DNA of 64,000 nt, from the NCBI GenBank assembly GCA_012729785.1, contig JAAYCL010000032.1, positions 1 to 64,000 of the forward strand, written 5' to 3'. Of this stretch, positions 1 through 64,000 are shown one piece after another. Below the pieces are notes generated by a model. That model searched no databases, was not told where the DNA came from, and saw nothing but the letters and a program-made list of their open reading frames with translations. Origin of the DNA: Chlamydiota bacterium. Lineage in GTDB: Bacteria; Auribacterota; Tritonobacteria; UBA1439. A program made the translations under genes and the position numbers. Within the stretch, counting starts at the first letter, position 1. Every line of letters starts with the position of its first letter.

Positions 1-126
1 CCAGCTCAGGAGGGCGGCGATGAACCAGGCCCGGTTGTTCAGGTTCCGCAAATGGGCGTACCAGGCAAACGTCATGAAGATATTGGAGAGCATCAGGAGG
101 ACGACGGTCTTCACGAGCACGGACAT
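1..126 (-). CDS. DMT-family (DUF486) small membrane protein, 3' part outside window
   Basis: The first 42 residues of a protein that runs off the left edge. They begin MSVLVKTVVLLMLSNIFMTF, followed by AWYAHLRNLNN, which is the characteristic start of the DUF486 family, small four-helix relatives of drug/metabolite transporters of about 110 residues. The start at 126 is preceded on the minus strand by AAAGGA at a good distance. A TATACT -10 hexamer lies about 55 bases upstream. Function of the family is not established. Only the first membrane helix and part of the second are visible. Confidence 0.8.
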   Translation of the reverse strand, partial: MSVLVKTVVLLMLSNIFMTFAWYAHLRNLNNRAWFIAALLSW

Positions 127-179
127 AGTCGGATCCTTTTCGTATGCGCGGTGTAGTTGGATGCGGCGCGCGAACGGAT

Positions 180-206
180 AGTATAGGAAAAGGCGTGAAG
201 TGTGAA
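180..206 (-). promoter_or_regulatory. Candidate promoter of the DUF486 gene
   Basis: On the minus strand TATACT (180-185) is a consensus-like -10. A TTCACA (201-206) or a TTTTCA two bases further could serve as -35; the spacing of the better hexamer is short (15). The exact TATACT hexamer recurs before other genes in this window. Confidence 0.35.
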
Positions 207-366
207 AAGGGTCAGAACGGCGAGGAAGGCGCGAACGGGGGGAACGGCGCAAAGGGCGGGAAGGTGCCGAAAAATCCGGACGGCGCGAGCGGCGGCACGC
301 CCCGCGTTCGATCGATCTCGAAACGACAAACGCCCCGGACGCGCGGCGCCCGCCCCCCGTCCCCGC

Positions 367-1629
367 TCAGTCCGTTACCGTGAGGTACTGCTCGTCCAAC
401 TCGAATGCGCTCCCCACCCCCGTCACCCGCGCGCCCTCGTCCGCAAGTCCGAGGATGACCCGGTATCGGCCCGCAACCCCGGGAGGCACCTTCATCTGGA
501 GCAGCGTCCCGTCATACTCCCCGAACAGGAACACCTTGCGCGCGATCGGCTCCACGCCGGGCACGAGAGAGTTTCCGAACCGGATCGAGTAGACGCCCGC
601 GGGGCCGAGCAGCACGGCGTAGGCGTCGAACTTCCATTTCAATATCGGCATTACCGCCGCCTTCACCACGAGCGTATTGCCCGCGGCAAGATCGGTGCCG
701 TTCGTCGTGACCTGTACGAGCTTGTCCGGCACGGGCGTCGGGCCCGGCATCGGCGTGGGCGTCGGGGATCCGACGCTGTCGTCTACATGGAAGGAGTCGT
801 GTCTGAAGTCCCTCCCCGAGAATGAATAGGTGTAACCATCGGTGGTGATCGTGATATCCCCGTTCGCCCGGTGGACGGGGTACCCTTCTCCATTCTCATA
901 GTCGCGGGCATAGTAGATCGTCTTCACCTCGGCGTATTTCAGGTTGTCCAGCGTCTCCAGATGGGGGCTCGATGCACTGCCGCAGACGACGGCGTACTCG
1001 GGCCTGATGGCCTGGAGGTACTCGGCGCTTGAACTGCTGCGACTCCCGTGATGGCTCACCTTGAGCACATCCACGTTCACGCCGAGCGCCCGGAGCGCAT
1101 CCCCCATCCACTCCTCGCGCCTGGTAGTAAGGTCGCCCGCGGTCAGGTAGTCGAACCCCCCGTAAGTGATCAGCAGGGCCATGCTCTCCCTGTTCTCGTC
1201 GCTGGTATCCTCGCACGACAGATACACCGCCTCCTCCCCGATGACCTTGCTGTTGGCGGCGACGCACTGCACGATCACGCCGTCCTTGTCGTAAAGGATA
1301 TCGCCGGGCCTGGTGTTGTTCCGGTGGTGCTGTGCGCTCGATTCACAGGAACTGCCGCAATGGTCGGAGTGAAAATGCGACACGGTGGTGATGTCGCCGT
1401 TCGCGCAGTCGATCGACATCGTCGTCAAATCCGGGAAGGTGATCAGGTGCCCCTCGTTGCCCGTGCCGTAGGTGGTGATCGTCAGGCTGCCGTGCGCGCC
1501 CCGGCCGGCGTCTCCGAGATCCGCGCCGCCGCCGCCCGCGGGACAGGCCGCCAGCAGCAGGGCGGGAACGAGAACCGTACGCAGCGCCGCAACAATCGTC
1601 CGCGCAATGAAACGCCTGTGTGCATCCAT
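367..1629 (-). CDS. Secreted lipoprotein with metallo-beta-lactamase (ComEC-like) domain
   Basis: About 420 residues from the chosen start. The N-terminus MDAHRRF plus a hydrophobic run and the lipobox LLAAC (Cys about 29) mark a lipoprotein exported by the Sec system. The metallo-beta-lactamase fold follows, with the metal motif HFHSDHCG at about 85-92 and a later VSHHGSRS, the pattern seen in the C-terminal domain of ComEC/Rec2 and in related secreted hydrolases. The last 120 residues (after a Pro/Thr-rich linker, PTPTPMPGPTPVP) form a separate beta-rich domain of unknown role. In-frame starts exist further upstream (up to 1725), but only 1629 gives a clean signal peptide and has GAGG nine bases before it. 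Substrate unknown; a phosphodiester hydrolase acting outside the cytoplasm is an inference. Confidence 0.75.
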   Translation of the reverse strand: MDAHRRFIARTIVAALRTVLVPALLLAACPAGGGGADLGDAGRGAHGSLTITTYGTGNEGHLITFPDLTTMSIDCANGDITTVSHFHSDHCGSSCESSAQHHRNNTRPGDILYDKDGVIVQCVAANSKVIGEEAVYLSCEDTSDENRESMALLITYGGFDYLTAGDLTTRREEWMGDALRALGVNVDVLKVSHHGSRSSSSAEYLQAIRPEYAVVCGSASSPHLETLDNLKYAEVKTIYYARDYENGEGYPVHRANGDITITTDGYTYSFSGRDFRHDSFHVDDSVGSPTPTPMPGPTPVPDKLVQVTTNGTDLAAGNTLVVKAAVMPILKWKFDAYAVLLGPAGVYSIRFGNSLVPGVEPIARKVFLFGEYDGTLLQMKVPPGVAGRYRVILGLADEGARVTGVGSAFELDEQYLTVTD

Positions 1630-1802
1630 CAGCTCTGGCCTCATAAAGGGTTTTGTCAATATAGCATGCCGATCGGGCCGCATCAAGCCGCCGCCCCCCC
1701 CCCGCACGGCCCTCATCGTCGTCACTATCGCATCTCATCCGCGCGGGGTTGTCTCCCAATTGTCTCCTGATTGTAAAATCGCACGGGGGGGGCGGGGGCG
1801 GG

Positions 1803-3071
1803 TCAAAACTCCTTGGAATCGCTCGCCGCGGAGGGGAGGCGCCGCAGGGCCCGTATCCTCTCCAGGACCGGCGGGTGGCTGTAGTCGAGGATCACCTTGA
1901 GCGGGTGGGGGGTGAGGTTCGAGAGGTTGTCCACGCTGAGCTTCTTGAGCGCCGAGATCATCGGACCGGCCCCCGCGGCGGCGGCTGCGAAGGCATCCGC
2001 CGCGTACTCGTTCCGGCGGGAGAGGGCGTTGAGGAGGGCGGAGAGAACCGTCTGCACGGGGGCGTAGAGAAAGCCGAAGAGGACGATCCCCGCGTAGGGG
2101 GAGACGCGCGCCATTCGGAACGCGTCGAAGAGGCCCCTGCGCTCCATCAGGAAGGAGAGGAGGAAGAACATCAGGCCGGTGGAGGCCGCGACGGCGAGAA
2201 ACGAGACGAGGAGGTGGCGCCTCTTGTAGTGCCCGATCTCGTGCGCCAGGACCGCCACGAGTTCCGGCACGGCGTGCCGGGCGATGAGCGTGTCGAAGAG
2301 CACGATCCTCCTGAACCTGCCGAAGCCGGTGAAGAAGGCGTTCGAGCGGGTGGACCGGCGCGAGGCGTCCATCCGCCAGACGCCCCGCATCCTGAAGCCG
2401 AGCGCCTTCGCCGTCCGGTGGATCGCCTCCTTGAGCTCGCCGTCCTCGAGCGGGATGAAGGTGTTGAAGAGCGGCAGGATCAGCGCCGGGGCGATGAAGA
2501 CGACGCAGAGCTGGACGAGCACGACCACCCCCCAGCAGAGCGCCCAGGCCCGGGCCCCCTCGCGACCGAAGAGCCAGAGCACCGCCGCGAACGCCGCGCC
2601 GCCGATCAGTCCCCCCAGGAGCCACTGCTTCAGCAGGTCCGCGACGAACGTGGCGGGGGTCGTCCGGTTGAAGCCGTAGCGCTCCTCGATCGAGAAGGTG
2701 CGCCACGCGGCGAACGGCACCCGGAGGAGCTTCGAGGCCGCGAGCAGCGTCCCCGCGAAGACGAGCCCCGTGGCGATCGGCCCGGCGCCGAAACCGCGCG
2801 CGAAACGGTCGGCGAGGTCGAAGCCGCCGAGCAGGATGCAGGCGGCGAGGAGGGCGAACCTGACGCTCTCCTCGACACAGCCCAGGCGCGTCGCCTCCGC
2901 CAGATACGCCTGCGAGGCGCGGTAGCGGGACGGGTCGTACCAGCCCGCGAACTCCTCCGGCAGCTCGCCGCCCGCCCTCCTGAGGTTGAGGAGGGCGACC
3001 GCCATCTCCAGGAGGTATTCGCCGACCAGCACGGCGAGAACGGCGGCGAGGTAGACGTTGAGGCCGGGCAC
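1803..3071 (-). CDS. M48 family Ste24-type membrane metalloprotease
   Basis: A 422-residue integral membrane protease related to CAAX prenyl protease 1/Ste24. Several hydrophobic segments occupy residues 1-30, 70-120, 150-205 and 285-345. The zinc motif HEIGH lies at about 277-281 and the third ligand region NEYAADAFA near 350. The conserved segment SNAFFTGFGRFRRIVLFDTL precedes the zinc site, as in the family. The start is a GTG with AGGGGG five bases upstream. In bacteria these enzymes are thought to act in membrane protein quality control; no prenylated substrate is implied. It lies 87 bases beyond ssnA on the same strand and could be cotranscribed with it, though the functions are not obviously linked. 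Confidence 0.88.
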   Translation of the reverse strand: MPGLNVYLAAVLAVLVGEYLLEMAVALLNLRRAGGELPEEFAGWYDPSRYRASQAYLAEATRLGCVEESVRFALLAACILLGGFDLADRFARGFGAGPIATGLVFAGTLLAASKLLRVPFAAWRTFSIEERYGFNRTTPATFVADLLKQWLLGGLIGGAAFAAVLWLFGREGARAWALCWGVVVLVQLCVVFIAPALILPLFNTFIPLEDGELKEAIHRTAKALGFRMRGVWRMDASRRSTRSNAFFTGFGRFRRIVLFDTLIARHAVPELVAVLAHEIGHYKRRHLLVSFLAVAASTGLMFFLLSFLMERRGLFDAFRMARVSPYAGIVLFGFLYAPVQTVLSALLNALSRRNEYAADAFAAAAAGAGPMISALKKLSVDNLSNLTPHPLKVILDYSHPPVLERIRALRRLPSAASDSKEF

Positions 3072-3158
3072 GCACGCCCCCTGGACGACGTTGAACAGGC
3101 GCGCACCCGGGCCTCGAGAGGCCCGGCCAGACGGGCGCGACCCGCGGGAAACGAAGCG

Positions 3159-4508
3159 TCAGAACCGCCGCCAGAACGCCTTCGCCAGCTCGCGCGACCT
3201 CGCGGCGATCTTCTCCTCGTCCGCGACGAGGATCTCGCCGTCGCGCATCAGCACCCTCCCGTTCACGACCGTCGTCCGGACCCGGGCTCCGCAGAGCCCG
3301 AACAGGAAGTGGCCGAGGAAGGTCGATTCGTCGAGCGGCGTCGGCGGGTCGTAGTCGAGGAGGATCAGGTCGCCGCACGCCCCCTTCCGGAGCTCGCCCA
3401 CCGGCCGGGGGAAGAAACGGTTCGCGATGCGGGCGTTGTGGCTGAGCAGCAGCTGGCACGACTCGACGAAGAAGACGCGCGGGTCCCGCGCGGCGAGCTT
3501 GTGCAGGATGTTGGCCACCCGCACCTCGTCGCGCATGTTCGCGGTCATCCCGTCCGTGCCGAGCCCCACGAGGACCCCCTTGGAGAGCATCGAGCGGACC
3601 GGGGCGACCCCGACCGCGTTGTTCATGTTCGACTGCGGGTTGTGCACCGCCGGGGTGCCGCTGTTCCGGAGAAGGTCGATCTCGCCGGAGTTCACATGCA
3701 CGCAGTGGACGGCGATCGACTTCTCCCCCAGCCCCCCGGCGCGGTTGAGGCGCCGCACCACCCGCTGGCTGTACCGCTTCTCGTTCTCCGCCTGGTCGGC
3801 GGCGTCCTCCGCGACGTGCACGTGGATGCCGGTTTCGAGTTCCTTCGCGGCCTCGACCGACTCAAGGAGCGTCTCTTCGCCGACGGTGAAGAGGGCGTGG
3901 AGGCCGAACATCCCCGCGACGAGACCGTCCCCGTTCGCCTGGGAGGCCTTCGCCTTTCGGACGAAACGGACGTTCTCCTCGATCCCCTCCCTCCCCTTCC
4001 CGTACCGGTCGGAGACGCCGAGACAAAGGCAGCCGCGCACGCCGGTCAGACGGAGGGCGTCCTCGATCGGGTCGAGGCAGCCGTCCTGCCAGCCCTGGCT
4101 CTCGTGGTGGTCGATGATCGTCGTGGTGCCGCCGCGGATGCAGTCCAGGAGCGGGACGAGCGCGCTGTACGAGATGTCGTCCTTCTCGAGCGCCCGGTCG
4201 AGCGGCCACCAGAGCCGCTCGAGGATCTGGACGAAGTTCGCGGGGGGGGGCTGCTTCGGGGAGAGCCCCCGGGCGAAGGTCGAGTAGAGGTGCATGTGCG
4301 CGTTGATGAACCCCGGCATCACCACCGCGCCACGCGCGTCGATCCGCGCCGCGCCGGATGCCTTGCGGGCGACCTTGGCCGACGGGCCGACCTCCTCGAT
4401 GACGCCGCCTTTCACCAGCACCGCGCCGCCGTGGATGACCTTGTTGTTTTCGCCGAGCGTGACTACAATGCCGTTCTCGACGAGCAGCGGCTTCTCTTTC
4501 CGCGCCAT
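3159..4508 (-). CDS. ssnA: Putative aminohydrolase SsnA
   Basis: A 449-residue amidohydrolase-superfamily protein. The metal motif HMHLYSTFARGL (about 71-82), IHVHVAED, the HCVHV/HNPQSN region and GLGTDGMTANM match SsnA, a chlorohydrolase/cytosine-deaminase-like family. SsnA genes travel with selenium-dependent or related molybdenum hydroxylases, and here the DPD-like fusion and the three hydroxylase subunits lie immediately upstream on the same strand. The substrate is not established; deamination or ring opening of a purine- or pyrimidine-like compound is the usual inference. The ATG is preceded by AGGAGGA at ideal spacing. The 116-base gap to the upstream gene holds a strong hairpin. Confidence 0.87.
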   Translation of the reverse strand: MARKEKPLLVENGIVVTLGENNKVIHGGAVLVKGGVIEEVGPSAKVARKASGAARIDARGAVVMPGFINAHMHLYSTFARGLSPKQPPPANFVQILERLWWPLDRALEKDDISYSALVPLLDCIRGGTTTIIDHHESQGWQDGCLDPIEDALRLTGVRGCLCLGVSDRYGKGREGIEENVRFVRKAKASQANGDGLVAGMFGLHALFTVGEETLLESVEAAKELETGIHVHVAEDAADQAENEKRYSQRVVRRLNRAGGLGEKSIAVHCVHVNSGEIDLLRNSGTPAVHNPQSNMNNAVGVAPVRSMLSKGVLVGLGTDGMTANMRDEVRVANILHKLAARDPRVFFVESCQLLLSHNARIANRFFPRPVGELRKGACGDLILLDYDPPTPLDESTFLGHFLFGLCGARVRTTVVNGRVLMRDGEILVADEEKIAARSRELAKAFWRRF

Positions 4509-4569
4509 ATGCTCCTCCTTCTTGATCCTTAACTCTTTTGCCCGGAACTGCTTACAAAGTTACCCACAG

Positions 4570-4599
4570 CCCCACGGCACACGTAAGTGTGCCCTGGGG
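4570..4599. repeat. Hairpin repeat between ssnA and the DPD-like gene
   Basis: The core GGCACACGTAAGTGTGCC (4576-4593) is a perfect 7-bp stem with a GTAA loop. Outer CCCCAC/CTGGGG arms extend it to 30 bases with one mismatch. A related hairpin with the same GTAA loop and one swapped stem pair lies at 63561-63582 in opposite orientation. No U-run follows, so a simple intrinsic terminator is less likely than an mRNA-stability or REP-like element. Confidence 0.6.
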
Positions 4600-4624
4600 T
4601 GGGGGTGCCGTATCTCCCGTTCGC

Positions 4625-7129
4625 TCACTTCTTTTTCTCCTTCGCCGTGCGCTCGCGCATCCGTATCGCGCCGACGAAACATTGCAGGGAACAGAGGCTG
4701 CAGCCGACGCACCGCTCCGCGTCGGTGACCGGGTGCAGGTTCTTGTCGAGGGAGATCGCCAGGTACGGGCAGCGGGTGCAGTTGCCGCAGCTCACGCAGA
4801 GGTCCGGATCCGCCTCGGAGATCAGCTTCTCCCCGCTCAGGGCCATGAAATCCCTGATCGGTTCCGGCTGCGCCCGCCCCACGAGTTCCCGCACCGACCG
4901 GATGCCGCGGTCCTGCATGAGATGGCTCAGGCCGGAACGCAGGTCGTCGATGACCCCGTAGCCGCACCTCTCAACGGCGGTGCAGAACTGCACCGTCCCC
5001 GCGCCGAGGGCGAGGAAATCGGCGGCCGCCTTGTAGTCCATCGGCCCCGCGTTCCCGGAGATTGCGACCCCCATTCCGCCGGCGTTCGCGAGGCAGAGGT
5101 AGCTGATCGGCGTGACCCCCTCCCCGCTCATCCCCACGACGACGCCCTCCTCCCACTCCTTCTTCCGGCCCGGCTTGAAGCAGAGCGTCGGGAAGGTGTT
5201 GGCGAGCGTCACCCCCGCCTTCGCCCCGGGGCGCGCCTCGAACGCCTTCCTCACCGCGCGGAGGATGACCTTGATGTCGGTGACGGCGCTCGTGAGCTTG
5301 AACAGCTTCGGGACGGCCGGATCGCCCGCCTCGAGCACCCAGCCGATGATCTTTGCGGTGAGCGCGGCGTTCTGGGAGACGATGTCGCCCTCGGCCCCTT
5401 CCCCCCCCTGCGGGCAGGAGAGACTGTACTCGATCAGCATCGCCCCCGCCTTCTCGAGCTTCTTCGTGTTGCCCTGCCAGGAGAGGCGGTCGGCCTCGTC
5501 GTTCCCGGAGACGGTCCCCCCGGTGGAGGCGGCGGTGAGCCGGTCGGGATAGCGCTTCACGAGCCGACCGACCTCTTCGCAGACCCGGTCGAGCGTATGG
5601 TCGGAGACGTTGTCGCAGTTCCCCCAGGTCTCATCCGAGAAGCAGTTCATGTACCCGGCGGGGATATGGATCGGGAGGTTGTCGAAGGCGGTCTTGAGGA
5701 TGACGCCCGGCCAGCCCGCCTCGTACGCCTTCACCGCCTGGTCGTAGCCGTCCGTGGCGGGCGAGGCGGAGAGGAGGAACGGGGCGCTGAGCCGCCGCCC
5801 GAGGAATTCGGTCTCGAGGGAGACCGGCTCGAACTCGTAGCCCGGGACGGCGATCGCGCTCTTGGTCGCCTTCTCGATCCGCGGCGGCGTATCCCCGGAG
5901 AGGAACGCGTCCGCCTGGGCGGCGGCGTTCTTCCCGGCCGCGGCCGCTTCGACCACCGTGGTGGGGCCGGTGGCAGCGTCGCCGGCGAAGAAGACCCCTT
6001 TCGCCCTTGAGGAGACGAGCCCCGGCCGGGCGCCGATCGCCACGATGACCCGGTCGAAGCCGGGGCGCTCCTGGGCGCTCCCCTTCACCTCCCGGATCGC
6101 CTTCGGGCCGAACCTCTTCCCCGCGGGCAGTTCGACCTTGACGGTGCGCAGCCCCGCGACCTTCCCCCCGCGCGCGAGGATCGCGGTCACCTTCGTCCGC
6201 CCGCTCACCTCGATCCCGTGGGCGCGCATCTCCTGGCGCTCGCGGGGGGTAAGCGGCATCTCGCCGATCGACTCGAGGGCGAACATCTCCACCGCCGCCG
6301 CGCCGCTTCCGGCGGCCGTGACGGCGCAGTCCAGCGCGCTCGCGCCGCCGCCGATCACCGCCACGCGCCGCCCCTTCATCCGGAACGAGGCCGGATTCTT
6401 CAGGTAGTCGATGCCGAAGACCGCCCGATCCTCGCCGGGGATCCCCATCCGTACCGGCGCCCAGAGGCCGGGGGCGACCACCACCGCCCCGTAGCCCCGC
6501 TCGAGCAGCTTCTCCGGCGCCTGGATCCTCTTCCCGCTCTTCAGGGAGATCCGGTCCATGAAGAAGACCCACCGCAGGTCGCTCTCGAGGACCGCCCGGG
6601 GGAGGCGGTGCGCCGGGATGCAGGCGCACATCCCGCCCGCCTTCTTCTCGCTCTCGAAGATATCCACCGCGTAGCCGCGCTGGGCCAGGACGATGGCCGC
6701 GCCGAGGCCCGCGGGCCCGGCGCCGACGACCGCGACCCGCCTGCCGTTCGGCGGCGGCGACGCGAAGCGCGGCATCACCCCCATCGCCTTCGCCCTGGCG
6801 ATGATCGTCGCCTGGACCGCGGGGATGTTGACGGGGGAATCGAACCGTTCATGCACGCAGGCCTGCATGCAGTGCCGGTCCGGGCAGACCATCCCGCACA
6901 CCCCGCCGAGCGGGTTCTGGCGCATGATCTGCGCCGCCGCCCGGCGGATGTCGGACGGGTTCCCGACCTTCGCGGCCCTGATGAAGTCGAACGGGGAGCA
7001 GTCGCAGGGGCACGCCGCCTTGCACGGCTTCTCCGCGCAGTACTCGCACTTGGCCAGTTCGGCCTTCAACTGGGCGTCGGTGAGCAGGACGTTGCCGGGA
7101 CAGGTCTTCAGTGCCGCGGATTTTTTCAT
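4625..7129 (-). CDS. Dihydropyrimidine dehydrogenase-like flavo/iron-sulfur fusion (PreT-PreA type)
   Basis: An 834-residue protein with the domain order of mammalian dihydropyrimidine dehydrogenase. It has an N-terminal Fe-S region (CEYCAEKPCKAACPCDC; CGMVCPDRHC), an FAD site (VAVVGAGPAGLGAA, about 135) and an NAD(P) site (VAVIGGGASALDCA, about 260). An FMN-type TIM barrel follows from about 425 (SLSCPQGGEG in its active-site loop), then two C-terminal 4Fe-4S motifs (CVSCGNCTRCP; CVGCSLCSLQC). In E. coli the two halves are separate PreT and PreA. It sits between ssnA and the molybdenum hydroxylase subunits. Its likely job is moving electrons between NAD(P)H and a ring substrate or partner of that pathway. 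The position of the catalytic Cys of animal DPD appears to be Val/Ser here, so the substrate may differ. The start has AGGAAAGGA upstream. Confidence 0.8.
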   Translation of the reverse strand: MKKSAALKTCPGNVLLTDAQLKAELAKCEYCAEKPCKAACPCDCSPFDFIRAAKVGNPSDIRRAAAQIMRQNPLGGVCGMVCPDRHCMQACVHERFDSPVNIPAVQATIIARAKAMGVMPRFASPPPNGRRVAVVGAGPAGLGAAIVLAQRGYAVDIFESEKKAGGMCACIPAHRLPRAVLESDLRWVFFMDRISLKSGKRIQAPEKLLERGYGAVVVAPGLWAPVRMGIPGEDRAVFGIDYLKNPASFRMKGRRVAVIGGGASALDCAVTAAGSGAAAVEMFALESIGEMPLTPRERQEMRAHGIEVSGRTKVTAILARGGKVAGLRTVKVELPAGKRFGPKAIREVKGSAQERPGFDRVIVAIGARPGLVSSRAKGVFFAGDAATGPTTVVEAAAAGKNAAAQADAFLSGDTPPRIEKATKSAIAVPGYEFEPVSLETEFLGRRLSAPFLLSASPATDGYDQAVKAYEAGWPGVILKTAFDNLPIHIPAGYMNCFSDETWGNCDNVSDHTLDRVCEEVGRLVKRYPDRLTAASTGGTVSGNDEADRLSWQGNTKKLEKAGAMLIEYSLSCPQGGEGAEGDIVSQNAALTAKIIGWVLEAGDPAVPKLFKLTSAVTDIKVILRAVRKAFEARPGAKAGVTLANTFPTLCFKPGRKKEWEEGVVVGMSGEGVTPISYLCLANAGGMGVAISGNAGPMDYKAAADFLALGAGTVQFCTAVERCGYGVIDDLRSGLSHLMQDRGIRSVRELVGRAQPEPIRDFMALSGEKLISEADPDLCVSCGNCTRCPYLAISLDKNLHPVTDAERCVGCSLCSLQCFVGAIRMRERTAKEKKK

Positions 7130-7184
7130 GGCGTTCCTTTCCTGTAGCGCACGCGTGTCGAGGGGTTGTCTGAAGCGGGAATCC

Positions 7185-8039
7185 TCAGGGCGCCGTGAGC
7201 CTCGCGAGGCCTTTCTGGAGCAGCGCGCCCGCCATCCTGTTTCGGTACGATTCGGTCGAGCGCAGATCCGTGATCGCCCGGGACTCCTTTTCCGCGATCC
7301 GGGCCGCCTCCCGGGCGACCTCGTCGCCGAGGGGCTTTCCCTCGATGAAGGCGGCCGTGCGGGGCGCCATGATGACCGTCGAGGCGACCGCGCCGAGGGA
7401 GATTGAGACCCCTCGCAGCGCGGCGCCGTCGCGCCGCGCCGCGAGGGCGACCCCGACCTTGGAGATGGAGAGGAGACGCCGCTGGCCGAGCCGCTCGTAG
7501 AAGCTCGCCGCGTCCGGGCCGAGCCCCGCGAACGAGACCTCCGCCAGGAGTTCGTCGCGCCGGATCACCGTCTTCCCGGGGCCGAGGAAGAAGGCGCGCA
7601 GGGGGATCTTCCGTTCCCCGCGCGCGCTCCGCAGCGAGACCGTCGCGTCGAGCGCCATCAGCGGGGGGGTCGAGTCCGCGACCGGGGAGGCGTTCACGAT
7701 GTTGCCGCCGATCGTGGCGAGGTTCCTGAGCTGGGGAGAGCCGATGAGGAGCGCCGCCTCGCAGAGCAGCGGCGCGCGCCGCTTCAGGATCGGCGACCGC
7801 TCGATCTGGCGGTGCGTGACGAGCGCCCCGATCCGCACCGTTTCGCCATCCTCCCCGATCTCGCGCAGGTCCCCGATACGGCTCAGATTCAGGAGCAGGC
7901 GGGGGGACTTCCTGCGCTCCAGCACCTGGACGACGAGGTCCGTCCCGCCGGCGATGACCTTCACCCCCTCCCCCTCACGGGCGAGGATCTCGAGCGCCTC
8001 CTGCAGCGTCCCGGGGGAGAGGGTGTCGATGCGTCTCAT
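7185..8039 (-). CDS. Molybdenum hydroxylase FAD-binding subunit (CoxM/XdhB type)
   Basis: A 284-residue medium subunit of a xanthine-dehydrogenase-like enzyme. The FAD-binding PCMH domain is visible: VIAGGTDLVVQ (about 27-37) and the second motif ATIGGNIVNASPVADS (about 100-115), with the CO dehydrogenase flavoprotein C-terminal domain after residue 170. It passes electrons from the 2Fe-2S subunit to NAD or another acceptor. The ATG at 8039 overlaps the stop of the 2Fe-2S gene by ATGA, so translation is probably coupled. In-frame sequence continues upstream of this start, but it lies inside the 2Fe-2S gene and is not protein-like. Confidence 0.9.
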   Translation of the reverse strand: MRRIDTLSPGTLQEALEILAREGEGVKVIAGGTDLVVQVLERRKSPRLLLNLSRIGDLREIGEDGETVRIGALVTHRQIERSPILKRRAPLLCEAALLIGSPQLRNLATIGGNIVNASPVADSTPPLMALDATVSLRSARGERKIPLRAFFLGPGKTVIRRDELLAEVSFAGLGPDAASFYERLGQRRLLSISKVGVALAARRDGAALRGVSISLGAVASTVIMAPRTAAFIEGKPLGDEVAREAARIAEKESRAITDLRSTESYRNRMAGALLQKGLARLTAP

Positions 8040-8503
8040 CCGCGAAGCCTCCTCGCGGCGAGGGCGACCGCGTCGAATATCTTCACGTAGCCGGTGCAGC
8101 GGCAGATGTTCCCCGAGAGCCCCTCCTTGATCTGGTCGAGCGTCGGGTCGGGGTTCTCCTCGATGAGGGCGCGCGCGGACATCAGGAAGCCGGGGATGCA
8201 GTAGCCGCACTGCACGGCGCCCGCCTCCACGAACGCCTCCTGGAGCGCCTTCCCGATTTTGTCGGCGGCGAGCCCCTCGACGGTCATGATCTTCCTCCCC
8301 TCGATCTGCGAGGCGAGGACGAGGCAGGAGACGACGGGGACGCCGTCCATCAGCACGGTGCAGGCGCCGCACTCCCCCTTGCCGCACCCCTCCTTGGTCC
8401 CGGTGAGCCCCATCCCCTCCCGCAGGATGTCGAGCAGGGTGGTCGTCGGGGATGTCTCCACCGAGACGCGCTTCCCGTTCACCGAAAATCCGACCTTGAT
8501 CAT
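8036..8503 (-). CDS. Molybdenum hydroxylase 2Fe-2S subunit (CoxS/XdhC type)
   Basis: A 155-residue small subunit. The plant-type ferredoxin cluster ligands are CGKGECGACTVLMDG (about 41-55) with a following C; the second cluster is bound by QCGYCIPGF (about 97-105) and GNICRCTGY (about 129-137). It relays electrons from the molybdenum site to the FAD subunit. The start MIKVGFSVNGK at 8503 has GAGGTG just upstream. An in-frame extension to 8584 is open, but it reads the repeat element that occupies 8525-8690 and was rejected. Separation of this gene from the catalytic subunit by the repeat is unusual, since these genes normally abut. Confidence 0.9.
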   Translation of the reverse strand: MIKVGFSVNGKRVSVETSPTTTLLDILREGMGLTGTKEGCGKGECGACTVLMDGVPVVSCLVLASQIEGRKIMTVEGLAADKIGKALQEAFVEAGAVQCGYCIPGFLMSARALIEENPDPTLDQIKEGLSGNICRCTGYVKIFDAVALAARRLRG

Positions 8504-8524
8504 TTCACCTCGCCATTCACCGTC

Positions 8525-8690
8525 GCCACAGAGATCACAGAGCACACAGAGGAAGAAAAGGTTGTTTCTGCCGCGGATTTTCACGGATCCTTACGGATAC
8601 CTGCATATCCACCTCAATCCGTGGCCATCCGTGTAGAACCGTGGCGACAATCAAGATGCCTTTCTCTGCGGTCTCTGTGATCTCTGTGGC
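8525..8690. repeat. Palindromic dispersed element, copy 1
   Basis: The ends form a perfect 18-bp inverted repeat: GCCACAGAGATCACAGAG (8525-8542) against its complement (8673-8690). Inside are smaller nested inverted repeats of CACGGAT/ATCCGTG type. A 27-base core at 8570-8596 matches the element at 12051-12193 with about four substitutions. No transposase is present. It lies between the catalytic and 2Fe-2S subunit genes and supplies the 3' end of the former. It could act as a long hairpin in the mRNA. Confidence 0.8.
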
Positions 8691-10959
8691 TAACCGTTGT
8701 TTTTTTATCCAGCGCCGCAATGACCTTCTCCGGCGTCACCGGCAGCTCGGTGAACCGCACCCCGATCGCATCGGCGACGGCGTTGAGGATGGCGGGGGCC
8801 GTGGGGGTGGTGACCACCTCGGCGACGCTGCGGGCGCCAAACGGCCCGCTCCCCTCGGGGACCTCGACCGGGATCGTCTCGATCTCCGGGACCTCCCACG
8901 ACGCGGGGAGGATGTAGGTGGAGAGCCCCGTGTTCTTGAACCGCCCCTTCTCGAGCACGTTCTCCTCCCAGAGGGCGTACCCGATCCCCATCACGATCCC
9001 CCCCTCGCTCTGCCCCTCCACGTTGATCGGATTGATGACGGTGCCGCAGTCGGGGATCGCGACCACCTTCTTCACGGCGATCTCTCCGGTGAGCGTGTCC
9101 ACCTCGACGAGGACGATCTGCGTGTTCGAGCAGAAGACGAGGTGCGGGAGGCCCATCGAGAACTCCTCCTTCGCGACCGGGATGTTGAAGATCCCCTCCT
9201 CCCGAAGCGGGCCGGCGGCGGCGATCTCCACGAACGAGACGGAGCGGGAGCCGTCCGCTGTGTGCACCGCTCCATCCGCAAGGGCGAGGGACTCCGCGTC
9301 GACAGCCAGTTTCTTCGCCGCGACCTCCCGGATGCGGGCGGCCAGGGCGCGCGCGGCCAGGAGCGTCGCCTGGCCGGCCGCGTAGAGCACGCGCGAGGCG
9401 GTGGTCGTCCCCGAATCGAGCGTCAGCTTCGTGTCCGCGCCGACGAACCGGATCGCCGCCGGCGGGACATCCAGCACCTCCGCCGCCACCTGGGCGATCC
9501 CTGTGTAGCTCCCCTGGCCGATCTCGATCGTCCCCTGGTAGAGGGTGACGGCGCCGTCCGCGGAGAGTTCCAGCGTGGTGGCGGCGTAGTCGGGGAGCCC
9601 CTTCCCGAGCCCGCTCCCCTGGAAACAGCAGGCGACGCCGACCCCGCGCTTCTTCCAGCGGTTGTCCGGCCGGGAGCGGTCGATCTCGGCCTTCACCCGG
9701 TCGCGCTCGGCCCAGAGCGGGTGCGCCATGGCCTTCTCGACCGTCTTGTCGACGCCGAACGCCATCAGCATCGGCTGCCCGATGCCGAAGATGTCTCCCT
9801 GCCGGATCACGTTTTTCGCACGCAGGGCGAGCGGATCGAGGCCGAGCCGGTCGGCGAGGATGTTCATCTGCGACTCCATCGCGACATGCGCCTGCGTCGC
9901 GCCGAAACCGCGGTAGGCCCCGCTCATCCCGTTGTTCGTATAGACCGCCCAGCCGTCCACCTTCAGGTTGGGGATCAGATACGGTCCGCAGCCGTGCTCG
10001 ACGACGAGACAGAGCACCGGTCCGCTCAGGGACGCGTAGGCGCCGCCGTCCTGGAGCGCCCAAACCTCGTGGGCGACAAGCGTGCCGTCGCGCATCGCGC
10101 CGGTTTTCATCCTGATCTCGACCGGGTGGCGGTGCGTGCAGCTGATGAAATGCTCCTCGCGGCTGAACCAGATCTTCGACGGCCGCCGCGTCTTGAGGGC
10201 GAGGAGGGCGAGGAGTATCTGCACCGTCACCTCGTCCTTGCCTCCGAACGCCCCGCCGGTGTACGGCTCGATCACCCGTATCTTCTCCTCCGGGTAGTCG
10301 AGGGCGCGGGAGATCTGGGTAACGTCCCTGAACGCGTACTGGCCCCCGCACCGGACCGTCAGGAGGCCGTCGGCGTCGACCGTGGCGAACCCCGCCTCGG
10401 TCTCGATGAAGCCGTGGTCCATCATCTGCGTCCGGTAGGTCTGCTCGACGACGACGTCCGCCTTCGCGAACCCCGCGTCGATCTCCCCGCGGGTGAAATG
10501 CAGCTCGTGCACGATGTTGCCGCCCTCGTGGAGCGGGACGCAGTCCTTCTCGAGGGCCTTGCGGGGATCGTCCACGAGCGGCAGCGGCTCGTACTCCACC
10601 TTGATCAAACCGAGCGCCTTCTCCGCGATCTCCTTCGTCTGCGCGCCGACCAGGGCGACCGCGTCGCCGACGTAGCGGACCCGGTCGCTGCAGAGGACCG
10701 GCTGGTCCTGCCGCTCGATCCCGAACCGGTTGCTCCCCTTCACGTCCTCGTGGGTGAGCACCGCGACGACCCCGCGCAGCTTCTTCGCCTCGGAGGTGTC
10801 GATGGAGAGGATGCGGGCGTGGGGATGCGCGGCCCTGAGGACCCTCCCCCAGACCATCCCCTTCTCGTAGATGTCGGACGGGTACTTCAGGCTCCCCTCC
10901 ACCTTGGGCCTGGCATCGATCCTGGTGATGCGCTTCCCGATGTATTTGTAGGCCGCCAT
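8614..10959 (-). CDS. Molybdenum hydroxylase catalytic (molybdopterin) subunit
   Basis: A 781-residue large subunit of the xanthine dehydrogenase family. Hammerhead domain to about residue 130; cofactor motifs GGAFGGKDE (about 228), AYRGFGATQA (about 346) and EIGQGSYTGIAQ; and near the C-terminus GPFGARSVAEV, whose Glu corresponds to the catalytic base of XDH. Together with the FAD and 2Fe-2S subunits and SsnA it fits the selenium-dependent or purine-type molybdenum hydroxylase group; selenium cannot be read from sequence. The family-like sequence ends at about VIAALDKK. The final 25 or so residues (TTVSHRDHRDRRERHLDC and on) are encoded by the palindromic repeat, which also provides the stop codon. 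The start has AAGG eight bases upstream. Confidence 0.9.
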   Translation of the reverse strand: MAAYKYIGKRITRIDARPKVEGSLKYPSDIYEKGMVWGRVLRAAHPHARILSIDTSEAKKLRGVVAVLTHEDVKGSNRFGIERQDQPVLCSDRVRYVGDAVALVGAQTKEIAEKALGLIKVEYEPLPLVDDPRKALEKDCVPLHEGGNIVHELHFTRGEIDAGFAKADVVVEQTYRTQMMDHGFIETEAGFATVDADGLLTVRCGGQYAFRDVTQISRALDYPEEKIRVIEPYTGGAFGGKDEVTVQILLALLALKTRRPSKIWFSREEHFISCTHRHPVEIRMKTGAMRDGTLVAHEVWALQDGGAYASLSGPVLCLVVEHGCGPYLIPNLKVDGWAVYTNNGMSGAYRGFGATQAHVAMESQMNILADRLGLDPLALRAKNVIRQGDIFGIGQPMLMAFGVDKTVEKAMAHPLWAERDRVKAEIDRSRPDNRWKKRGVGVACCFQGSGLGKGLPDYAATTLELSADGAVTLYQGTIEIGQGSYTGIAQVAAEVLDVPPAAIRFVGADTKLTLDSGTTTASRVLYAAGQATLLAARALAARIREVAAKKLAVDAESLALADGAVHTADGSRSVSFVEIAAAGPLREEGIFNIPVAKEEFSMGLPHLVFCSNTQIVLVEVDTLTGEIAVKKVVAIPDCGTVINPINVEGQSEGGIVMGIGYALWEENVLEKGRFKNTGLSTYILPASWEVPEIETIPVEVPEGSGPFGARSVAEVVTTPTAPAILNAVADAIGVRFTELPVTPEKVIAALDKKTTVSHRDHRDRRERHLDCRHGSTRMATD

Positions 10960-10982
10960 CTCCCTGACCTTCGGTCTTCCCT

Positions 10983-11210
10983 CTAGCCGCCGCCGACCGG
11001 CTGGAACAGCGACACCGCGCTCCCGTCCCGGAGGACCGCGTCGAGCGGGGCGCGCCTGCCGTCCACGAGCGCCCAGAGCGAGGCGGTGCGCGGGATCCCC
11101 AGCCGCTCCGCGATCGCCCGCGGCGTCGCCCCCTCCGGGAGCTCCATCGCGAATTCGCTCTCCGGCGCGTAGCTTCGGTACGCGCCGAAGAGGGATACCG
11201 TGATCGTCAT
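10983..11210 (-). CDS. MoaD/ThiS-family sulfur carrier-like protein
   Basis: A 75-residue ubiquitin-fold protein: MTITVSLFGAYRSYAP at the start, a middle EGATPRAIAERLGI helix, and a C-terminal PVGGG tail ending in the Gly-Gly needed for adenylation and thiocarboxylation. MoaD-type carriers supply sulfur for molybdopterin, and its position directly upstream of the hydroxylase catalytic subunit makes a role in maturing that enzyme's cofactor likely. Separated by 23 bases from the catalytic subunit gene. No adenylating MoeB/ThiF partner lies nearby. Confidence 0.8.
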   Translation of the reverse strand: MTITVSLFGAYRSYAPESEFAMELPEGATPRAIAERLGIPRTASLWALVDGRRAPLDAVLRDGSAVSLFQPVGGG

Positions 11211-11262
11211 CGGGCGCCGCTCCCCACGTGCCGGGATAGTCTAGCGGACGCGCCGGGGGCTT

Positions 11263-11457
11263 TCAATCGGAATTCTGCGCCCCCCGACTCGAGCGCAGAA
11301 GCTCCTCCGCCACGGAGGCGGCGATCTCCTCAACGGTCGATCCGTCCGCGCGCACGAGCATCCCGGCGCCGGCTTTCCGCGGAAACGATTCCCGGGTCGC
11401 GATGACCGCGGCGCGCGCCCCCCGGCCGGCATCGAGCTCCTTTGTCGCGCGAACCGT
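11263..11457 (-). pseudogene. XdhC/CoxI-like segment continuing past an in-frame TAA
   Basis: Immediately after the TAA (11458-11460) that ends the nucleotidyltransferase, the same reading frame stays open for 64 codons and reads LDAGRGARAAVIATRESFPR, then KAGAGMLVRADGSTVEEIAA. This resembles the N-terminal XdhC/CoxI domain (ATV.T.GS.PRK.GAKMLV.ADG). No ATG, GTG or TTG precedes the conserved part in this frame, so it cannot easily be translated alone. The simplest reading is a MobA-XdhC fusion protein broken by a nonsense mutation or by a base error. XdhC-type proteins help sulfurate and insert molybdenum cofactor into XDH-like enzymes. The usual GGG segment of XdhC is not seen, so the match is partial. 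Confidence 0.5.
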
Positions 11458-12039
11458 TTACCCTGTCCGCACCATCCTCTTGTACTCCTCCGGCGTGTCG
11501 ATGTCCGCCACGATCCCGGGATCGTCGAACGCGATCCGCCTGACCCGCGCCGGATCGGCCCGCACCACCGCCCGCGCCCCCTCGCCCGCCGGCGCGGCGA
11601 ACAGCTCGGCGAACACCGACCGGGGAAAGACAACCGGGTGCCCTCCCCTCCCCCGGTGGGAGGCGACGAGGATCATCCCCGGCTCCTTCTCCGCCTCCTG
11701 CCGCATCGTCCGGTAGGTGGCGGCGGAGACGAGCGGGTGGTCCACCAGCGTCACCAGGGCGCCGTGCGATCCCGATGCGACGGCCCGCAGGCCGCACCGC
11801 AGCGACGAGAGCTGGCCGTCGCGGTACGCGGGGTTGACGACGATCGACGCCGCGACGCGGCGCGACGACCGGACGCGTTCCGCGTCCGCGCCGAGCACGG
11901 CGACGATCTCCGCCACCCCCGCCTCCGAGAGGCGTGCGCAGACCGCGGAGAGGAACGTCTCCTCCCCGACCGGCAGGAGCGCCTTCGGCGTCCCCATCCG
12001 GCTCGATTCGCCCGCGGCGAGCACGATGGCTGAGATCAT
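11458..12039 (-). CDS. MobA-like NTP transferase (MocA/YgfJ type)
   Basis: A 193-residue nucleotidyltransferase: ISAIVLAAGESSRMGTPKAL at the N-terminus (nucleotide-binding loop), TLVDHPLVSAATYR, GHPVVFPRSVF and DIDTPEEYKRM at the C-terminus, the standard order of MocA/YgfJ cytidylyltransferases. MocA adds CMP to molybdopterin to make the cytosine dinucleotide cofactor of XDH-type enzymes; YgfJ is the homolog found in SsnA clusters. It is the upstream-most member of the hydroxylase gene set here. The coding frame is continuous with the XdhC-like segment apart from one TAA. Upstream lies the second palindromic repeat. Confidence 0.83.
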   Translation of the reverse strand: MISAIVLAAGESSRMGTPKALLPVGEETFLSAVCARLSEAGVAEIVAVLGADAERVRSSRRVAASIVVNPAYRDGQLSSLRCGLRAVASGSHGALVTLVDHPLVSAATYRTMRQEAEKEPGMILVASHRGRGGHPVVFPRSVFAELFAAPAGEGARAVVRADPARVRRIAFDDPGIVADIDTPEEYKRMVRTG

Positions 12040-12050
12040 AACCGACTTTC

Positions 12051-12193
12051 ACCACGGAGGCACGGAGGAGGAGAAGCGACGAAGACGATCAGCCGCGGAT
12101 TCTCGCGGATCTTCGCGGAAGCCCACACGGCGCACAACCGTCAGCGCGGATCCGCGCCGATCCGCGGCAGAAAGGATCCTCTCCCTCCGTGGT
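12051..12193. repeat. Palindromic dispersed element, copy 2
   Basis: Ends are the inverted repeat ACCACGGAGG (12051-12060) and CCTCCGTGGT (12184-12193). The internal core at 12092-12118 (GCCGCGGATTCTCGCGGATC and on) matches copy 1 at 8570-8596, and a complementary version occurs near 12155-12175, so the element folds on itself. It lies between upp and the MobA-like gene and holds no coding sequence. Confidence 0.7.
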
Positions 12194-12219
12194 TTCTCTG
12201 AACCTTATGGCGCCTTCGC

Positions 12220-12843
12220 CTATTCCGTGCCGAAGATCCGGTCGCCCGCGTCGCCGATGCCGGGGACGATGTAGGCGCGCCGGTTGAGGCCCCGGTCCAC
12301 GGCGGCGGTGTAGATGCGGAGGTCCGGGTGGCGGCGCTCCGCCTCGCGCACCCCCTCGGGCGCGGCCAGCAGCGTGACCGCGCGGATATCGCGGGCGCGG
12401 TTCTTCTTGAGGATATCGACGGCGGCGGCGAGCGACCCGCCGGTGGCGAGCATCGGGTCGAGGACGACAACGACGCGTCCGGCGAGGGACCGGGGGAGGG
12501 AGCGGGAGTATTCCCGCGGTCTGAACGTCCGCTCGTCCCTGCGGAGGCCGATCACCCCGACGGCCGCGCCGGGGACGAGTTCGAGGAAGCCGTCCAGCAT
12601 CCCGAGCCCCGCCCTGAGGATCGGCACCGCGACCACCGCCTCGTCCCCGAGCAGCCGCCCCTCCGCCACGCCGAGCGGCGTGCGGACACGACGGGGCCGG
12701 AGCGGGAGGTCCCGCAGCGCCTCGGTCGCGAGGATCAGCGTCGCCCGCCGCACCAGCCGGCGGAACCGGGGCGGTTCCGTGCGCCTGTCGCGCAGCCGGG
12801 CGAGCGCGTCCGCGAGCAGCGCGTGATCAACCGTGACGAGCAT
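12220..12843 (-). CDS. upp: Uracil phosphoribosyltransferase
   Basis: A 207-residue enzyme converting uracil and PRPP to UMP in pyrimidine salvage. The PRPP-binding loop VVVLDPMLATGGSLAAAVD (about 126-144) and the C-terminal uracil-binding YIVPGIGDAGDRIFGTE are both present, and VPILRAGLGMLDG is the usual mid-protein motif. Length is normal. It lies on the same strand as, and upstream of, the molybdenum hydroxylase genes, which is suggestive given the DPD-like protein there, but the palindromic repeat separates them and cotranscription is uncertain. Confidence 0.93.
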   Translation of the reverse strand: MLVTVDHALLADALARLRDRRTEPPRFRRLVRRATLILATEALRDLPLRPRRVRTPLGVAEGRLLGDEAVVAVPILRAGLGMLDGFLELVPGAAVGVIGLRRDERTFRPREYSRSLPRSLAGRVVVVLDPMLATGGSLAAAVDILKKNRARDIRAVTLLAAPEGVREAERRHPDLRIYTAAVDRGLNRRAYIVPGIGDAGDRIFGTE

Positions 12844-13041
12844 CTCCGCCGCCTTTCTGTGCGCCGCGTCCGGCCGGGCGGGCAGGCCCCTCCGACCGGA
12901 CAGGCCGAGAGTCTAGCACCGCGCCGGCCGCGGCACCAGCGGAATTCGATCTCTCCCCGGGACGCATCCGACGGAGATCCCGCGCGCGCGTCCGCCGCCG
13001 AAACGGCACAAAGGATCTTGCGGCGGGGGGCACAACGGGTA

Positions 13042-13070
13042 TATACTGTGAACCTCAAGATAAGGAGGAG
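13042..13070 (+). promoter_or_regulatory. Promoter -10 and ribosome binding site of ino1
   Basis: TATACT (13042-13047) is followed about 15 bases later by the strong ribosome binding site TAAGGAGGAG (13061-13070) and a TTG start at 13076. The strong Shine-Dalgarno is what supports the TTG. No clear -35 hexamer is evident. Confidence 0.55.
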
Positions 13071-13075
13071 GTTCC

Positions 13076-14179
13076 TTGAAGCGACCGATTCGCATCGCGC
13101 TGGCCGGCGTGGGGAACTGCGCCAGCTCGCTCATCCAGGGGATCGAGCATTACCGGCGCAACGCCGCGGGGGGGGCGGGAGCCATCGGGCTGATGCACTG
13201 GGAGATCCAGGGCCTCACCCCGGCGGATATCGAGGTGGTGGCGGCGTTCGACATCGACCGGCGCAAGGTCGGGCGGCCCCTGCACGAGGCGCTCTTCGCC
13301 AAGCCCAACTGCACCAAAACGATCGTCGCCGACATGCCGCCGAGCCCCGTGATCGTGAAGCCGGGCCCGGTCCTCGACGGCGTCGCCCCGCACATGAAGG
13401 ACTACGACGAGGACCAGATATTCCTCCCCGTCGACTGCCCGCCGTGCGACGTCGCCGGGGAGCTCGAGGCGAGCGGAGCCGAGATACTCCTCAACTACCT
13501 CCCGGTGGGCTCGCAGAAGGCGGTGGAGTTCTACGCCGACTGCTGCCTCTCAACCGGGGTGAGCCTCATCAACTGCATGCCGGTCTTCATCGTCTCCGAC
13601 GAGGCGTGGGCCCGGCGCTTCTCCGAGAAGCGGATCCCCGTCGTGGGGGACGACGTCAAAGCGCAGGTGGGCGCCACGATTGTCCACCGGACGCTCGCCA
13701 AGCTGTTCGACGACCGGGGGGTCAGGCTCGACCGCACCTACCAGCTCAACACCGGCGGCAACACCGATTTCCTGAACATGCTCAACCGGGACCGCCTCGC
13801 GACGAAACGCATCTCGAAGACCGAGGCGGTCCAGTCGCAGCTCTCGACCCCGCTGCACAAGGACGATATCCACGTGGGGCCCTCGGACTACGTCGCGTGG
13901 CAGAAGGACAACAAGGTCTGCTTCCTCAGGATGGAGGGGCGCGGCTTCGCGGGGATCCCGATGAACCTGGAACTGCGCCTCTCCGTCGAGGATTCCCCCA
14001 ACAGCGCTGGCGTCTCGATCGACGCCATCCGCTGTTGCCGGGTCGCGCGCGAGCGGGGGCTCGGCGGCCCGATCGACGCCGTCTGCGCCTACACGATGAA
14101 GCACCCTCCGCGGCAGATGCCCGACACTGTCGCCCGGGACCTCGTCCAGCGGTTCATCGACGGGGAGGAACCTGCCTGA
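13076..14179 (+). CDS. ino1: myo-Inositol-1-phosphate synthase
   Basis: A 367-residue NAD-dependent synthase turning glucose 6-phosphate into inositol 3-phosphate. The N-terminal Rossmann motif is IRIALAGVGNCASSLIQGI; HWEIQGLTPADIEVVAAFDI, INCMPVFIVSD, GDDVKAQVGATIVHR and LNTGGNTDFLNM are the family's catalytic and NAD-contacting segments, of the compact archaeal/actinobacterial type. Start is TTG with a strong AAGGAGGAG. A CDP-alcohol phosphatidyltransferase that could use the product lies 4.4 kb away, suggesting inositol phospholipid synthesis. Its 3' end overlaps the convergent response-regulator gene by 26 bases. Confidence 0.93.
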   Translation: MKRPIRIALAGVGNCASSLIQGIEHYRRNAAGGAGAIGLMHWEIQGLTPADIEVVAAFDIDRRKVGRPLHEALFAKPNCTKTIVADMPPSPVIVKPGPVLDGVAPHMKDYDEDQIFLPVDCPPCDVAGELEASGAEILLNYLPVGSQKAVEFYADCCLSTGVSLINCMPVFIVSDEAWARRFSEKRIPVVGDDVKAQVGATIVHRTLAKLFDDRGVRLDRTYQLNTGGNTDFLNMLNRDRLATKRISKTEAVQSQLSTPLHKDDIHVGPSDYVAWQKDNKVCFLRMEGRGFAGIPMNLELRLSVEDSPNSAGVSIDAIRCCRVARERGLGGPIDAVCAYTMKHPPRQMPDTVARDLVQRFIDGEEPA

Positions 14180-14579
14180 CGGGCGCCTCCCCCGTTTCGC
14201 CGCTCCCCCGGCGCCGCGACAGCGCCGCACGCACCGCCTTCACGATCGTCTCCTCGTAGCGGCCGTCTTTAAAGAGGACGGCCGCCGCCCCGGAGCGCAG
14301 CGCCTCCGCGGCGACCTGTTCCCGATCCCCCCCGGAGAAGACCAGAACGGGAAGATCCGGCCGCGCCTCCACGACCCGCCTGAGCGTGTCGACTCCCCAG
14401 CTGTCCGGGAGCGAGAGATCGAGCAGCACGGCGTCGATCCCCCCTTGCCTGAGGCGGTCCAGGGCCGTGGAGAGCCGGTCGGCCCATTCGACATCGAGCG
14501 CATCGGCGGTGAACTCCCTGACAAGCCGGGCCTGCAGGGGGCTGTCCTCGACGAGCAGGATCCTCGGGCGCGGCGTCAT
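14154..14579 (-). CDS. Stand-alone response regulator receiver (first)
   Basis: A 141-residue CheY-like receiver with no output domain. Acidic pair in RILLVEDSP, phospho-acceptor Asp in DAVLLDLSLPD, Ser in VLVFSGGD and Lys in AVLFKDG are all in place. Last gene of a three-gene unit (kinase, receiver, receiver) joined by ATGA overlaps at 15016 and 14579. Such paired stand-alone receivers usually relay phosphate to other proteins rather than bind DNA. Its end overlaps the convergent ino1 gene. Confidence 0.85.
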   Translation of the reverse strand: MTPRPRILLVEDSPLQARLVREFTADALDVEWADRLSTALDRLRQGGIDAVLLDLSLPDSWGVDTLRRVVEARPDLPVLVFSGGDREQVAAEALRSGAAAVLFKDGRYEETIVKAVRAALSRRRGSGETGEAPVRQVPPRR

Positions 14580-15016
14580 TGCCCACCCGCCCTCCCGCCG
14601 GGGAGCCGCGCGACGCCGAACCAGAACGCGGCGATCCCCCGCACCGCGGCCGCGAACCCGTCGAGGGTGGCGGGCTTGGTGATGTAACAGTTCGCGTACA
14701 GCTCGTAGGCCCGCACCACGTCCTCCTCCGCCATGGAGCCGGTGAGCACGACGACCGGGATCCGCCGCAACGCCTCGTCCGTCTTCATATCGGAGAGGAA
14801 CTCCCTCCCGTTCTTGCGCGGGAGATTGAGGTCGAGGAGGATAAGGTCGGGGAGCCGCGCGCCCGGGGCGCGCAGGGCGTTCAGCGCCTCGATCCCGTCG
14901 CGGACCACGCGCAGCCTTGCGGCGATCCCCTCCTCCTTCAGCACCTCCTCGAGGAGCCGCGCGTCGCCGGGATTGTCCTCCACGAGCAGCAGCTCCACGA
15001 TGCCTCGCGTCCGCAT
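14576..15016 (-). CDS. Stand-alone response regulator receiver (second, Rcp1-like)
   Basis: A 146-residue receiver: LLLVEDNPGDARLLEEVL, phospho-acceptor in LILLDLNLPRKNGREFL, VVLTGS, and CYITKPATLDGFAAAV. The NPGDARLL and RKNGREFL signatures place it with the Rcp1-type receivers that pair with phytochrome-like hybrid-free kinases. The start overlaps the kinase stop and its own stop overlaps the next receiver's start, both by ATGA, so the three are almost certainly cotranslated as one signalling unit. Confidence 0.87.
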   Translation of the reverse strand: MRTRGIVELLLVEDNPGDARLLEEVLKEEGIAARLRVVRDGIEALNALRAPGARLPDLILLDLNLPRKNGREFLSDMKTDEALRRIPVVVLTGSMAEEDVVRAYELYANCYITKPATLDGFAAAVRGIAAFWFGVARLPGGRAGGQ

Positions 15017-18000
15017 CACGCTCCCCTCCCCCCGCCGTGCGCCCCTTCGGCGGGGATCGTGAAGAAGAACGTCGCCCCGCGCCCCGGCTGCGACTCGACC
15101 CATATCCTTCCGCCGTGCCGCTCGACGATCTTGCGGCAGAGCGCGAGGCCGATGCCGGTTCCCGGGTACTCGTCCCTGCCGTGCAGGCGCTGAAAGATGA
15201 CGAAGATCCGCTCGGCGAATCGAGGCTCGATCCCGATCCCGTTGTCGCGGACCGAGAAGAGCCACTCCGCCCCCTCGCGCCGCGCCGAGACGTGGATGCG
15301 CGGAGGGACGGCGCTCTTGAACCTCACCGCGTTCCCGATCAGGTTCTGGAAGAGCTGGCCGAGCTCCTGCTCGTTCCCGGCCACGACCGGGAGCGGGTCG
15401 CGGGTGACGGCGCCGCGGGACTCGGAGATCGCCACCGCGAGGTTGGCGAGCGCCCGGTCGAGCGCGGCGCCGCAGTCAATCGGGGCGCGCGGCGAAGCGC
15501 CCGTGCCGAGACGCGAATACTCCAGGAGGCCGCTGATGAGCCCCTTCATGTGGCCGGCCCCCTCCACGGCGAAGCGGATGAACTCGGCCGCGTCCCCCCC
15601 GAGAAGGGCGCCGTAGCGCTTGTCGAGGAGCTGCAGGTAGCTGGTCACCATCCGGAGCGGCTCCTGCAGGTCGTGCGAGGCGACGTAGGCGAACTGCTCG
15701 AGCTCCTGGTTGGACCGTCGCAGGTCGCGGGCCGCCGTGCGGAGCGCCTCCTCCGCGCGCGAGCGGGCCTCCTCGATCTCGATCCCGTGGAGGGCGAAGG
15801 CGATGTCGCGGGCGAGCTCGCCGAAGAGCGCGCACTCCTCCTCGTCCGCGGAGAAATCCGCCGGGAGCCCGACCGAGAGGAGGCCGTAGACGCGGCCGCC
15901 GTAGCCGAGGCGCACGGTCATCGCCCCCTTCCGGTGGTACCCCCCGGCGAGAGGGCAGCTCGGGCAGGCGGAAGGCGGGTCCACGACGATGACCGGCTCG
16001 TCGCCCTCGAGCGCCCGCCTTCCGCAATCGGGGAGATCCCCGCGCCTGATGCGCTCCACGAGCCCGGCGAAATCGGGCCCGACGCCCGACTCGGCGGCCT
16101 CGCGAACCTCCCCGGAGTTCCCGAGCAACACCGCCCACGCGTTGATGTAGCCCCGGTGCGTCACGAGGCTCGCGCACGCCCCGCCGATGAGCTTGGCGCG
16201 GTTCTTCTCGCGGGTGATGAGGTGGTCCGCGCCTCGCAGCGCCCGGAGCACCCGCGTGAGGTGCTCCATCCGCTTCTCGGCGCGTTTCCGTTCGGTGATG
16301 TCGCGTGAGATCCCGACGGTGCCGATCACCCGCCCCTCGTAGTCGTAGACCGGCGCCTTGATCGTTTCGAGCCATGTGCGCGCGCCGGAAAGATTGACGG
16401 ACGGCTCCTCGATGCAGACCCGTTTCCCCGCCGACATCACCTCGACGTCGTCCCGCCGGTACCGCTCCGCGCGATCCTGCGGCCAGACATCGAAGTCGTT
16501 TTTCCCGATCAGCTCGTCGGGGCGCGCGCCTACCGTCCGGGCGAACGGCTCGTTCACGGCGATGTACCTGCTTTCCGTGTCCTTCAGCCACGCGGTGTCT
16601 GGGATGCCGTCGAGGAGCGCCTTCTGCTGGCGCTGGGTCTTCCGGAGCGCCTGCTCGACCAGCTTCTGCCCGGTGATGTCGCGGACGATCAGCATGCCCC
16701 CCACGGCGTCGCCCTTGTCGTCCCTGAGCAGCGTCCCGCTCATCCACGCGTGGAAGACGGAGCCGTCCTTCCGCGCCTGGCGGACCTCCTCCTGGTGGGC
16801 CCCTCCGGTCTCCACCCTGCCCTTGAACAGCTCCATCTCGCGGGCGCCCTGCCCCGGCGGGAAGAAGGCGGCGAACGGCTTCCCGGGAAGCTCCTCGGCG
16901 CCGTAGCCGTACATCGCCGCCCAGGAGGCGTTGGCGAACGTCAGGACCCCCGACGGGTCGGTGACCGCGATGCCGTCGATCGACTGCGCCACCGCCATCC
17001 CGAGCATGTAGAGGCGCTTCTCCGACTCCTTCCGCTCCGTGATATCGTCGAACAGGATCGCGAAGTAGCCCTTGCGCGGGCTGTAGGCGGAGAGCGAGTA
17101 CCAGCGGTTCAGAAAGACGGAGTAGCGTTCGACGCGCGCCGTCTCGCCGGTGAGGGCGACCTTCCCGTAGAGGCTCATCCAGTCGAACGCGTCGCGCACG
17201 ATGCCGGGCATCACCTCCGAGGCCTTCCTCCCCAAGATCGCCTCGCGGCGGAGCCGCGTCAGCTTTTCGAAGACGTGGTTGACCTCGATGAAAACGAAGT
17301 CCGTCGCCTCGCCGCGCTGGTCGGTCACGATCCGATGGTAGGCGAAACCGGTGAGCATGTTCTCGAAGAGGCAACGAAAATCCTCTTCGCTGCGTTTGAG
17401 GACCTCCTGCGTCCGCTCCAGGGCCACGAGCATCCCGTTGATGGATCCCGCCAGCCGCGACAGTTCGTCGCGCCCGCCGAGGATCACGCGCGAGGAGAGG
17501 TCGCCGGTGCTGCCGATGGCGTCCACCCGCGTCGTGAGCCGGCCGAGCGGCGAGAGGAGGAGCCGCTCGAGGACGAGCACGAAGCCGGCGCTGAAGACGA
17601 ACCCGACCGCCAGCATCGAGAGGACGAGGTACTGCAGCGTGTCGAGTCCGCGCGCGTGGATGTCCCGCAGTTCCTGGACGCGCAGGATGAGCGCGGGGGC
17701 GCCGTACAGGTCGGGCAGCATCCGGTAGCCCCCCAGTGTCCCCCCGTCGAGCGGCCGCACAAGATCCCCCGGCGCGCCGGCGAAGGAGGCGCGGGCGAGA
17801 CGGAAATCTACGGGGAGGTCCGGGGCGTCGAACGGGAGAAAGGTGAACTCGACATGCGTCAGGGAGGCGATCTCCCTCCCCCTCTCCTCGTCGAGACTGC
17901 GCGCCATCAGGAGCGCGCCCCTGATCGGGCCGGATCCCTCGCCGGTGAGGACCGGCCGCGTTGCGACGAGAACGGGCCCGGAGGCGAGCATCACGATCCC

Positions 18001-18456
18001 CGCGGCCCGGTCGTCGCGCGAGCGGTGCGCGAGCAGGGGGGAGTCGGGCGACAGGTGCCGCGCGATCGCCTCCGGGAACGGCGCCTTGACGCCGGCGAGG
18101 CGGTCGAAACCGATCGCCTGGACGATGCGTCCCTCGGGATCCATGAACGCGATGGCGTCGATCTTCAACGCGGCGAGCGTGACGTCGTTAAGATTCATCC
18201 GCTCGAACGCCTCGTTTCGGTCGGCGATGTAAGCGCAGGTCTCGTCCCACCAGGCCCAGTCGCGGGTGATGAAGTCGAGCTGCTCGACCTCCGCGGCGAG
18301 GGCGTCCCGGACCCGGTCCAGGTTCTTGACGATGCGCTGCTCCTCGAGCGCCTCGAAGCTGTCGAGCAGGATGGTGCGGGAGGCGGAGTAGAAGACGGCG
18401 ACCATGCAGAGCAGCATGCCGCCGAACGTGGCAAGTATCTTCGCGCGCAGGGTCAT
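15016..18456 (-). CDS. Membrane sensor histidine kinase, CHASE4-HAMP-PAS3-GAF-HisKA-HATPase
   Basis: A 1146-residue kinase. Residues 8-28 form the first membrane helix; about 55-215 a CHASE4-type extracytoplasmic sensor (WDETCAYIADRNEAFER); about 270-295 the second helix, then HAMP (PLGRLTTRVDAI). Three PAS domains follow (about 360-480, 485-605, 615-730), each ending in typical PAC sequence such as GTVGISRDITERK. A GAF-like domain lies at about 745-880, a HisKA region with the phospho-acceptor in FAYVASHDLQEPLRM (about 930), and the ATPase (DNGIGIEPRFAERIF; GTGIGLALCRKIVERHGG). The ligand is unknown. Divergent from the CDP-alcohol phosphatidyltransferase across a symmetric promoter, and upstream of two receivers that overlap it. 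Confidence 0.9.
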   Translation of the reverse strand: MTLRAKILATFGGMLLCMVAVFYSASRTILLDSFEALEEQRIVKNLDRVRDALAAEVEQLDFITRDWAWWDETCAYIADRNEAFERMNLNDVTLAALKIDAIAFMDPEGRIVQAIGFDRLAGVKAPFPEAIARHLSPDSPLLAHRSRDDRAAGIVMLASGPVLVATRPVLTGEGSGPIRGALLMARSLDEERGREIASLTHVEFTFLPFDAPDLPVDFRLARASFAGAPGDLVRPLDGGTLGGYRMLPDLYGAPALILRVQELRDIHARGLDTLQYLVLSMLAVGFVFSAGFVLVLERLLLSPLGRLTTRVDAIGSTGDLSSRVILGGRDELSRLAGSINGMLVALERTQEVLKRSEEDFRCLFENMLTGFAYHRIVTDQRGEATDFVFIEVNHVFEKLTRLRREAILGRKASEVMPGIVRDAFDWMSLYGKVALTGETARVERYSVFLNRWYSLSAYSPRKGYFAILFDDITERKESEKRLYMLGMAVAQSIDGIAVTDPSGVLTFANASWAAMYGYGAEELPGKPFAAFFPPGQGAREMELFKGRVETGGAHQEEVRQARKDGSVFHAWMSGTLLRDDKGDAVGGMLIVRDITGQKLVEQALRKTQRQQKALLDGIPDTAWLKDTESRYIAVNEPFARTVGARPDELIGKNDFDVWPQDRAERYRRDDVEVMSAGKRVCIEEPSVNLSGARTWLETIKAPVYDYEGRVIGTVGISRDITERKRAEKRMEHLTRVLRALRGADHLITREKNRAKLIGGACASLVTHRGYINAWAVLLGNSGEVREAAESGVGPDFAGLVERIRRGDLPDCGRRALEGDEPVIVVDPPSACPSCPLAGGYHRKGAMTVRLGYGGRVYGLLSVGLPADFSADEEECALFGELARDIAFALHGIEIEEARSRAEEALRTAARDLRRSNQELEQFAYVASHDLQEPLRMVTSYLQLLDKRYGALLGGDAAEFIRFAVEGAGHMKGLISGLLEYSRLGTGASPRAPIDCGAALDRALANLAVAISESRGAVTRDPLPVVAGNEQELGQLFQNLIGNAVRFKSAVPPRIHVSARREGAEWLFSVRDNGIGIEPRFAERIFVIFQRLHGRDEYPGTGIGLALCRKIVERHGGRIWVESQPGRGATFFFTIPAEGAHGGGRGA

Positions 18457-18479
18457 CGAAACGCCCCGGGGCCCAGTTC

Positions 18480-18546
18480 AGTATAGCGCGGGGGCGAGCA
18501 GGGTGACAAATGGCATTTGTCACGCCCCTCGGCGGCGCGCTATACT
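18480..18546. promoter_or_regulatory. Symmetric divergent promoter with central 19-bp palindrome
   Basis: The perfect palindrome TGACAAATGGCATTTGTCA (18504-18522) supplies TTGTCA as a -35 element in both directions. Each lies exactly 18 bp from a TATACT -10: plus strand 18541-18546, minus strand complement at 18480-18485. The plus transcript would start at or next to the ATG at 18554 (leaderless); the minus one about 17 bases before the kinase ATG at 18456. A dimeric regulator bound to the palindrome would cover both -35 boxes. Confidence 0.7.
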
Positions 18547-18553
18547 GTCCGCG

Positions 18554-19267
18554 ATGATCCCGTACACGGAAGCCGTGCGGCGCAGGGTGAACCGCCTGAA
18601 AGATCTGATCACCGACGCCCTCCTGCGCCTCGGCGTCTCCGCGAACGCGGTGACCGTCGCGGGGTTCCTGATCGCCTGTCTCGCCGGCGCGTCGTTCGCC
18701 CTCGGGCGGTTTCGGCTCGGCGGCGTTTTGATCCTCTGCACCGGGGCCTGCGATGTCCTGGACGGCGCCGTCGCGAAGCGGTCCGGGCGGGTGACCGCCT
18801 TCGGGGGCTTCCTCGATTCATGCCTCGACCGTCTGTCGGACATCGCGCTCCTCGGCGGCGCCGGGCTCTTCTACGCCGCGCACGGCCCCCTGCGCAATAC
18901 CCTCCTCGCGATCCTCGCCGCCGGCGGCGCGGTCCTCACGAGCTACGCGCGCGCCCGCGCGGAGAATATCGGCGTCTCCTCCACGGTGGGGTTCTGGGAG
19001 CGTCCGGAACGCACCTTCATGCTGATGATGGGGGGGCTCTTCCTCAGGATGCCGAGCGTGCTCTGGGAACTCGCCGTCTTCGCCAACATCACCGCCGCGC
19101 ACCGGCTCGTGCATGTCTGGCGGCAGGTAGAGAGGCCGTCGTGGCGGCCGCCGTCCATCCCGGTCGTCACCGATATCCTCTTCTGGGAGCACCCGCGCTA
19201 CTGCTGGCAGTACGACCTGTACGTGGGGCTCGGGATCCTGGTGCCGCTGCTCCTGCCGATTCGATGA
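18554..19267 (+). CDS. CDP-alcohol phosphatidyltransferase (phosphatidylinositol-phosphate synthase-like)
   Basis: A 237-residue membrane enzyme. The family motif is clear at about 64-91: DVLDGAVAKRSGRVTAFGGF then LDSCLDRLSD, with Lys in place of the usual Arg after DGxxA. Five or six hydrophobic helices follow. It transfers a phosphatidyl group from CDP-diacylglycerol (or an archaeol-type analogue) to an alcohol. The nearby ino1 makes inositol phosphate the plausible acceptor, but the sequence alone does not prove it. The start at 18554 follows TATACT by seven bases, implying a leaderless mRNA; an in-frame extension upstream passes through the promoter and was rejected. Confidence 0.85.
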   Translation: MIPYTEAVRRRVNRLKDLITDALLRLGVSANAVTVAGFLIACLAGASFALGRFRLGGVLILCTGACDVLDGAVAKRSGRVTAFGGFLDSCLDRLSDIALLGGAGLFYAAHGPLRNTLLAILAAGGAVLTSYARARAENIGVSSTVGFWERPERTFMLMMGGLFLRMPSVLWELAVFANITAAHRLVHVWRQVERPSWRPPSIPVVTDILFWEHPRYCWQYDLYVGLGILVPLLLPIR

Positions 19268-19343
19268 TACACGGCCATCCCCGCGCTCTCGCGCGCGCAT
19301 GCGCGCACCCGCCGGGCGTATCCGGCGGCGCGCCCCCGCTTCT

Positions 19344-20366
19344 CTACGAGGCGTCTCTCTTCGTGCCCGACCAGGTGGAGAGGACCACGGGCATGGCGTT
19401 CAGGAATCCCCGCGGCGTGTAGAGGGCCTCGATCTCCCCGCGGCAGTTGTACCAGCAGGATTGGCATCTGTTCTCCCGCCACGCCCGGTTGAGGCGCCGC
19501 ATCAGCGCGCCCGGCGGGTCCGTCAGGATGCTGCCCAGCGGATGGTCGAGGTCCTCGACGCACTTGGCCACCCGCCCGAGGTTGTCGATGTTGAAGAACG
19601 ACCTCCCCGCCCGGCACCCCGGCACGCCCCCGTCGAGCGCCAGGTCGAACCGCTCGAGGAAGTAGTCGTTGGAGATGAAGTTGGGGTGTCGTGCGCGGAG
19701 GAGGCGCAGGTACCCGGCCACCTCGCCACCCGGCGCGAAGCCGCGTTCCCCCCCCTTGAGGGAGCAGAACGGCTGGACCATGAAGAAGGCGCCGTGGCGC
19801 GCGGCGAGGCGGATGAGCGGCTCGATCTGGTCGAGGTTGTCCCGCATCAGCACCGCCATCACGTTCACGCGCTGGAATCTGCCGGTGCGCCCCGCGGAGA
19901 GGTGCTCGATCGCCCGGAGCGCGCGGCGGTGGGCGCCGTCGACGCCGCGGGCGCGATCGTGCTTCTCCGGGTCCGCGTAGTCGAGGGAGACGCTCGCGCC
20001 CCAGAGCCCCGCCTGGAACACCGCGCGGGCGTTCTCCGCCGTGACGCACCAGCCGTTCGTCGTGAGGAGCGGCATGTGCCGGCGGGCGAGGGCCGCGATC
20101 ACCGAGGGGAGATCGGCGCGCAGGAACGGCTCCCCGCCGCCGATGGAGATCATCAGGGAGCTGATGCGGGAGAGGTTCATGCTCCCCCGCTCGATGTCGG
20201 CGACGGAGAGCTCCTCGGAGGGGGAGACGCCCTCCTTCCAGTAGTCGCAGAAGGAGCAGGCGAAGTTGCACCGGTAGGTCACCTGCCAGGTGCACCAGAC
20301 CGGCCGCCCCAGGGCGAAGCGGGAAAAGATCCTCGCCTTCTTCCAGACCGCCGGGTGCGCTCTCAT
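19344..20366 (-). CDS. Radical SAM protein with SPASM-like C-terminus
   Basis: A 340-residue enzyme with the 4Fe-4S motif TYRCNFACSFCDYW (CxxxCxxC, about 30-43), the GGGEPF SAM-binding segment (about 80) and a C-terminal cysteine set (KCVEDLDHP; CQSCWYNCRGE) like a SPASM/twitch auxiliary cluster. It overlaps the Tes-like gene by ATGA (20363-20366), so the two probably act in one pathway. The reaction is unknown. A longer in-frame extension upstream lies inside the Tes-like gene and is not used. Confidence 0.85.
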   Translation of the reverse strand: MRAHPAVWKKARIFSRFALGRPVWCTWQVTYRCNFACSFCDYWKEGVSPSEELSVADIERGSMNLSRISSLMISIGGGEPFLRADLPSVIAALARRHMPLLTTNGWCVTAENARAVFQAGLWGASVSLDYADPEKHDRARGVDGAHRRALRAIEHLSAGRTGRFQRVNVMAVLMRDNLDQIEPLIRLAARHGAFFMVQPFCSLKGGERGFAPGGEVAGYLRLLRARHPNFISNDYFLERFDLALDGGVPGCRAGRSFFNIDNLGRVAKCVEDLDHPLGSILTDPPGALMRRLNRAWRENRCQSCWYNCRGEIEALYTPRGFLNAMPVVLSTWSGTKRDAS

Positions 20367-21979
20367 CTGAAGCAGCGTTCGTACCCGTCGACCTGCATCC
20401 ACTCCTCCTTCGGCACGGAATGGGCCCGCTCCACGCGCTGCCGGTAGCAGGGGCCCGAGTTGTACGAACAGAACGGGTACAGCTTCCCGTCGGGCGTGGA
20501 GAAGTGGATCACGCAGCGGCGGACACGGGCGAGGTCGTAGTTGTAGGAGTCCATGAAGTGCATCCCCCCCACCATCAGGGTGCGGAAGGTGCGGGCGTTC
20601 TTCGCCCTCCCGACCTGCTTGTCGAGCATCCCGTTGAGGGTGTGGAGGTACCGGGAGAAGGAGAGGCCGCGCGGCGCCCGGTCCTCGTGGTAGTGCTTCC
20701 GGAGGGCATTCCACGCCCTGATCTTCGCGAACGACTTGAAGCGGGATTTGGCGGTTTTCCCGGCGAGCCGGTACATGTCGGTCACCAGCCCCCCGACGTC
20801 GATGAAGCGCGACATCGGGACCGCCTTCCCCTCGTCGTCGACGACGAGGTAGGTGCAGAGGGTGCAGTGCGGGTGGCAGGTGAAGTTCGTGATCTCCTCG
20901 CCGCGCAGCGCCCCGATGAACTTCGAGAAGGGGCTGACGAAGGAGAGCGGGTAGAAGTCATCGCGGCGCACGATCCCGGTCTGCTGCTCGAGGCCGATCA
21001 TCACGTCCGGGAGGGTGATCCGCTTCTGCATCCGCTCCTGGTGCGAGATGCGCCCCGTGAAACAGACCGGCTGGTAGCTGATCCCCGCGATGACGTCGGC
21101 GTTGGCGATGGCGAAGCGCAGGATGTCGCCGACCGCCCCGTCGTTGACGCCGCGGACGATCGTGGAGACGAGGGCGATCTTCATCCCGGCCCGGCGGATG
21201 TTTTCCACCGCCTTCATCTTGACGTCGAGGAGCGGTTGCCCCCGCGTCACCCGGTAGATCGCGTCGTCGAGGCCGTCGAACTGGAGGTAGATGGTGTGGA
21301 GCCCCGCCTCCTTCGCCTGCATCGCGAACTCCGGGTCGGCGAAAGAGATGCCGTTGGAGGCGGCCTGGATGTGCGAGAACCCCATCCTCGCCGCCAGCCG
21401 CAACACGTCGTGGAACTGCGGGTGCAGGGTGGGCTCGCCGCCGGAGAACTGTACGATCCTGCCGGCCACCGGGCGCTCGTTGCGGTAGGCCTGGAGCATC
21501 TCCCGAACCTGGTCGAGCGACGGCTCGCAGACGTACCCGGTGACGTTGGCGTTGGCGAAGCAGATCGGGCAGGTGAGGTTGCAGCGGTTGGTCAGGTCGA
21601 TATTCCCCAGGACCGTGTGGTTCAGATGCATCCCGCAGAGGCCGCAGCTCGTCGGGCAGGAGACCTCGCCCGCGACGTTCGGGTTGCTCAGTCCGCAGCC
21701 GGTGTCGAAGGTCCAGCGCTCGTTGCGGAGGTACATCCCCGCGTCGCCCCAGTAGATGTCCCGGCACTCCCCGTGCTCGGGGCAGGATTTGCGCATCAGC
21801 ACCTTGCCCCCCTCCTCGTACAGCTCGGCCGGGATGACCTTCAGGCACTGCGGGCAGAGGGACTGGGTGGTCTTCGGGAGCCCCTTCTTCAGCGGCTCCC
21901 ACGGATACCCGGAGAGGGTGTAGGTGCGCTCCGCGACGGCGGCGCCTCCTGGAACAGTGCTCACATGAACCTCCGTCAT
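20363..21979 (-). CDS. Tes-like radical SAM enzyme (tetraether/membrane-spanning lipid synthase family)
   Basis: A 538-residue protein. N-terminal metal-binding region SLCPQCLKVIPAEL and KSCPEHGECRDIYW (about 40-77), then NERWTFDTGCGLSNPN, CPTSCGLCGMHLNHT and the radical SAM cluster site NRCNLTCPICFANAN (about 130-145), with FSGGEPTLHP at about 178. This arrangement matches MJ0619-type proteins, shown in archaea to join two lipid tails into membrane-spanning chains, and their bacterial homologs. C-terminal cysteines (CHPHCTLCTYL) fit the extra cluster. The ATG at 21979 has no ribosome site; an in-frame GTG at 21964 sits five bases after GGAGG and may be the true start. Lipid neighbours (ino1, CDP-alcohol transferase) support a membrane-lipid role, but related enzymes with other substrates exist. 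Confidence 0.72.
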   Translation of the reverse strand: MTEVHVSTVPGGAAVAERTYTLSGYPWEPLKKGLPKTTQSLCPQCLKVIPAELYEEGGKVLMRKSCPEHGECRDIYWGDAGMYLRNERWTFDTGCGLSNPNVAGEVSCPTSCGLCGMHLNHTVLGNIDLTNRCNLTCPICFANANVTGYVCEPSLDQVREMLQAYRNERPVAGRIVQFSGGEPTLHPQFHDVLRLAARMGFSHIQAASNGISFADPEFAMQAKEAGLHTIYLQFDGLDDAIYRVTRGQPLLDVKMKAVENIRRAGMKIALVSTIVRGVNDGAVGDILRFAIANADVIAGISYQPVCFTGRISHQERMQKRITLPDVMIGLEQQTGIVRRDDFYPLSFVSPFSKFIGALRGEEITNFTCHPHCTLCTYLVVDDEGKAVPMSRFIDVGGLVTDMYRLAGKTAKSRFKSFAKIRAWNALRKHYHEDRAPRGLSFSRYLHTLNGMLDKQVGRAKNARTFRTLMVGGMHFMDSYNYDLARVRRCVIHFSTPDGKLYPFCSYNSGPCYRQRVERAHSVPKEEWMQVDGYERCFR

Positions 21980-22066
21980 TGTCTATTGTGCAGGGGGAAT
22001 GCTACGAAAACAGGCGGGTGCAGTCAAGCCCCGCGGCGCACCGGGCCATCGGAGGCGGCCGGACGT

Positions 22067-22675
22067 TCAGCCGTCGGCCTGGGGGTCGCCCGCGGGCGAC
22101 CTGGAGAGATCCGCGGGCGCGAGCGAGGGGGTTTCCGCGGGGGCGGGCGAGGCGGTTTCCGCGGGCGCGGGAGACCCGGTCACCGCGGGCGCGGGCGACG
22201 GCGTGACCGGGCGCCGCCCCACGTGCACCCTCGTCCCCCCCTTGCCGTCGGGCTTCACCTGCACCACCTCGGGCGCCCCGAACCGCGAGAACGCGCCCAG
22301 ATCCACGTTCACCTCCGTCCGCTCCCTCCCCCGCGCCGCGCGCGTGCCGGGGACCTTCACGGTCATATCCTTGTCGTCCCCGCCGCGGGAGATGAAGGTC
22401 AGCTTCACGGCATCCCCCGCGGAGGCGGGGATGCTGAGGGAGAAGCCCCCGTCGCCGGAGACGGTGCCGTGCGCAACCGCGCCGGTGGCCCGGTTCCGCG
22501 CGCTGACCCGGATCGGCTGCCAGCCCGTGACGCAGCCCGGGAGGCCCGCGATGCAGGCGGCGCCTTCGGCGTCCGGCGGGTGGACCATCACCGCCCCCTT
22601 CTGCAGTTCGATTTCGCCGGCCAAGACCCCGCGGGCGGCGAGCAGGCACCCGATCGTCACGCTGCGCAGTTTCAT
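22067..22675 (-). CDS. Secreted protein with beta-rich domain and 8-residue repeat tail
   Basis: A 202-residue protein with a signal peptide (MKLRSVTIGCLLAARGVLAG). The central part (about 40-150) has carboxypeptidase-regulatory or Ig-like features (GTVSGDGGFSLSIPASAGD). The tail has four imperfect 8-residue repeats, SPAPAVTG, SPAPAETA, SPAPAETP, SLAPADLS, encoded by 24-bp DNA repeats. GGAG nine bases before the ATG supports the start. Function unknown; the Pro/Ala tail may span the cell wall or link to a partner. No recognisable family. Confidence 0.65.
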   Translation of the reverse strand: MKLRSVTIGCLLAARGVLAGEIELQKGAVMVHPPDAEGAACIAGLPGCVTGWQPIRVSARNRATGAVAHGTVSGDGGFSLSIPASAGDAVKLTFISRGGDDKDMTVKVPGTRAARGRERTEVNVDLGAFSRFGAPEVVQVKPDGKGGTRVHVGRRPVTPSPAPAVTGSPAPAETASPAPAETPSLAPADLSRSPAGDPQADG

Positions 22676-22769
22676 TCGATCGACTCCTTTCCCGAAGAGG
22701 GTCCGCCGTTCCGCCTCCAGTATACATCCTCGACGATTCCGCGCCAACGGGGCGGCGAGGTTCCCGCCC

Positions 22770-24263
22770 TCACCGCACCCCGTCGAGGTAATATTCCACC
22801 GGGGCGCGGTCGTCGGTCAGCACCGGGACGTCGGAGGCCACCCCCCCTCTCCATCGGTGTTCGAGGATGCGGTCCAGTTCCGCCTCCCCCGAAACGGAGG
22901 GGCGGGGCGTCGACGAGGCGGCGAGGACGATGTTCTGCACCCGCTCGCCGTCGCCCGGCAGGCCGACCGGGAACAGGTCGACGCGCGGGAACACCGCCCG
23001 GTAGGTGGCGTACTCGGCGCGCGTGAACCTGCCGTGCGGCCCCTCCACGGAGCCGATGATGTTCACGAGCACCGCCCCGCCGTCCGCGAGCCGCGCACGC
23101 ATCCTCCGCACCGCCTCGACCGTCGTCAGGTGGTGCGGGACGCAACTGGCGTCCCTGAAGGCGTCGACGATGATCAGATCGTACCGCTCGCCGCGCCTGT
23201 TGAGGAACAGCCGCCCGTCCTCGTGCAGGATACTCAGCCGCGGATGGTCGCGCAGGCCGAAGAAGCGTCGCGCGACCGCCGTGAGTGCGGGATCGATCTC
23301 CGCCACATCGATGCGTGCGCCGGGGTACCGCCGGATGAACCAGTTCGGGTACGCGTACGCCCCTCCGCCGATCAGCGCGACCCGCCTGAAGCCGGGCACG
23401 AGATGCTCTCCGAGCCGGAAGAATGTGTGGTAGTCGAAGACCAGGCCGTCCCCGTCCAGGAAGACGGCCGACTCCTGCCCGTACGGATCCGTGGACAGGA
23501 CGCGGACCGGCCTGCCGGTCTCCTCGTCCGTCTCCTCGCAGACTCGGATCCGGTTGTACGGCGTATCCAGATCGAGGAGCAGACCATCCCCCGCCGCCCC
23601 CGGCGCGAGGCCGCCGGCCGCGAAAAGAAGCAGCAGGACGGCGCTCCGCGCCTGCGCCCGGCGGCCTCCGCGGAACAGGAGGGAGAGAAGCGCCAGGCCC
23701 GCCGCGAGCGCGAAGAGGAGGCGCCCGCTCCCCCAGAGCGGGATGAGGACGAACCCCGCGAGGAACGTCCCGGCGATGCTCCCGAGCGCCGAGAGGGCGT
23801 AGAGGGCGCCGACGGTCGCCCCCGAGCTGCCCGGGTCCCGTATGCGGAGCCGCGCGGCGAAGGGGGAGACCGCGCCGAGGAGGACGTTCGCGGGCGCGAA
23901 GAGCGCGAGCGAGGCGAGCAGGGAGAGGGCGCCCGGCCCCTCGATTCGGGCCTGCAGGGCGGAGGGCAGACGGTCCCTGAGCAGCGCCGTCAGGCCCACG
24001 CACGCCCCCGCCGCAAGTATCAGGGAGGAGAGGAGACGGGGATCCGGCCGCCTGTCCGCGAGCCGCCCTCCCGCCCAGTAGCCGGCGCTCAGGCTCGCCA
24101 GGATCACGCCGAGGAGATTGGTCCAGACGCGCAGGGAGGTCCCCGCGTACGGGGCGAGCACGCGCGACCCGGCAAGCTCGAAGCTCATCACCGCCGCGCC
24201 GCAGACGAACACCGCCAGCCCGCACGCGTAGCCTCGCATCGACCGCAATCCCCTCTCCCCCAT
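22770..24263 (-). CDS. Membrane-fused spermidine synthase-like protein
   Basis: A 497-residue fusion: residues 10-215 hold six or seven membrane helices resembling a half transporter, beginning SFELAGSRVLAPYAGTS, as in MFS/spermidine-synthase fusions. The C-terminal 280 residues form a Rossmann methyltransferase-like aminopropyltransferase fold: LIGGGAYAYPNWF, IDVAEIDPALTAVA, DLIIVDAFRD. Such proteins are common in bacteria and mostly unassigned; polyamine synthesis is not proven. Followed by 328 bases without a gene up to the divergent DUF134 gene. Confidence 0.85.
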   Translation of the reverse strand: MGERGLRSMRGYACGLAVFVCGAAVMSFELAGSRVLAPYAGTSLRVWTNLLGVILASLSAGYWAGGRLADRRPDPRLLSSLILAAGACVGLTALLRDRLPSALQARIEGPGALSLLASLALFAPANVLLGAVSPFAARLRIRDPGSSGATVGALYALSALGSIAGTFLAGFVLIPLWGSGRLLFALAAGLALLSLLFRGGRRAQARSAVLLLLFAAGGLAPGAAGDGLLLDLDTPYNRIRVCEETDEETGRPVRVLSTDPYGQESAVFLDGDGLVFDYHTFFRLGEHLVPGFRRVALIGGGAYAYPNWFIRRYPGARIDVAEIDPALTAVARRFFGLRDHPRLSILHEDGRLFLNRRGERYDLIIVDAFRDASCVPHHLTTVEAVRRMRARLADGGAVLVNIIGSVEGPHGRFTRAEYATYRAVFPRVDLFPVGLPGDGERVQNIVLAASSTPRPSVSGEAELDRILEHRWRGGVASDVPVLTDDRAPVEYYLDGVR

Positions 24264-24537
24264 CCTCGGTCCGCCCCGGATAGTCTACCCCGTCGGCATC
24301 CTGCGTCCAAGTCCCGCGTGAACAAGCTTCCCGCACCGGGCCGTGCGCAAAGACGATCACGACAATGCGGCGCGCAGTGGAGAGCCCTTATCGCCGGGCG
24401 CGTTTACGGGCGATGGATCCTCCGGGGCCTCGCGTCCGCACTGTGCCTGTTGGGCAGGCGCCTGCCGCTTCCCGCCGCGGGTATCCTGCGCTGACGCCTT
24501 TCCCGTCCTGCCGCATTTGTTCCGCGGCGGTTTTCCG
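24264..24537. other. Intergenic stretch without a recognisable gene
   Basis: Part of the 328-base gap between the divergent spermidine synthase-like and DUF134 genes. No protein-like reading frame was found. The only notable structure is the perfect 14-bp palindrome GGCAGGCGCCTGCC at 24453-24466, which could be a hairpin or chance in GC-rich DNA. Confidence 0.5.
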
Positions 24538-24566
24538 TTGCGCCATAATGAACATTAGTTCATAAT
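24538..24566 (+). promoter_or_regulatory. Promoter with palindromic operator upstream of DUF134 gene
   Basis: TTGCGC (24538-24543) and CATAAT (24561-24566) are spaced 17 bp. The palindrome ATGAACATTAGTTCAT (24548-24563) fills the spacer and overlaps the -10, a classic repressor position. The DUF134 protein encoded just downstream has a helix-turn-helix and is a natural candidate to bind it. Confidence 0.5.
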
Positions 24567-24591
24567 AAAATCGTGCAACGCGAGGGGATCC

Positions 24592-24897
24592 ATGTCGAGG
24601 CCGAAATGCACCAGGCAGATCAGCGCCATGCCGGATGTGACGTACTTCAAGCCGGCCGGGGTGCCGCTTCGCATGCTCGAGGAGATCGTCGTGTCGCTGG
24701 ATGAGGTCGAGGCGATACGCCTGGCGGACCTCGAGGGCGCGTACCAGGAGCAGGCGGCACGGGGGATGAACATCTCCCGCCCCACCTTCTCCCGCCTCAT
24801 CGTGTCGGCGCACCGGAAGATCGCCGATGCGCTGGTGAACGGCAAGGCCCTCCGCCTGGAGGGGGGGAGCATCAGATTGAAAGGAGGAGCGCAATGA
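24592..24897 (+). CDS. DUF134 family DNA-binding protein
   Basis: A 101-residue protein: SRPKCTRQISAMPDVTYFKP, VVSLDEVEAIRLADLEGAYQ and NISRPTFSRLIVSAHRKIAD, the full DUF134 pattern, which contains a helix-turn-helix of sigma-70 region 4 type, then ALVNGKALRLEGGSI. DUF134 genes are typically found beside NifX/MTH1175-type and Mrp genes in anaerobes, as here. It is probably the local regulator. ATGA overlap with the following NifX gene. Confidence 0.88.
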   Translation: MSRPKCTRQISAMPDVTYFKPAGVPLRMLEEIVVSLDEVEAIRLADLEGAYQEQAARGMNISRPTFSRLIVSAHRKIADALVNGKALRLEGGSIRLKGGAQ

Positions 24898-25595
24898 AGG
24901 TCGTCGTCACCTCGTCGGGGCAGGAGCTTACCTCCCCGATCGATCCCCGATTCGGACGGTGCGCGTTTTTCATGCTGGTCGACATCGATTCGATGGACGC
25001 CGTCCCCTACCCCAACGACTCCCGCCAGGCGGCGGGGGGCGCGGGGATCCAGGCGGGCCAGTTCGCGGCCTCCCTCGGCGCGGAGGCAGTCCTCACCGGA
25101 AACGTCGGTCCCAACGCGGCGCGCGTGCTCGGCGCGGCCGGGATCAAGGTCTACACCGGCATCAGCGGAACGGTCGAGGATGCGCTGCGGGCGCTCAAGG
25201 CGGGCGCGCTGCAGGTTGCACCGTCGGCGACCGTCGGCCCCCACTTCGGCACGGGAGGCGGCGGTGATCGTCACCGAGCCGGGAAGGGGCGCGCTGCACG
25301 ATCTGGAACGCCTTCGCCGTCTGTTCGCGCATTTCAGGATCGGGGCGATGGTCGTGCTCAACCGCTGCGACACGGATCGGAACCTCGCCCGGCAGACGGA
25401 GCGGTACTGCGTGGGCCACGCCCTGCCCCTGGCGGGGTCGATCCCGTTCCATCCGGCGTTCATCGATGCGGCCGTCGCCGGCCGGCCGGCGGTGGAGGAT
25501 GCGGAGGCGGGGCTGGCCGCCCGCCTGCGGGAGATCCACCGGCGCATCAGGCAGGCGCTCGCCGGGGGGTGAGGAAGACGGATGAAGCTGCTTGA
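24894..25595 (+). CDS. NifX/MTH1175-type cofactor-binding protein with off-frame tail
   Basis: Residues 1-120 are a normal dinitrogenase-cofactor (NifX/NifB-type) domain: IDPRFGRCAFFMLVDID, QAAGGAGIQAGQFAASLGAE, TGNVGPNAARVLGAAGIKVY, and LQVAPSATVGPHFGTGGG. The remaining 110 residues up to 25595 do not resemble protein; they read the antecedent of a MinD ATPase in the wrong frame. The gene seems to have been joined by a deletion to the 3' half of a minD-like gene near 25260. The domain itself is intact and paralogous to 35341-35679. Proteins of this family bind Mo-, Cu- or Fe-containing clusters. Confidence 0.75.
   Translation: MKVVVTSSGQELTSPIDPRFGRCAFFMLVDIDSMDAVPYPNDSRQAAGGAGIQAGQFAASLGAEAVLTGNVGPNAARVLGAAGIKVYTGISGTVEDALRALKAGALQVAPSATVGPHFGTGGGGDRHRAGKGRAARSGTPSPSVRAFQDRGDGRAQPLRHGSEPRPADGAVLRGPRPAPGGVDPVPSGVHRCGRRRPAGGGGCGGGAGRPPAGDPPAHQAGARRGVRKTDEAA
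25264..25572 (+). pseudogene. 3' half of a MinD-type ATPase
   Basis: From 25264 a second frame reads VIVTEPGRGALHDLERLRRL, then AMVVLNRCDTDRNLARQTER and AGSIPFHPAFIDAAVAGRPA. This is the C-terminal third of the ferredoxin-MinD ATPases seen intact at 28752 and 31182 (VTEP...GLHDL, VVNR, IPYDP). Walker A, Walker B and the ferredoxin insert are missing. A GTG at 25264 happens to lie five bases after GGAGG, so a 102-residue fragment could still be made. Confidence 0.7.
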
Positions 25596-26319
25596 GGAGA
25601 TACTCGACTCGCTCCCCGCGGGCCCGGCGGTGGAGGAGGCGTACGTCTGCTCGTTCGACGTCGCCGTCCGCAGCGCGCAATGGGGTCTCTCCTCGGCGTT
25701 CCGCGACCCGTGCGGCGGATCCCAACCGGCCTGGGTGCAGGCGGCCGGGACACTCGTCGGCCGGCCCGCGCGCGAGGTCGCCGCGTACGCCCTCTCCGAC
25801 CGCCTCCTGGAGGCGTCGCTCGGGATGGCCGCGGTCAACTCCCTCCTCGACCCGGAACAGTTCGTGTTGCACGAGATCAACGCGGCGCAGCTCGTCGCGG
25901 AGAAGGGCCGGGGGAAACGAGTGGCCGTCGTGGGGTCGTTCCCGTTCCTCGAACGGATCCGCGCTGCGGCCGCGAGCCTCCGCGTGGCGCACCGGCCCCC
26001 GTGGGAGGGGCGCGAGGGGGTCGAGGAGGCGCGCCGCATCCTCCCCGAAGCCGAGGTCGTCGCCGTCACCGGGAGCTCCTTCATCAACCACACCGCCGGG
26101 GAGCTCCTGGCCCTGTGCCCGAACGCCTACACGCTGGTCCTGGGCCCGACCACCCCCCTCTCCCCCGTTCTCTTCCGGCACGGGGTCGACGCGATCTGCG
26201 CCGCCCTCGTCGCCGACCCGGCGCAGGCGCTGCCGTGCATCCTGCAGGGCGCCCCGTTCCGGATGATCGAGGGGATGCGGCTGGTGACGGCGTTCAGGAA
26301 CGAAGGGACCGTCCGGTGA
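25582..26319 (+). CDS. DUF364 putative heavy-metal chelation protein
   Basis: A 245-residue protein of the DUF4213/DUF364 type: N-terminal SFDVAVRSAQWGLSSAFRDP, then AAYALSDRLLEASLGMAAVN, and a Rossmann-like second half with KRVAVVGSFPF, VVAVTGSSFINHT and LVLGPTTPLSPVLF. Family members have a fold likened to metal chelation and are common in operons for metal cofactors in anaerobes. The stop overlaps the GTG of the sigma-54 activator (GTGA), so the two are cotranslated. Function is not demonstrated. Confidence 0.8.
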   Translation: MKLLEEILDSLPAGPAVEEAYVCSFDVAVRSAQWGLSSAFRDPCGGSQPAWVQAAGTLVGRPAREVAAYALSDRLLEASLGMAAVNSLLDPEQFVLHEINAAQLVAEKGRGKRVAVVGSFPFLERIRAAAASLRVAHRPPWEGREGVEEARRILPEAEVVAVTGSSFINHTAGELLALCPNAYTLVLGPTTPLSPVLFRHGVDAICAALVADPAQALPCILQGAPFRMIEGMRLVTAFRNEGTVR

Positions 26320-27704
26320 CCGCGCGCAGAACGAGGCGGAAAGAGACGGGGATCGGGGCGCCGACCGGGGCCATCCTGGAGAGCATCTCGGACGGCGTCT
26401 TCACCGTCGACGATACATGGCGCATCACCTCGTTCAACCGCGCGGCCGAGGAGATCACCGGCGTTCCGCGCCGGGAGGCGATCGGCCGGCTCTGCATGGA
26501 GGTGTTCCGTTCCAGCATGTGCGAGGCCCACTGCGCGCTGCGCCGCACCCTCAAGACAGGCGCGCCGGTCATCGGCCGTTCCGGCTACATCGTCACCGCC
26601 GCCGGCGAACGGATCCCCATCAGCGTCTCCACCGCCGTGCTGCGGGACGCGGCCGGCCGTCTCATCGGGGGCGCGGAGACGTTCCGGGACCTTCGCGAGA
26701 TCGAGGCCCTCCGCCGCGCACTCGAGGGGAAATGGAGGATCGGCGACCTCGCGAGTCGCAGCCCCCTGATGCAAAGGGTATTCGAGATGCTCCCGGCCAT
26801 CGCCGCCAGCCCGAGCACGGTCCTCGTTTCGGGGGAAACCGGAACGGGCAAGGAGGTCGTGGCGCGCACGATCCACTCCCTCAGCCCCCGCCGCAGGGGC
26901 CCGTTCATCGCCGTCAGCTGCGGTTCGCTGCCCGACACGCTTCTCGAATCGGAGCTTTTCGGCTACAAGGCGGGGGCGTTCACCGGGGCGGAGAGGGACA
27001 AACCGGGGCGCTTCTCCCTTGCGCGCGGCGGCACCCTCTTCCTCGACGAGATCGGCGAGGTGAGCCCGGCACTCCAGGTCCGTCTCCTGCGGGTACTGCA
27101 GGACAGGACCTACGAACCGCTGGGAGCGACCCGCTCGGAATCGACGGACGCGCGGATCATCGTCGCCACGCACCGGGACCTGGCCGCGCGCGTTCAGGCG
27201 GGCGCGTTCCGGGAGGATCTCTACTACCGCGTGAACGTGATCCGCGTGGAACTCCCCCCCCTTCGCCGGCGCAAGGAGGACATCCCCCTTCTGGCGGGCC
27301 AGTTCATCGAACGGTTCAACCGCATGCAGGGAAAGGCCGTCCCCGGGATCGCCCCCGAGGCGCTCTCGCTCCTGATGGCCCACCAGTGGCCCGGGAACGT
27401 GCGTGAACTCGAAAACGTCATCGAACGCTCCTTCATCCTGTGCGCGGACGGGCTCATCGGGATCGAACACCTCCCGGAGGAGCTGACGGCGCATGCCGCA
27501 CCGTCGGGGTCCGCGATACGCTCCTCCCATGAGCTTTTGGATGCCCAGGCCATCCGCGCCGCGCTCGAGAAGAGCGGCGGCAGCCGCCTTGCAGCCGCGC
27601 GCGAGCTCGGAATCCACAAGACCACCCTGTTCCGCAGGATCAAGAAGCTCCGCATACGCCTCCCGGACCGCGACGGCCGTCGCCGGAACGCGCGCTCGCA
27701 GTAG
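26316..27704 (+). CDS. Sigma-54-dependent transcriptional activator (PAS-AAA+-Fis)
   Basis: A 462-residue enhancer-binding protein. PAS domain about 20-120 with a cysteine group (CMEVFRSSMCEAHC) that could hold a cluster or sense redox. AAA+ domain about 145-370: Walker A GETGTGKE, the sigma-54 contact ESELFGYKAGAFTGAERD, Walker B GGTLFLDEIGE. C-terminal Fis-type helix-turn-helix RLAAARELGIHKTTLFRRIK. The GTG start overlaps the upstream stop. A good -24/-12 promoter lies 130 bases past its end, before the NifX/ORP-like operon, which parallels DVU2106 and the orange-protein operons in Desulfovibrio vulgaris. Confidence 0.92.
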   Translation: MTARRTRRKETGIGAPTGAILESISDGVFTVDDTWRITSFNRAAEEITGVPRREAIGRLCMEVFRSSMCEAHCALRRTLKTGAPVIGRSGYIVTAAGERIPISVSTAVLRDAAGRLIGGAETFRDLREIEALRRALEGKWRIGDLASRSPLMQRVFEMLPAIAASPSTVLVSGETGTGKEVVARTIHSLSPRRRGPFIAVSCGSLPDTLLESELFGYKAGAFTGAERDKPGRFSLARGGTLFLDEIGEVSPALQVRLLRVLQDRTYEPLGATRSESTDARIIVATHRDLAARVQAGAFREDLYYRVNVIRVELPPLRRRKEDIPLLAGQFIERFNRMQGKAVPGIAPEALSLLMAHQWPGNVRELENVIERSFILCADGLIGIEHLPEELTAHAAPSGSAIRSSHELLDAQAIRAALEKSGGSRLAAARELGIHKTTLFRRIKKLRIRLPDRDGRRRNARSQ

Positions 27705-27733
27705 CGCATCCGCTACTGTATTTCGCCCCATGG

Positions 27734-27749
27734 GTTGCGCACATGCAAC
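27734..27749. promoter_or_regulatory. Candidate enhancer site for the sigma-54 activator
   Basis: Inverted repeat GTTGC-N6-GCAAC centred about 95 bases upstream of the -24/-12 promoter, a usual distance for activator binding sites. An AT-rich patch (27801-27815) lies between the two. Only one copy is seen. Confidence 0.4.
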
Positions 27750-27835
27750 TCAGCTTCGATCATCCCGCGCCGCCCATAACTCGTAACGTATTCCCGGGCA
27801 AAATGATAAATGTTAGCACCCCATTCCAGTCAGGG

Positions 27836-27851
27836 TGGAACGACATATGCT
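27836..27851 (+). promoter_or_regulatory. Sigma-54 (-24/-12) promoter of the ORP-like operon
   Basis: TGGAACGACATATGCT: GG at -24 and GC at -12 are separated by exactly 10 bases. It matches the consensus TGGCACG-N4-TTGC at all but two positions. The first gene begins at 27886, about 35 bases downstream, and the cognate type of activator is encoded immediately upstream. Confidence 0.7.
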
Positions 27852-27885
27852 TCCCTCAAGGTAAGAAAGGACCTCGGGATCCCAT

Positions 27886-28293
27886 ATGAGCAAGGCGGCA
27901 TTCGCCTGTTGGGACAATCGGATTGCGCCGGTCTTTGACACGGCACGGGAGATCCGCCTCGTTGAAACCGACGGGGGGGAAATCGCCGCGGAATCGCGGG
28001 AGCATCTTGGCGAGGGCCTTCCGGCGCAGCGGGCGCTTCGTCTCGCCGAGCTCGGCGTCGACACGCTCGTCTGCGGGGCGATTTCGAGGCCCCTGCACGA
28101 GATGATCGTCTCATCCGGCATACGGGTGTTCCCGTTCATCGCGGGAGATTTGAAGGAGATCATCCGGGCATGGCGGGCGGACGCCCTGCGGAGCGACGCA
28201 TTTGCCATGCCGGGCTGTTGCGGGCGCGTCGGGTGGCGCGGCCGCGGGAGGGGCCGCCGGGGCGGATGCCGGCGGGGAAGAATCGATCGGTGA
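27886..28293 (+). CDS. NifX/ORP-like cofactor-binding protein
   Basis: A 135-residue protein. SKAAFACWDNRIAPVFDTAR at the N-terminus and LAELGVDTLVCGAISRPLHE in the middle identify a dinitrogenase-cofactor-type (NifX) domain. The C-terminus has PGCCGRVGWRGRGRG, cysteine- and glycine/arginine-rich, as in many members of this group. First gene after the sigma-54 promoter and the best positional equivalent of the orange protein gene, though the sequence does not show which metal cluster is bound. Confidence 0.8.
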   Translation: MSKAAFACWDNRIAPVFDTAREIRLVETDGGEIAAESREHLGEGLPAQRALRLAELGVDTLVCGAISRPLHEMIVSSGIRVFPFIAGDLKEIIRAWRADALRSDAFAMPGCCGRVGWRGRGRGRRGGCRRGRIDR

Positions 28294-28325
28294 CTAAACA
28301 GACATACGGAAAGGAGGGTGCGACG

Positions 28326-28709
28326 ATGCCACGGGGAGATGGAACGGGGCCCGCGGGAATGGGCCCGATGACGGGAAGGGCGGCCGGATACTGCGCGGGG
28401 TTTGGAACGCCTGGCTACGCCAACCCAGGCGTGGGAGGCGGGTTCGGGCCGGGATACGGGCGCGGACGCGGCTTCGGGATGGGCTTCGGGCGCGGACGCG
28501 GCTTCGGGATGGGCTTCGGACGGGGCTGGCGGAACTGGCGCTGGGCGGCGGGCCCGGCGGGGGTGGGCGGGTTTCCCGCTCCGTACGTCGGGGATCCCGA
28601 TCCCGAGATGGAGAAGCTGGCGTTGAAGCGCCAGGCCGACGCCCTGCAGTCCGAGCTGGAGATGATCAAGAAGCGCCTCAGCGAGGTCGAAGCGGCGGCG
28701 GAGAAGTAG
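28326..28709 (+). CDS. DUF5320 glycine-rich protein
   Basis: A 127-residue protein beginning MPRGDGTGPAGMGPMTGRAA, the hallmark of DUF5320, followed by a glycine/phenylalanine/arginine-rich middle with a perfect 30-bp DNA duplication, and a C-terminal coiled coil (KLALKRQADALQSELEMIKK and on, about 98-125). DUF5320 genes sit in NifX/MinD clusters. GGAGGG lies close upstream of the ATG. A scaffold or metal-delivery role is plausible but unproven. Confidence 0.8.
   Translation: MPRGDGTGPAGMGPMTGRAAGYCAGFGTPGYANPGVGGGFGPGYGRGRGFGMGFGRGRGFGMGFGRGWRNWRWAAGPAGVGGFPAPYVGDPDPEMEKLALKRQADALQSELEMIKKRLSEVEAAAEK
28458..28517 (+). repeat. Perfect 30-bp tandem duplication within the DUF5320 gene
   Basis: Bases 28458-28487 and 28488-28517 are identical; each encodes ten residues of the Gly/Phe/Arg segment (GRGRGFGMGF). 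The repeat keeps frame and suggests recent length change by slippage. Confidence 0.9.
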
Positions 28710-28751
28710 GCGCCGCGGAGGCACCCGGATGAAAACACGGCGGGAAGATCC

Positions 28752-29603
28752 ATGATCCTGGCGATCGCCTCGGGCAAGGGAGGGACCGGCAAGACGACCG
28801 TCGCCCTGAATCTGGCGCGCACGTTCGCGGCGCCGGTCCAGCTCCTGGACTGCGACGTGGAGGAGCCCAACTGCCACCTGTTCCTGCGCGGGGAAGGGGC
28901 TGTTTCGGAGATCGTCTCGATCCCCGTCCCCGAGGTGGACGCGGCCCTGTGCGACGCATGCGGCGAATGCGGCCGGTTCTGCGAATACCACGCCATCGCC
29001 GCCTTCGGGTCCGGTCCCCCGGTCGTCTTCCCGGAGATGTGCCACGGATGCGGCGGATGCGCGCGGGTCTGCCCGCGAGGCGCCATCCGCGAGCGGGACC
29101 GGCGCATCGGGATCGTCGAGACGAAGCAGACGGGCGCGATCACGCTTGTCCAGGGGCGCCTCGACGTCGGCGCGGCGATGGCGCCGCCGCTCATCCGGGC
29201 GGTGAAGGCACGCCTGCGGGGCGACATACCCGCGATCCTGGATGCGCCCCCCGGGACCTCGTGCCCGGTGATCGCCGCAATCCGCGGGGCGAATCTGGCC
29301 CTGCTGGTCACCGAGCCCACGCCGTTCGGCCTGCACGACCTCACGCTCGCCGTGGAGATGGCGCGCGGGATCGGGGTCCCCTTCGGCGTGGTCGTCAACC
29401 GCGTCGGGATCGGGGATGACCGGGTCCGCCGCTTCTGCGAAAAGGAGGGGGTGCCGATCCTCGCGGAGATCCCGGACGACCGCAAAATCGCGGAGGCGTA
29501 TTCCCGGGGAGAACTGCTCCTGGATGCCCTCCCGGGATACCGGGCGCTGTTCGAGCGTCTCCTGGAGAACGCGATGGGCGGCCGCGCCGCCGAAAGGAGA
29601 TGA
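28752..29603 (+). CDS. MinD-type ATPase with ferredoxin insert (first)
   Basis: A 283-residue deviant-Walker ATPase: MILAIASGKGGTGKTTVALN, LLDCDVEEPN, then two 4Fe-4S motifs inserted at about 60-115 (CDACGECGRFCEYHAI; CHGCGGCARVCPRGAI), Walker B AILDAPPGTSCPV, and VTEPTPFGLHDL. These proteins are paired in ORP complexes (DVU2103/2104 in Desulfovibrio) and are thought to load or handle a metal cluster in an ATP-dependent way. Its partner is at 31182. Confidence 0.9.
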   Translation: MILAIASGKGGTGKTTVALNLARTFAAPVQLLDCDVEEPNCHLFLRGEGAVSEIVSIPVPEVDAALCDACGECGRFCEYHAIAAFGSGPPVVFPEMCHGCGGCARVCPRGAIRERDRRIGIVETKQTGAITLVQGRLDVGAAMAPPLIRAVKARLRGDIPAILDAPPGTSCPVIAAIRGANLALLVTEPTPFGLHDLTLAVEMARGIGVPFGVVVNRVGIGDDRVRRFCEKEGVPILAEIPDDRKIAEAYSRGELLLDALPGYRALFERLLENAMGGRAAERR

Positions 29604-29606
29604 GCC

Positions 29607-29861
29607 GTGCCGACCTATGAGTACGAGTGCTCGGAGTGCGGCGGGAGGTTCGAGCGCCGGCAGGCCATCTCCAACGCCCCGGTTTCAAACTGTCCCGACT
29701 GCGGCGGGAAGGTCCGCCGCCTGATCAGCGGCGGGGCGGGTCTCCTCGTCAAGGGGGGCGGACGCGCCCGCGGCGCAAACGGCTGCTCGTTCGAGGCATC
29801 CGGCACGACCTGCTGCGGCAGGAACGGGCCGTGCGGGAAACCGTGCGGAGGAGCGGGATGA
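29607..29861 (+). CDS. FmdB-type zinc ribbon protein
   Basis: An 84-residue protein with the FmdB pattern PTYEYECSECGGRFE...CPDCGGKVRRLISGG. The two CxxC pairs form a zinc ribbon. The C-terminus is Cys/Gly-rich (TTCCGRNGPCGKPCGG). Start is GTG with AAAGGAG nine bases upstream; the stop overlaps the next gene by ATGA. Zinc ribbons of this family are often encoded with metal-enzyme genes; the role is unknown. Confidence 0.8.
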   Translation: MPTYEYECSECGGRFERRQAISNAPVSNCPDCGGKVRRLISGGAGLLVKGGGRARGANGCSFEASGTTCCGRNGPCGKPCGGAG

Positions 29862-30805
29862 CGACCCCTCCCCCTTCCCGCGTCTACGGCCCTGTCCCCT
29901 CGCGGCGCCTGGGACGCTCCCTTGGCGTCGACCTCGTGCCGTACAAGGTCTGCACCTACGACTGCGTCTACTGCCAGCTCGGGCGCACGACGAGCAAGAC
30001 CCTCCGACGCGAAGAATACGTTTGCATCGACGAGGTCGTCGCGGAGCTGAAGGAGAAGCTCTCCGCCGGCCCCTCGCCCGACTGGATCGGTCTGGCGGGA
30101 TCGGGCGAGCCGACGCTGAACCTGCGCATCGGCGACTGCATCGAAAAGATCAGGTCCCTGACCAGGATCCCCGTCGCCGTCCTCACCAACGGATCGCTCC
30201 TCTGGACCCCCGAGGTCAGGGACGGGCTGATGGGGGCCGATCTCGTGTTGCCGTCGCTCGACGCGGGCGACGAGGAGCTGTTCCGACTGGTGAACCGCCC
30301 GCATTTGGGGATCGAATTCCAGGCGATGGCGGAAGGACTCGTCGAGTTCGCCGCGCGGTTTCCTCGATCCGTATGGCTGGAGGTGATGCTGCTCGCCGGC
30401 GTCACCGCGGTCGAGGCGGAGGTGAAAAAGCTCGCCGCCCTCGCGCGGCGGATCGGGGCGGAACGGGTCCAGCTCAACACCGTCGTGCGTCCGCCGTGCG
30501 AGGCATTCGCCTCCGCCGTGCCGACGCACCGGATGGAGTCCTTTGCCGCCCTCTTCAGCCCGCCGGCGGAGCTGATCTGCCCCCCCGCGAACGCGCCGCC
30601 GTCGGGCGCGGACCGCGCCGCGAGCGACGAGGATATCCTGGCCTTGCTGCGCAGGCGCCCCTGCACGGCGCAGGGGCTCGCGGAGGGCCTGGGGATACAC
30701 GTCGCCGAGGCGGTGAAGCGGCTGCAGGAGCTCGCCGCGCGGCGTCTTGTCGCCTCGACGCACAGGGACGGCGCCGTGTACCACACGGCGGCGGGGAACG
30801 GATGA
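29858..30805 (+). CDS. Radical SAM protein with C-terminal winged-helix domain
   Basis: A 315-residue enzyme: YGPVPSRRLGRSLGVDLVPY leads into the cluster motif CTYDCVYCQLG (CxxxCxxC, about 28-38); GLAGSGEPTLN is the SAM segment. The last 70 residues (DEDILALLRRRPCTAQGLAE) form a winged helix. This is a widespread group next to NifX/MinD genes, with no known reaction. ATGA overlaps on both sides. Confidence 0.85.
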   Translation: MTTPPPSRVYGPVPSRRLGRSLGVDLVPYKVCTYDCVYCQLGRTTSKTLRREEYVCIDEVVAELKEKLSAGPSPDWIGLAGSGEPTLNLRIGDCIEKIRSLTRIPVAVLTNGSLLWTPEVRDGLMGADLVLPSLDAGDEELFRLVNRPHLGIEFQAMAEGLVEFAARFPRSVWLEVMLLAGVTAVEAEVKKLAALARRIGAERVQLNTVVRPPCEAFASAVPTHRMESFAALFSPPAELICPPANAPPSGADRAASDEDILALLRRRPCTAQGLAEGLGIHVAEAVKRLQELAARRLVASTHRDGAVYHTAAGNG

Positions 30806-31200
30806 ACGACTACGATTTCCAGGCGGGGATCGCCCGACAGATGGAGAAGGAAACCCGCGCGCGGCGCATCCTCGGCGTCTCCGGTGCGGACGGACCGGAA
30901 AAGATCAGGAAGGCGTTCCGGCTCCTCATGCTCAATCCCGGTTCCACGCATGCCGCGGCGAAAAGGCGAAGGAGGCGCGGCGTTCTCGGCTCGGCGAGAT
31001 GCTGGGAGCCGGATGCCGCGGTCCGGCTCCCACGGAACGTTGTTCCCGGGGCGGCGCACGCCCGAATCCACCGCGAGCCGCACGCCGATTTCTATATCGT
31101 ACGGCTGACCAAGGGCAAGGGCGGCACGCCGCCCCCCGGGACGCGCAACGGGCCGAGGAAGCCCGCGGAGGCCCGATACGGATGCCCAGGGAACTCGTGA
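30802..31200 (+). CDS. Short protein with J-domain-like N-terminus, probably frayed
   Basis: Starts MNDYDFQAGIARQMEKETRA and continues RRILGVSGADGPEKIRKAFR, which looks like helices I-II of a J-domain. The HPD loop is absent, and the expected helix III (EKAKEARRSRLGEMLGAGC) appears in a neighbouring frame from about 30955. That suggests a frameshift there. The rest of the frame is Arg/Pro-rich. Overlaps the upstream stop by ATGA and the next gene by 19 bases. Coding status past about residue 48 is doubtful. Confidence 0.4.
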   Translation: MNDYDFQAGIARQMEKETRARRILGVSGADGPEKIRKAFRLLMLNPGSTHAAAKRRRRRGVLGSARCWEPDAAVRLPRNVVPGAAHARIHREPHADFYIVRLTKGKGGTPPPGTRNGPRKPAEARYGCPGNS

Positions 31201-32087
31201 TCATCAGCGGCAAAGGGGGAACCGGCAAGACGAGCGTCACGGCCGCCTTTGCCGTCCTGGCGGGGAAGGCGGTCATGGCCGACTGCGACGTGGACGCGGC
31301 GGACCTGCACCTCGTCCTCGCGCCGCAGGTGCGGGAGCGCCATGAATTCCGCAGCGGACACGAGGCCGTCATACATCCCGACGCCTGCACCGGCTGCGGC
31401 GCGTGCGCGTCCCTCTGCCGGTATGCCGCGGCGGTTCCGCACTCAAATGAGGGCGGAAGAACGGTCTACACGATCGACCCGGTCTCCTGCGAGGGGTGCG
31501 GCGTCTGCGTCAGGTTCTGCCCGGCGCACGCCATCGATTTCCCCGAGCAGCGCTGCGGCGAATGGATGGTTTCAACCACCCGGTGCGGCCCGATGGTGCA
31601 CGCGCGTCTCGCCGCCGCGGCCGAGAACTCGGGAAAGCTGGTCACCGCCGTCCGCCGGGAGGCGCGCCGCATCGCCGCGGAGGAGAATCGACCGCTCATC
31701 ATCGTGGACGGCCCTCCGGGCATCGGCTGCCCGGTGATCGCCTCCCTCGGCGGCGCCTCGCTTGTGCTGGTCGTGACGGAACCCACCGTCTCCGGCATAC
31801 ACGACCTCCGGCGGGTCCTCTCCCTTGCCCGCCATTTCAAGGTGCCGGCGGCGGTGTGCGTGAACAAGTGGGATCTCAACCCGGCGATGGCGGCGGGGAT
31901 CGAAACCGAGGCGCGGGCCTGCGCCGCCCCTCCGGCGGGGAGGATCCCCTACGATCCGTCCGTCACCGCGGCGCAGATGGCGGGGACAAGCGTGGTCGAG
32001 CTCGGCGGCGGTGAGGCGGCGCAGGCGATCGGGCGGCTGTGGAACACGGTGAACGGAATCCTTTCGCGAAACGGTACAACCGGGTAA
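31182..32087 (+). CDS. MinD-type ATPase with ferredoxin insert (second)
   Basis: A 301-residue paralog of the 28752 protein: LVIISGKGGTGKTSVTAAFA, MADCDVDAADLH, two 4Fe-4S motifs (CTGCGACASLCRYAA; CEGCGVCVRFCPAHAI) at about 66-115, LIIVDGPPGIGCPVIA, VTEPTVSGIHDL and VCVNKWDLN. The two paralogs probably form the heterodimer known from ORP complexes. The final residues RLWNTVNGI are normal for the family. Confidence 0.9.
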   Translation: MPRELVIISGKGGTGKTSVTAAFAVLAGKAVMADCDVDAADLHLVLAPQVRERHEFRSGHEAVIHPDACTGCGACASLCRYAAAVPHSNEGGRTVYTIDPVSCEGCGVCVRFCPAHAIDFPEQRCGEWMVSTTRCGPMVHARLAAAAENSGKLVTAVRREARRIAAEENRPLIIVDGPPGIGCPVIASLGGASLVLVVTEPTVSGIHDLRRVLSLARHFKVPAAVCVNKWDLNPAMAAGIETEARACAAPPAGRIPYDPSVTAAQMAGTSVVELGGGEAAQAIGRLWNTVNGILSRNGTTG

Positions 32088-32104
32088 CGGAAAGGGGGCG
32101 CGCG

Positions 32105-32335
32105 ATGCCGAGGGGAGACGGGACGGGGCCGATGGGCCGGGGCCCGGGAACGGGACGCGGCCGGGGCATGGGCGCGGGCGGAGGGATGGGGCGAATGGGG
32201 GGAAGCAGACCGGGGGCGGGGCCGGGCGGCGACTGCGTCTGCCCCTCCTGCGGAGCGAGAGCGGTTCATCGGGCGGGTATCCCCTGTTTCGATCTGAAAT
32301 GCCCGAAGTGCGGAACGCCGATGCTGCGAGGGTGA
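32105..32335 (+). CDS. Small DUF5320-headed zinc-binding protein
   Basis: A 76-residue protein whose start MPRGDGTGPMGRGPGTGRGR repeats the DUF5320 head of the 28326 gene. Its second half is a zinc-ribbon-like CVCPSCGARAVHRAGIPC and CPKCGTPMLRG instead of a coiled coil. AAAGGGGGCGCG precedes the ATG. Probably a metal-binding accessory of the same complex; not characterised. Confidence 0.72.
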   Translation: MPRGDGTGPMGRGPGTGRGRGMGAGGGMGRMGGSRPGAGPGGDCVCPSCGARAVHRAGIPCFDLKCPKCGTPMLRG

Positions 32336-32413
32336 GCGATCACAGCGAACAGCCGCGGAGGGATGCGGCGGAGCACCGCCGGCATACACGCGGGGGCCGG
32401 CACAGGGATTTGT

Positions 32414-34021
32414 ATGCGCCATGATTTCATGAAGAACGCCAAACTGCTGCCGGCCAACTTCGGCCCCCTGCGGGACGCGGACGGCCACGCCCGGCTCACG
32501 GGCCCCTGCGGCGACACCGTCGAGATCTGGCTGCGGATGGGAGAGGGGCGCATCGCGCAGGCCTCCTTCACCACGGACGGCTGCGGCCATTCCATCGCGA
32601 GCGGGAGCGCCGCCGCCCGGCTGGCAGAGGGGAAGACGCCGGAAGAGGCGCTGCGAACGATCGGCGGGGAGGAGGTCGCCGCCGCCGCGGGGGGCCTCCC
32701 CGAGGAGTCGAGGCATTGCGCGATCCTCGCCGCCGCCGCGCTCGCCGAGGCGTTGTCCGATCTCGTCGGGCGCAGGGGTCGGCGGGGGGCCGCACGGAAA
32801 GCGAAGGAAGCGCCCTCCCCTCCCCCGCGGCGCGGCGGGACCGACGACGAGGCGCTGCGGCGGCGCCTCAAGGAGATACGGCACACCGTCGTCGTTCTGT
32901 CGGGGAAGGGGGGCGTGGGCAAGAGCACGGTGGCGGTAAACCTCGCGGTCGCCCTCGGGCTCGCCGGCAAACGGGTGGGCCTTCTCGACATAGACATCCA
33001 CGGGCCGAGCGTCCCCGGGATGCTCCGGCTGCGCGACGAGACGCTCAGGGTCGAGGACGACGCCATCGTTCCGGCGCGGGTCGGCGGACTCAAGGTGATG
33101 TCCGTCGGGTTCCTCCTGCAGGGGCGCGACGACGCGGTCATCTGGCGCGGCCCGATGAAGGCGGGCGTCATCCGGCAGTTCCTCCAGGACGTCGCGTGGG
33201 GGCCGCTCGACTATCTCGTCGTCGATTCCCCGCCCGGGACGGGCGACGAACCGCTCTCCGTCTGTCAGTGTGTCGGGAAGGGGGCCGCCGCGCTGATCGT
33301 CACGACCCCGCAGGACGTGGCCGTCGCGGACGTCAGGAAATCGATCAACTTCTGCCGCGCCCTCGGCCTGCCGGTTTTGGGGGTCGTGGAGAACATGAGC
33401 GGATTTGCCTGCCCGGGCTGCGGCCTGGTCACCCACATCTTCAAGAAGGGGGGCGGGGAACGGATGGCGGCGGAGACGGGGGTGCCGTTCCTCGGCCGGA
33501 TACCGATCGACCTCGTACTCGGCGAAACCGGGGACGAGGGACGCCCGTACGTCCACCGGCACGCCCGGACGGAGGCCGGGGGTGCGTTCATCCATATCGT
33601 CGATTCGATCCTCGCCCGTTTCGGCTCCTCGGAGACGCCGGCGCCCGTCGTACCGTCAACCACCCACAACAAGGAGGGACGCATGCGCATCGCGATACCG
33701 CTCACGGGAGGCACACTCAGCGCGCATTTCGGACACTGCGAATCGTTCGCCCTGGTGGACGCGGATCCCGCGGAAAAGAAGATTCTCGGGCGCGAGGACG
33801 CCGTGCCGCCGCCGCACGAGCCGGGCGTTCTCCCCGCGTGGCTCGCGGAACGCGGCGCTGACATGATCATCGCCGGGGGGATGGGCTCGCGGGCGCAGGG
33901 GCTGTTTGCGGCGCAGGGGATCAAGGTGCTGGTGGGCGCCCCGGCCGAGGCGCCGGAGAAGCTGGTGGCGGACTACCTGGCGGGATCCCTCACGACCGGC
34001 GCGAATGCCTGCGAGCACTGA
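32414..34021 (+). CDS. NifU-like / Mrp ATPase / NifX three-domain fusion
   Basis: A 535-residue protein. Residues 1-130 are a NifU/IscU-like scaffold domain (DADGHARLTGPCGDTVEIWL, TDGCGHSIASGSA). About 160-410 is an Mrp/NBP35 ATPase (VVVLSGKGGVGKSTVAVNLA, LLDIDIHGPSVPGML, YLVVDSPPGTGDEPLS, NMSGFACPGCG). The last 112 residues are a NifX domain (MRIAIPLTGGTLSAHFGHCE). The NifX part begins at an ATG (33683) that still has AAGGAGG in front of it, so it may also be made as a separate protein. Mrp proteins carry and transfer Fe-S clusters; the fusion suggests scaffold, ATPase and acceptor act as one unit (compare Mrp/DVU2109 in ORP complexes). Confidence 0.88.
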   Translation: MRHDFMKNAKLLPANFGPLRDADGHARLTGPCGDTVEIWLRMGEGRIAQASFTTDGCGHSIASGSAAARLAEGKTPEEALRTIGGEEVAAAAGGLPEESRHCAILAAAALAEALSDLVGRRGRRGAARKAKEAPSPPPRRGGTDDEALRRRLKEIRHTVVVLSGKGGVGKSTVAVNLAVALGLAGKRVGLLDIDIHGPSVPGMLRLRDETLRVEDDAIVPARVGGLKVMSVGFLLQGRDDAVIWRGPMKAGVIRQFLQDVAWGPLDYLVVDSPPGTGDEPLSVCQCVGKGAAALIVTTPQDVAVADVRKSINFCRALGLPVLGVVENMSGFACPGCGLVTHIFKKGGGERMAAETGVPFLGRIPIDLVLGETGDEGRPYVHRHARTEAGGAFIHIVDSILARFGSSETPAPVVPSTTHNKEGRMRIAIPLTGGTLSAHFGHCESFALVDADPAEKKILGREDAVPPPHEPGVLPAWLAERGADMIIAGGMGSRAQGLFAAQGIKVLVGAPAEAPEKLVADYLAGSLTTGANACEH

Positions 34022-34445
34022 GCCTCGTTCGGCGAGCGCCGAAACGCACGGGCACGGCCATTGCCTGATCTGCGGGACGCACAACCCGTTTTCTCTGGGC
34101 GCGCGGTTCCGCGAAGACCGGCACGGCTCGGTAAGGGCGCGGTTCAAGGCGCTGCCGTGGTTCCAGGGGTACGAGGGGATCCTTCACGGCGGCGTGATCA
34201 GCGGCCCGCTGGACTCCGCCATGACGCACTGCCTGTTGCTCCACGGCGTCCGCGCGGTGACAGGGGATCTTCGCGTGCGGTTCCTGGAGCCGGTCCGCTG
34301 CGGCGCCGTGCTCGACGTGCGGGCGCACCCGCTGGAGATGACGCCGCCCTTGTACCGGTCCGCCGCAGCAATCGCGGACGATGCGCGCGTCGCAGCCAGG
34401 GCGGAGGCGAAGTTCATGCGCTGCCGGGGGGACCGATACCCGTGA
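34005..34445 (+). CDS. PaaI-family hotdog thioesterase
   Basis: A 146-residue hotdog-fold protein. CLICGTHNPFSLGARFRED is the typical lead-in with its two cysteines; GYEGILHGGVISGPLDSAM is the helix carrying the catalytic region, and GDLRVRFLEPVRCGAVL the strand that follows. Overlaps the end of the upstream fusion gene by 17 bases in another frame and the next gene by GTGA. Acyl-CoA or acyl-carrier substrate unknown. Confidence 0.78.
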   Translation: MPASTEPRSASAETHGHGHCLICGTHNPFSLGARFREDRHGSVRARFKALPWFQGYEGILHGGVISGPLDSAMTHCLLLHGVRAVTGDLRVRFLEPVRCGAVLDVRAHPLEMTPPLYRSAAAIADDARVAARAEAKFMRCRGDRYP

Positions 34446-35344
34446 ACGAAACGGCCGTCACCGTACTCGTCGACAACGAGGCGGGCGAGGGGCTGCGCGC
34501 CGAGCACGGCCTCTCCCTCCTGGTCGAGGCGGGCGGGCGCACCGTTCTGTTCGACACCGGACAGGGCGCCGCGTTGCGGCACAACGCCCCCCGTCTCGGC
34601 GCGTGCCTGGGATCGATCGATGCGCTCGTGCTGAGCCACGGCCACTACGACCACACGGGAGGGGTGGCGGAGGTCCTGTCCGCCGCGCCCCGCGCGAGGC
34701 TGATCATGCATCCGAATGCCGCGCTCGAGCGCTACAGCGTCCCGCCGGGAAAGGAGCCGCGCGCCGTCGGCATGCCGGCCGCGGTGCGGGAGACGATCCT
34801 GCGGCTGCCCGCCGGGGCGGTCGTGGAGGCGCTCGCGCCGGTCGGCCTCGGTCCCGGGATCGGGGTGACCGGTCCGATCCCCCGGGAAACCGCCTGGGAG
34901 GACATCGGCGGTCCGTTCTTCATGGATCCGCACAGGCGGCGGCCCGACGCCCTCGAGGACGATCAGGCGCTGTGGATCGCGACGCCGGGCGGCGCGATCG
35001 TATGCGTGGGGTGCAGCCATGCCGGCCTGATCAACACGCTGCGGTACGTCCGGAGGGTGAGCGGGATCGAAACGATCCGTGCGGTCATCGGCGGCTTCCA
35101 CCTGTGCAACGCGAAGAAGCGGCGCATGGAGGAGACGCGGAAGGCGCTCCAGGCGGCGGCGCCGGGGGTGCTCCTGCCGTGCCACTGCACGGGCGGCGAG
35201 GCGGTGCGCGCCCTGCGCGACGAGGAGTGCCTGCGGGTCGCCCCGTGTCGCGCGGGGGCACGGTTCCATTTTTCGCCGCATACGGCCGGGGAATGCGGCG
35301 TGACGTCCGTACCGCCCGGCATCGCAAAGGAGGTGGCGCAATGA
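34442..35344 (+). CDS. Metallo-beta-lactamase-fold hydrolase
   Basis: A 300-residue protein with VLVDNEAGEGLRAEHGLSLL, the metal motif LSHGHYDHTGG (about 63-73), VGCSHAGLINTL and GGFHLCNA, the pattern of the MJ0936/RFAP-synthase-like branch of the superfamily often found in methanogens and anaerobes. Start is GTG overlapping the upstream stop. Stop overlaps the following NifX gene by ATGA. Substrate not known; family members near NifX genes are common. Confidence 0.83.
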   Translation: MNETAVTVLVDNEAGEGLRAEHGLSLLVEAGGRTVLFDTGQGAALRHNAPRLGACLGSIDALVLSHGHYDHTGGVAEVLSAAPRARLIMHPNAALERYSVPPGKEPRAVGMPAAVRETILRLPAGAVVEALAPVGLGPGIGVTGPIPRETAWEDIGGPFFMDPHRRRPDALEDDQALWIATPGGAIVCVGCSHAGLINTLRYVRRVSGIETIRAVIGGFHLCNAKKRRMEETRKALQAAAPGVLLPCHCTGGEAVRALRDEECLRVAPCRAGARFHFSPHTAGECGVTSVPPGIAKEVAQ

Positions 35345-35679
35345 AGATCGTGGTGACGGCCCAGGGAACGGACCTCTCGTCGTTCATCGATCCGAGGTTC
35401 GGGAGGTGCCGGTACTTCCTCCTCGTCGACACGGACCTGATGCGGGTCGAGGCGCTCCCCAACCAGGCCCAGCAGGCGGCGGGCGGGGCGGGGATCCAGG
35501 CGGCGCAGTTCGTCGCCGAGCGCGGCGTACAGGCGGTGATCACCGGCTCCGTGGGCCCCAACGCAGACGAGGTGCTGAAGAAGGCGAATATCCCCGTCTA
35601 CCGCGCCGCCGGGACCGTGCAAACGGCGGTCGAGAAGTTCAAGGACGGAAAGCTCCCCCAAGGCGGCGGGAAGGAGTAG
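35341..35679 (+). CDS. NifX/MTH1175-type cofactor-binding protein
   Basis: A 112-residue single-domain protein: IDPRFGRCRYFLLVDTDLMR, QAAGGAGIQAAQFVAERGVQ, TGSVGPNADEVLKKANIPVY. It is full length and close to the first 110 residues of the 24894 protein, giving a picture of what that gene's end should have been. Coupled by ATGA to the hydrolase upstream. Confidence 0.88.
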   Translation: MKIVVTAQGTDLSSFIDPRFGRCRYFLLVDTDLMRVEALPNQAQQAAGGAGIQAAQFVAERGVQAVITGSVGPNADEVLKKANIPVYRAAGTVQTAVEKFKDGKLPQGGGKE

Positions 35680-35705
35680 GCGGCGGCCGATACGGAGGAG
35701 ACGGG

Positions 35706-36749
35706 GTGAACGCCGCGCCGGTGGATCTCCATCTCGTCAGATACTTTTCCTCGATCGTGGCCATCTCCGGGGGGCGGGTCGTCGCGGCCAGCACGCCCAC
35801 GATTGCGCGCTGCCCCCTCGCGCGGCGCCTGTACGACGGCTTCGATTGCCCGCGCGGCAACGGGGAGGCGCTCAGGCGGGCGGTCTGCCGGGTGATCGAG
35901 TCGAAGATCCGGCGCTACGGCTTCTGCACCCCTCGAAGGGTGCTGCGCAGCGGGACCTCCGCCATCCCCTTCGGCGCATCCGAGATGCTGATGCATGCGC
36001 TGCGGAAGCGAACGATAGACGCCGCGGTCGTGGTCTGCGACGGGGCGGGGACGGTGATCTGCTCCGACCCGGAGCTCGTCCAGGGGATCGGCGCCCGGAT
36101 GCACACCGTGCTCTTCACGACGCCCATCGCGGCCGTCCGGCAGCGGATCGAGGCCGCCGGGGGGCGCGTGCTGTATCCGGATGCGTCGATCGACCAGGCG
36201 GGCGGCGTCGAGAAGGCCCTGCGGCTCGGATTCAGGGCCGTGGCGGCCACCGTGCGGGGAAACGACGCCGGCCTGCTGGCCGGGTTCGCGGCGATGGGGA
36301 AGCGCTGCGGCGCCTCGATCACCTCGCTGGTGGTCTGCACCACGGGGATGGACGCCCGCCGCACCGGCGCGATACTGGCGCACGCGGACCTCGTCTGGGG
36401 GTGCGCTTCGGAAGCGGTGCGCGCGCGGATCGAGCCCCGCGCCCGTATCCAGTTCTCGAGGGCGATACCGGTCTTCGTTTTGACGCGCAGGGGCGCGGCG
36501 TTCGCGGCCGCCTGCTCGAGCGATCCGGATCGGATCGAAAACCTGGACGGGCAGAGGCAGTACCTGATCGCCCTGGGGCGCCGGGGGCCTCGCGTGCGGA
36601 TAGGGATGTTCGAGGCGCGCATCAACGAGGCGCGCCTGCCGGCCGCCGCGCGGGAGGCGCGCGAGGGGCGGTGCGACCGACCGCGGACGGGGGGGAGGGG
36701 CGCGCCCGACCGTGCATGCGGGATCGATGCGGAAGAAGCTGCGCCCTGA
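35706..36749 (+). CDS. DUF2099 protein (methanogenesis marker 8 family)
   Basis: A 347-residue protein with ARCPLARRLYDGFDCP, the signature RRYGFCTPRRVL (about 77-88), VVCDGAGTVICSDPELVQGI and VCTTGMDARRTGAILAHADL. These match DUF2099, first defined as methanogenesis marker protein 8 in archaea but also present in some bacteria. Function unknown. Start GTG at 35706 has GGAGGAG upstream. Last gene of the NifX/MinD block. Confidence 0.7.
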   Translation: MNAAPVDLHLVRYFSSIVAISGGRVVAASTPTIARCPLARRLYDGFDCPRGNGEALRRAVCRVIESKIRRYGFCTPRRVLRSGTSAIPFGASEMLMHALRKRTIDAAVVVCDGAGTVICSDPELVQGIGARMHTVLFTTPIAAVRQRIEAAGGRVLYPDASIDQAGGVEKALRLGFRAVAATVRGNDAGLLAGFAAMGKRCGASITSLVVCTTGMDARRTGAILAHADLVWGCASEAVRARIEPRARIQFSRAIPVFVLTRRGAAFAAACSSDPDRIENLDGQRQYLIALGRRGPRVRIGMFEARINEARLPAAAREAREGRCDRPRTGGRGAPDRACGIDAEEAAP

Positions 36750-36869
36750 GCCGCCGGGGAGGCGCGGCATCCTTCCTTTGCCTGTGCGCGGCCGGATGGT
36801 GTAGAGTTACGCCGCACAGCGGCGCTGCCGAGGGGGGCGGTCGAACGTTCCCGCCCTGACGCGACGAGC

Positions 36870-38645
36870 ATGAACCGGCCAGATGCACCGAGGATGAAAA
36901 CGTCCGCACCGAAGATGAAAACGTCCGACGTGGAACGCCTGCTGCGGGAGGAGCTGCGCACGGTGACCGGCTGCACGGAGCCGGCGGCCATCGCGTACGC
37001 GGTGCAGTGCGCGAAGCGCCACCTGTCGTGCGACGCCGGCCGGGAGCGGGTCCGGGTGGCGCTCCGTCTCTCCCCGGAGGTTCTCCGCAACGCGTCCACG
37101 GCGGTCGTCCCGGGGATCGGAAGGCGGGGGATACGGGCGGCGGTGGTCGCAGGCCTCCTCTCCTCCTCGGTTGGATTCGACCCGTTCGCGGGGCTAAGGG
37201 TGCCGCGCACGCACCCGCTCCTCTCCCGTCGCGGCTGGTTGGCGGTCGCCCCCTTCGCGAGGCGCGGCATCTACATCCGTGCCGCGATCACGGTCCGCGA
37301 CGAAACCGTGACGGCCACCGTCGCGGGGCGGCACGACTGTATCGTCTCGATTGAGAAGAACGGCAGGGTGCGGTACCGCGCCGTCCCGCGGCGGCGCGCG
37401 GCGCGGCTGAACGGGGTGCGGGAGATCGAGGCGATCGTGCGGCGGCGTTCCCCCCGCCTTGAGAGGATCGCCTTGGATTTCATCGCGCGCCAGGTGAAGG
37501 CCGACCCGGGCACACCGCTCGAGGACGGGGTCGCCGGGCTTGTCGCGCGGAGGATGCTCGGCCGCCCGCTCCCCGTTGTCACCGTCACCGGCTCCGGGAA
37601 CCAGGGGATCTTTCTCGGCGTCCCGCTTCACGCGCTGCACCGGAGAGTCGGCCGCCGCGCCCTGCCCGCGGTCCTCTTCTCCCTGCTGGCGCAGATCCAC
37701 CTGAGCCGGCGCCGCAAGAGGATCTCCGACGTCTGCGGCCTCGGCGTCAAGGCGGCACCCGCGCTCGCGGCCGGACTCGCCTACGCCCGCGGCGATTCCG
37801 TCGCCTCCATCGGCCGGATCATGGCCGAGGTCCACGACCGGCTGAAGGGGATGCCCTGCCGCGGCGCGGAGCCGGGCTGCGGGGCCAAGGCCGTCCGGGC
37901 CCTCCGGTGCGTCTTCGCGGCCGCGGGGAACCCGGCGGAGGCGGCGCGCGACCGCGGACCCGCGGGGCGCGGCACCCAGGTCAGCCGCCGCGCCGCACCC
38001 CCTTCCCGGCTCGAGATCGAGCGGAACCACGCCCGGCTGCTGGAGCGGAACATGCGCTTCCGGAAACACGGGTACGACTTCTCCAGGAGCATCCGCTTCG
38101 TGCTCTCTCATGCCCTCCCCCTCTCCGGCGCCGTGCTCGAGATCGGCACCGGTAAGGGGCGTTTCCTCAGCGCGCTGGCCGCAAAGGTTTCCTCCGTCAC
38201 CACAGTGGATATCTCCCGCTCCGAACAGCGATTCGCCCGGTTGAACGCCGCCTGGGCGGGCGTCGGGGACAGGATCAGGTTCATGGCCGGGGACGTTGCG
38301 CGACTGGGCTTCCGCGACGGCACGTTCGACGCGGTGATCTCGATGAACGCCCTTCACCATTTTTCCGACCCGGTCGCGGCGGTGCGCGGGATGGCGCGGC
38401 TGCTCAGGCCGGGGGGGAGGATCGTGCTCAGCGACCTGGACGCCTCCGGGTACCGCATCTTCGACCGCGTCTTCGCCGCCGAGGGACGGGCGCACGCGCG
38501 GTCCCGGTTCCGTTTCGGGGAACTGGCCGACTGCCTGCGCGGGGAGGGGTTGCGGGTCCGGCGCTTCCGCGCGGAGCGCCAGGAACTGCTGATCGCCGAG
38601 CGAAACGGCCGTGGCGGCGTCACCCAAGAAAGGAGACCGCAATGA
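36870..38645 (+). CDS. Fusion of cysteine desulfidase/serine dehydratase-like domain with a methyltransferase
   Basis: A 591-residue protein. Residues about 20-370 resemble the CyuA/L-cysteine desulfidase family: TVTGCTEPAAIAYAVQCAKR, TGSGNQGIFLGVPLHALHR, VCGLGVKAAPALAAGLAYAR and CRGAEPGCGAKAVRAL, whose cysteines would hold a 4Fe-4S cluster. Residues 385-585 form a class I SAM methyltransferase: VLEIGTGKGRFLSALAAKV, VDISRSEQRFARL, AVISMNALHHFSDPVAAV. This pairing is unusual. Three in-frame ATGs lie close together (36870, 36894, 36915), the last two inside a 21-bp-period duplication (MKTSAPK/MKTSD). No good ribosome site picks one. It overlaps the ABC ATPase by ATGA. Confidence 0.75.
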   Translation: MNRPDAPRMKTSAPKMKTSDVERLLREELRTVTGCTEPAAIAYAVQCAKRHLSCDAGRERVRVALRLSPEVLRNASTAVVPGIGRRGIRAAVVAGLLSSSVGFDPFAGLRVPRTHPLLSRRGWLAVAPFARRGIYIRAAITVRDETVTATVAGRHDCIVSIEKNGRVRYRAVPRRRAARLNGVREIEAIVRRRSPRLERIALDFIARQVKADPGTPLEDGVAGLVARRMLGRPLPVVTVTGSGNQGIFLGVPLHALHRRVGRRALPAVLFSLLAQIHLSRRRKRISDVCGLGVKAAPALAAGLAYARGDSVASIGRIMAEVHDRLKGMPCRGAEPGCGAKAVRALRCVFAAAGNPAEAARDRGPAGRGTQVSRRAAPPSRLEIERNHARLLERNMRFRKHGYDFSRSIRFVLSHALPLSGAVLEIGTGKGRFLSALAAKVSSVTTVDISRSEQRFARLNAAWAGVGDRIRFMAGDVARLGFRDGTFDAVISMNALHHFSDPVAAVRGMARLLRPGGRIVLSDLDASGYRIFDRVFAAEGRAHARSRFRFGELADCLRGEGLRVRRFRAERQELLIAERNGRGGVTQERRPQ

Positions 38646-39394
38646 GCATCGCGATCGACGCGCGCGACATCTCCGTCCGCTTCCGGGATCGCGGCAGGAC
38701 GGTGGAGGCGTTGCGCGGCATCAGTCTGCGCGTGGAACGGGGGGAGGTGTTCGGGTTCCTGGGCCCCAACGGCTCGGGGAAGACCACCACCATGCTCGTG
38801 CTGCTCGGCTTCATCGCCCCCCACGCCGGCCGGGCGGCCCTGTTCGGCGAGGACGTGCGCACGCGCATTGCGCGCGCGCGCATCGGCTACCTCCCCGAGA
38901 AGGCGGAGACCTACCCGTTTTTGACGGGGCGGGAGCTGCTTTGGATGGCGGGGAGGATCTTCGGGATCCCGCGAGGGGCGCTGAAGCGGAGGATCGGCGA
39001 ACTCCTGGACCAGGTCTCCCTTTCGGCCGCGGCCGACCGGAGGATCGCGACCTACTCCCGCGGCATGCTGCAGCGCATCGGCCTGGCGCAGGCGCTCATG
39101 AACGACCCCGACCTGCTCGTCCTGGACGAGCCGACCGGAGGCATGGACCCGATCGGCCGGATGGCAATACGCCGGCTCATCGAGGCGCTGCGGGCCCGCG
39201 GCAAGACGGTGTTCTTCTCCTCGCACGAACTCTCCGAGGTGGAGCGCGTCTGCAACCGCGTCGCCGTCATCGCCGAGGGACGCATCGCGGCGCGCGGCGC
39301 GATCTCCGACCTTGTCCCGGCGGGCGAATCGCTCGAGGGGTATTTCCTGAAGACGATCACGGAGGCCTCGGACCGGGAAGGGGGTGCCTCGTGA
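38642..39394 (+). CDS. ABC transporter ATP-binding protein
   Basis: A 250-residue ATPase: Walker A GPNGSGKT (about 40-47), Q-loop region GYLPEKAETYPFLTG, signature TYSRGMLQRIGLAQALMN, Walker B LLVLDEPTGGMDP and the switch FFSSHELSEVE. The C-terminus matches exporters of the ABC-2/NatA type. Pairs with the permease at 39391 (GTGA overlap). The cargo is not evident. Confidence 0.93.
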   Translation: MSIAIDARDISVRFRDRGRTVEALRGISLRVERGEVFGFLGPNGSGKTTTMLVLLGFIAPHAGRAALFGEDVRTRIARARIGYLPEKAETYPFLTGRELLWMAGRIFGIPRGALKRRIGELLDQVSLSAAADRRIATYSRGMLQRIGLAQALMNDPDLLVLDEPTGGMDPIGRMAIRRLIEALRARGKTVFFSSHELSEVERVCNRVAVIAEGRIAARGAISDLVPAGESLEGYFLKTITEASDREGGAS

Positions 39395-40179
39395 GGCGGG
39401 CGGCGACCATCGCGTGGGTCGTATGGCTCGAACTGCTCAGGCGCAAGGAGCTCTACGTGCTTCTGATCCTGCTTGCCACGCTCCTCTGCGCCTTGCTCTC
39501 GGCCGACGTCTTCGGGCTGGGGACCACGGCACGCTACGTGTTGGACCTCGGGCTTCTGCTGGCCTGGATCTTCACGCTGGTGCTGGCGGTCATCGTCGGC
39601 TCCCGCCAGCTGCCGGACGAGGAGAAGAGGGGGACGATCTACCCGCTGCTCGCCAAGCCGCTGACCAGGGCGGAACTGCTCCTCGGCAAATGGCTGGGCG
39701 TATGGTCGGCCGTCTCCTGCGCGAGCGCCGTCTTCTACCTGCTGGTCGCGGGCGTCGTGCGGGCGTACGGGGGCTCGTTCGGCTGGCCGGCGCTGGCGCA
39801 GGGGTGGGCCGCGCACCTCGCGGGGCTGGCGGTGCTCTCCGCGCTCGCGCTCGCCTTCTCGACCCGCATGACCAGCGGGGCCGCCGCGTGCATGAGCTAC
39901 GTGGTCGCCGGCGCGTCCCTCTGCGTCCTGCCCCGCATCCCGGAGATGCTCTCCGGGGCGAGCGGCCCGCAGGCGGCGCTCCTGTCGGCGCTCTACTACC
40001 TGTTCCCCCACATCGAGCTGTTCGACCTGCGCCTGCGCATCGTCCACGGATGGGGCACGGTGCCGCGCGGCGTCTTCGCCCTCATCCTCGCCTACGGCGC
40101 CGCGCTCACCGCCCTCCTGCTCCTCGTCGCGTGGCTCGGCTACCGCCGGAAGCGTTTCGACCGGGGAGGCGCTGCATGA
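39391..40179 (+). CDS. ABC-2 type transporter permease
   Basis: A 262-residue membrane protein with six hydrophobic segments (about 10-40, 48-70, 105-130, 140-165, 172-200, 230-255) and the ABC-2 cytoplasmic segment SRQLPDEEKRGTIYPLLAKP that contacts the ATPase. GTG start overlaps the stop of the ATPase gene. Followed at once by the His-tailed protein (ATGA), so the three form one export system or assembly. Confidence 0.88.
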   Translation: MRRAATIAWVVWLELLRRKELYVLLILLATLLCALLSADVFGLGTTARYVLDLGLLLAWIFTLVLAVIVGSRQLPDEEKRGTIYPLLAKPLTRAELLLGKWLGVWSAVSCASAVFYLLVAGVVRAYGGSFGWPALAQGWAAHLAGLAVLSALALAFSTRMTSGAAACMSYVVAGASLCVLPRIPEMLSGASGPQAALLSALYYLFPHIELFDLRLRIVHGWGTVPRGVFALILAYGAALTALLLLVAWLGYRRKRFDRGGAA

Positions 40180-41060
40180 ACCCGCCGGCCGCAACGAGCC
40201 GCCTTCTCCCCGCCGCGGCGGCCGTCGCCCTCGCCGTACTCGCCTTCTCGCTCGCCTGCCGGCTCACGACCGATCCGATCTTCGTCCGCTGCGCCTCGCC
40301 CCCCCTCATCGGCCGGCTCCTCGGGGAGAGCCGCCGCGCCCTCGGCGGCGCCATGGTCGAACAGGCCGACCGGTACTTCCACCGCGGCATCGGCCACGCC
40401 AGGAAGAGGGTGCCGATGGGGTTCATCCAGCGCGCGGCGGACCACGTCAACCCCCGTCTCCCGGAGCATCTGGAGGGCCACGAGATCGACGAGATCATGC
40501 CCTGGCTGCGCATGGCGACCCGGCTGAACCCCCGCGACGTGGATGCCTTCCTCGACGCCGCGTTCTGGGTGGATGCGCGACAGGGGGGGCGGCGCGACCT
40601 GGCGCTGGGGATCCTCGCGGAGGCGCGCAGGCACAACCCCGGCGACTACCGGATACCGATGCAGCGCGGGCGGGTCCTTCTCCGCGGCGGCGAGGTGCGG
40701 GCGGCGGCGCGGGCGTTCGACGCCGCGCTCGCGATGTGGGAGACCACCGGGGGCGTCGACCAGGCGCGAAGGGAGCTGGACCGGGCCGCCCTGCTCGACT
40801 TCCGGGGATTCGTGCACGAGCTGGAGGGGGACCAGGCGGCGGCGCTCGGCTGCTACAGGGAACGCGCGCGGACGCGGTCCGGTGTCAACGGTTCGCAGGC
40901 CGTCATCCGCGAGATCGAGGAGGGGCGGCGGTCGCGCCGCGACGCTGAGCGGCAGCTCGCGGTGTTGATGGGGAGCGCGGTCGATCCCGACGAGCAGTGC
41001 CGCCATGACGAGGACCACGGCGAAACGCACGAACACGCCCACGGGGCGCACGCGCACTGA
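40176..41060 (+). CDS. TPR-like secreted protein with His-rich metal-binding tail
   Basis: A 294-residue protein with an N-terminal hydrophobic anchor (LLPAAAAVALAVLAFSLACR), a helical TPR-like middle (WLRMATRLNPRDVDAFLDAA; LGILAEARRHNPGDYRIPMQ; RAAARAFDAALAMWE), and a C-terminal tail HDEDHGETHEHAHGAHAH with seven His. Such tails bind Ni, Zn or Fe. Location after the ABC transporter and before feoAB hints at metal export or sensing. No exact family recognised. Confidence 0.72.
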   Translation: MNPPAATSRLLPAAAAVALAVLAFSLACRLTTDPIFVRCASPPLIGRLLGESRRALGGAMVEQADRYFHRGIGHARKRVPMGFIQRAADHVNPRLPEHLEGHEIDEIMPWLRMATRLNPRDVDAFLDAAFWVDARQGGRRDLALGILAEARRHNPGDYRIPMQRGRVLLRGGEVRAAARAFDAALAMWETTGGVDQARRELDRAALLDFRGFVHELEGDQAAALGCYRERARTRSGVNGSQAVIREIEEGRRSRRDAERQLAVLMGSAVDPDEQCRHDEDHGETHEHAHGAHAH

Positions 41061-41224
41061 CCGTGCCCCGCGCGCCCGGACGCGGCGTCCGCCCCGTGGA
41101 ATGTCTCCTTCCCCGCCCCCGTCTGTTTCCCGTCCCCCCCCTGTCTCCGTCGTTCCATTTTCCTGTGGCGGGCGGCTCGAAAATCATCCATACTGTGTTT
41201 CCTCCGGATCGGAATATGCGCCCT

Positions 41225-41467
41225 ATGGCCAAGAAGATCGTCTCTCTCGCCGAACTCGATCCCCTTCAGCACGGCAAGATCAAGGAGATCAACGGATGGC
41301 CGAACTTCGTCCGCCGCCTCGAGGCGATGGGGCTGCGGCCGGGCAGGCGCGTCATGAAGATCAGCGGGCAGTTCCTGCGGGGTCCCGTCACCGTTTCCGT
41401 CGGGCACACCTCCATGGCCCTCGGGCACGGGATGGCGATGCGGGTGATGGTCGAGATCGAAGGATGA
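41225..41467 (+). CDS. feoA: FeoA domain protein
   Basis: An 80-residue SH3-like protein: VSLAELDPLQHGKIKEING, LEAMGLRPGRRVMKISG and FLRGPVTVSVGHTSMALGHG, typical FeoA, which supports FeoB in ferrous iron uptake. A start nine bases earlier (41216) is possible; MAKK was preferred. The ATGA overlap with feoB confirms the pair. Confidence 0.88.
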   Translation: MAKKIVSLAELDPLQHGKIKEINGWPNFVRRLEAMGLRPGRRVMKISGQFLRGPVTVSVGHTSMALGHGMAMRVMVEIEG

Positions 41468-43173
41468 AGACGGTCCTTCTCATCGGCAATCCGAACGTCG
41501 GCAAGAGCGTCTTCTTCTCCCGTCTCACCGGCACGCGGGTCGTCGCCTCCAACTACCCCGGAACCACCGTCGGGTTCACCAAGGGACGGATGGCCGTCGG
41601 CGGGGAGGTGTGCGAGGTCGTCGACGTCCCCGGCGTCTACTCGCTCTGCCCGACCAGCAAGGCCGAGGAGGTCGCCTGCGGGATGCTCGGCGAGGGCGAC
41701 GTCGTCATCAACGTCGTCGACGCGACGAACCTCGAGAGGAACCTCTCCCTCACCCTCGAGCTGATGGAGCGCGGCATCCCCCTCGTCGTCGCCCTGAACA
41801 TGTGGGACGAGACCGCGCACCGGGGCATCAGCATCGACACGGCGCGTCTGGAGAGGATGCTCGGGGTGCCGGTCGTCCCCACGACCGCCCTCACCGGGGA
41901 GGGGTTCAACCGCCTCGTCGAGCGGCTTTCGGAGGCCCGCGCCCCGTCCATCGGCCCGCTCGGGCGCGACGAGCGCTGGGGGGCTATCGGCACCATCATC
42001 GACCGCGTCCAGCGGCTCGAGCACCGCCACCACACCGTGCGGGAAATCCTCCAGGAGCTCACCATCAAGCCCTGGACCGGGATCCCGATCGCCCTCCTGG
42101 CCGCCGCCGCCTCGTTCAAGGCGGTGCGGCTCATCGGCGAGACGTGGATCGCCTGGATCGCGGACCCGTTCTTCAACCGGATCTGGTCGCCGCTGCTCGC
42201 GCGCCTCGGCGTCCTCCTCGGCCCCGGCGTGCTCCACGACCTCCTCATCGGGAAGCTGATCGACGGGCGCGTCGACTACGTGCAGTCGTTCGGCGTTCTG
42301 AGCACGGCCCTCTACGTCGAATTCGCGATGGTGCTGCCCTACATCGTCTCCTTCTACTTCGTGCTGGGGGTGCTGGAGGACTCGGGCTACCTCCCGCGCC
42401 TGGCGATTTTGATGGACACCCTGCTGCACCGGATCGGGCTCCACGGCTTCGCGATCATCCCCGCCCTCCTGTCGTTCGGCTGCAACGTCCCCGGGATACT
42501 CGCGACGAGGGTGCTCGAGAGCAGGAGGGAGCGGTTCATCGCCTCGACGCTCATCTCGATCGGCATCCCGTGCGCGGCGCTCCAGGCGATGATCGTCGCC
42601 GTGCTGGGGAAACACGGCCTCCTGCCGGTCGCGGCGGTGTACGCCATCCTCGCCGCCGCCGTGCTGGCGCTCGGTTTCATCCTCAACCGGCTGATCTCCG
42701 GCTTCAGCCCCGAGCTTTTGCTGGAGATTCCGCCGTACCGGCTCCCCCCCCTGTCGCTCCTCCTGAAGAAGACCTGGTGGCGGGTGGGTCAGTTCATCAA
42801 GGAGGCGTTGCCGGTGGTCGTGGGCGGCGTGCTCGCCGTGAACCTGCTCTACATGCTCGACGTCTTCTCCGTCCTCGCCCGCCTCGCCGCGCCGGTGGTG
42901 CGCGGCCTCCTCGGGCTGCCTGAGGAGGCCGTCGTGGCGGTCGTGGTCGGGGTCCTGCGGAAGGACGTCGCGATGGGAATGCTCGCCCTGCTGCCGCTCA
43001 CCGTGAAGCAGCTCGTCGTCGCCTCCGTCGTCCTGGCGATGACGTTCCCCTGCGTGGCCACCTTCGTGGTCCTCTGGCACGAACTGGGCTGGAGGGACAT
43101 GCTCAAGTCCACCGGCATCATGCTCGTCGCGGCCCTGTGCACCGGGGGGCTGGTCAACCATCTCTGGCGGTGA
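41464..43173 (+). CDS. feoB: Ferrous iron transporter FeoB
   Basis: A 569-residue protein. N-terminal G-domain: GNPNVGKSVFFSRLTG (G1), YPGTTV, VVDVPGVYSL (G3) and ALNMWDETAH (G4). Membrane part from about 210: YIVSFYFVLGVLEDSGYLPR, the gate motif FGCNVPGILATRVLESRRER (Cys about 341), and the second gate PIVRG-like region with LRKDVAMGML. Shorter than classical FeoB (about 700), as in some anaerobes, because the region after the G-domain is brief. Imports Fe(II), which this Fe-S-rich gene neighbourhood needs. Confidence 0.93.
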   Translation: MKTVLLIGNPNVGKSVFFSRLTGTRVVASNYPGTTVGFTKGRMAVGGEVCEVVDVPGVYSLCPTSKAEEVACGMLGEGDVVINVVDATNLERNLSLTLELMERGIPLVVALNMWDETAHRGISIDTARLERMLGVPVVPTTALTGEGFNRLVERLSEARAPSIGPLGRDERWGAIGTIIDRVQRLEHRHHTVREILQELTIKPWTGIPIALLAAAASFKAVRLIGETWIAWIADPFFNRIWSPLLARLGVLLGPGVLHDLLIGKLIDGRVDYVQSFGVLSTALYVEFAMVLPYIVSFYFVLGVLEDSGYLPRLAILMDTLLHRIGLHGFAIIPALLSFGCNVPGILATRVLESRRERFIASTLISIGIPCAALQAMIVAVLGKHGLLPVAAVYAILAAAVLALGFILNRLISGFSPELLLEIPPYRLPPLSLLLKKTWWRVGQFIKEALPVVVGGVLAVNLLYMLDVFSVLARLAAPVVRGLLGLPEEAVVAVVVGVLRKDVAMGMLALLPLTVKQLVVASVVLAMTFPCVATFVVLWHELGWRDMLKSTGIMLVAALCTGGLVNHLWR

Positions 43174-43229
43174 GCGATTCCCCCGGCCCGCTCGCGCCGG
43201 ACGCCGTGGCGGGAGGCGTTCCGGGCGCC

Positions 43230-43258
43230 TTGAACCACACGTTGTTTTCCGGCATACT
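43230..43258 (+). promoter_or_regulatory. Promoter of the cupin gene
   Basis: TTGAAC (43230-43235), 17-bp spacer, CATACT (43253-43258). A purine-rich GGAAGGAGG follows before the ATG at 43298. Confidence 0.55.
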
Positions 43259-43297
43259 CTGATCGGGCGTTGCGCCCGGCGGAAGGAGGATGCGCAG

Positions 43298-43627
43298 ATG
43301 ATCCGATCGAAAACCGCGAACCTGTACGAGATGATGGAGTTCCCCTCCGAGGGGGTCTTCAGCAAGGTCGTCGCGCGCGGGGGGATGTCGAACCACACGC
43401 TGATGTGCCTGGCGAAGGGGACCGACATCTCCGAGCACACCTCCTCGCGCGAGGGGACGGTGACGGTGCTCAAGGGGACGGGGACCTTCGTGTTGAACGG
43501 GAAGAAGATCCGCATGGAACCGGGCGTGTGCATCTTCATGCCCGCGAAGGCCCCCCACGCGCTGCGCGCCGACGAGGATCTCGCCTTCCTCCTGTCGCTC
43601 TCCGGCAAGGAGTCGAAGCGCGGATGA
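43298..43627 (+). CDS. Single-domain cupin
   Basis: A 109-residue cupin: first motif DISEHTSSREGTVTVLKGTG, second PGVCIFMPAKAPHAL, with the metal-binding His/Glu partly conserved. Small cupins of this type bind metal ions and are often regulators or sugar/small-molecule binders. AAGGAGG supports the start. Followed closely by a broken ABC-ATPase remnant. Confidence 0.85.
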   Translation: MIRSKTANLYEMMEFPSEGVFSKVVARGGMSNHTLMCLAKGTDISEHTSSREGTVTVLKGTGTFVLNGKKIRMEPGVCIFMPAKAPHALRADEDLAFLLSLSGKESKRG

Positions 43628-43630
43628 GGT

Positions 43631-43873
43631 TTGCGGCGGCGCCTCTTCCCGCAGATGCGCGTGGATGAGAATCTGCGGATGGGGGCTTTCTCCGCGCGCG
43701 CACGCGCGCAGGCCGGGCGAAACCTCGATCGCGTCTTCTGCCTCTTCCCGCGACTCGCGGAGCGGCGCGCGCAGAGGGCGGGCACCCTGAGCGGCGGGAG
43801 GATGGATCTGGAGGGCGCGGCAGGAGACCTCGCCGGCCGCGACGAGATCAGGAAGGCGTACCTGGGCGCCTAG
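43631..43873 (+). pseudogene. Remnant of LivF-type branched-chain amino acid ABC ATPase
   Basis: The 80-residue frame reads LFPQMRVDENLRMGAFSARA, then NLDRVFCLFPRLAERRAQRA and GTLSGGRMDLEG, ending GRDEIRKAYLGA. These are internal and C-terminal pieces of LivF. Walker A and everything before it are missing, and after LSGG the sequence jumps directly to the C-terminal EIRKAYLG, so Walker B has been lost in an internal deletion. No other liv genes are nearby. Confidence 0.72.
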
Positions 43874-43980
43874 GCGCGCCCGCGCAGCCGCCTCAGCCGG
43901 ATCCGGTTTCGGCCGAACGTCCCGCGCGAAACCCCCTCGTGCGCCGCTCCCTTTGCGGGCGCCGCGCGCGTCGCGCGGCA

Positions 43981-44057
43981 TGGTGGGCGGTGCAGGATTC
44001 GAACCTGCGGCATCTACCGTGTAAAGGTAGCGCTCTAGCCGGCTGAGCTAACCGCCC
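43981..44057 (-). tRNA. tRNA-Val (anticodon UAC)
   Basis: The minus strand folds as a full cloverleaf: acceptor GGGCGGT pairs with ACCGCCC, D-arm AGCTCAGCCGGCTAGAGC, anticodon stem CTACC/GGTAG with loop TTTACAC (anticodon TAC), T-arm GCAGGTTCGAATCCTGC. CCA is encoded (43981-43983). Confidence 0.95.
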
Positions 44058-44164
44058 CGGATTCCTACTGTAGCACAGCCCGGACACCGCCGGGAAGGGC
44101 GCAAAGGCTCACGCGCCTCTTCCCGTCCCAGCGGCGCGCGCCTCGCGAGGCGAGACGCCCCCGT

Positions 44165-44193
44165 TTGATCGGGGAACGAAGCTGTGCTATCAT
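44165..44193 (+). promoter_or_regulatory. Promoter of the TPR lipoprotein gene
   Basis: TTGATC (44165-44170), 17-bp spacer, TATCAT (44188-44193). The ATG at 44203 is only nine bases after the -10, so the leader is a few bases at most and no ribosome site fits. Confidence 0.5.
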
Positions 44194-44202
44194 ATCGGTG
44201 CG

Positions 44203-45699
44203 ATGAAGATCCTCCGCCGCCTTCGGGGCGCCGCGCTGGCGCTGCTCCTCGCGGGCTGTCACCCCGCGCTGCTCACCACGCAGCGCCCCTCCGAGGAGTT
44301 CTCCCTCTACCTCGATCGAGGGCAAACCGACGCGCGCTGGGACGGCAGCGTCGGGAAAGGGTTCGGCCTCTTTGCCGCCGGCGGCCTCCCCGCGGCCTCG
44401 CGGCAGTTCGAGAAAGCGGTCTCCGCCGGCTGCGACGACGGCCTCGTGCTCTTCCACCTCGCCGCCTGTAGCTACGTCGCGGGCGGGAACGCCCGCGCCG
44501 GCGAGCTCCTCCGCGCGGCCATCCCCGCCCTCGACGCGCGCTACGCGGGCACCACCTATCCCGCCCGCGCCCGCAACCTCAGGGCGATCGCCCTGATGGA
44601 CGAGGGCAGGACCGCCGAGGCGGAAGGAGCATTGAAGGAGGCGCTCCGCAAGGCCCCCCCGCTCGCCGAGACGCACAGCAACCTCGGCAAACTGTACGCG
44701 GCCCAAAACCGCCAGGGGGAGGCGTTCCTCGAGTTCGAGCAGGCGTTGCAGCTCGACCCGAACGACGCCACGGCGCGGCTGAACCTCGGCTTCCTCTACG
44801 CGTCGGAGGGACGGCACGACGAGGCGCTCGCCGAGTTCGACCGGATACTGCGCCTGTACGCGGACGATCACCGCGCGCACTACGCGAAGGGGCGGACGTT
44901 CATCCAGATGGGGTTCACCGACGAGGCGATCGGGGAGTTCCAGGAGGCGGTGAGGCTGCGGGGCGATTTCTTCGACGGGCACCTCGCGCTGGGGCAGGCC
45001 TGCGCCGCCGCGCAGCGGTGGGCCGACGCGGAGACCGCCCTCCTGCGGGCGATCCGTCTCCAGCCCCGGAACCCGAAAGGCCAGTACGCCCTCGGCAGGA
45101 TGTACGCGCAGAAAGGCGACGGCGCCCGCGCGATCAAGGCGCTGCGGAAGGCCGTGCGGACCGACCCGCTCTTCTTCGAGGGGCACCTCGCCCTCGGCGT
45201 CGCCTACGCGGAGGGGAACGATCACGAGGCCGCCCTCCTTGAATTCACGAAGGCGGTCGAGCTCGACAAGAAGTCGGCGGTCGCCTACCGCCACCGCGGG
45301 CGGGCCCTCTTCCAGCTCAACCGATTCGGGGACGCGCTGAAGGATCTGGGCCGGTCGCTCGATCTCGAGAACGACAACCCGGTCACGCTCCTCTTCATCG
45401 GCCGGAGCCACTGGAAACTGAAAGACTACGAGCGCGCCCGCGAGGCGCTGAAGCGCGCCACCGCGGCGGACCCGGGGAACGCGCATGCGCACCTCGCCCT
45501 CGCGGAGATCGCGGAGGAACAGGGCGACCACGAGGAGGCGATCGCCGAATACGCCCGCGTGACCGAACTCGTCCCCGACGCCGCCGACATCCAGTACAAA
45601 CTCGGCAAGCTCTACGACAAGGCGGGGAGGAAAGACGAGGCGTTCAAGGCGCTGCAGAAGGCGGGGCCGTACCTCGAGAGGATCGGGACCACACGTTGA
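44203..45699 (+). CDS. TPR-repeat lipoprotein
   Basis: A 498-residue protein with signal peptide and lipobox LLLAGC (Cys about 19), then at least nine tetratricopeptide repeats from about 140 (AETHSNLGKLYAAQNRQGEA; ATARLNLGFLYASEGRHDEA; GHLALGVAYAEGNDHEAALL; DIQYKLGKLYDKAGRKDEAF). Acts as a protein-interaction scaffold on the periplasmic face or outer membrane. Partner unknown. Followed 52 bases later by efp. Confidence 0.88.
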   Translation: MKILRRLRGAALALLLAGCHPALLTTQRPSEEFSLYLDRGQTDARWDGSVGKGFGLFAAGGLPAASRQFEKAVSAGCDDGLVLFHLAACSYVAGGNARAGELLRAAIPALDARYAGTTYPARARNLRAIALMDEGRTAEAEGALKEALRKAPPLAETHSNLGKLYAAQNRQGEAFLEFEQALQLDPNDATARLNLGFLYASEGRHDEALAEFDRILRLYADDHRAHYAKGRTFIQMGFTDEAIGEFQEAVRLRGDFFDGHLALGQACAAAQRWADAETALLRAIRLQPRNPKGQYALGRMYAQKGDGARAIKALRKAVRTDPLFFEGHLALGVAYAEGNDHEAALLEFTKAVELDKKSAVAYRHRGRALFQLNRFGDALKDLGRSLDLENDNPVTLLFIGRSHWKLKDYERAREALKRATAADPGNAHAHLALAEIAEEQGDHEEAIAEYARVTELVPDAADIQYKLGKLYDKAGRKDEAFKALQKAGPYLERIGTTR

Positions 45700-45751
45700 G
45701 ACGCCGGGCCGAGGGGCGCGGCGCGACGAAGACCAGGGGGGCGCGCACACG

Positions 45752-46309
45752 ATGGCGAACGCAGTCGATCTGAGGAAGGGGATGGCGATCCTCCACCAGG
45801 GGACGCCGCACATCATCACCGAGTACCAGCATGTCACGCCGGGAAACTGGCGGGCCTACGTGCAGGTGACGATGCGCAACGTGAAGACGGGGAGCTCGAC
45901 GCAGGCGCGCTACCGGACCTCCGAGACGGTGCAGGTCGTGGATCTCGAGAGCCGGAAACTCCAGTACCAGTACCGCGACGGCGACGGGTACGCCTTCATG
46001 GACCTGGACGACTTCTCCACCCATCTCCTCTCCTCCTCGCTCGTCGGCGACGCCGCCCGCTACCTCAAGGAGGGGGACGAGGTCGGCGGGCTCTTCCACG
46101 GCGAGGAGCCGATCGAGCTCGAGCTCCCCACGAGCGTAATACTCGCGGTCGCCGCGACGCCGCCCGGCTTCAAGGGGGATTCGGTGAGCAACCTGCAGAA
46201 GCCGGCGACGCTCGAAACCGGCTACGAGCTGAGCGTGCCGCTCTTCATCAAGGAGGGGGACCGGGTGAAGGTGGACACGCGGACCGGCCAGTATCTGGGG
46301 AGGGAGTGA
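45752..46309 (+). CDS. efp: Elongation factor P
   Basis: A 185-residue EF-P with the KOW-like N-domain (AVDLRKGMAILHQGTPHIIT), the loop HVTPGNWRAYVQV and the OB domains ending VPLFIKEGDRVKVDTRTGQY. It relieves ribosome stalling at polyproline. The loop tip has Asn32 where E. coli EF-P has the modified Lys34, so it is either unmodified or modified differently; no epmA/epmB or earP is nearby. The start is not strongly marked but matches family length. Confidence 0.92.
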   Translation: MANAVDLRKGMAILHQGTPHIITEYQHVTPGNWRAYVQVTMRNVKTGSSTQARYRTSETVQVVDLESRKLQYQYRDGDGYAFMDLDDFSTHLLSSSLVGDAARYLKEGDEVGGLFHGEEPIELELPTSVILAVAATPPGFKGDSVSNLQKPATLETGYELSVPLFIKEGDRVKVDTRTGQYLGRE

Positions 46310-46327
46310 CCCGCTCGGGTCGCAGCT

Positions 46328-46363
46328 CCCGGATCTCAGATCTTAGATCCCGGATTTCAGATC
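46328..46363. repeat. Short direct repeat, 15 bp with 21-bp period
   Basis: CCCGGATCTCAGATC (46328-46342) and CCCGGATTTCAGATC (46349-46363) differ at one base. They lie just after efp, in non-coding DNA, and contain overlapping GATC-type palindromes. No function is apparent. Confidence 0.6.
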
Positions 46364-46475
46364 GGATTTCGACTCACCGCTCCTGCATCTTGGCCATCCA
46401 GCCGAACGACGGCGTCGCACAGCCGGTTTGTAGCGTATCGGTTCCGGCCCCGCCCGCGGTCGGCAAAACGGGGAA

Positions 46476-46515
46476 GCCGCCGGCGCGTGAGGCGCGCACC
46501 GGCGGCCGTTTCGTT
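46476..46515. terminator. Probable bidirectional terminator between efp and dodecin genes
   Basis: GCCGCCGG (46476-46483) pairs with CCGGCGGC (46499-46506); inner GCG/CGC pairs extend the stem. It is followed by CGTTTCGTTT on the plus strand; on the minus strand CCCGTTTTG lies shortly after the stem. It sits between the convergent ends of efp and dodecin. Confidence 0.55.
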
Positions 46516-46530
46516 TCCGTCCCCCGTCGA

Positions 46531-46758
46531 TCAGGCGTTCTTCAGCTCCTCGGGGCTCAGCAGCCTGAAGCCGATCCGCACCTTCGCCTGGTACTCGCTC
46601 ACCGTCCCGTTGTCGATGCGTCCGCCGATCTTGTCCACCTCGAACCACCCCATCGCCTTGATGCTCTTGCCCGCCTCCTCGATTGCGTTCTTGGCGGCGT
46701 CGGCGAAACCCTTGGACGAGGTGCCGATGACATCGATGGTCTTGTACGTCTTGGCCAT
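46531..46758 (-). CDS. Dodecin family flavin-binding protein
   Basis: A 75-residue dodecin: KTYKTIDVIGTSSKGFADAA, NAIEEAGKSIKAMGWFEVDK (Trp near 38 stacks on flavin) and GGRIDNGTVSEYQAKVRIGF. Dodecins assemble as 12-mers that store or buffer FMN/riboflavin. AGGAGGA at ideal distance supports the start; longer in-frame versions were rejected. Confidence 0.9.
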   Translation of the reverse strand: MAKTYKTIDVIGTSSKGFADAAKNAIEEAGKSIKAMGWFEVDKIGGRIDNGTVSEYQAKVRIGFRLLSPEELKNA

Positions 46759-46795
46759 GCGCTCCTCCTTTCGGGGCGGGGGTCCGGAGCCCGCC

Positions 46796-47587
46796 TCAGG
46801 TGAAATACTCCGGGTGTGCCTGTATGAATTGAATCGTCTCGGCAAACGCGTCGAGGTCGTGCGGTTCGAAGGTGAAGACGGGGCGTATGCCGAGTTCCCT
46901 GCGCAGGGCGAAGAAACGCGCGAAGTCGATCTCGCCCGTCCCGGGCGCGAGATGGAAGTCCCAGTCGCCCCGGGTGTCCGTCAAATGGACCTCCTCGATC
47001 CGATTCCCCCAGCAGGCGAGCCACTCGTCGAGCGGGGTCCTGCCGTACAGGTGATGGTGGGCGATGTCGAAGAGGAGCCCCACGTTCTCCTCCCCGGCCG
47101 CGTCCACCGCGTCCAGGATGAGCCCCGGCGACGGCTCGAAGGTGTTCTCCACCAGGATCCGGATCCCCTTCTCCGCCGCCTCCCGGGCGATGAGGCGCAG
47201 GGAGGGGACGAAGAGGGCGAAGTAGCGATCCGCGAGATCGCGCTTGTTCAGGATGTCGAAGCCGGTGTGCGCCACGAGCGCCCGGGCGCCGAGCGCCTCC
47301 GCGAAGGCGATCGACTGACGGTAGCGGCCGACGGAGACCTCGCGTATCCGCGGATCGAAGGCGCCGAGCGCCATCTCGGAGATCGGGCCGTGCACCCGGC
47401 GGCCGAGCTTCGCCGAGTCGAGCAGCAGGCGCGCGGCGGAGACCCGCCCCGGGTCCAGGTCGTGCAGCACGTCTCCGTCGGCGAAGACCTCGGCGTTCAC
47501 CCGCTGCCGCCGCGCGAGCTCCGCGTGGGCGAGGAGGAAGTCGAGCGGAACGGCGAAGTAGAACCGCTGCTCCACGGGCTGATTCAC
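46796..47587 (-). CDS. Sugar phosphate isomerase/epimerase-like TIM barrel protein
   Basis: A 263-residue AP-endonuclease-2/xylose-isomerase-like barrel: VFADGDVLHDLDP, VHGPISEMALGAFDP, ALVAHTGFDILNK, ILVENTFEPSP, GLLFDIAHHHLYG, EEVHLTDTRGDWDFHLAPGT and FTFEPHDLDAFAET. Metal-binding Glu/Asp/His of the family appear conserved. Start is GTG with GGGAGGG six bases upstream. The substrate is unknown. Divergent from the radical SAM gene at 47633. Confidence 0.8.
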   Translation of the reverse strand: MNQPVEQRFYFAVPLDFLLAHAELARRQRVNAEVFADGDVLHDLDPGRVSAARLLLDSAKLGRRVHGPISEMALGAFDPRIREVSVGRYRQSIAFAEALGARALVAHTGFDILNKRDLADRYFALFVPSLRLIAREAAEKGIRILVENTFEPSPGLILDAVDAAGEENVGLLFDIAHHHLYGRTPLDEWLACWGNRIEEVHLTDTRGDWDFHLAPGTGEIDFARFFALRRELGIRPVFTFEPHDLDAFAETIQFIQAHPEYFT

Positions 47588-47613
47588 GGCTGCCCTCCCG
47601 GACGGTGGTACGT

Positions 47614-47624
47614 TATAGTATAGC
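47614..47624 (+). promoter_or_regulatory. -10 region close to the start of the radical SAM gene
   Basis: Overlapping TATAGT (47614-47619) and TATAGC (47619-47624) hexamers lie 9-14 bases before the ATG at 47633, implying a leader of only a few bases. No -35 is obvious. Confidence 0.4.
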
Positions 47625-47632
47625 GGCGACGG

Positions 47633-48544
47633 ATGCCGACGACAATGGAATACCGCACCCCGCAGTTGAAAGGCCCCTCTCCCGCGCCTTCCGCCGAAGG
47701 CGCCGGGGCGGTCCGGGAGATCGTGTGCCGCAGCATCCTCAGTCCATCGAGGATCCCGGGGGCCGACTACTCGATCAACCCGTACATCGGCTGCCTGCAC
47801 GCCTGCGTCTACTGCTACGCCCGGTACATGCGGCGCTGGTCCGGGCACGAGGAGCCGTGGGGGACGTTCGCGGACGCCAAGATCAACGCCGTCCGCGTCC
47901 TCGTCCGCCAACTGCGCCGGACCAGGCCGTCGCGCATCTACCTCAGCTCCGTGACCGACCCGTACCAGCCGCCGGAACGCCGCTACCGCATCACCCGCGG
48001 CATCCTGGAGACCCTCGCGCCCCTCCCCCACTCCGTCGGGATACAGACCAAGTCCGCGCTCGTCACACGCGACATCGACCTCCTCCGCGCCTTCCGCGAC
48101 GTCTCCGTGACCGTCACCATCACGACGAACGATCCGCGCGCCGCCGCCCTGCTCGAACCCGGCGCCCCGCCGGTGGCGGAGCGGCTGCGGGCCCTCGAGA
48201 CGCTCGCCGCGGCGGGGATCGACACGGCGGTCTTCATCGCCCCGGCGATCCCGCTCGTCGCGGAGCGCGGCATCGCCCCCCTCGCCCGCTTCCTCGCCGC
48301 GGCGGGGGTGCGCCGCGTGCTGCTGGACGACCTGCACTACCTCCCGCGCCTCGCCGGGCGCCTTATCCCCGCCCTGCGCGCCTGCGTTCCGGAGGCCGCG
48401 CAACGGCTCTGCCGCCGCGTGGAAGATTGCCCTCAACAAACGGCGCGGATTGTTCTAGAATGCTGCCGCGCGCACGGCATCCGCTGCGACGTGCTGTTTC
48501 CCCTCCGCGGCGGAAGCCGAAGCGCGCGAAACGACGGGGGGTGA
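47633..48544 (+). CDS. Radical SAM protein of the SPL/Rv2578c type
   Basis: A 303-residue protein with the cluster motif NPYIGCLHACVYCYARYMRR (CxxxCxxC, about 49-68), YLSSVTDPYQPPERRYRITR and VGIQTKSALVTRDIDLL, features of the group related to spore photoproduct lyase that lacks a defined reaction (Rv2578c-like). ATG at 47645 is an alternative. Followed by a lipoprotein gene three bases later. Confidence 0.83.
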   Translation: MPTTMEYRTPQLKGPSPAPSAEGAGAVREIVCRSILSPSRIPGADYSINPYIGCLHACVYCYARYMRRWSGHEEPWGTFADAKINAVRVLVRQLRRTRPSRIYLSSVTDPYQPPERRYRITRGILETLAPLPHSVGIQTKSALVTRDIDLLRAFRDVSVTVTITTNDPRAAALLEPGAPPVAERLRALETLAAAGIDTAVFIAPAIPLVAERGIAPLARFLAAAGVRRVLLDDLHYLPRLAGRLIPALRACVPEAAQRLCRRVEDCPQQTARIVLECCRAHGIRCDVLFPLRGGSRSARNDGG

Positions 48545-48547
48545 ACG

Positions 48548-49021
48548 ATGCGCATCGTCACGGCGGTCGCGGCGGCGGCCTGCGCCGCGGCGCTGACGGC
48601 GGGGTGCGGCTGGCGGATGGCCGAGTCCCCGATACGGGTCAGCGGGCGGGTGATCGACGCCGGGAGCAAGGAGCCGGTGCCGGGCGCCTGCATCGACATC
48701 GCCGACGAGCGCGAGAAGCTGGAGTTCGCGCTCAACACCGGCGTCCTCACGAACAAAAGCGGTTTCTTCGACACCGTCTACCGCCATACCTACGACCGCT
48801 GGACATGGCTCGGCGTCCCCGTCTGGTGGCTCCCCACCGTCCCGGAACGCATCTACGTCGAGGTGCTGGGGGAAGGCTACCGCCCCCGCATCACCTCCGT
48901 CGAATACCGCGCCACGCTGACCGGCACGGAGAAGGAGCCCCCCCCGGTCGCGCTCGATTCGATCGCGATCCACCGGCGCGCCGCCGCGGGGAAACGCGCG
49001 CGCGCGGGGGAGACGGAATGA
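48548..49021 (+). CDS. Lipoprotein with carboxypeptidase-regulatory-like domain
   Basis: A 157-residue protein: signal peptide with lipobox LTAGC (Cys about 20), then IRVSGRVIDAGSKEPVPGAC, NKSGFFDTVYRHTYDRWTWL and ERIYVEVLGEGYRPRITSVE, the pattern of carboxypeptidase regulatory-like beta domains. Role unknown. A 22-codon frame (49018-49086) links its end to ddl through overlaps on both sides and may only couple translation. Confidence 0.75.
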   Translation: MRIVTAVAAAACAAALTAGCGWRMAESPIRVSGRVIDAGSKEPVPGACIDIADEREKLEFALNTGVLTNKSGFFDTVYRHTYDRWTWLGVPVWWLPTVPERIYVEVLGEGYRPRITSVEYRATLTGTEKEPPPVALDSIAIHRRAAAGKRARAGETE

Positions 49022-49082
49022 GCCGCGCACCCGCGGCGCCGCGCCTCGTCCGCCTCCACCCCGTGCGCGGGGGCACGCCCCG

Positions 49083-50138
49083 ATGAGACGCCTTCGAATC
49101 GCGGTCATATCGGGCGGGCGCACCGCCGAGCACGAGATCTCCCGCCTCACCGGCGCGATGGTCATCGCCGGTCTCGACCGCCGGAGGTACCTCGTCAAAC
49201 CGGTCGTCATCTCCCGCGACGGAAGGTGGCACGCCGCCCGCGGCTTCCCGCCCGCCGGACAGACGGCCGGGAGGAGGCGCTACGGGCCGGCGGGGGAGGC
49301 GATCACGCGCCTGGCGCGCGACCGCGTCGACTGCGCGTTCATCGCGATGCACGGACCGTTCGGGGAGGACGGCACCATCCAGGGGATGCTGGAGATGCTG
49401 GATATCCCGTACACCGGTTCGGACGTCTGCGCGAGCGCCCTGGCGATGGACAAGATCAAGACGAAGGAGATCTATGCCTTTCACGGCATCCCGACGCCGG
49501 CGTTCCGCCTCATCGACGCGGCTGAGTGGAGGAGCGGCGCCGCCGGGGTCGTCCGCGACGTGGCGCGCCGCGTCGGGTTCCCCTGCTTTTTGAAGCCGGC
49601 GCGGCTCGGGTCGAGCGTGGGGATCTACCGCTGCCGGTCCGCGTCCGAACTGCGGCGCCGCATCCCCCTCTCGCTTCGGTACGGGAGCCGCCTGCTCGCG
49701 GAGGAGCTCGTCGAGGGGGTGGAGGTCACCTGCGCCGTGCTGGACCGCCCGCGCCGGGGATCCCCGACGCCTTTGCCTCCGACGGAGATCGCGCCGCGGA
49801 GCGGCGCCTACTTCGACTACCACGCCAAGTACACCCCCGGCGCGAGCGCGGAGATCACCCCCGCCCGCATCGGCGCCGCCCTGAACGCCCGCGTGCAGGC
49901 CCTCGCCCTGCGCGCCCACGCGGCGTTGGGCTGCGCGGGGATGTCGCGGACGGATATGATCGTCAACGGCCGCCGGATCAGCGTGTTGGAGACCAACACC
50001 ATCCCGGGGATGACGAAGACCTCGCTGCTTCCCCAGGCAGCCCGCGCGGCGGGGCTCAGCTTCCCGCGCCTGCTCGACAGGATCATCGCCGTGGCGATCG
50101 AACGGCACCGCGCCAGCCGGCGCGTCCTGACGCGCTGA
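49083..50138 (+). CDS. ddl: D-alanine--D-alanine ligase
   Basis: A 351-residue ATP-grasp ligase that makes D-Ala-D-Ala for peptidoglycan. VISGGRTAEHEISRLTG at the N-terminus, IAMHGPFGEDGTIQGMLEML, TGSDVCASALAMDKIKTK, FLKPARLGSSVGIYRC and VLETNTIPGMTKTSLLPQAA at the C-terminus are the family motifs. The usual GG-S-EHE is GGRTAEHE here. Indicates a cell wall. Confidence 0.93.
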   Translation: MRRLRIAVISGGRTAEHEISRLTGAMVIAGLDRRRYLVKPVVISRDGRWHAARGFPPAGQTAGRRRYGPAGEAITRLARDRVDCAFIAMHGPFGEDGTIQGMLEMLDIPYTGSDVCASALAMDKIKTKEIYAFHGIPTPAFRLIDAAEWRSGAAGVVRDVARRVGFPCFLKPARLGSSVGIYRCRSASELRRRIPLSLRYGSRLLAEELVEGVEVTCAVLDRPRRGSPTPLPPTEIAPRSGAYFDYHAKYTPGASAEITPARIGAALNARVQALALRAHAALGCAGMSRTDMIVNGRRISVLETNTIPGMTKTSLLPQAARAAGLSFPRLLDRIIAVAIERHRASRRVLTR

Positions 50139-50170
50139 GGCGGCGCGACCCGCGAGGGAGGAGGAGGACC

Positions 50171-50350
50171 ATGACGGAAACGGCGTGCGTCCGGCTTGCG
50201 GCCGCCTGCGTGCGCGCGGCGCGCCCCGCGGAGCCGGCGGGACCCGCCGCGTGGACCGCGCTGAACTGGGCGGGGGTCTGCGTCCAGACCGCCCTCTTCA
50301 TCCTGGCGCTCGCGTGGCTCTGGAGACTCGCCGGCCGGGGGCGGGACTGA
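50171..50350 (+). CDS. Small single-helix membrane protein
   Basis: A 59-residue frame with a very good ribosome site (GGGAGGAGGA) before ATG at 50171. Ala-rich N-terminus and one membrane helix (LNWAGVCVQTALFILALAWL). No family recognised. Its stop lies nine bases before the convergent thioredoxin-like gene. Confidence 0.55.
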   Translation: MTETACVRLAAACVRAARPAEPAGPAAWTALNWAGVCVQTALFILALAWLWRLAGRGRD

Positions 50351-50358
50351 CCGTTCCC

Positions 50359-50796
50359 TCAGCGCCCGGCGGCGAGCGCCTTCTGCATCTCCTCGGCGAA
50401 CCGGGCCGGCGGCTTGAACCCCACCACGCGATGCGCCGCATTCCCCTTGGCGTCGAGGAAGAGCACGGTCGGGAGCGCCGGGATGCCGTAGGCGCGGGCG
50501 GACGCCGGATCCTTCCCCGCGTCCGTCTTCGCCGCCTCGAAGCTGTTCGCCAGCGCCCGCACCCCCGCGTCGCCGAACGTCTCCCGATCGAGACGCGCGC
50601 ACCAGCTGCACCGGCTCGAGCTGAAATACGCCATCACCGGTTTGCCCGAGGCCGCGGCGCCGGCCAGCGCCGCGGCGATCGAGTCGTGCCAGCGGATGCC
50701 GTTCCCGCGTCCCTCCGTCGTCGCCTCCGGCGCGCTCCTGCCGCAGCCGGCGAGCGTGGCAACGAGGCCGAGCGCCGCGATCGTCCGTCTCGTCAT
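50359..50796 (-). CDS. Thioredoxin-fold lipoprotein
   Basis: A 145-residue protein with lipobox LAGC (Cys about 18) and a thioredoxin-like domain: KPVMAYFSSSRCSWCARLDR (CxxC about 62-65) and YGIPALPTVLFLDAKG (cis-Pro). Envelope thiol reductase or oxidase. Neighbouring minus-strand genes are also envelope proteins. Confidence 0.85.
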   Translation of the reverse strand: MTRRTIAALGLVATLAGCGRSAPEATTEGRGNGIRWHDSIAAALAGAAASGKPVMAYFSSSRCSWCARLDRETFGDAGVRALANSFEAAKTDAGKDPASARAYGIPALPTVLFLDAKGNAAHRVVGFKPPARFAEEMQKALAAGR

Positions 50797-50818
50797 TCGT
50801 CCCTCCTTTTCAGCGGGT

Positions 50819-51415
50819 CTAGAAGAGCCCCCAATACCCCAGCATGATCAAGTGCAGCATCCGTATGATGAAGGTGAGCAGCGCCGCGACCGCCACGGCA
50901 ACCGCCGCCGTGGTGAAGATCGACTCGACGCTGTCGACGAAAGCGGCGCTGAGCACGTAGACGAGCAACAGCAGGGCCAGCAAGAAATGATGCCAGGTCC
51001 TGAGCGGCTCGGGCACGATGAAGGCGCACAGCGCCATCCCGGCGAGGCACAGCAGCAGCAGCCCCATCGACACCGCGCGGCCGCCGAGGTAGGCGATCCG
51101 GCGCAGGATGAGCCATCCGGCGATCGCCGAAACGAACAGACTGACCGCCTCGGCGACCACCATCAGCGGGGGCAGCGGCGTGAACGGGTGGTGCCGCGCG
51201 CAGAAGTCCGCCCATCCACCCGGGCCGAGCCGCGTCTGCGAGCCGCAGCAGAGACAGCTCCCCCGCGGGGAGGCCCTGAACGGGAAGAGGATCCGGTAGC
51301 CGAGGAACAACCCCGCCGCCAGCGCCGTCGAGACGCCGAAGGTCGTCGAGAGGCGCCCCAGGCGCTTCCCCTTGAACCGGCCCAGGAACGCCCGAAGGTC
51401 ACTCGAGATCCCCAT
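50819..51415 (-). CDS. Membrane protein of unknown function
   Basis: A 198-residue protein with four or five membrane helices (about 25-45, 82-105, 112-135, 145-165, 168-195) and a cysteine set SCLCCGSQT in the first loop followed by CARHH, possibly a metal or disulfide site. The start at 51415 has GGAGG six bases upstream. Overlaps the next gene upstream by 17 bases. No family recognised with confidence. Confidence 0.6.
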   Translation of the reverse strand: MGISSDLRAFLGRFKGKRLGRLSTTFGVSTALAAGLFLGYRILFPFRASPRGSCLCCGSQTRLGPGGWADFCARHHPFTPLPPLMVVAEAVSLFVSAIAGWLILRRIAYLGGRAVSMGLLLLCLAGMALCAFIVPEPLRTWHHFLLALLLLVYVLSAAFVDSVESIFTTAAVAVAVAALLTFIIRMLHLIMLGYWGLF

Positions 51416-51809
51416 CCGCATCCTCCCCCCGCCGGCCATCCCCCTCGATCCGGTCGAGGAGGCGCGCGATGTTTCGCAGGGACGCCTCGGTCGAGAGGGC
51501 CAGACGCAGGAGCTCCGACAACGCCAGGCAGCCCAGACACAGCCCCGCCCCGGCCGCGACGCCGACCGCGGCGAACAGCACGTTCCCCTCGCCGGCGAGG
51601 CGGGAGGCCGCCACCCCTCCCGCGAGGCCGGCGACGGCGCACACCCTCAGGGCGAGCACCGCCAGCTGCGCCAGGATGCCTCCGCGGGCCGGCGGCGCCT
51701 CTCCGCCGCTCCGGCGGAAACAGCGCAGGCACAAGGCGCTCCCGTCGTCCCCCTCATAGGTGAACGGCCCCGACGGTATCGTCGCGCCGCACCGCTCGCA
51801 CACGGCCAT
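51399..51809 (-). CDS. Zinc-ribbon membrane protein
   Basis: A 136-residue protein with an N-terminal zinc ribbon (CERCGATIP...CLRCFRRSGG), two membrane helices (about 52-72 and 78-100) and a C-terminal charged helix (ASLRNIARLLDRIEGDGRRG). Likely an inner-membrane accessory; function unknown. Overlaps the downstream membrane protein gene, so the two are probably coexpressed. Confidence 0.65.
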   Translation of the reverse strand: MAVCERCGATIPSGPFTYEGDDGSALCLRCFRRSGGEAPPARGGILAQLAVLALRVCAVAGLAGGVAASRLAGEGNVLFAAVGVAAGAGLCLGCLALSELLRLALSTEASLRNIARLLDRIEGDGRRGEDADGDLE

Positions 51810-51820
51810 CGTCCATACCC

Positions 51821-52468
51821 CTATCGATCGATGATGCGCCCGCTCGCGCGCTTCTTGCCCGCGGAGGCGCCCTCGAGCTTGCTCATGACCTGGTCGAGCA
51901 GCAGCCGGATCCCCCGCGCCGCCACCTCGTGAGGCAGCCCCGTGTCGTCGAGGGAGATGCTCCCCTGCCAGATCGGCTCCCCGGTCGCGGTGTCGGTCAT
52001 CCGGACCTGCAGGGCCACCCTCGAGTTGTTGTGCTGCCGGTACTTGTAGGTGGAGCACCTGTCCACCTGCCCCATCACCAGGGCATCCGCCTTCAGGTCC
52101 GCCCCGACGCGGAGCACGTCCCTGCGCGGGAGGATGCCGGCGATCTTCTCGCCGCGACCGCCGAACCGCTCCGCGACCTTCTCCGGCCCGATGACCGAAA
52201 ACCCCACCCGATCCCTCAGCTCCTTCGTGAATATGTCGCAGAGGACCTTGCCGTTGTCCCGGGTGATCCGCTCGGGCACGCCCATCAGCGTCTTGGTCTC
52301 CCCGCGCGTCACGTAGTACTCCATGAACGGAATCACGGCCGCCCTGCGGATACGGCGGTGCTCCTCGAACGCGGGGAAGGTCTGAACCCGTATCGTGTCC
52401 TGGTGCATCCCCGTGACGCAACCGGCGCAGCACAGAAGCGCCGCCCCGTACCGAATATGCCTTCGCAT
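51821..52468 (-). CDS. Envelope lipoprotein (GNA1162/CsgG-like)
   Basis: A 215-residue protein with lipobox LLCCAGC (Cys about 17). The body, VAVIPF-like RAAVIPFMEYY, LGADLKADALVMGQVDR, SRVALQVRMTDTATGEPIWQ and LLDQVMSKL, resembles the CsgG/GNA1162 group, whose members act at the outer membrane. Exact family uncertain. Confidence 0.65.
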   Translation of the reverse strand: MRRHIRYGAALLCCAGCVTGMHQDTIRVQTFPAFEEHRRIRRAAVIPFMEYYVTRGETKTLMGVPERITRDNGKVLCDIFTKELRDRVGFSVIGPEKVAERFGGRGEKIAGILPRRDVLRVGADLKADALVMGQVDRCSTYKYRQHNNSRVALQVRMTDTATGEPIWQGSISLDDTGLPHEVAARGIRLLLDQVMSKLEGASAGKKRASGRIIDR

Positions 52469-52494
52469 CCCTCACCCCCCGGCCCGTCGCCGTC

Positions 52495-53466
52495 TCAACC
52501 GTCCGAACCGCCCAAACCGTCCTCGACGCCCTTCTCCCCGTCGGGCTGCGGCGCGATGCGGATCAGCCCGTAGAGCGTCGCGTCGGGGATCCGGTCGGCC
52601 TCGCCCCAGTTCAACCGCACCGCATCGGCGGAGTCCATCGTGTAGCTACGATACGGCGCCTCCCGCCAGTAGGGCCCCACGGCGCTGAGCGTCCGGTGCC
52701 CGCGGGGTCCGAACCCGTCCCCCGGCTCCTGGACCAGCCGCCCCCGCGACACGACGACCGTGAAGCGGCCGATCCTGTCCTTGAGCCCCACGAACCGGTT
52801 CTCCGCGTCCGGGGCGAGGGAGCTGCCCCATCGCGTCTCGCGGCCCATCCACGGGCGGAGCGAGAACCTGCGGGCGGAGTACGCGCAGAAACCGTGCCCC
52901 CACGCCCCCTCCATCAGGAACCGCACGATACCCCACGCGTCCTGCCCGAAATCGGCCCCGTCCTCCGCGTCCCGCATCACCACCCGCAGGGTCACGTCGA
53001 ATCTGCCGTCGGACCGTTCGGCGCACGAACCGTCCAACGCCTCGGGGACGACCCGCTCCCGGGCGGGGGCGCCGGAGGGGTTCTCGCGGAAGAGCTCCCG
53101 CAGCGATCCGGCGAGCGCCTCGCCGAGGCCGTCCGCCGCGAGGTAGCGGGCCCCGACGCGGACCAGGCCGTCCCTGCCCGCGAGCCGCTCGCACTCCGCG
53201 ATCCTGTCGTCCAGCGTCTCAAGCGTCTTGCCGTCGGTGAAGAACCGGTACCCCTGCTGCCGGGAGGTGATCAGGAGGCGCTTGGCCGCGAGGTAGGAGG
53301 CGAGGGCCGCGTCGTAGTCGCCGTCCGCCGCCGCATCCTCGCCGAGGCGGAGCGCCTTCCCCGCGCCCATGGACTGGTCTATCGCGCGCGGGAGTGAGCA
53401 TCCGGCGGCGGAGAACAGAAGCGCGGAAACCGCGGCACGTACGAACGGCGCACGGAAACAGCTCAT
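52495..53466 (-). CDS. Lipoprotein of unknown function
   Basis: A 323-residue protein with signal peptide and lipobox LFSAAGC (Cys about 23). The N-terminal 70 residues have a helical repeat-like segment (AAADGDYDAALASYLAAKRL). The rest has no recognised domain. In-frame sequence upstream of 53466 overlaps yraN and was rejected. Position upstream of the 51821 lipoprotein suggests an envelope set. Confidence 0.62.
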   Translation of the reverse strand: MSCFRAPFVRAAVSALLFSAAGCSLPRAIDQSMGAGKALRLGEDAAADGDYDAALASYLAAKRLLITSRQQGYRFFTDGKTLETLDDRIAECERLAGRDGLVRVGARYLAADGLGEALAGSLRELFRENPSGAPARERVVPEALDGSCAERSDGRFDVTLRVVMRDAEDGADFGQDAWGIVRFLMEGAWGHGFCAYSARRFSLRPWMGRETRWGSSLAPDAENRFVGLKDRIGRFTVVVSRGRLVQEPGDGFGPRGHRTLSAVGPYWREAPYRSYTMDSADAVRLNWGEADRIPDATLYGLIRIAPQPDGEKGVEDGLGGSDG

Positions 53467-53492
53467 CGCCCCGCCCCCTCCTCCGCGCCGCG

Positions 53493-53858
53493 TCACTCCC
53501 CGGCGCGGAACGCATCGCGTACGAGCGTGCAGTCGCCGTCCCCCTCGGACGTCCATCGGATCCCCACCACGTCGAAGCGCGTCCGGGCGTGGCGCAGGGA
53601 GCAGACACTGAGGTACCGTTCGGCGGCGCGTTCGAGGCGGCGGCGCTTGACGGCGGTCACCGCCTCGAGCGGCGAACCGAACCTGGCGCTGCTCCTCCCC
53701 TTGATCTCGACGAAGACGACGATCTCCCCGTCGCGGGCGATCAGGTCGATCTCGCCCCGGGGACAGCGGAAGTTCCGCGCGAGTATCCGGTAGCCGCGCC
53801 CGCGCAGGAAACGCGCCGCCAGATCCTCCCCCCTGTCCCCAAGTCCCCTGTTCCGCAC
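53493..53858 (-). CDS. YraN family endonuclease-like protein (UPF0102)
   Basis: A 121-residue protein with the PD-(D/E)XK-like pattern GEDLAARFLRGRGYRILARN, RGEIDLIARDGEIVVFVEIK (D38, E49-x-K51 region), typical of YraN. In many bacteria it lies in the rpsP-trmD-rplS area, as here. Role in DNA processing inferred from fold. Confidence 0.88.
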   Translation of the reverse strand: MRNRGLGDRGEDLAARFLRGRGYRILARNFRCPRGEIDLIARDGEIVVFVEIKGRSSARFGSPLEAVTAVKRRRLERAAERYLSVCSLRHARTRFDVVGIRWTSEGDGDCTLVRDAFRAGE

Positions 53859-53887
53859 GGCCGCACCCGGCGGAAGCCGCTCCCGCC

Positions 53888-54214
53888 TCAGCGCTTCTTG
53901 CCGCTCGAACCCCGGCGGGTGTAGTAGAGCTTGGCCCGGCGGACCGGCTCCCGCTTCGCCACCTCGATCCTGGCGATCTTCGGCGAGTTGAGGAGGAAGA
54001 CGCGTTCGACCCCCTCCCCGTAGGATATCTTTCTGAGCGTCGCGGAGGCGTTGATGCCGCTCCCCTTCCTCGCGATCACCTGCCCCGTGAAGACCTGCAG
54101 CCGTTCCTTGTCCCCCTCCGTGATCCTCACGTGCACCTTGAGGGTGTCGCCGACCCTGAACCCCGGCATGCTTTTCTTCAAGAACCCCTTCTCGATCTCC
54201 TCGATGATCTTCAT
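53888..54214 (-). CDS. rplS: Ribosomal protein L19
   Basis: A 108-residue large-subunit protein: MPGFRVGDTLKVHVRITEGD, RLQVFTGQVIARKGSGINAS, TLRKISYGEGVERVFLLNSP, RRAKLYYTRRGSSGKK. AAGGAGA supports ATG at 54214, which overlaps the trmD stop by ATGA. Normal length and fully conserved. Confidence 0.96.
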   Translation of the reverse strand: MKIIEEIEKGFLKKSMPGFRVGDTLKVHVRITEGDKERLQVFTGQVIARKGSGINASATLRKISYGEGVERVFLLNSPKIARIEVAKREPVRRAKLYYTRRGSSGKKR

Positions 54215-54960
54215 CCGCGTCTCTCCTTGCCTTCCGTGAGGCCGCCCCGAAGCTCCGCCAGGAGCGACCGGTCCTCCCCGGTGAGCGGCGCCCGCCCGAG
54301 CAGGTCCGGCCGCCGCTCCAGCGTCCGCCGCAGGGCCTCGCGCCGGCGCCACCGTCGAATCTTCTCGTGGTCCCCCTCGAGCAGCACCGCGGGGACCTCG
54401 AGCCCGCGGAAACTCCGCGGCTTCGTATAGTGCGGGTAATCGAGTACCCCGCCGCAGAACGAATCCTCCCGAACCGACCGCGCGTCGCCCACCGCCCCGG
54501 GGATGAGACGGACCACGGCGTCGATCAGAAGCATCGCGGCGAGCGACCCGTTGCTGACGACGAAATCCCCCACGGAGATCTCCTCGTCCACCAGCAGCAG
54601 GCGGGCCCGCTCGTCGATCCCCTCGTAGTGCCCGCTCACGAGGACGAGGTGCGTCTCCCGGGAGAGCCGCTCGGCGGCGGCGTGATCCAGCGGCCTCCCC
54701 TGGGGGCTGAGCAGCACCACGCGGCTCCCCTCGCCGCGCACCGCCTCGACCGCCGCGGCGAGCACCGGGGCCGTCATCACCATCCCCGCCCCGCCCCCGT
54801 ACGGCGTGTCGTCGACCGTTCGGTGCCTGTCCGCGGCCCAGTCGCGGAGGTTGCGTATGGAGAGATCGAGGATGCCCTTCTCCCTGGCGCGCTTCATGAT
54901 GCTCTCGTCGAAGTAGCCGGAGAACATCCCCGGGAACAGGGTCAGCACGTCGATTTTCAA
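54211..54960 (-). CDS. trmD: tRNA (guanine-N1)-methyltransferase TrmD
   Basis: A 249-residue SPOUT methyltransferase that makes m1G37. DVLTLFPGMFSGYFDESIMK at the N-terminus, DDTPYGGGAGMVM, SGHYEGIDERA and EEISVGDFVVSNGSLAAMLL (trefoil-knot SAM site), PHYTKPRSFRGLEVPAVLLE. Coupled to rplS downstream and next to khpA upstream. Confidence 0.96.
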   Translation of the reverse strand: MKIDVLTLFPGMFSGYFDESIMKRAREKGILDLSIRNLRDWAADRHRTVDDTPYGGGAGMVMTAPVLAAAVEAVRGEGSRVVLLSPQGRPLDHAAAERLSRETHLVLVSGHYEGIDERARLLLVDEEISVGDFVVSNGSLAAMLLIDAVVRLIPGAVGDARSVREDSFCGGVLDYPHYTKPRSFRGLEVPAVLLEGDHEKIRRWRRREALRRTLERRPDLLGRAPLTGEDRSLLAELRGGLTEGKERRG

Positions 54961-54985
54961 CGGTGGCGGTATCCCCCCCGGGGCG

Positions 54986-55210
54986 CTACTCGATGATCTC
55001 CAACTCCGCGGGCAGCCCCTTCCGGGCGGCGGCGAGGAGGAGGCGCATCGCCTTGATCGTCCTGCCGCCCTTTCCTATCACCGCGCCGATATCGCCCGGA
55101 TCGAGGCGGAGTTCGAAACGCGCGAGCCGGTCGTCGTCCCGGTGGGTCACGGTCACGCGCTCGGGGCGGTCGGCGAGGGCCGCCGCGACATACCCCACGA
55201 ACCCCTCCAT
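54986..55210 (-). CDS. khpA: KH-domain RNA-binding protein KhpA
   Basis: A 74-residue KH protein (YlqC): VTHRDDDRLARFELRLDPGD then IGAVIGKGGRTIKAMRLLL, whose GxxG loop is IGKGGRT. It binds RNA and forms part of the ribosomal-protein operon. rimM, which normally follows, is absent between khpA and trmD (25 bases). Confidence 0.9.
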   Translation of the reverse strand: MEGFVGYVAAALADRPERVTVTHRDDDRLARFELRLDPGDIGAVIGKGGRTIKAMRLLLAAARKGLPAELEIIE

Positions 55211-55229
55211 CGGAACCCTCCCCCGCCGT

Positions 55230-55511
55230 CTACTTCGCGGCCCTGCGCGCGCCCCCGGCCCCCTTCTCCTTCTTGATCCCCTCCTTCTTCAGCAGGGTCG
55301 CCACCGCGCCCGAGACCTGCGCGCCCACGCCCAGCCAGTAGGAGACGCGCTCCTTCTTCAGGTCGAAGTTCTTGTCCTTTTCCAGGGGGCGGTACGTCCC
55401 GAGGATCTCGATGAAGCGCCCGTCCCGCGGGGAGCGCTTGTCCGTCGCCACGATACGGTAGTAGGGCTGGTTCTTCCTGCCCATCCTTCTCATCCTAATC
55501 ACAACCGCCAT
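55230..55511 (-). CDS. rpsP: Ribosomal protein S16
   Basis: A 93-residue small-subunit protein: VVIRMRRMGRKNQPYYRIVA, TDKRSPRDGRFIEILGTYRP and RVSYWLGVGAQVSGAVATLL. The C-terminal tail GIKKEKGAGGARRAAK is lineage-specific. First gene of the operon; a TATACT (55611-55616, minus strand) lies upstream but has no clear -35. Confidence 0.96.
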   Translation of the reverse strand: MAVVIRMRRMGRKNQPYYRIVATDKRSPRDGRFIEILGTYRPLEKDKNFDLKKERVSYWLGVGAQVSGAVATLLKKEGIKKEKGAGGARRAAK

Positions 55512-55658
55512 CTATGCTTCCTCCCGTTGTGTGATGTGGAGCTGTTTCCCGCGGAAGACGTTGCGTTCCGCCGGGAGGGCCGCACACGCAACCCCCGGCC
55601 CGAACCATGGAGTATACCACAAGGGGCGGGATCGCCGCGCACTATTTTGGCCCCCGCG

Positions 55659-56123
55659 TCACGGCATCGTGAACCCGTGTCCGGGGCGCCTGACGCTGAG
55701 CACCGGGCAGGGCGCCTTGCGGACGACCTTCTCCGCGGTCGACCCGAACATCGCGTGGCTCAACCCGGTGCGCCCGTGCGTCGAGAGCACGATGAGATCG
55801 GCCCGGCGCTCCTTGGCTTCGCGCACGATCTCGACGAACGGCCGCCCCTGGACGACCGCGATATCCGTGGGGATGCCGCCGGGGACCCTCGTGGCGGCGA
55901 TCTCCTCGAGCCGGGCGCGGGACTTCTCCCGGATCTCCTCGAACATCGCCTCGGTCGGGACATAGGGGGCGAAGTAGGCGGGGTCGCTGAGGAACAGGTC
56001 GACCACATGCAGGAAGACGAGCTTCGCCCCGTACCGCTGCGCGAGGCTCGCCGCGTAGTCCAGGGAGTACAGCGAGAAGTCGGAAAAATCGGTGGGGAAG
56101 AGAATGGTCTTGAGGGTCATCAT
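55659..56123 (-). CDS. Universal stress protein
   Basis: A 154-residue UspA-fold protein: TILFPTDFSDFSLYSLDYAA, GAKLVFLHVVDLF, and the ATP-binding STHGRTGLSHAMFGSTAEKV. GGGAGG six bases before ATG at 56123 supports the start. General stress role; no specific partner. Confidence 0.92.
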   Translation of the reverse strand: MMTLKTILFPTDFSDFSLYSLDYAASLAQRYGAKLVFLHVVDLFLSDPAYFAPYVPTEAMFEEIREKSRARLEEIAATRVPGGIPTDIAVVQGRPFVEIVREAKERRADLIVLSTHGRTGLSHAMFGSTAEKVVRKAPCPVLSVRRPGHGFTMP

Positions 56124-56224
56124 ACGCCACCTCCCGTGTCCGGCGGGACCGCGTCCCCGCGTCGCCGCCGACAGTGTACCGCACCGGGGCGGGGAGGGGC
56201 AAGGCGGAACCGCCGCCGTTTTCC

Positions 56225-56322
56225 GTAAGGGGACAGGTATGGGGTGCGCACCGTATTCCCCTCCCCCCTTGCGGGGGAGGGTGAGGTGGGAGGGACAATG
56301 CACCCCGTACGTGTCCCCTTAC
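56225..56322. repeat. MITE-like element with 23-bp inverted ends
   Basis: The 23-base ends (56225-56247 and 56300-56322) are inverted with two mismatches: outer GTAAGGGGACA... and ...TGTCCCCTTAC. The interior is a pyrimidine/purine strand-asymmetric stretch (CCTCCCCCCTTGCGGGGGAG) of a type common in dispersed repeats. No coding capacity. It sits in the spacer between the divergent stress-protein and GAF genes. Confidence 0.7.
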
Positions 56323-56392
56323 CCTTTTCCCTCCCTTCCCCTTGCGCGGCCGTCCGCAGGCGTGTACATTGAATCGGCAAAGGAGGAGACGA

Positions 56393-56860
56393 ATGACGGC
56401 ACGGACAATCTACATCGACGAAAGTCTCCCGGACCGGGTGCGGGCGATCATGGAGTTCCTCCTCAAGGCCGCGATCGAGGCCATCGGCGCGGACGGAAGC
56501 TCCGTGATGCTGCTCTCCCCCGGCGGCGATATCCTGACCATGGTGGGCATGGCGGCGCGCGAAGCGGGGGTCGCCTCGAACATCGGGATCTCCGTCAGGA
56601 AGGGGGAGCGGGTCTGCGGCAGGGTGGTGCAGACGGGGAAGACGGCGATCATCAACGGCGACGTGCAGCGGAACCCCGATTTCTCGGGTGTGAAGAAGTA
56701 CCAGGAGATCAAATCGGGGATGTCATCCCCCCTGCGCCTGAACGGCCGGATCCTCGGCGTGCTGAACCTCAAGCGGATCATGATGGACGCCCCGTTGAAC
56801 CCCACCGAGGCGCGGATCGCCGAGGCCCTCGCCTCGGTCGCGGCGGGGCTCCTCGCCTGA
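56393..56860 (+). CDS. GAF-domain protein
   Basis: A 155-residue single GAF domain: LKAAIEAIGADGSSVMLLSP, GDILTMVGMAAREAGVASNI, GERVCGRVVQTGKTAIINGD, KSGMSSPLRLNGRILGVLNL. It probably binds a small ligand and acts with an unlinked output protein. AAAGGAGGAG strongly supports the start. Confidence 0.87.
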   Translation: MTARTIYIDESLPDRVRAIMEFLLKAAIEAIGADGSSVMLLSPGGDILTMVGMAAREAGVASNIGISVRKGERVCGRVVQTGKTAIINGDVQRNPDFSGVKKYQEIKSGMSSPLRLNGRILGVLNLKRIMMDAPLNPTEARIAEALASVAAGLLA

Positions 56861-57013
56861 GGCATCGCCGGACAGGCCGGCGCCGTGCGGCATGGTCCGC
56901 GCCCGCACCCGCGGGGAGGGCCGGCGCGTGCCGTCCCTGCCGCTTTTCATCCTGGAGTTTTCGCGCCGCTCGATCGGGGCGAGGATTCGCTCCCGGAGAA
57001 GGGAGCGCGCACT

Positions 57014-57175
57014 TTTCTCCTTCATGACCTCGCCGGCGCGGGGATTGACCCGCCCCGACGGTTTCGAATCGGCGTTGTATTCCCCGACCGCACCCTCCCC
57101 CGGTGCCCGCGCGAACCGCTCCGCCGTCTGGCTCCGGCATGCATTCTCGACGCAGACGAACAGGATCCGCTTCAT
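57014..57175 (-). pseudogene. 5' remnant of arsenate reductase (LMWP phosphatase type)
   Basis: The first 54 residues, ILFVCVENACRSQTAERFAR, GEYNADSKPSGRVNPRAGEV, MKEK, match ArsC of the thioredoxin-coupled, low-molecular-weight phosphatase fold, including the P-loop CVENACR (C-x5-R). Beyond that the frame stays open to 56723 but no longer resembles ArsC, and the redox cysteines near residues 80-90 are lost. ATGA overlap with acr3 shows it was the last gene of the operon. Confidence 0.68.
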
Positions 57176-58362
57176 GCCCCTGCCGCTTCCCGGAACCACC
57201 CCTTCGTTTTCGCGCAGATCCGGACCAGCCAGAGCATCACGGGCACCTCGATGAGCACCCCGACCACCGTGGCGAGCGCCGCCCCCGAGGAGAGGCCGAA
57301 GAGAAGCGTCGCGGTCGCGATGGCGACCTCGAAGTGGTTCGAGGCCCCGATCATGGCGCTCGGCGCCGCGTCCTCGTAGCCGAGGCGGAGGACCTTCGCC
57401 AGCCCGTAGGTGATCCAGAAGATCAGCATCGTCTGGAGGAAGAGCGGGATGGCGAGCCAGAGGATGGTGAGCGGATTGGCGGTGATGATCCCGCCCTTGA
57501 ACGAGAAGAGGAGGACGAGGGTGGCGAGGAGCGCGATGATGGTGACCGGGGTGAGGACGTGGAGGAACCGCTCCCTGAACCAGTCGATCCCCTTCGCCCT
57601 GACGATCCATCTCCGCGAGTAGTACCCCGCGACCAGGGGCAGCGCCACGTAGATCGCGATCGAGAGGACGAGCGCCTGCCACGGGACAGGGATGCGGCCG
57701 ACGCCGAGGAGGAAACCCCCGAGCGGCCCGTAGAGGACAAGCATCGTGAGCGAGTTGATCGCCACCATCACGAGCGTGTGCCCGTCGTTCCCCCTGGCGA
57801 GGTACCCCCAGACGAGGACCATCGCCGTGCAGGGGGCGATGCCGAGGAGGATGCAGCCGGCGAGGTAGCTCCGCCAGAGCGGCACCTCGAGCATCCTCGC
57901 CCCGTTGTGCAGCACGACCCTGCCCGCCCCGTAGACCGCCCCGAGGTCCAGGTTGAGCCCGAGCGGCATCTTCACGTGGTCCACCGCGTCGGCGCCTATG
58001 AAGCGGATGAACAGGGTCCCCAGGAAGAAGACCGCGATGGCATACATCGTGAACGGCTTGATCGCCCAGTTCGCGAAGAGGGTGAGCGCCACGGGCTTCG
58101 GCGTCCTGCCCGCCTTGATCACCTCCGCGAAGTCGATCTTCACCATGATCGGGTACATCATGAAGAAGAGGCAGATGGCGATGGGGATCGAGACCACCGG
58201 TGCGCCGCCCACGTGGATGGCGAGGCCGTCCAGGAACGTCGCGAGCCCCGGAGCGACCCGCCCGAGTCCGATCCCCGCGAGGATGCAGAGGATGACCCAG
58301 ACGGTCAGGTACCGCTCGAAGAACCCGAGCCCCCGCGCGACCGCTTTCGCCTCCGCGTTCAT
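57172..58362 (-). CDS. acr3: Arsenite efflux permease Acr3
   Basis: A 396-residue permease with ten membrane helices. [17 protein letters not shown] at the start, [16 protein letters not shown], and the conserved Cys in [20 protein letters not shown], plus [14 protein letters not shown] near the end are Acr3 features. It exports As(III) from the cytoplasm. Coupled by ATGA to arsM upstream and to the arsC remnant downstream. Confidence 0.93.
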
Positions 58363-59246
58363 CGTCCCGCCCTCCCCTTCCGCGCCTCCCTCCTCCCCGG
58401 CTCCGCCTTGACCGCCCTCACCTTGACGCTCAGGACCGACTCCTCCAGCTCCTTGAGCCGCGCGGGGTCCCTCCCGTACGCCTCGACGACCGCCCCGGCC
58501 GTCAGATCGTGCGCCATGTCGCCCATCGGGAAGACCTGCTCGTCGACGACGTCGACCTCCCCGAATCCGGCCGCCCGGACGGCCCCCAGGTACTCGTCCA
58601 CGAGGACCGCCCCCGAGATGCAGCCGACGTAGGCCGAGACGGAGTCCCGTATCTCCTGCGGCAGCTCCCTGCGCAGGACGATGTCGGAGACCACCAGCCG
58701 CCCGCCGGGCTTCAGGACCCTGAAGACCTCCCGGAACACCTTGCGCTTGTCGGGGGAGAGATTGATCACGCAGTTCGAGATGACGACGTCCACGGACGAG
58801 TCCTCGACGGGGAGCTTCTCGATCTCCCCGAGGCGGAACTCGACGTTCGCGAGCTCCCAGCTCTTCGCGTTCCCGCGCGCCTCCTCGATCATCTCGGGCG
58901 TCATGTCCACGCCGATCACCCTCCCCGTCCTCCCCACCCTGAGGGACGCGAGGAAGCAGTCGAAGCCGGCCCCCGAGCCGAGATCAAGGACTGTCTCGCC
59001 CTCCTTCAGGGAGGCGTGCGCGAGCGGGTTCCCGCATCCGAGGCCGAGGTTCGCCCCCTCGGGAACCGCCTTTAGATCCTTTTCCGAGTAACCGATGTTC
59101 GCGCTTATGGACTCGGCCGTGCCCCCCGAACAGCAGGAGGACGAAGGACCGCAGCACGACCCCTTCCCCTTCGCCACCTTGGCGTACCCCTCCCGAACGA
59201 ACCGCCGCATGCGGGCCCCGTCGGAACCGCCGCTCCCCTTCCTCAT
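58359..59246 (-). CDS. arsM: Arsenite S-adenosylmethionine methyltransferase ArsM
   Basis: A 295-residue enzyme that methylates As(III) to volatile or organic forms. SAM site [20 protein letters not shown]; arsenic-binding cysteines in [21 protein letters not shown] and [11 protein letters not shown], the three positions of known ArsM; extra Cys pairs [13 protein letters not shown] at the N-terminus. Product is methylarsenite, which the ArsP-like permease of this operon could export. Confidence 0.92.
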
Positions 59247-59247
59247 C

Positions 59248-59952
59248 TCATCCTCCCTCCCGCCGCTTCTTCTCCGCCATCCGCTCCCGCACCCACTCGA
59301 CCATCGCGCGGCCCTTCCGCATCTGCGCCCGCTCCTCCCCGGTCCTGGGCTCCTTTTCCGGATGCGTGACGCGCCAGCTGATCCTGCCCGTGAGCGGCGG
59401 CTTCCGCAGCGCCCCCGGGTCGAAGAGGCGATAGCCCCGGAACCCCGTCGGCTCCTCCTGGTAGCAGGCCTGCACCGCGCCCCTGACGAGGTCCGCGCCG
59501 CCCTCGTTCAGGAAGTCGATGAGCGTCACCTGCTCCCGGAACCGCTCGATATGCTCCATCGGGATGTTGAAGAGGTAGGGGGTGGGCGATTCCGAGCCGA
59601 TGATCCGCTTCCGCGCGTCCACGCCGTTTTTCAGGAGGGCGGCGACCGCCGCGCCCGTCAGGTGCCCCGGGGACTCGGGGCCGAGCTGGACGAGGTAGCG
59701 GATGTTCGGGTTCGCCGTGATATTGAGGATGACCTTCTCGAGGCCGATGTTCTCCGTCTGGAGCGTCCCGGCGAGGGCGGCGCCCGACTCGACCGCCGTG
59801 CGCACGAGCATCTCGTAGTCGGGGGGCGTCTCCTCCCGCCTGCGGTTGAGGATGACGCAGACGGCGACGGGGGAATAGTCGTTCCCGCGGAGGTAGCACC
59901 CCTCCTCGGGCGGGTACTCCGGCGACGGCTCGGCCTTGTGCGGATCAGTCAT
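59248..59952 (-). CDS. MtrA-like corrinoid protein (tetrahydromethanopterin S-methyltransferase subunit A homolog)
   Basis: A 234-residue soluble protein. SGAALAGTLQTENIGLEKVI, LNITANPNIRYLVQLGPESP, GHLTGAAVAALLKNGVDARK and RIIGSESPTPYL match MtrA, the corrinoid-carrying subunit of the methanogen methyltransferase. The His of GHLTG (His97) corresponds to the residue that ligates cobalt in MtrA. No membrane anchor and no other mtr genes are present. It lies between a small secreted-protein gene (ATGA overlap) and arsM (one base gap). A role as corrinoid methyl carrier in arsenic methylation is inferred. Confidence 0.8.
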   Translation of the reverse strand: MTDPHKAEPSPEYPPEEGCYLRGNDYSPVAVCVILNRRREETPPDYEMLVRTAVESGAALAGTLQTENIGLEKVILNITANPNIRYLVQLGPESPGHLTGAAVAALLKNGVDARKRIIGSESPTPYLFNIPMEHIERFREQVTLIDFLNEGGADLVRGAVQACYQEEPTGFRGYRLFDPGALRKPPLTGRISWRVTHPEKEPRTGEERAQMRKGRAMVEWVRERMAEKKRREGG

Positions 59953-60257
59953 GCGCCACTCCCCCCCCCGGCTGGCGCTTTCGTTTCTTCCGGGCCGGGG
60001 CGGGGGCTCTTCCCCCCGCCGGGCGGCGTCCCCGGGGGGCTCTGCGTCCTCTCTCCCGGCGGAGGATGTGACCGATCGCATATCCCGTCCTTGTCCGTGT
60101 CGACATACAGCCCGCACGCCCCCGGGGCCGGACCGTCCGACGTGCCCCGCGGGCACTGGTTCCAGTGCCCGCGGACGGGTGCGCCCGTGGCGGCGAGCAC
60201 GAGGACCGCGAGGAGCCAGCGCCACGGGTGCGCCTTCAGGTAAACCGTTGCGCACAT
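59949..60257 (-). CDS. Small secreted protein with DTDKDGICD motif
   Basis: A 102-residue protein with a hydrophobic signal region (PWRWLLAVLVLAATGAPVRG) and the motif CGLYVDTDKDGICDRS, which resembles calcium-binding thrombospondin-type-3/EF-loop repeats and the linkers of 4Fe-4S membrane proteins, followed by a Pro/Gly-rich tail. AAGGAGG supports the start. Coupled to the mtrA-like gene. Confidence 0.65.
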   Translation of the reverse strand: MCATVYLKAHPWRWLLAVLVLAATGAPVRGHWNQCPRGTSDGPAPGACGLYVDTDKDGICDRSHPPPGERTQSPPGTPPGGGKSPRPGPEETKAPAGGGSGA

Positions 60258-60331
60258 CGCACACCTCCTTCATCGCCCGCCGGGCTTGTCCGGTGGAGGG
60301 TTCATATCCGCCGGGCCGGTCGGGCCCCGCG

Positions 60332-61030
60332 TCACGCCGTGAGGATGAGGTAGACCCCCCCGAGGATGACGAGGACGCCGCAGATCTTCCTGAGGATCAC
60401 CGCCCCGCCCGAGCGCTCGTTCCAGTTCAGGTAGTGCTGGACTGACTCGGTGAAGGTGCCCGCGAGCACGATCACCGCGCAGTGCCCGACGCCGTAGGCG
60501 AGGAGGAGCAGGATTCCGTACCAGAGGCGCGTCTCGGCGAGGCGGAACGTCACCGCGAGCATCGGGGCCATATAGGCGAAGGTGCACGGCCCCAGCGCGA
60601 CGCCGAACAGGAGCCCCAGGATGAAGGCGGCGAGGGCCCCGCGGCGCCGCATCCCGACCTGCCCCGGCCCGGACCACGGCATCGGGACGAGCCCGAGCAG
60701 GTGGAGCCCGACGACGATGAAGATGGCCGCGACGAGGTACGTCCCGTACGCCCCGATGTCGCCCAGCATCCTCCCGGCGGCCGCCGTAAGGACCCCGACC
60801 GCGGCGATGGTGAGCAGGATGCCCGTGGCGAAGAGCGTCGAGATCCAGAACGCCCTCCGCGTGGAGATCCGTCCCTGCTCGTCGACGAACCCCACGATGA
60901 GCGGGATGCTCGCGAGGTGGCAGGGGCTCAGGAGGATCGAGAGCAGGCCCCAGGCGAACGAGGCCGCAAGCGCCACGGACGCCGCCCCCTCGACCGCGTG
61001 CGTCAGGGAGATGAATACGCTCTCGAGCAT
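60332..61030 (-). CDS. ccdA: Cytochrome c biogenesis-type thiol-disulfide transporter CcdA
   Basis: A 232-residue six-helix protein with redox cysteines in LLSPCHLASIPLIVGF and ALGPCTFAYMAPMLA, the CcdA pattern. It carries reducing equivalents from cytoplasmic thioredoxin across the membrane. Here it follows an exported thioredoxin gene in the arsenic operon and probably keeps it reduced. Confidence 0.92.
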   Translation of the reverse strand: MLESVFISLTHAVEGAASVALAASFAWGLLSILLSPCHLASIPLIVGFVDEQGRISTRRAFWISTLFATGILLTIAAVGVLTAAAGRMLGDIGAYGTYLVAAIFIVVGLHLLGLVPMPWSGPGQVGMRRRGALAAFILGLLFGVALGPCTFAYMAPMLAVTFRLAETRLWYGILLLLAYGVGHCAVIVLAGTFTESVQHYLNWNERSGGAVILRKICGVLVILGGVYLILTA

Positions 61031-61049
61031 CCGTCTCCTCCCAGGACAG

Positions 61050-61475
61050 TCACTTCAGTTCGACGCCGAGCTTCCTCCACTGCGCGAGGATGTCGTCCCT
61101 CGACATGAACCCCTCGTGCCGGACGAGCTCCGTGCCGGAGGCGTCCAGAAAAACCTGCGTCGGGATGAGTCGGACGCCGTACTGCCGGGCGGCGTCCCGG
61201 TTGTCCCCGACGTCGATGAACTCCACGTCGAGGCGCCCCGCGTACTCCTTCTTCAGCTCGGCAAGGATCGGCGCCATTCTTTTGCACGGGATGCAGAACG
61301 TCCGCCCGAGGTCCACGAGCTTCGGCACGCCGCACGGGGCCTCCGACGCGGGGGTGGGCGTCGCGCCGACGTCCGCCGCGGGGGCACGACAGCATCCCCC
61401 GTCGGCGTACTGCCGTGCGGCCATGAGCGACGCGACACCGACGAGCGCCGCGAGTAAAAGCATCTTCTCCATCAT
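61050..61475 (-). CDS. Exported thioredoxin-like protein
   Basis: A 141-residue protein with an N-terminal hydrophobic helix, then VDLGRTFCIPCKRMAPILAE (CxxC about 61-64) and YGVRLIPTQVFLDASG (cis-Pro). ATGA overlap with the ArsP-like gene upstream. Its extra Cys (GGCCRAP, APCGVP) may be metal- or arsenic-binding. Presumed partner of CcdA. Confidence 0.88.
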   Translation of the reverse strand: MMEKMLLLAALVGVASLMAARQYADGGCCRAPAADVGATPTPASEAPCGVPKLVDLGRTFCIPCKRMAPILAELKKEYAGRLDVEFIDVGDNRDAARQYGVRLIPTQVFLDASGTELVRHEGFMSRDDILAQWRKLGVELK

Positions 61476-62773
61476 CCGATTCTCCCGTAGAGCATCCCGA
61501 CAACCGTGGACATCGCCACCACCAGGAGCACGAAGACCGCCGTCTTCTTCACCCCCAGCACGCTCCGTATGACGAGGATGCTCGGGATGGAGAGCGCCGG
61601 GCCGGCGAGCAGGAGCGCCAGCGAGGGCCCCTTCGCCATCCCCAGCTTCTGGAGGGCCTGGACGATGGGGATCTCCGTGAGCGTCGCGAAGTACCAGCAC
61701 GCCCCGATGGACGAGGCGACGAGGTTCGAGACGACCCCGTTGTCCCCGACGAGGCCCGCCACCGCCCGCTCAGGCACGAGCGCCGAGACGAAGCCCGTGA
61801 CGAAGACGCCTCCGAACAGGAGCGGCACGATCAGCTTTGAGAAGACCCAGGTCTGCGCCATCCACTCGCCGAACTCCGCCCGCGTGAACCAGGCGAGGCA
61901 CATCGCCCCGACCGCGAGCCCCATCAGGGCCGCGAGCCGCCAGCGGACCCGGTGGACCTTGACGGTGAAGCTCTCCTCCTGCGAGATCGAGCGGATATCC
62001 TCCCGCTTGAGCTCCAGATGCTCTCCCGCCTCGCCGTTCTTGAAGACCTGGAAGTTCACGACGTCGCGCGTGTCGTACCGGATGTTCCCCTTGAGCTCCC
62101 GGCCGTCGTGCATCACGACGGTGAAGTTGCCGGGCGTGGCCCAGTCCGAGAAGACGAGGAAGAGCACCATGCAGAGGAAGAAGAGGGAGGTCTTCCAGAG
62201 GGGGCGCGCGGAGGGGTGCTCGACGAGGGCGAACCCCTCCGCCCTGCGCGTCTCGCCCCGGCGGAAGATGACCGCCATCAGGAGGCCGATGACCACGGCG
62301 AAGACCACGGACCCCGCGACGCGCCAGACGCCGAGCTCGAAGCCGAGCACGCGCGCCGAGAGGAAGATCGCCATCACGTTGATCGCCGGGCCCGAGTAGA
62401 GGAAGGCGCAGGCGGGCCCCAGGCCCGCCCCCATCGTGTAGATCCCCGCGAACATCGGGAGCACGCTGCACGAGCAGACCGCCAGGATGCACCCCGAGAC
62501 GGAGGCGACGCCGTAGGCGACCGCCTTGTTCGAGCGGGGGCCGAGGTGCTTCAGGACGGCGGCCTGCGACAGGAACGCCGCGATCGCCCCCGCGATGAAC
62601 ATCGCCGGGACGACGCACGGGAGCGTGTGGTTGCGCGCGTACCACTGGAGGAGGCGGAACGCCTCCGTCAAGGCGGCGTCGAACCTCGGGCTCCCGAGCG
62701 GCACGAAGTACGCGAATACGAACACCCCGGCGAGCAGGGCGAATGTGCCCGCCTCCCTGCGGTTCACGGTCAT
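61472..62773 (-). CDS. ArsP/YraQ-like (DUF318) permease, likely organoarsenical efflux
   Basis: A 433-residue permease. SGCILAVCSCSVLPMFAGIY and YSGPAINVMAIFLSARVLGF early, then GACWYFATLTEIPIVQALQK and LLLAGPALSIPSILVIRSVL, fit the DUF318/ArsP family, with its two cysteines in CSCS. Between the halves (about 210-270) is a soluble beta-rich insert, HDGRELKGNIRYDTRDVVNF, not typical of ArsP. ArsP exports methylarsenite, matching arsM in the same operon. Confidence 0.82.
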   Translation of the reverse strand: MTVNRREAGTFALLAGVFVFAYFVPLGSPRFDAALTEAFRLLQWYARNHTLPCVVPAMFIAGAIAAFLSQAAVLKHLGPRSNKAVAYGVASVSGCILAVCSCSVLPMFAGIYTMGAGLGPACAFLYSGPAINVMAIFLSARVLGFELGVWRVAGSVVFAVVIGLLMAVIFRRGETRRAEGFALVEHPSARPLWKTSLFFLCMVLFLVFSDWATPGNFTVVMHDGRELKGNIRYDTRDVVNFQVFKNGEAGEHLELKREDIRSISQEESFTVKVHRVRWRLAALMGLAVGAMCLAWFTRAEFGEWMAQTWVFSKLIVPLLFGGVFVTGFVSALVPERAVAGLVGDNGVVSNLVASSIGACWYFATLTEIPIVQALQKLGMAKGPSLALLLAGPALSIPSILVIRSVLGVKKTAVFVLLVVAMSTVVGMLYGRIG

Positions 62774-62792
62774 CGGTTTTCCTCCTTCGAGC

Positions 62793-63029
62793 TCACCCCC
62801 CCGGGAACAACCTCTTGATCTCCTCCGCCCCCGGCACCTTCCCCGCGCTCCTCACGACGCCGTCGACGGCGAGGGCGGGCGTGATCATCACCCCCCGCTT
62901 CACGATCTCCGTGAGCTCCGTCACCTTGACGATCTCCGCCTGCACGCCCGCCTCCCGCACCGCCTGCTCGGCGTTGGCGAGGAGCTGCGCGCACTTCGGG
63001 CACCCGGTGCCGAGGATCTCGATCTTCAT
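62793..63029 (-). CDS. Small thioredoxin/glutaredoxin-like protein (TM0996/MTH895 type)
   Basis: A 78-residue protein: IEILGTGCPKCAQLLANAEQ (CxxC at 10-13), EIVKVTELTEIVKRGVMITP and ALAVDGVVRSAGKVPGAEEI, the redox-active disulfide protein 2 family. Likely a cytoplasmic redox carrier for the operon. GGAGG supports the start at 63029. Confidence 0.86.
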   Translation of the reverse strand: MKIEILGTGCPKCAQLLANAEQAVREAGVQAEIVKVTELTEIVKRGVMITPALAVDGVVRSAGKVPGAEEIKRLFPGG

Positions 63030-63052
63030 GACGGCCTCCATAGATGTATCGT

Positions 63053-63069
63053 TATGCCGCTATATGCCG
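63053..63069. promoter_or_regulatory. Repeated TATGCCG pair between arsR and the redox gene
   Basis: TATGCCG occurs at 63053-63059 and 63063-63069, exactly 10 bp apart, in an AT-rich intergenic stretch. It could be a second ArsR site or a promoter element for the rest of the operon. Confidence 0.35.
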
Positions 63070-63088
63070 AACGAAAAATATATGTCGC

Positions 63089-63442
63089 CTATCTCCTCGG
63101 ACACAGAACCTCCCTGCGCGCGGCGCGGAGCTTTTCTCGGTCGTCTGCGATCTGGGGATCCTCGTTTCCCCACCGCCCCAGTGTTGCGAGCAGCGTATCG
63201 CCCGCCTCGCTCATCCCGCGCGACAGCGAGTAGATCGTCCACTGCCCGTTCTTCACGTCCTGGACGAACCCCGCATTCCGAAGGATCGAAAGGTGGCGGG
63301 AGACGCTCGACTGCGCGATCCCCATCACATGCGTGATCTCGCAGACGCAGAGCGGCCGCACCTCGAGCATCTTGAGGATGCGGAGGCGGTTCCGGTCGGC
63401 GAAGGCCTTGAACTTCCTCTCGATTTCTCTCATTGCCGTCAT
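63089..63442 (-). CDS. arsR: ArsR-family arsenic-responsive repressor
   Basis: A 117-residue winged-helix protein: FKAFADRNRLRILKMLEVRP, then LCVCEITHVMGIAQSSVSRH (the LCVC As(III)-binding cysteines in the recognition region) and LSILRNAGFVQDVKNGQWTI. First gene of the arsenic operon and its likely autorepressor. A start nine bases later is possible. Confidence 0.92.
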   Translation of the reverse strand: MTAMREIERKFKAFADRNRLRILKMLEVRPLCVCEITHVMGIAQSSVSRHLSILRNAGFVQDVKNGQWTIYSLSRGMSEAGDTLLATLGRWGNEDPQIADDREKLRAARREVLCPRR

Positions 63443-63453
63443 ATCGCCATATC

Positions 63454-63469
63454 CATATCTTTCTATATG
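63454..63469. promoter_or_regulatory. Candidate ArsR operator upstream of arsR
   Basis: Inverted repeat CATAT-CTTTCT-ATATG, with another CATATC just beside it, immediately before the arsR start. ArsR/SmtB proteins commonly bind AT-rich dyads of this size. Confidence 0.5.
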
Positions 63470-63560
63470 ATCCCACACCCGACACTCGGTGTCAATACCC
63501 GCGTGAGATATTTTTTGCCGCAGGGCTGACGTGCGTCTGCCTTCACCCCGGCACAATCCC

Positions 63561-63582
63561 AGGACAGACTTACGTCTGCCCT
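63561..63582. repeat. Hairpin repeat related to 4570-4599
   Basis: AGGACAGAC (63561-63569) pairs with GTCTGCCCT (63574-63582) around TTAC. Read on the minus strand it gives GGCAGACGTAAGTCTGTC, which matches GGCACACGTAAGTGTGCC at 4576-4593 with one stem pair swapped C-G to G-C and the loop GTAA kept. Confidence 0.6.
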
Positions 63583-63619
63583 ACGAAAAGAGGTGTGAGG
63601 CGGAGGGGGAACGTGGGGA

Positions 63620-64000
63620 TCAGCCCTTCTTCTCCTTGAGCAGCTCCCGCGGCGCGCAGGGGGCGAGGCCGAGCGACGCCACGACAAGGTCGGCGATGCC
63701 GCGCCACTTCGCGCTCACGAGCCGGTAGTTGTGCGGGTCCACGATGCTGTCGCGGGTGAGGATATAGCAGAGGCTGATGTTCTCGTCGCCGTACCTCGGG
63801 TGCCCGATCACGAGCCCCTCCCACGGGACGCCGACGGAGAGGACGAACTCGTCGTCGCTCTTGACCTGCGACAGGAGGCAGCCGTCCCGCACGCGGGAAA
63901 GCTTCCCGTCCTCCGCGCGGTAGATCCCGGCGGTGAGTCCGCCGCGGGCGGCGAAGGTCCCCTTCCCCCTCGTGTAGAGCGTGAGCGCCGAGCCCCTGAT
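63620..64000 (-). CDS. Hypothetical protein, 5' end outside window
   Basis: The C-terminal 126 residues of a protein whose start lies beyond the right edge. It reads LTLYTRGKGTFAARGGLTAG, VKSDDEFVLSVGVPWEGLVI, CYILTRDSIVDPHNYRLVSA, ending APRELLKEKKG. The sequence suggests beta strands, but no family was recognised. A GTG at 63892 lies inside the open frame and need not be the true start. Confidence 0.55.
   Translation of the reverse strand: MRGSALTLYTRGKGTFAARGGLTAGIYRAEDGKLSRVRDGCLLSQVKSDDEFVLSVGVPWEGLVIGHPRYGDENISLCYILTRDSIVDPHNYRLVSAKWRGIADLVVASLGLAPCAPRELLKEKKG

Follow-up and report, generated by a model that had tools for sequence, protein, structure and literature searches.

A putative MtrA-fold corrinoid protein associated with arsP cassettes of two phyla

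Introduction

What is a relative of MtrA, the corrinoid subunit of a methanogen methyltransferase, doing among the arsenic-resistance genes of an uncultured anaerobic bacterium? The question arises from a 64,000-nt stretch of DNA (the window; positions 1 to 64,000, forward strand, of contig JAAYCL010000032.1, assembly GCA_012729785.1), in which an mtrA-like gene lies within an ars operon. Straighthead disease of rice is governed by methylated arsenic, which vanishes in flooded paddy soil. The only arsenic demethylase named in the literature that we searched is ArsI, an oxygenase; methylotrophic methanogens demethylate DMAs(III), by a mechanism that was called unclear (PMC10579292). ArsP exports trivalent methylarsenicals and confers methylarsenite resistance, and its co-evolution with arsM has been reported (PMC11653729). 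A corrinoid gene tied to a methylarsenical exporter would be a named candidate for anaerobic methylarsenic turnover, and B12-based handling of methylated arsenic is a concrete, testable idea.

Cobalamin-dependent arsenic methylation is already known as a side reaction of methanogens, in which MtaA incidentally methylates arsenic with methylcobalamin (PMC13262295, PMC6950371). Together with the methanogen demethylation of dimethylarsenic, these reports make the statement of the initial annotation, that chemistry of this kind has no described mechanism, too strong. A dedicated link between an MtrA-like corrinoid gene and arsP is another matter: we found no earlier report of one in the open-access literature searched, and one may exist elsewhere.

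Results

The mtrA-like gene is the seventh of nine closely packed genes, all in one direction, in the order arsR, arsE, arsP, thioredoxin, DsbD-type, small secreted protein, mtrA, arsM and acr3. A sigma-70-like promoter (63467..63495, (-); TTGACA-17-GATCAT, a consensus match only) stands ahead of the arsR repressor gene (63089..63442, (-); a probable start, as the ORF is open to 63556). The next gene encodes an ArsE/MTH895-family cytoplasmic thioredoxin-like protein with a CPKC motif (62793..63041, (-); 98 bits against an ArsE-family cut-off of 62), followed by an ArsP-family permease (61472..62773, (-); PF03773, E 2e-71, 241 bits). PF03773 includes permeases for other substrates, and the NCBIfam models NF033936 and NF040736 matched below their cut-offs; we treat the permease as a candidate exporter of trivalent organoarsenicals. 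An exported thioredoxin-like protein with an N-terminal hydrophobic signal and CIPC (61050..61472, (-)) and a DsbD/CcdA-type membrane electron-transfer protein (60332..61030, (-)), weakly ArsG-like at 49.5 bits against a cut-off of 200, are encoded ahead of a small predicted secreted protein with a signal peptide and the motif CGLYVDTDKDGICD (59949..60257, (-)). This last protein matched no Pfam or NCBIfam family and had no relative at the other loci.

The start of mtrA overlaps the stop of the secreted-protein ORF by 4 bases, and a single base (59247) separates mtrA from the start of arsM, the gene for an arsenite SAM methyltransferase (58359..59246, (-); NF008823, 353 bits); acr3, encoding an arsenite exporter, completes the operon (57172..58362, (-); TIGR00832, 373 bits). 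The arsenic methylation and export setting described in the initial annotation, and the one-base spacing to arsM, were thus borne out, the former by profile matches to ArsM, Acr3, the ArsP-family permease, ArsR and the ArsE-family thioredoxin. Near the operons searched, neither a B12 riboswitch nor any other RNA family was detected. Contamination was considered and rejected: the 65-kb contig carries rpsP/rimM/trmD/rplS-like bacterial genes ~4 kb from mtrA, and four more genomes of the family have the gene too.

The mtrA-like gene (59248..59952, (-)) encodes a protein of 234 aa, with an MtrA cobalamin-binding domain at residues 6-171, a conserved C-terminal extension at about 173-232 and no transmembrane helix. 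Its identity as an MtrA homologue, also proposed from the first reading of the DNA, was confirmed by PF04208 (E 1.2e-39, 136 bits against a cut-off of 25, profile positions 1-156 of 173), by a score above the cut-off of the NCBIfam subfamily NF002126, and by its best matches among solved structures, which were soluble domains of methanogen MtrA (PDB 5LAA, E 3.2e-35). A Pfam scan at E 0.001 returned PF04208 only; the HgcA/CdhD-type corrinoid domain PF03599 was not found. The protein is the single MtrA of a 2.59-Mb genome that is 97% complete. The close relatives that carry a name are Candidatus Auribacterota MAGs, which makes the organism a bacterium of the PVC group. Against TIGR01111, the equivalog model of methanogen Mtr subunit A, it scored 126.8 bits, below the cut-off of 249, and MtrH was absent from all 14 genomes tested, the window genome among them, while methanogen controls were positive. 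The absence of MtrH leads us to conclude that the protein does not form part of a methanogen Mtr complex.

In the crystal structure of MtrA, His84 is the cobalt ligand and Glu54 its hydrogen-bond partner, Thr53, Asn55, Gly57 and Asn64 contact cobalamin, and a 'meander', GAIPY/FxEN, linked to the ligand, is among the most conserved regions (PMC4915002). The histidine of GPESPGH in the window protein corresponds to His84, so the retention of the cobalt ligand noted at first reading stands, and Thr53, Glu54, Asn55, Gly57, Asn64 and the ligand His could be aligned and were kept in all nine orthologues, the window's included. The meander reads (S/A)P(T/A)PYLFN in the same nine proteins. The segment ahead of TENxG is longer in this clade, and where methanogen MtrA has a linker and a membrane helix, these proteins have a C-terminal extension with WRVT, which is not hydrophobic (hydropathy <=0.06 in the orthologues checked). 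TLQTENIG, GPESPGH, PYLFN and WRVT together make up a sequence signature of the clade. Values of dN/dS among family members were 0.05-0.19, indicating purifying selection. AlphaFold models of the window protein, by itself or combined with three close relatives, reached pLDDT 35-36 and pTM 0.27-0.34 on a shallow alignment. As judged from its sequence, the protein is under constraint and looks able to bind a cobamide.

Cobamides are probably in use in the window organism, since its genome encodes a MetH-like protein with pterin and B12 domains; pterin-binding and B12 proteins are present in the carriers. The window genome also gave 23 B12-binding-domain matches over many contigs, mostly in proteins of 450-800 residues that are probably radical-SAM enzymes.

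We examined the distribution of the gene, using loci that came mostly from metagenome-assembled genomes. It was present in five of six genomes of the window's own family and in none of the phylum's other 38 genomes. A domain-wide sample yielded one more close relative, in genome G217 (57% identity); a second such sample gave the same genomes again. Within the small phylum of G217, three more members were found, at 59-61% overall identity to the window protein. Searches of the phyla of G140, G117 and G254 gave no further clade member and only one more distant MtrA match, and a scan of viral contigs gave no relative. The reach of the clade was sampled by 929 genome searches, a figure that includes repeats and is not exhaustive.

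The nine orthologues from two phyla formed one clade (100/100 support), distinct from both methanogen MtrA and a second bacterial type, and an ArsP-family permease gene accompanied mtrA at all nine loci. ArsE was present in 7/7 loci where the contig reaches, a DsbD-type protein in eight of the nine and acr3 in seven of the nine. Cassette gene order is not the same in the two phyla, a difference that argues for selected association rather than simple inheritance of a common block. With each phylum counted as one independent event, the probability that mtrA adjoins arsP by chance in both lineages would be roughly of order 3e-5.

In the second phylum, one cassette carries a gene for an RseC/MucC-family protein, of the SoxR-reducing system type, directly after mtrA (L033:8604-9122). 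The exported thioredoxins of this phylum (L032:6312-7328 and L033:9119-10135) have a SurA-like N-terminal domain, matched in L032; the fusion is unusual and adjoins the DsbD-type protein. A PF11449 (ArsP_2) 10-TM heavy-metal exporter (L034:6483-7499) is encoded near the arsP_1/mtrA cassette of G392.

The association of mtrA is with arsP and arsE rather than with arsM. Recurrence beside arsM/arsP was the check proposed in the initial annotation; it held for arsP throughout. The arsM gene adjoins mtrA at three of the nine loci (window, L003 and L017) and is missing from all four cassettes of the second phylum. Another arsR follows mtrA in L002 and L016; in the latter, arsM and acr3 lie ~5 kb further along. 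ArsM is encoded by seven of the nine carriers, two of them second-phylum genomes that have it elsewhere; G217 and G392 (assemblies 87-91% complete) had no ArsM reaching the cut-off. Conversely, in G024, which belongs to the window's genus, the same flanking genes surround arsR-arsM-acr3 without the arsE-arsP-thioredoxin-DsbD-mtrA module (L043, G024:C291). The G024 assembly is 80% complete and the syntenic locus is contiguous, and the site provides a natural with/without comparison for the module. A Leptolinea plasmid carries an arsR-arsE-permease triad without mtrA. From the arsM-less cassettes, the G024 arsM without the module and the Leptolinea triad without mtrA, we conclude that mtrA is an accessory of the ArsP/ArsE system.

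The coupling of mtrA to the secreted-protein gene, also pointed out in the initial annotation, is real in the window, where the two ORFs overlap, and is not conserved: the slot upstream of mtrA is empty in L002 and L003, and in L016 and L017 it holds a gene for an ArsF-family protein, above the NCBIfam cut-off and unrelated to the window's secreted protein. Both arsM and the secreted protein were accordingly rejected as the core link, neither being conserved. No ArsF-family match was found in the window. The cassette is a partial relative of the ArsEFG organoarsenical system; the window does not hold the full ArsE+ArsF+ArsG set.

A second MtrA type has a cysteine-rich N-terminus, an MtrA domain with the ligand His and a DUF4346 C-terminus (the NF002128/PF14251 architecture). 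Examples are L019:7350-8729, L026:7687-8835, L025:5480-6619, L024:1807-2955, L022:7662-9056 and L021:7671-8852, several of them beside metal-efflux genes: ArsR and a ZntA-like ATPase in L026, ArsR and a P-type ATPase in L019 (Planococcus plasmid pA30H1), and RND and MerR genes in L025. MtrA domains as a family are not arsenic-specific. The concern voiced at first reading, that homologues might lie mostly in non-arsenic settings, therefore applies to MtrA domains at large, and not to the window's clade, which was found in ars cassettes only. These loci hint that corrinoid proteins may have a part in metal resistance more broadly.

Discussion

The explanation that we prefer, at a probability of roughly 0.35, is that the gene encodes a cytoplasmic MtrA-fold corrinoid carrier whose dedicated task is to detoxify methylarsenicals under anoxia and which would move a methyl group between cobalt and arsenic, with demethylation favoured. 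Just as tentatively, the cassettes would constitute a dedicated corrinoid-dependent C-As bond system of anaerobe ars operons, taking methyl off arsenic (or putting it on) without oxygen or SAM, with ArsP and ArsE as partners. Both cobamide binding and the movement of methyl between Co and As are what we infer from the protein's sequence and its neighbours.

As we picture it, arsR, arsE and arsP, usually with the thioredoxin, the DsbD-type protein and acr3, would act as an organoarsenical-resistance cassette. Cob(I)amide on the MtrA-like protein would take the methyl off a methylarsenical, formally CH3-As(V) + Co(I) -> As(III) + CH3-Co(III). The arsenite produced would leave through Acr3, and any methylarsenical left undemethylated through ArsP; thioredoxins would hold the arsenicals in a reduced state, and a cellular acceptor, for example the MetH pathway, would receive the methyl group. 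The net effect would be the job of ArsI, a dioxygenase, minus the oxygen. We weakly favour this demethylating direction, as an oxygen-independent counterpart of ArsI, because ArsM is already encoded by seven of the nine carriers, because the mtrA-arsP pair persists in those without ArsM, and because acr3 is usually present to export arsenite.

This explanation draws support from the cobalamin-site residues kept in every orthologue, from the single arsP-linked clade, and from the two-way separation of module and arsM, in arsM-less cassettes and in G024. It is also supported by the methylcobalamin-dependent methylation and the anaerobic demethylation of arsenic documented in methanogens (PMC13262295, PMC10579292). 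Several observations stand against it. The formal Co(I) route to arsenite needs As(V), and the substrate reported for methanogens is trivalent (PMC10579292). Demethylation beside arsM would be a partly futile cycle, the specificity of ArsP is itself inferred from family membership, and distant MtrA relatives occur at metal-efflux loci where methyl chemistry is not apparent. The cassette has no recognisable second methyltransferase, reactivase or ferredoxin as a low-potential reductant for cob(I). Thioredoxins are unlikely to attain the potential that cob(I) requires.

Alternatively, the protein may transfer no methyl group at all: with a cobamide bound, it would act as a sensor, chaperone or redox centre and aid ArsP and ArsE with toxic metal(loid)s, a role it might have in common with the MtrA-DUF4346 proteins. 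We regard this as a serious, if still doubtful, alternative. The cassette is without a methyltransferase partner; the meander, which in MtrA couples the state of the ligand to partner subunits, is rewritten here; and in other phyla, as well as on the Planococcus plasmid, MtrA-domain proteins with CxxC motifs are neighbours of P-type ATPases, ArsR, RND or MerR. Retention of the ligand and of the full set of cobalamin contacts speaks against it, and since the two MtrA types form separate clades, a shared role is only a guess.

The carrier might also run in the opposite direction. Methyl-tetrahydrofolate, via MetH or similar, would then charge the MtrA-like protein, which would methylate arsenite for export of methylarsenite through ArsP, as a corrinoid counterpart of ArsM and the arsenic analogue of HgcA. 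ArsP exports methylarsenite and reportedly co-evolved with arsM (PMC11653729), yet two carriers have arsP and mtrA and no detectable arsM; methanogen systems do methylate arsenic with methylcobalamin (PMC13262295), and the pterin-binding and B12 proteins of the carriers could feed such a pathway. We nevertheless consider it unlikely: the activity would be redundant in the seven ArsM-encoding carriers, neither MtrH nor any other dedicated methyl donor adjoins the gene, and under anoxia methylarsenite is more toxic than arsenite. A protein serving arsM, by regenerating its methyl donor or demethylating its products, is less probable again; the contiguity of mtrA and arsM in the window, L003 and L017 invites the idea, and the four cassettes without arsM, the separate arsR after mtrA in L002 and L016, and the arsM of G024 without mtrA all tell against it. 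Least credible is a C1-metabolism gene fortuitously caught in the operon, for although MtrA homologues are found in many archaea and bacteria and are thought to supply methyl groups to C1 pathways (PMC9635834), no C1 genes lie near mtrA and all nine orthologues sit in arsP cassettes of differing order, at the low chance estimated above.

If the preferred explanation, a corrinoid carrier for methylarsenicals, is true, it would supply an anaerobic counterpart of ArsI or ArsM, offer a first candidate role for the orphan MtrA homologues of non-methanogens, and tie B12 chemistry to metal(loid) resistance as something selected for rather than incidental.

How does the protein compare with known systems? 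ArsM and ArsI likewise act on methylarsenicals, and arsM shares the window operon; however, ArsM uses SAM, ArsI is a dioxygenase whose demethylation is oxygen-dependent, and neither has a corrinoid or any sequence in common with the MtrA-like protein. In corrinoid mercury methylation by HgcA and arsenic methylation by MtaA, as in our proposal, a corrinoid carries the methyl group and the metal(loid) is toxic, but no sequence relation was found to either, and the MtaA activity is incidental and not that of a dedicated ars gene. ArsEFG, which reduces and effluxes nitroaryl-arsenicals, has an ArsE-family thioredoxin in common with the cassettes, as well as the ArsF-family protein beside mtrA in L016 and L017; unlike it, the window has no ArsF, and its DsbD-type protein falls under the curated ArsG cut-off. 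We know of no MtrA described in ArsEFG systems.

Among MtrA proteins, those with DUF4346 at metal-efflux loci resemble the window protein in the MtrA domain, the ligand His and the metal-resistance neighbours, but form a separate clade with a cysteine-rich N-terminus, and their partners are P-type ATPases or RND systems, not ArsP. The cytoplasmic homologues of bacteria and non-methanogenic archaea (NF002126, whose cut-off the window protein passes) are likewise short and soluble with the ligand His; those in PMC4915002, PMC9635834 and PMC11291895 are linked to C1 metabolism or are unassigned, and none is described as part of an arsenic operon. With MtrA of the methanogen methyl-H4MPT:CoM methyltransferase (PDB 5LAA, 5L8X, 8Q3V), the window protein shares the fold, as judged by sequence (38-43% core identity), the His84 ligand, its Glu54 link and the nucleotide-pocket residues. 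In contrast to that subunit, it is soluble, with no C-terminal membrane helix and no MtrH in the genome, has a rewritten meander, a longer segment before TENxG and a C-terminal extension of its own, and is encoded in an ars operon.
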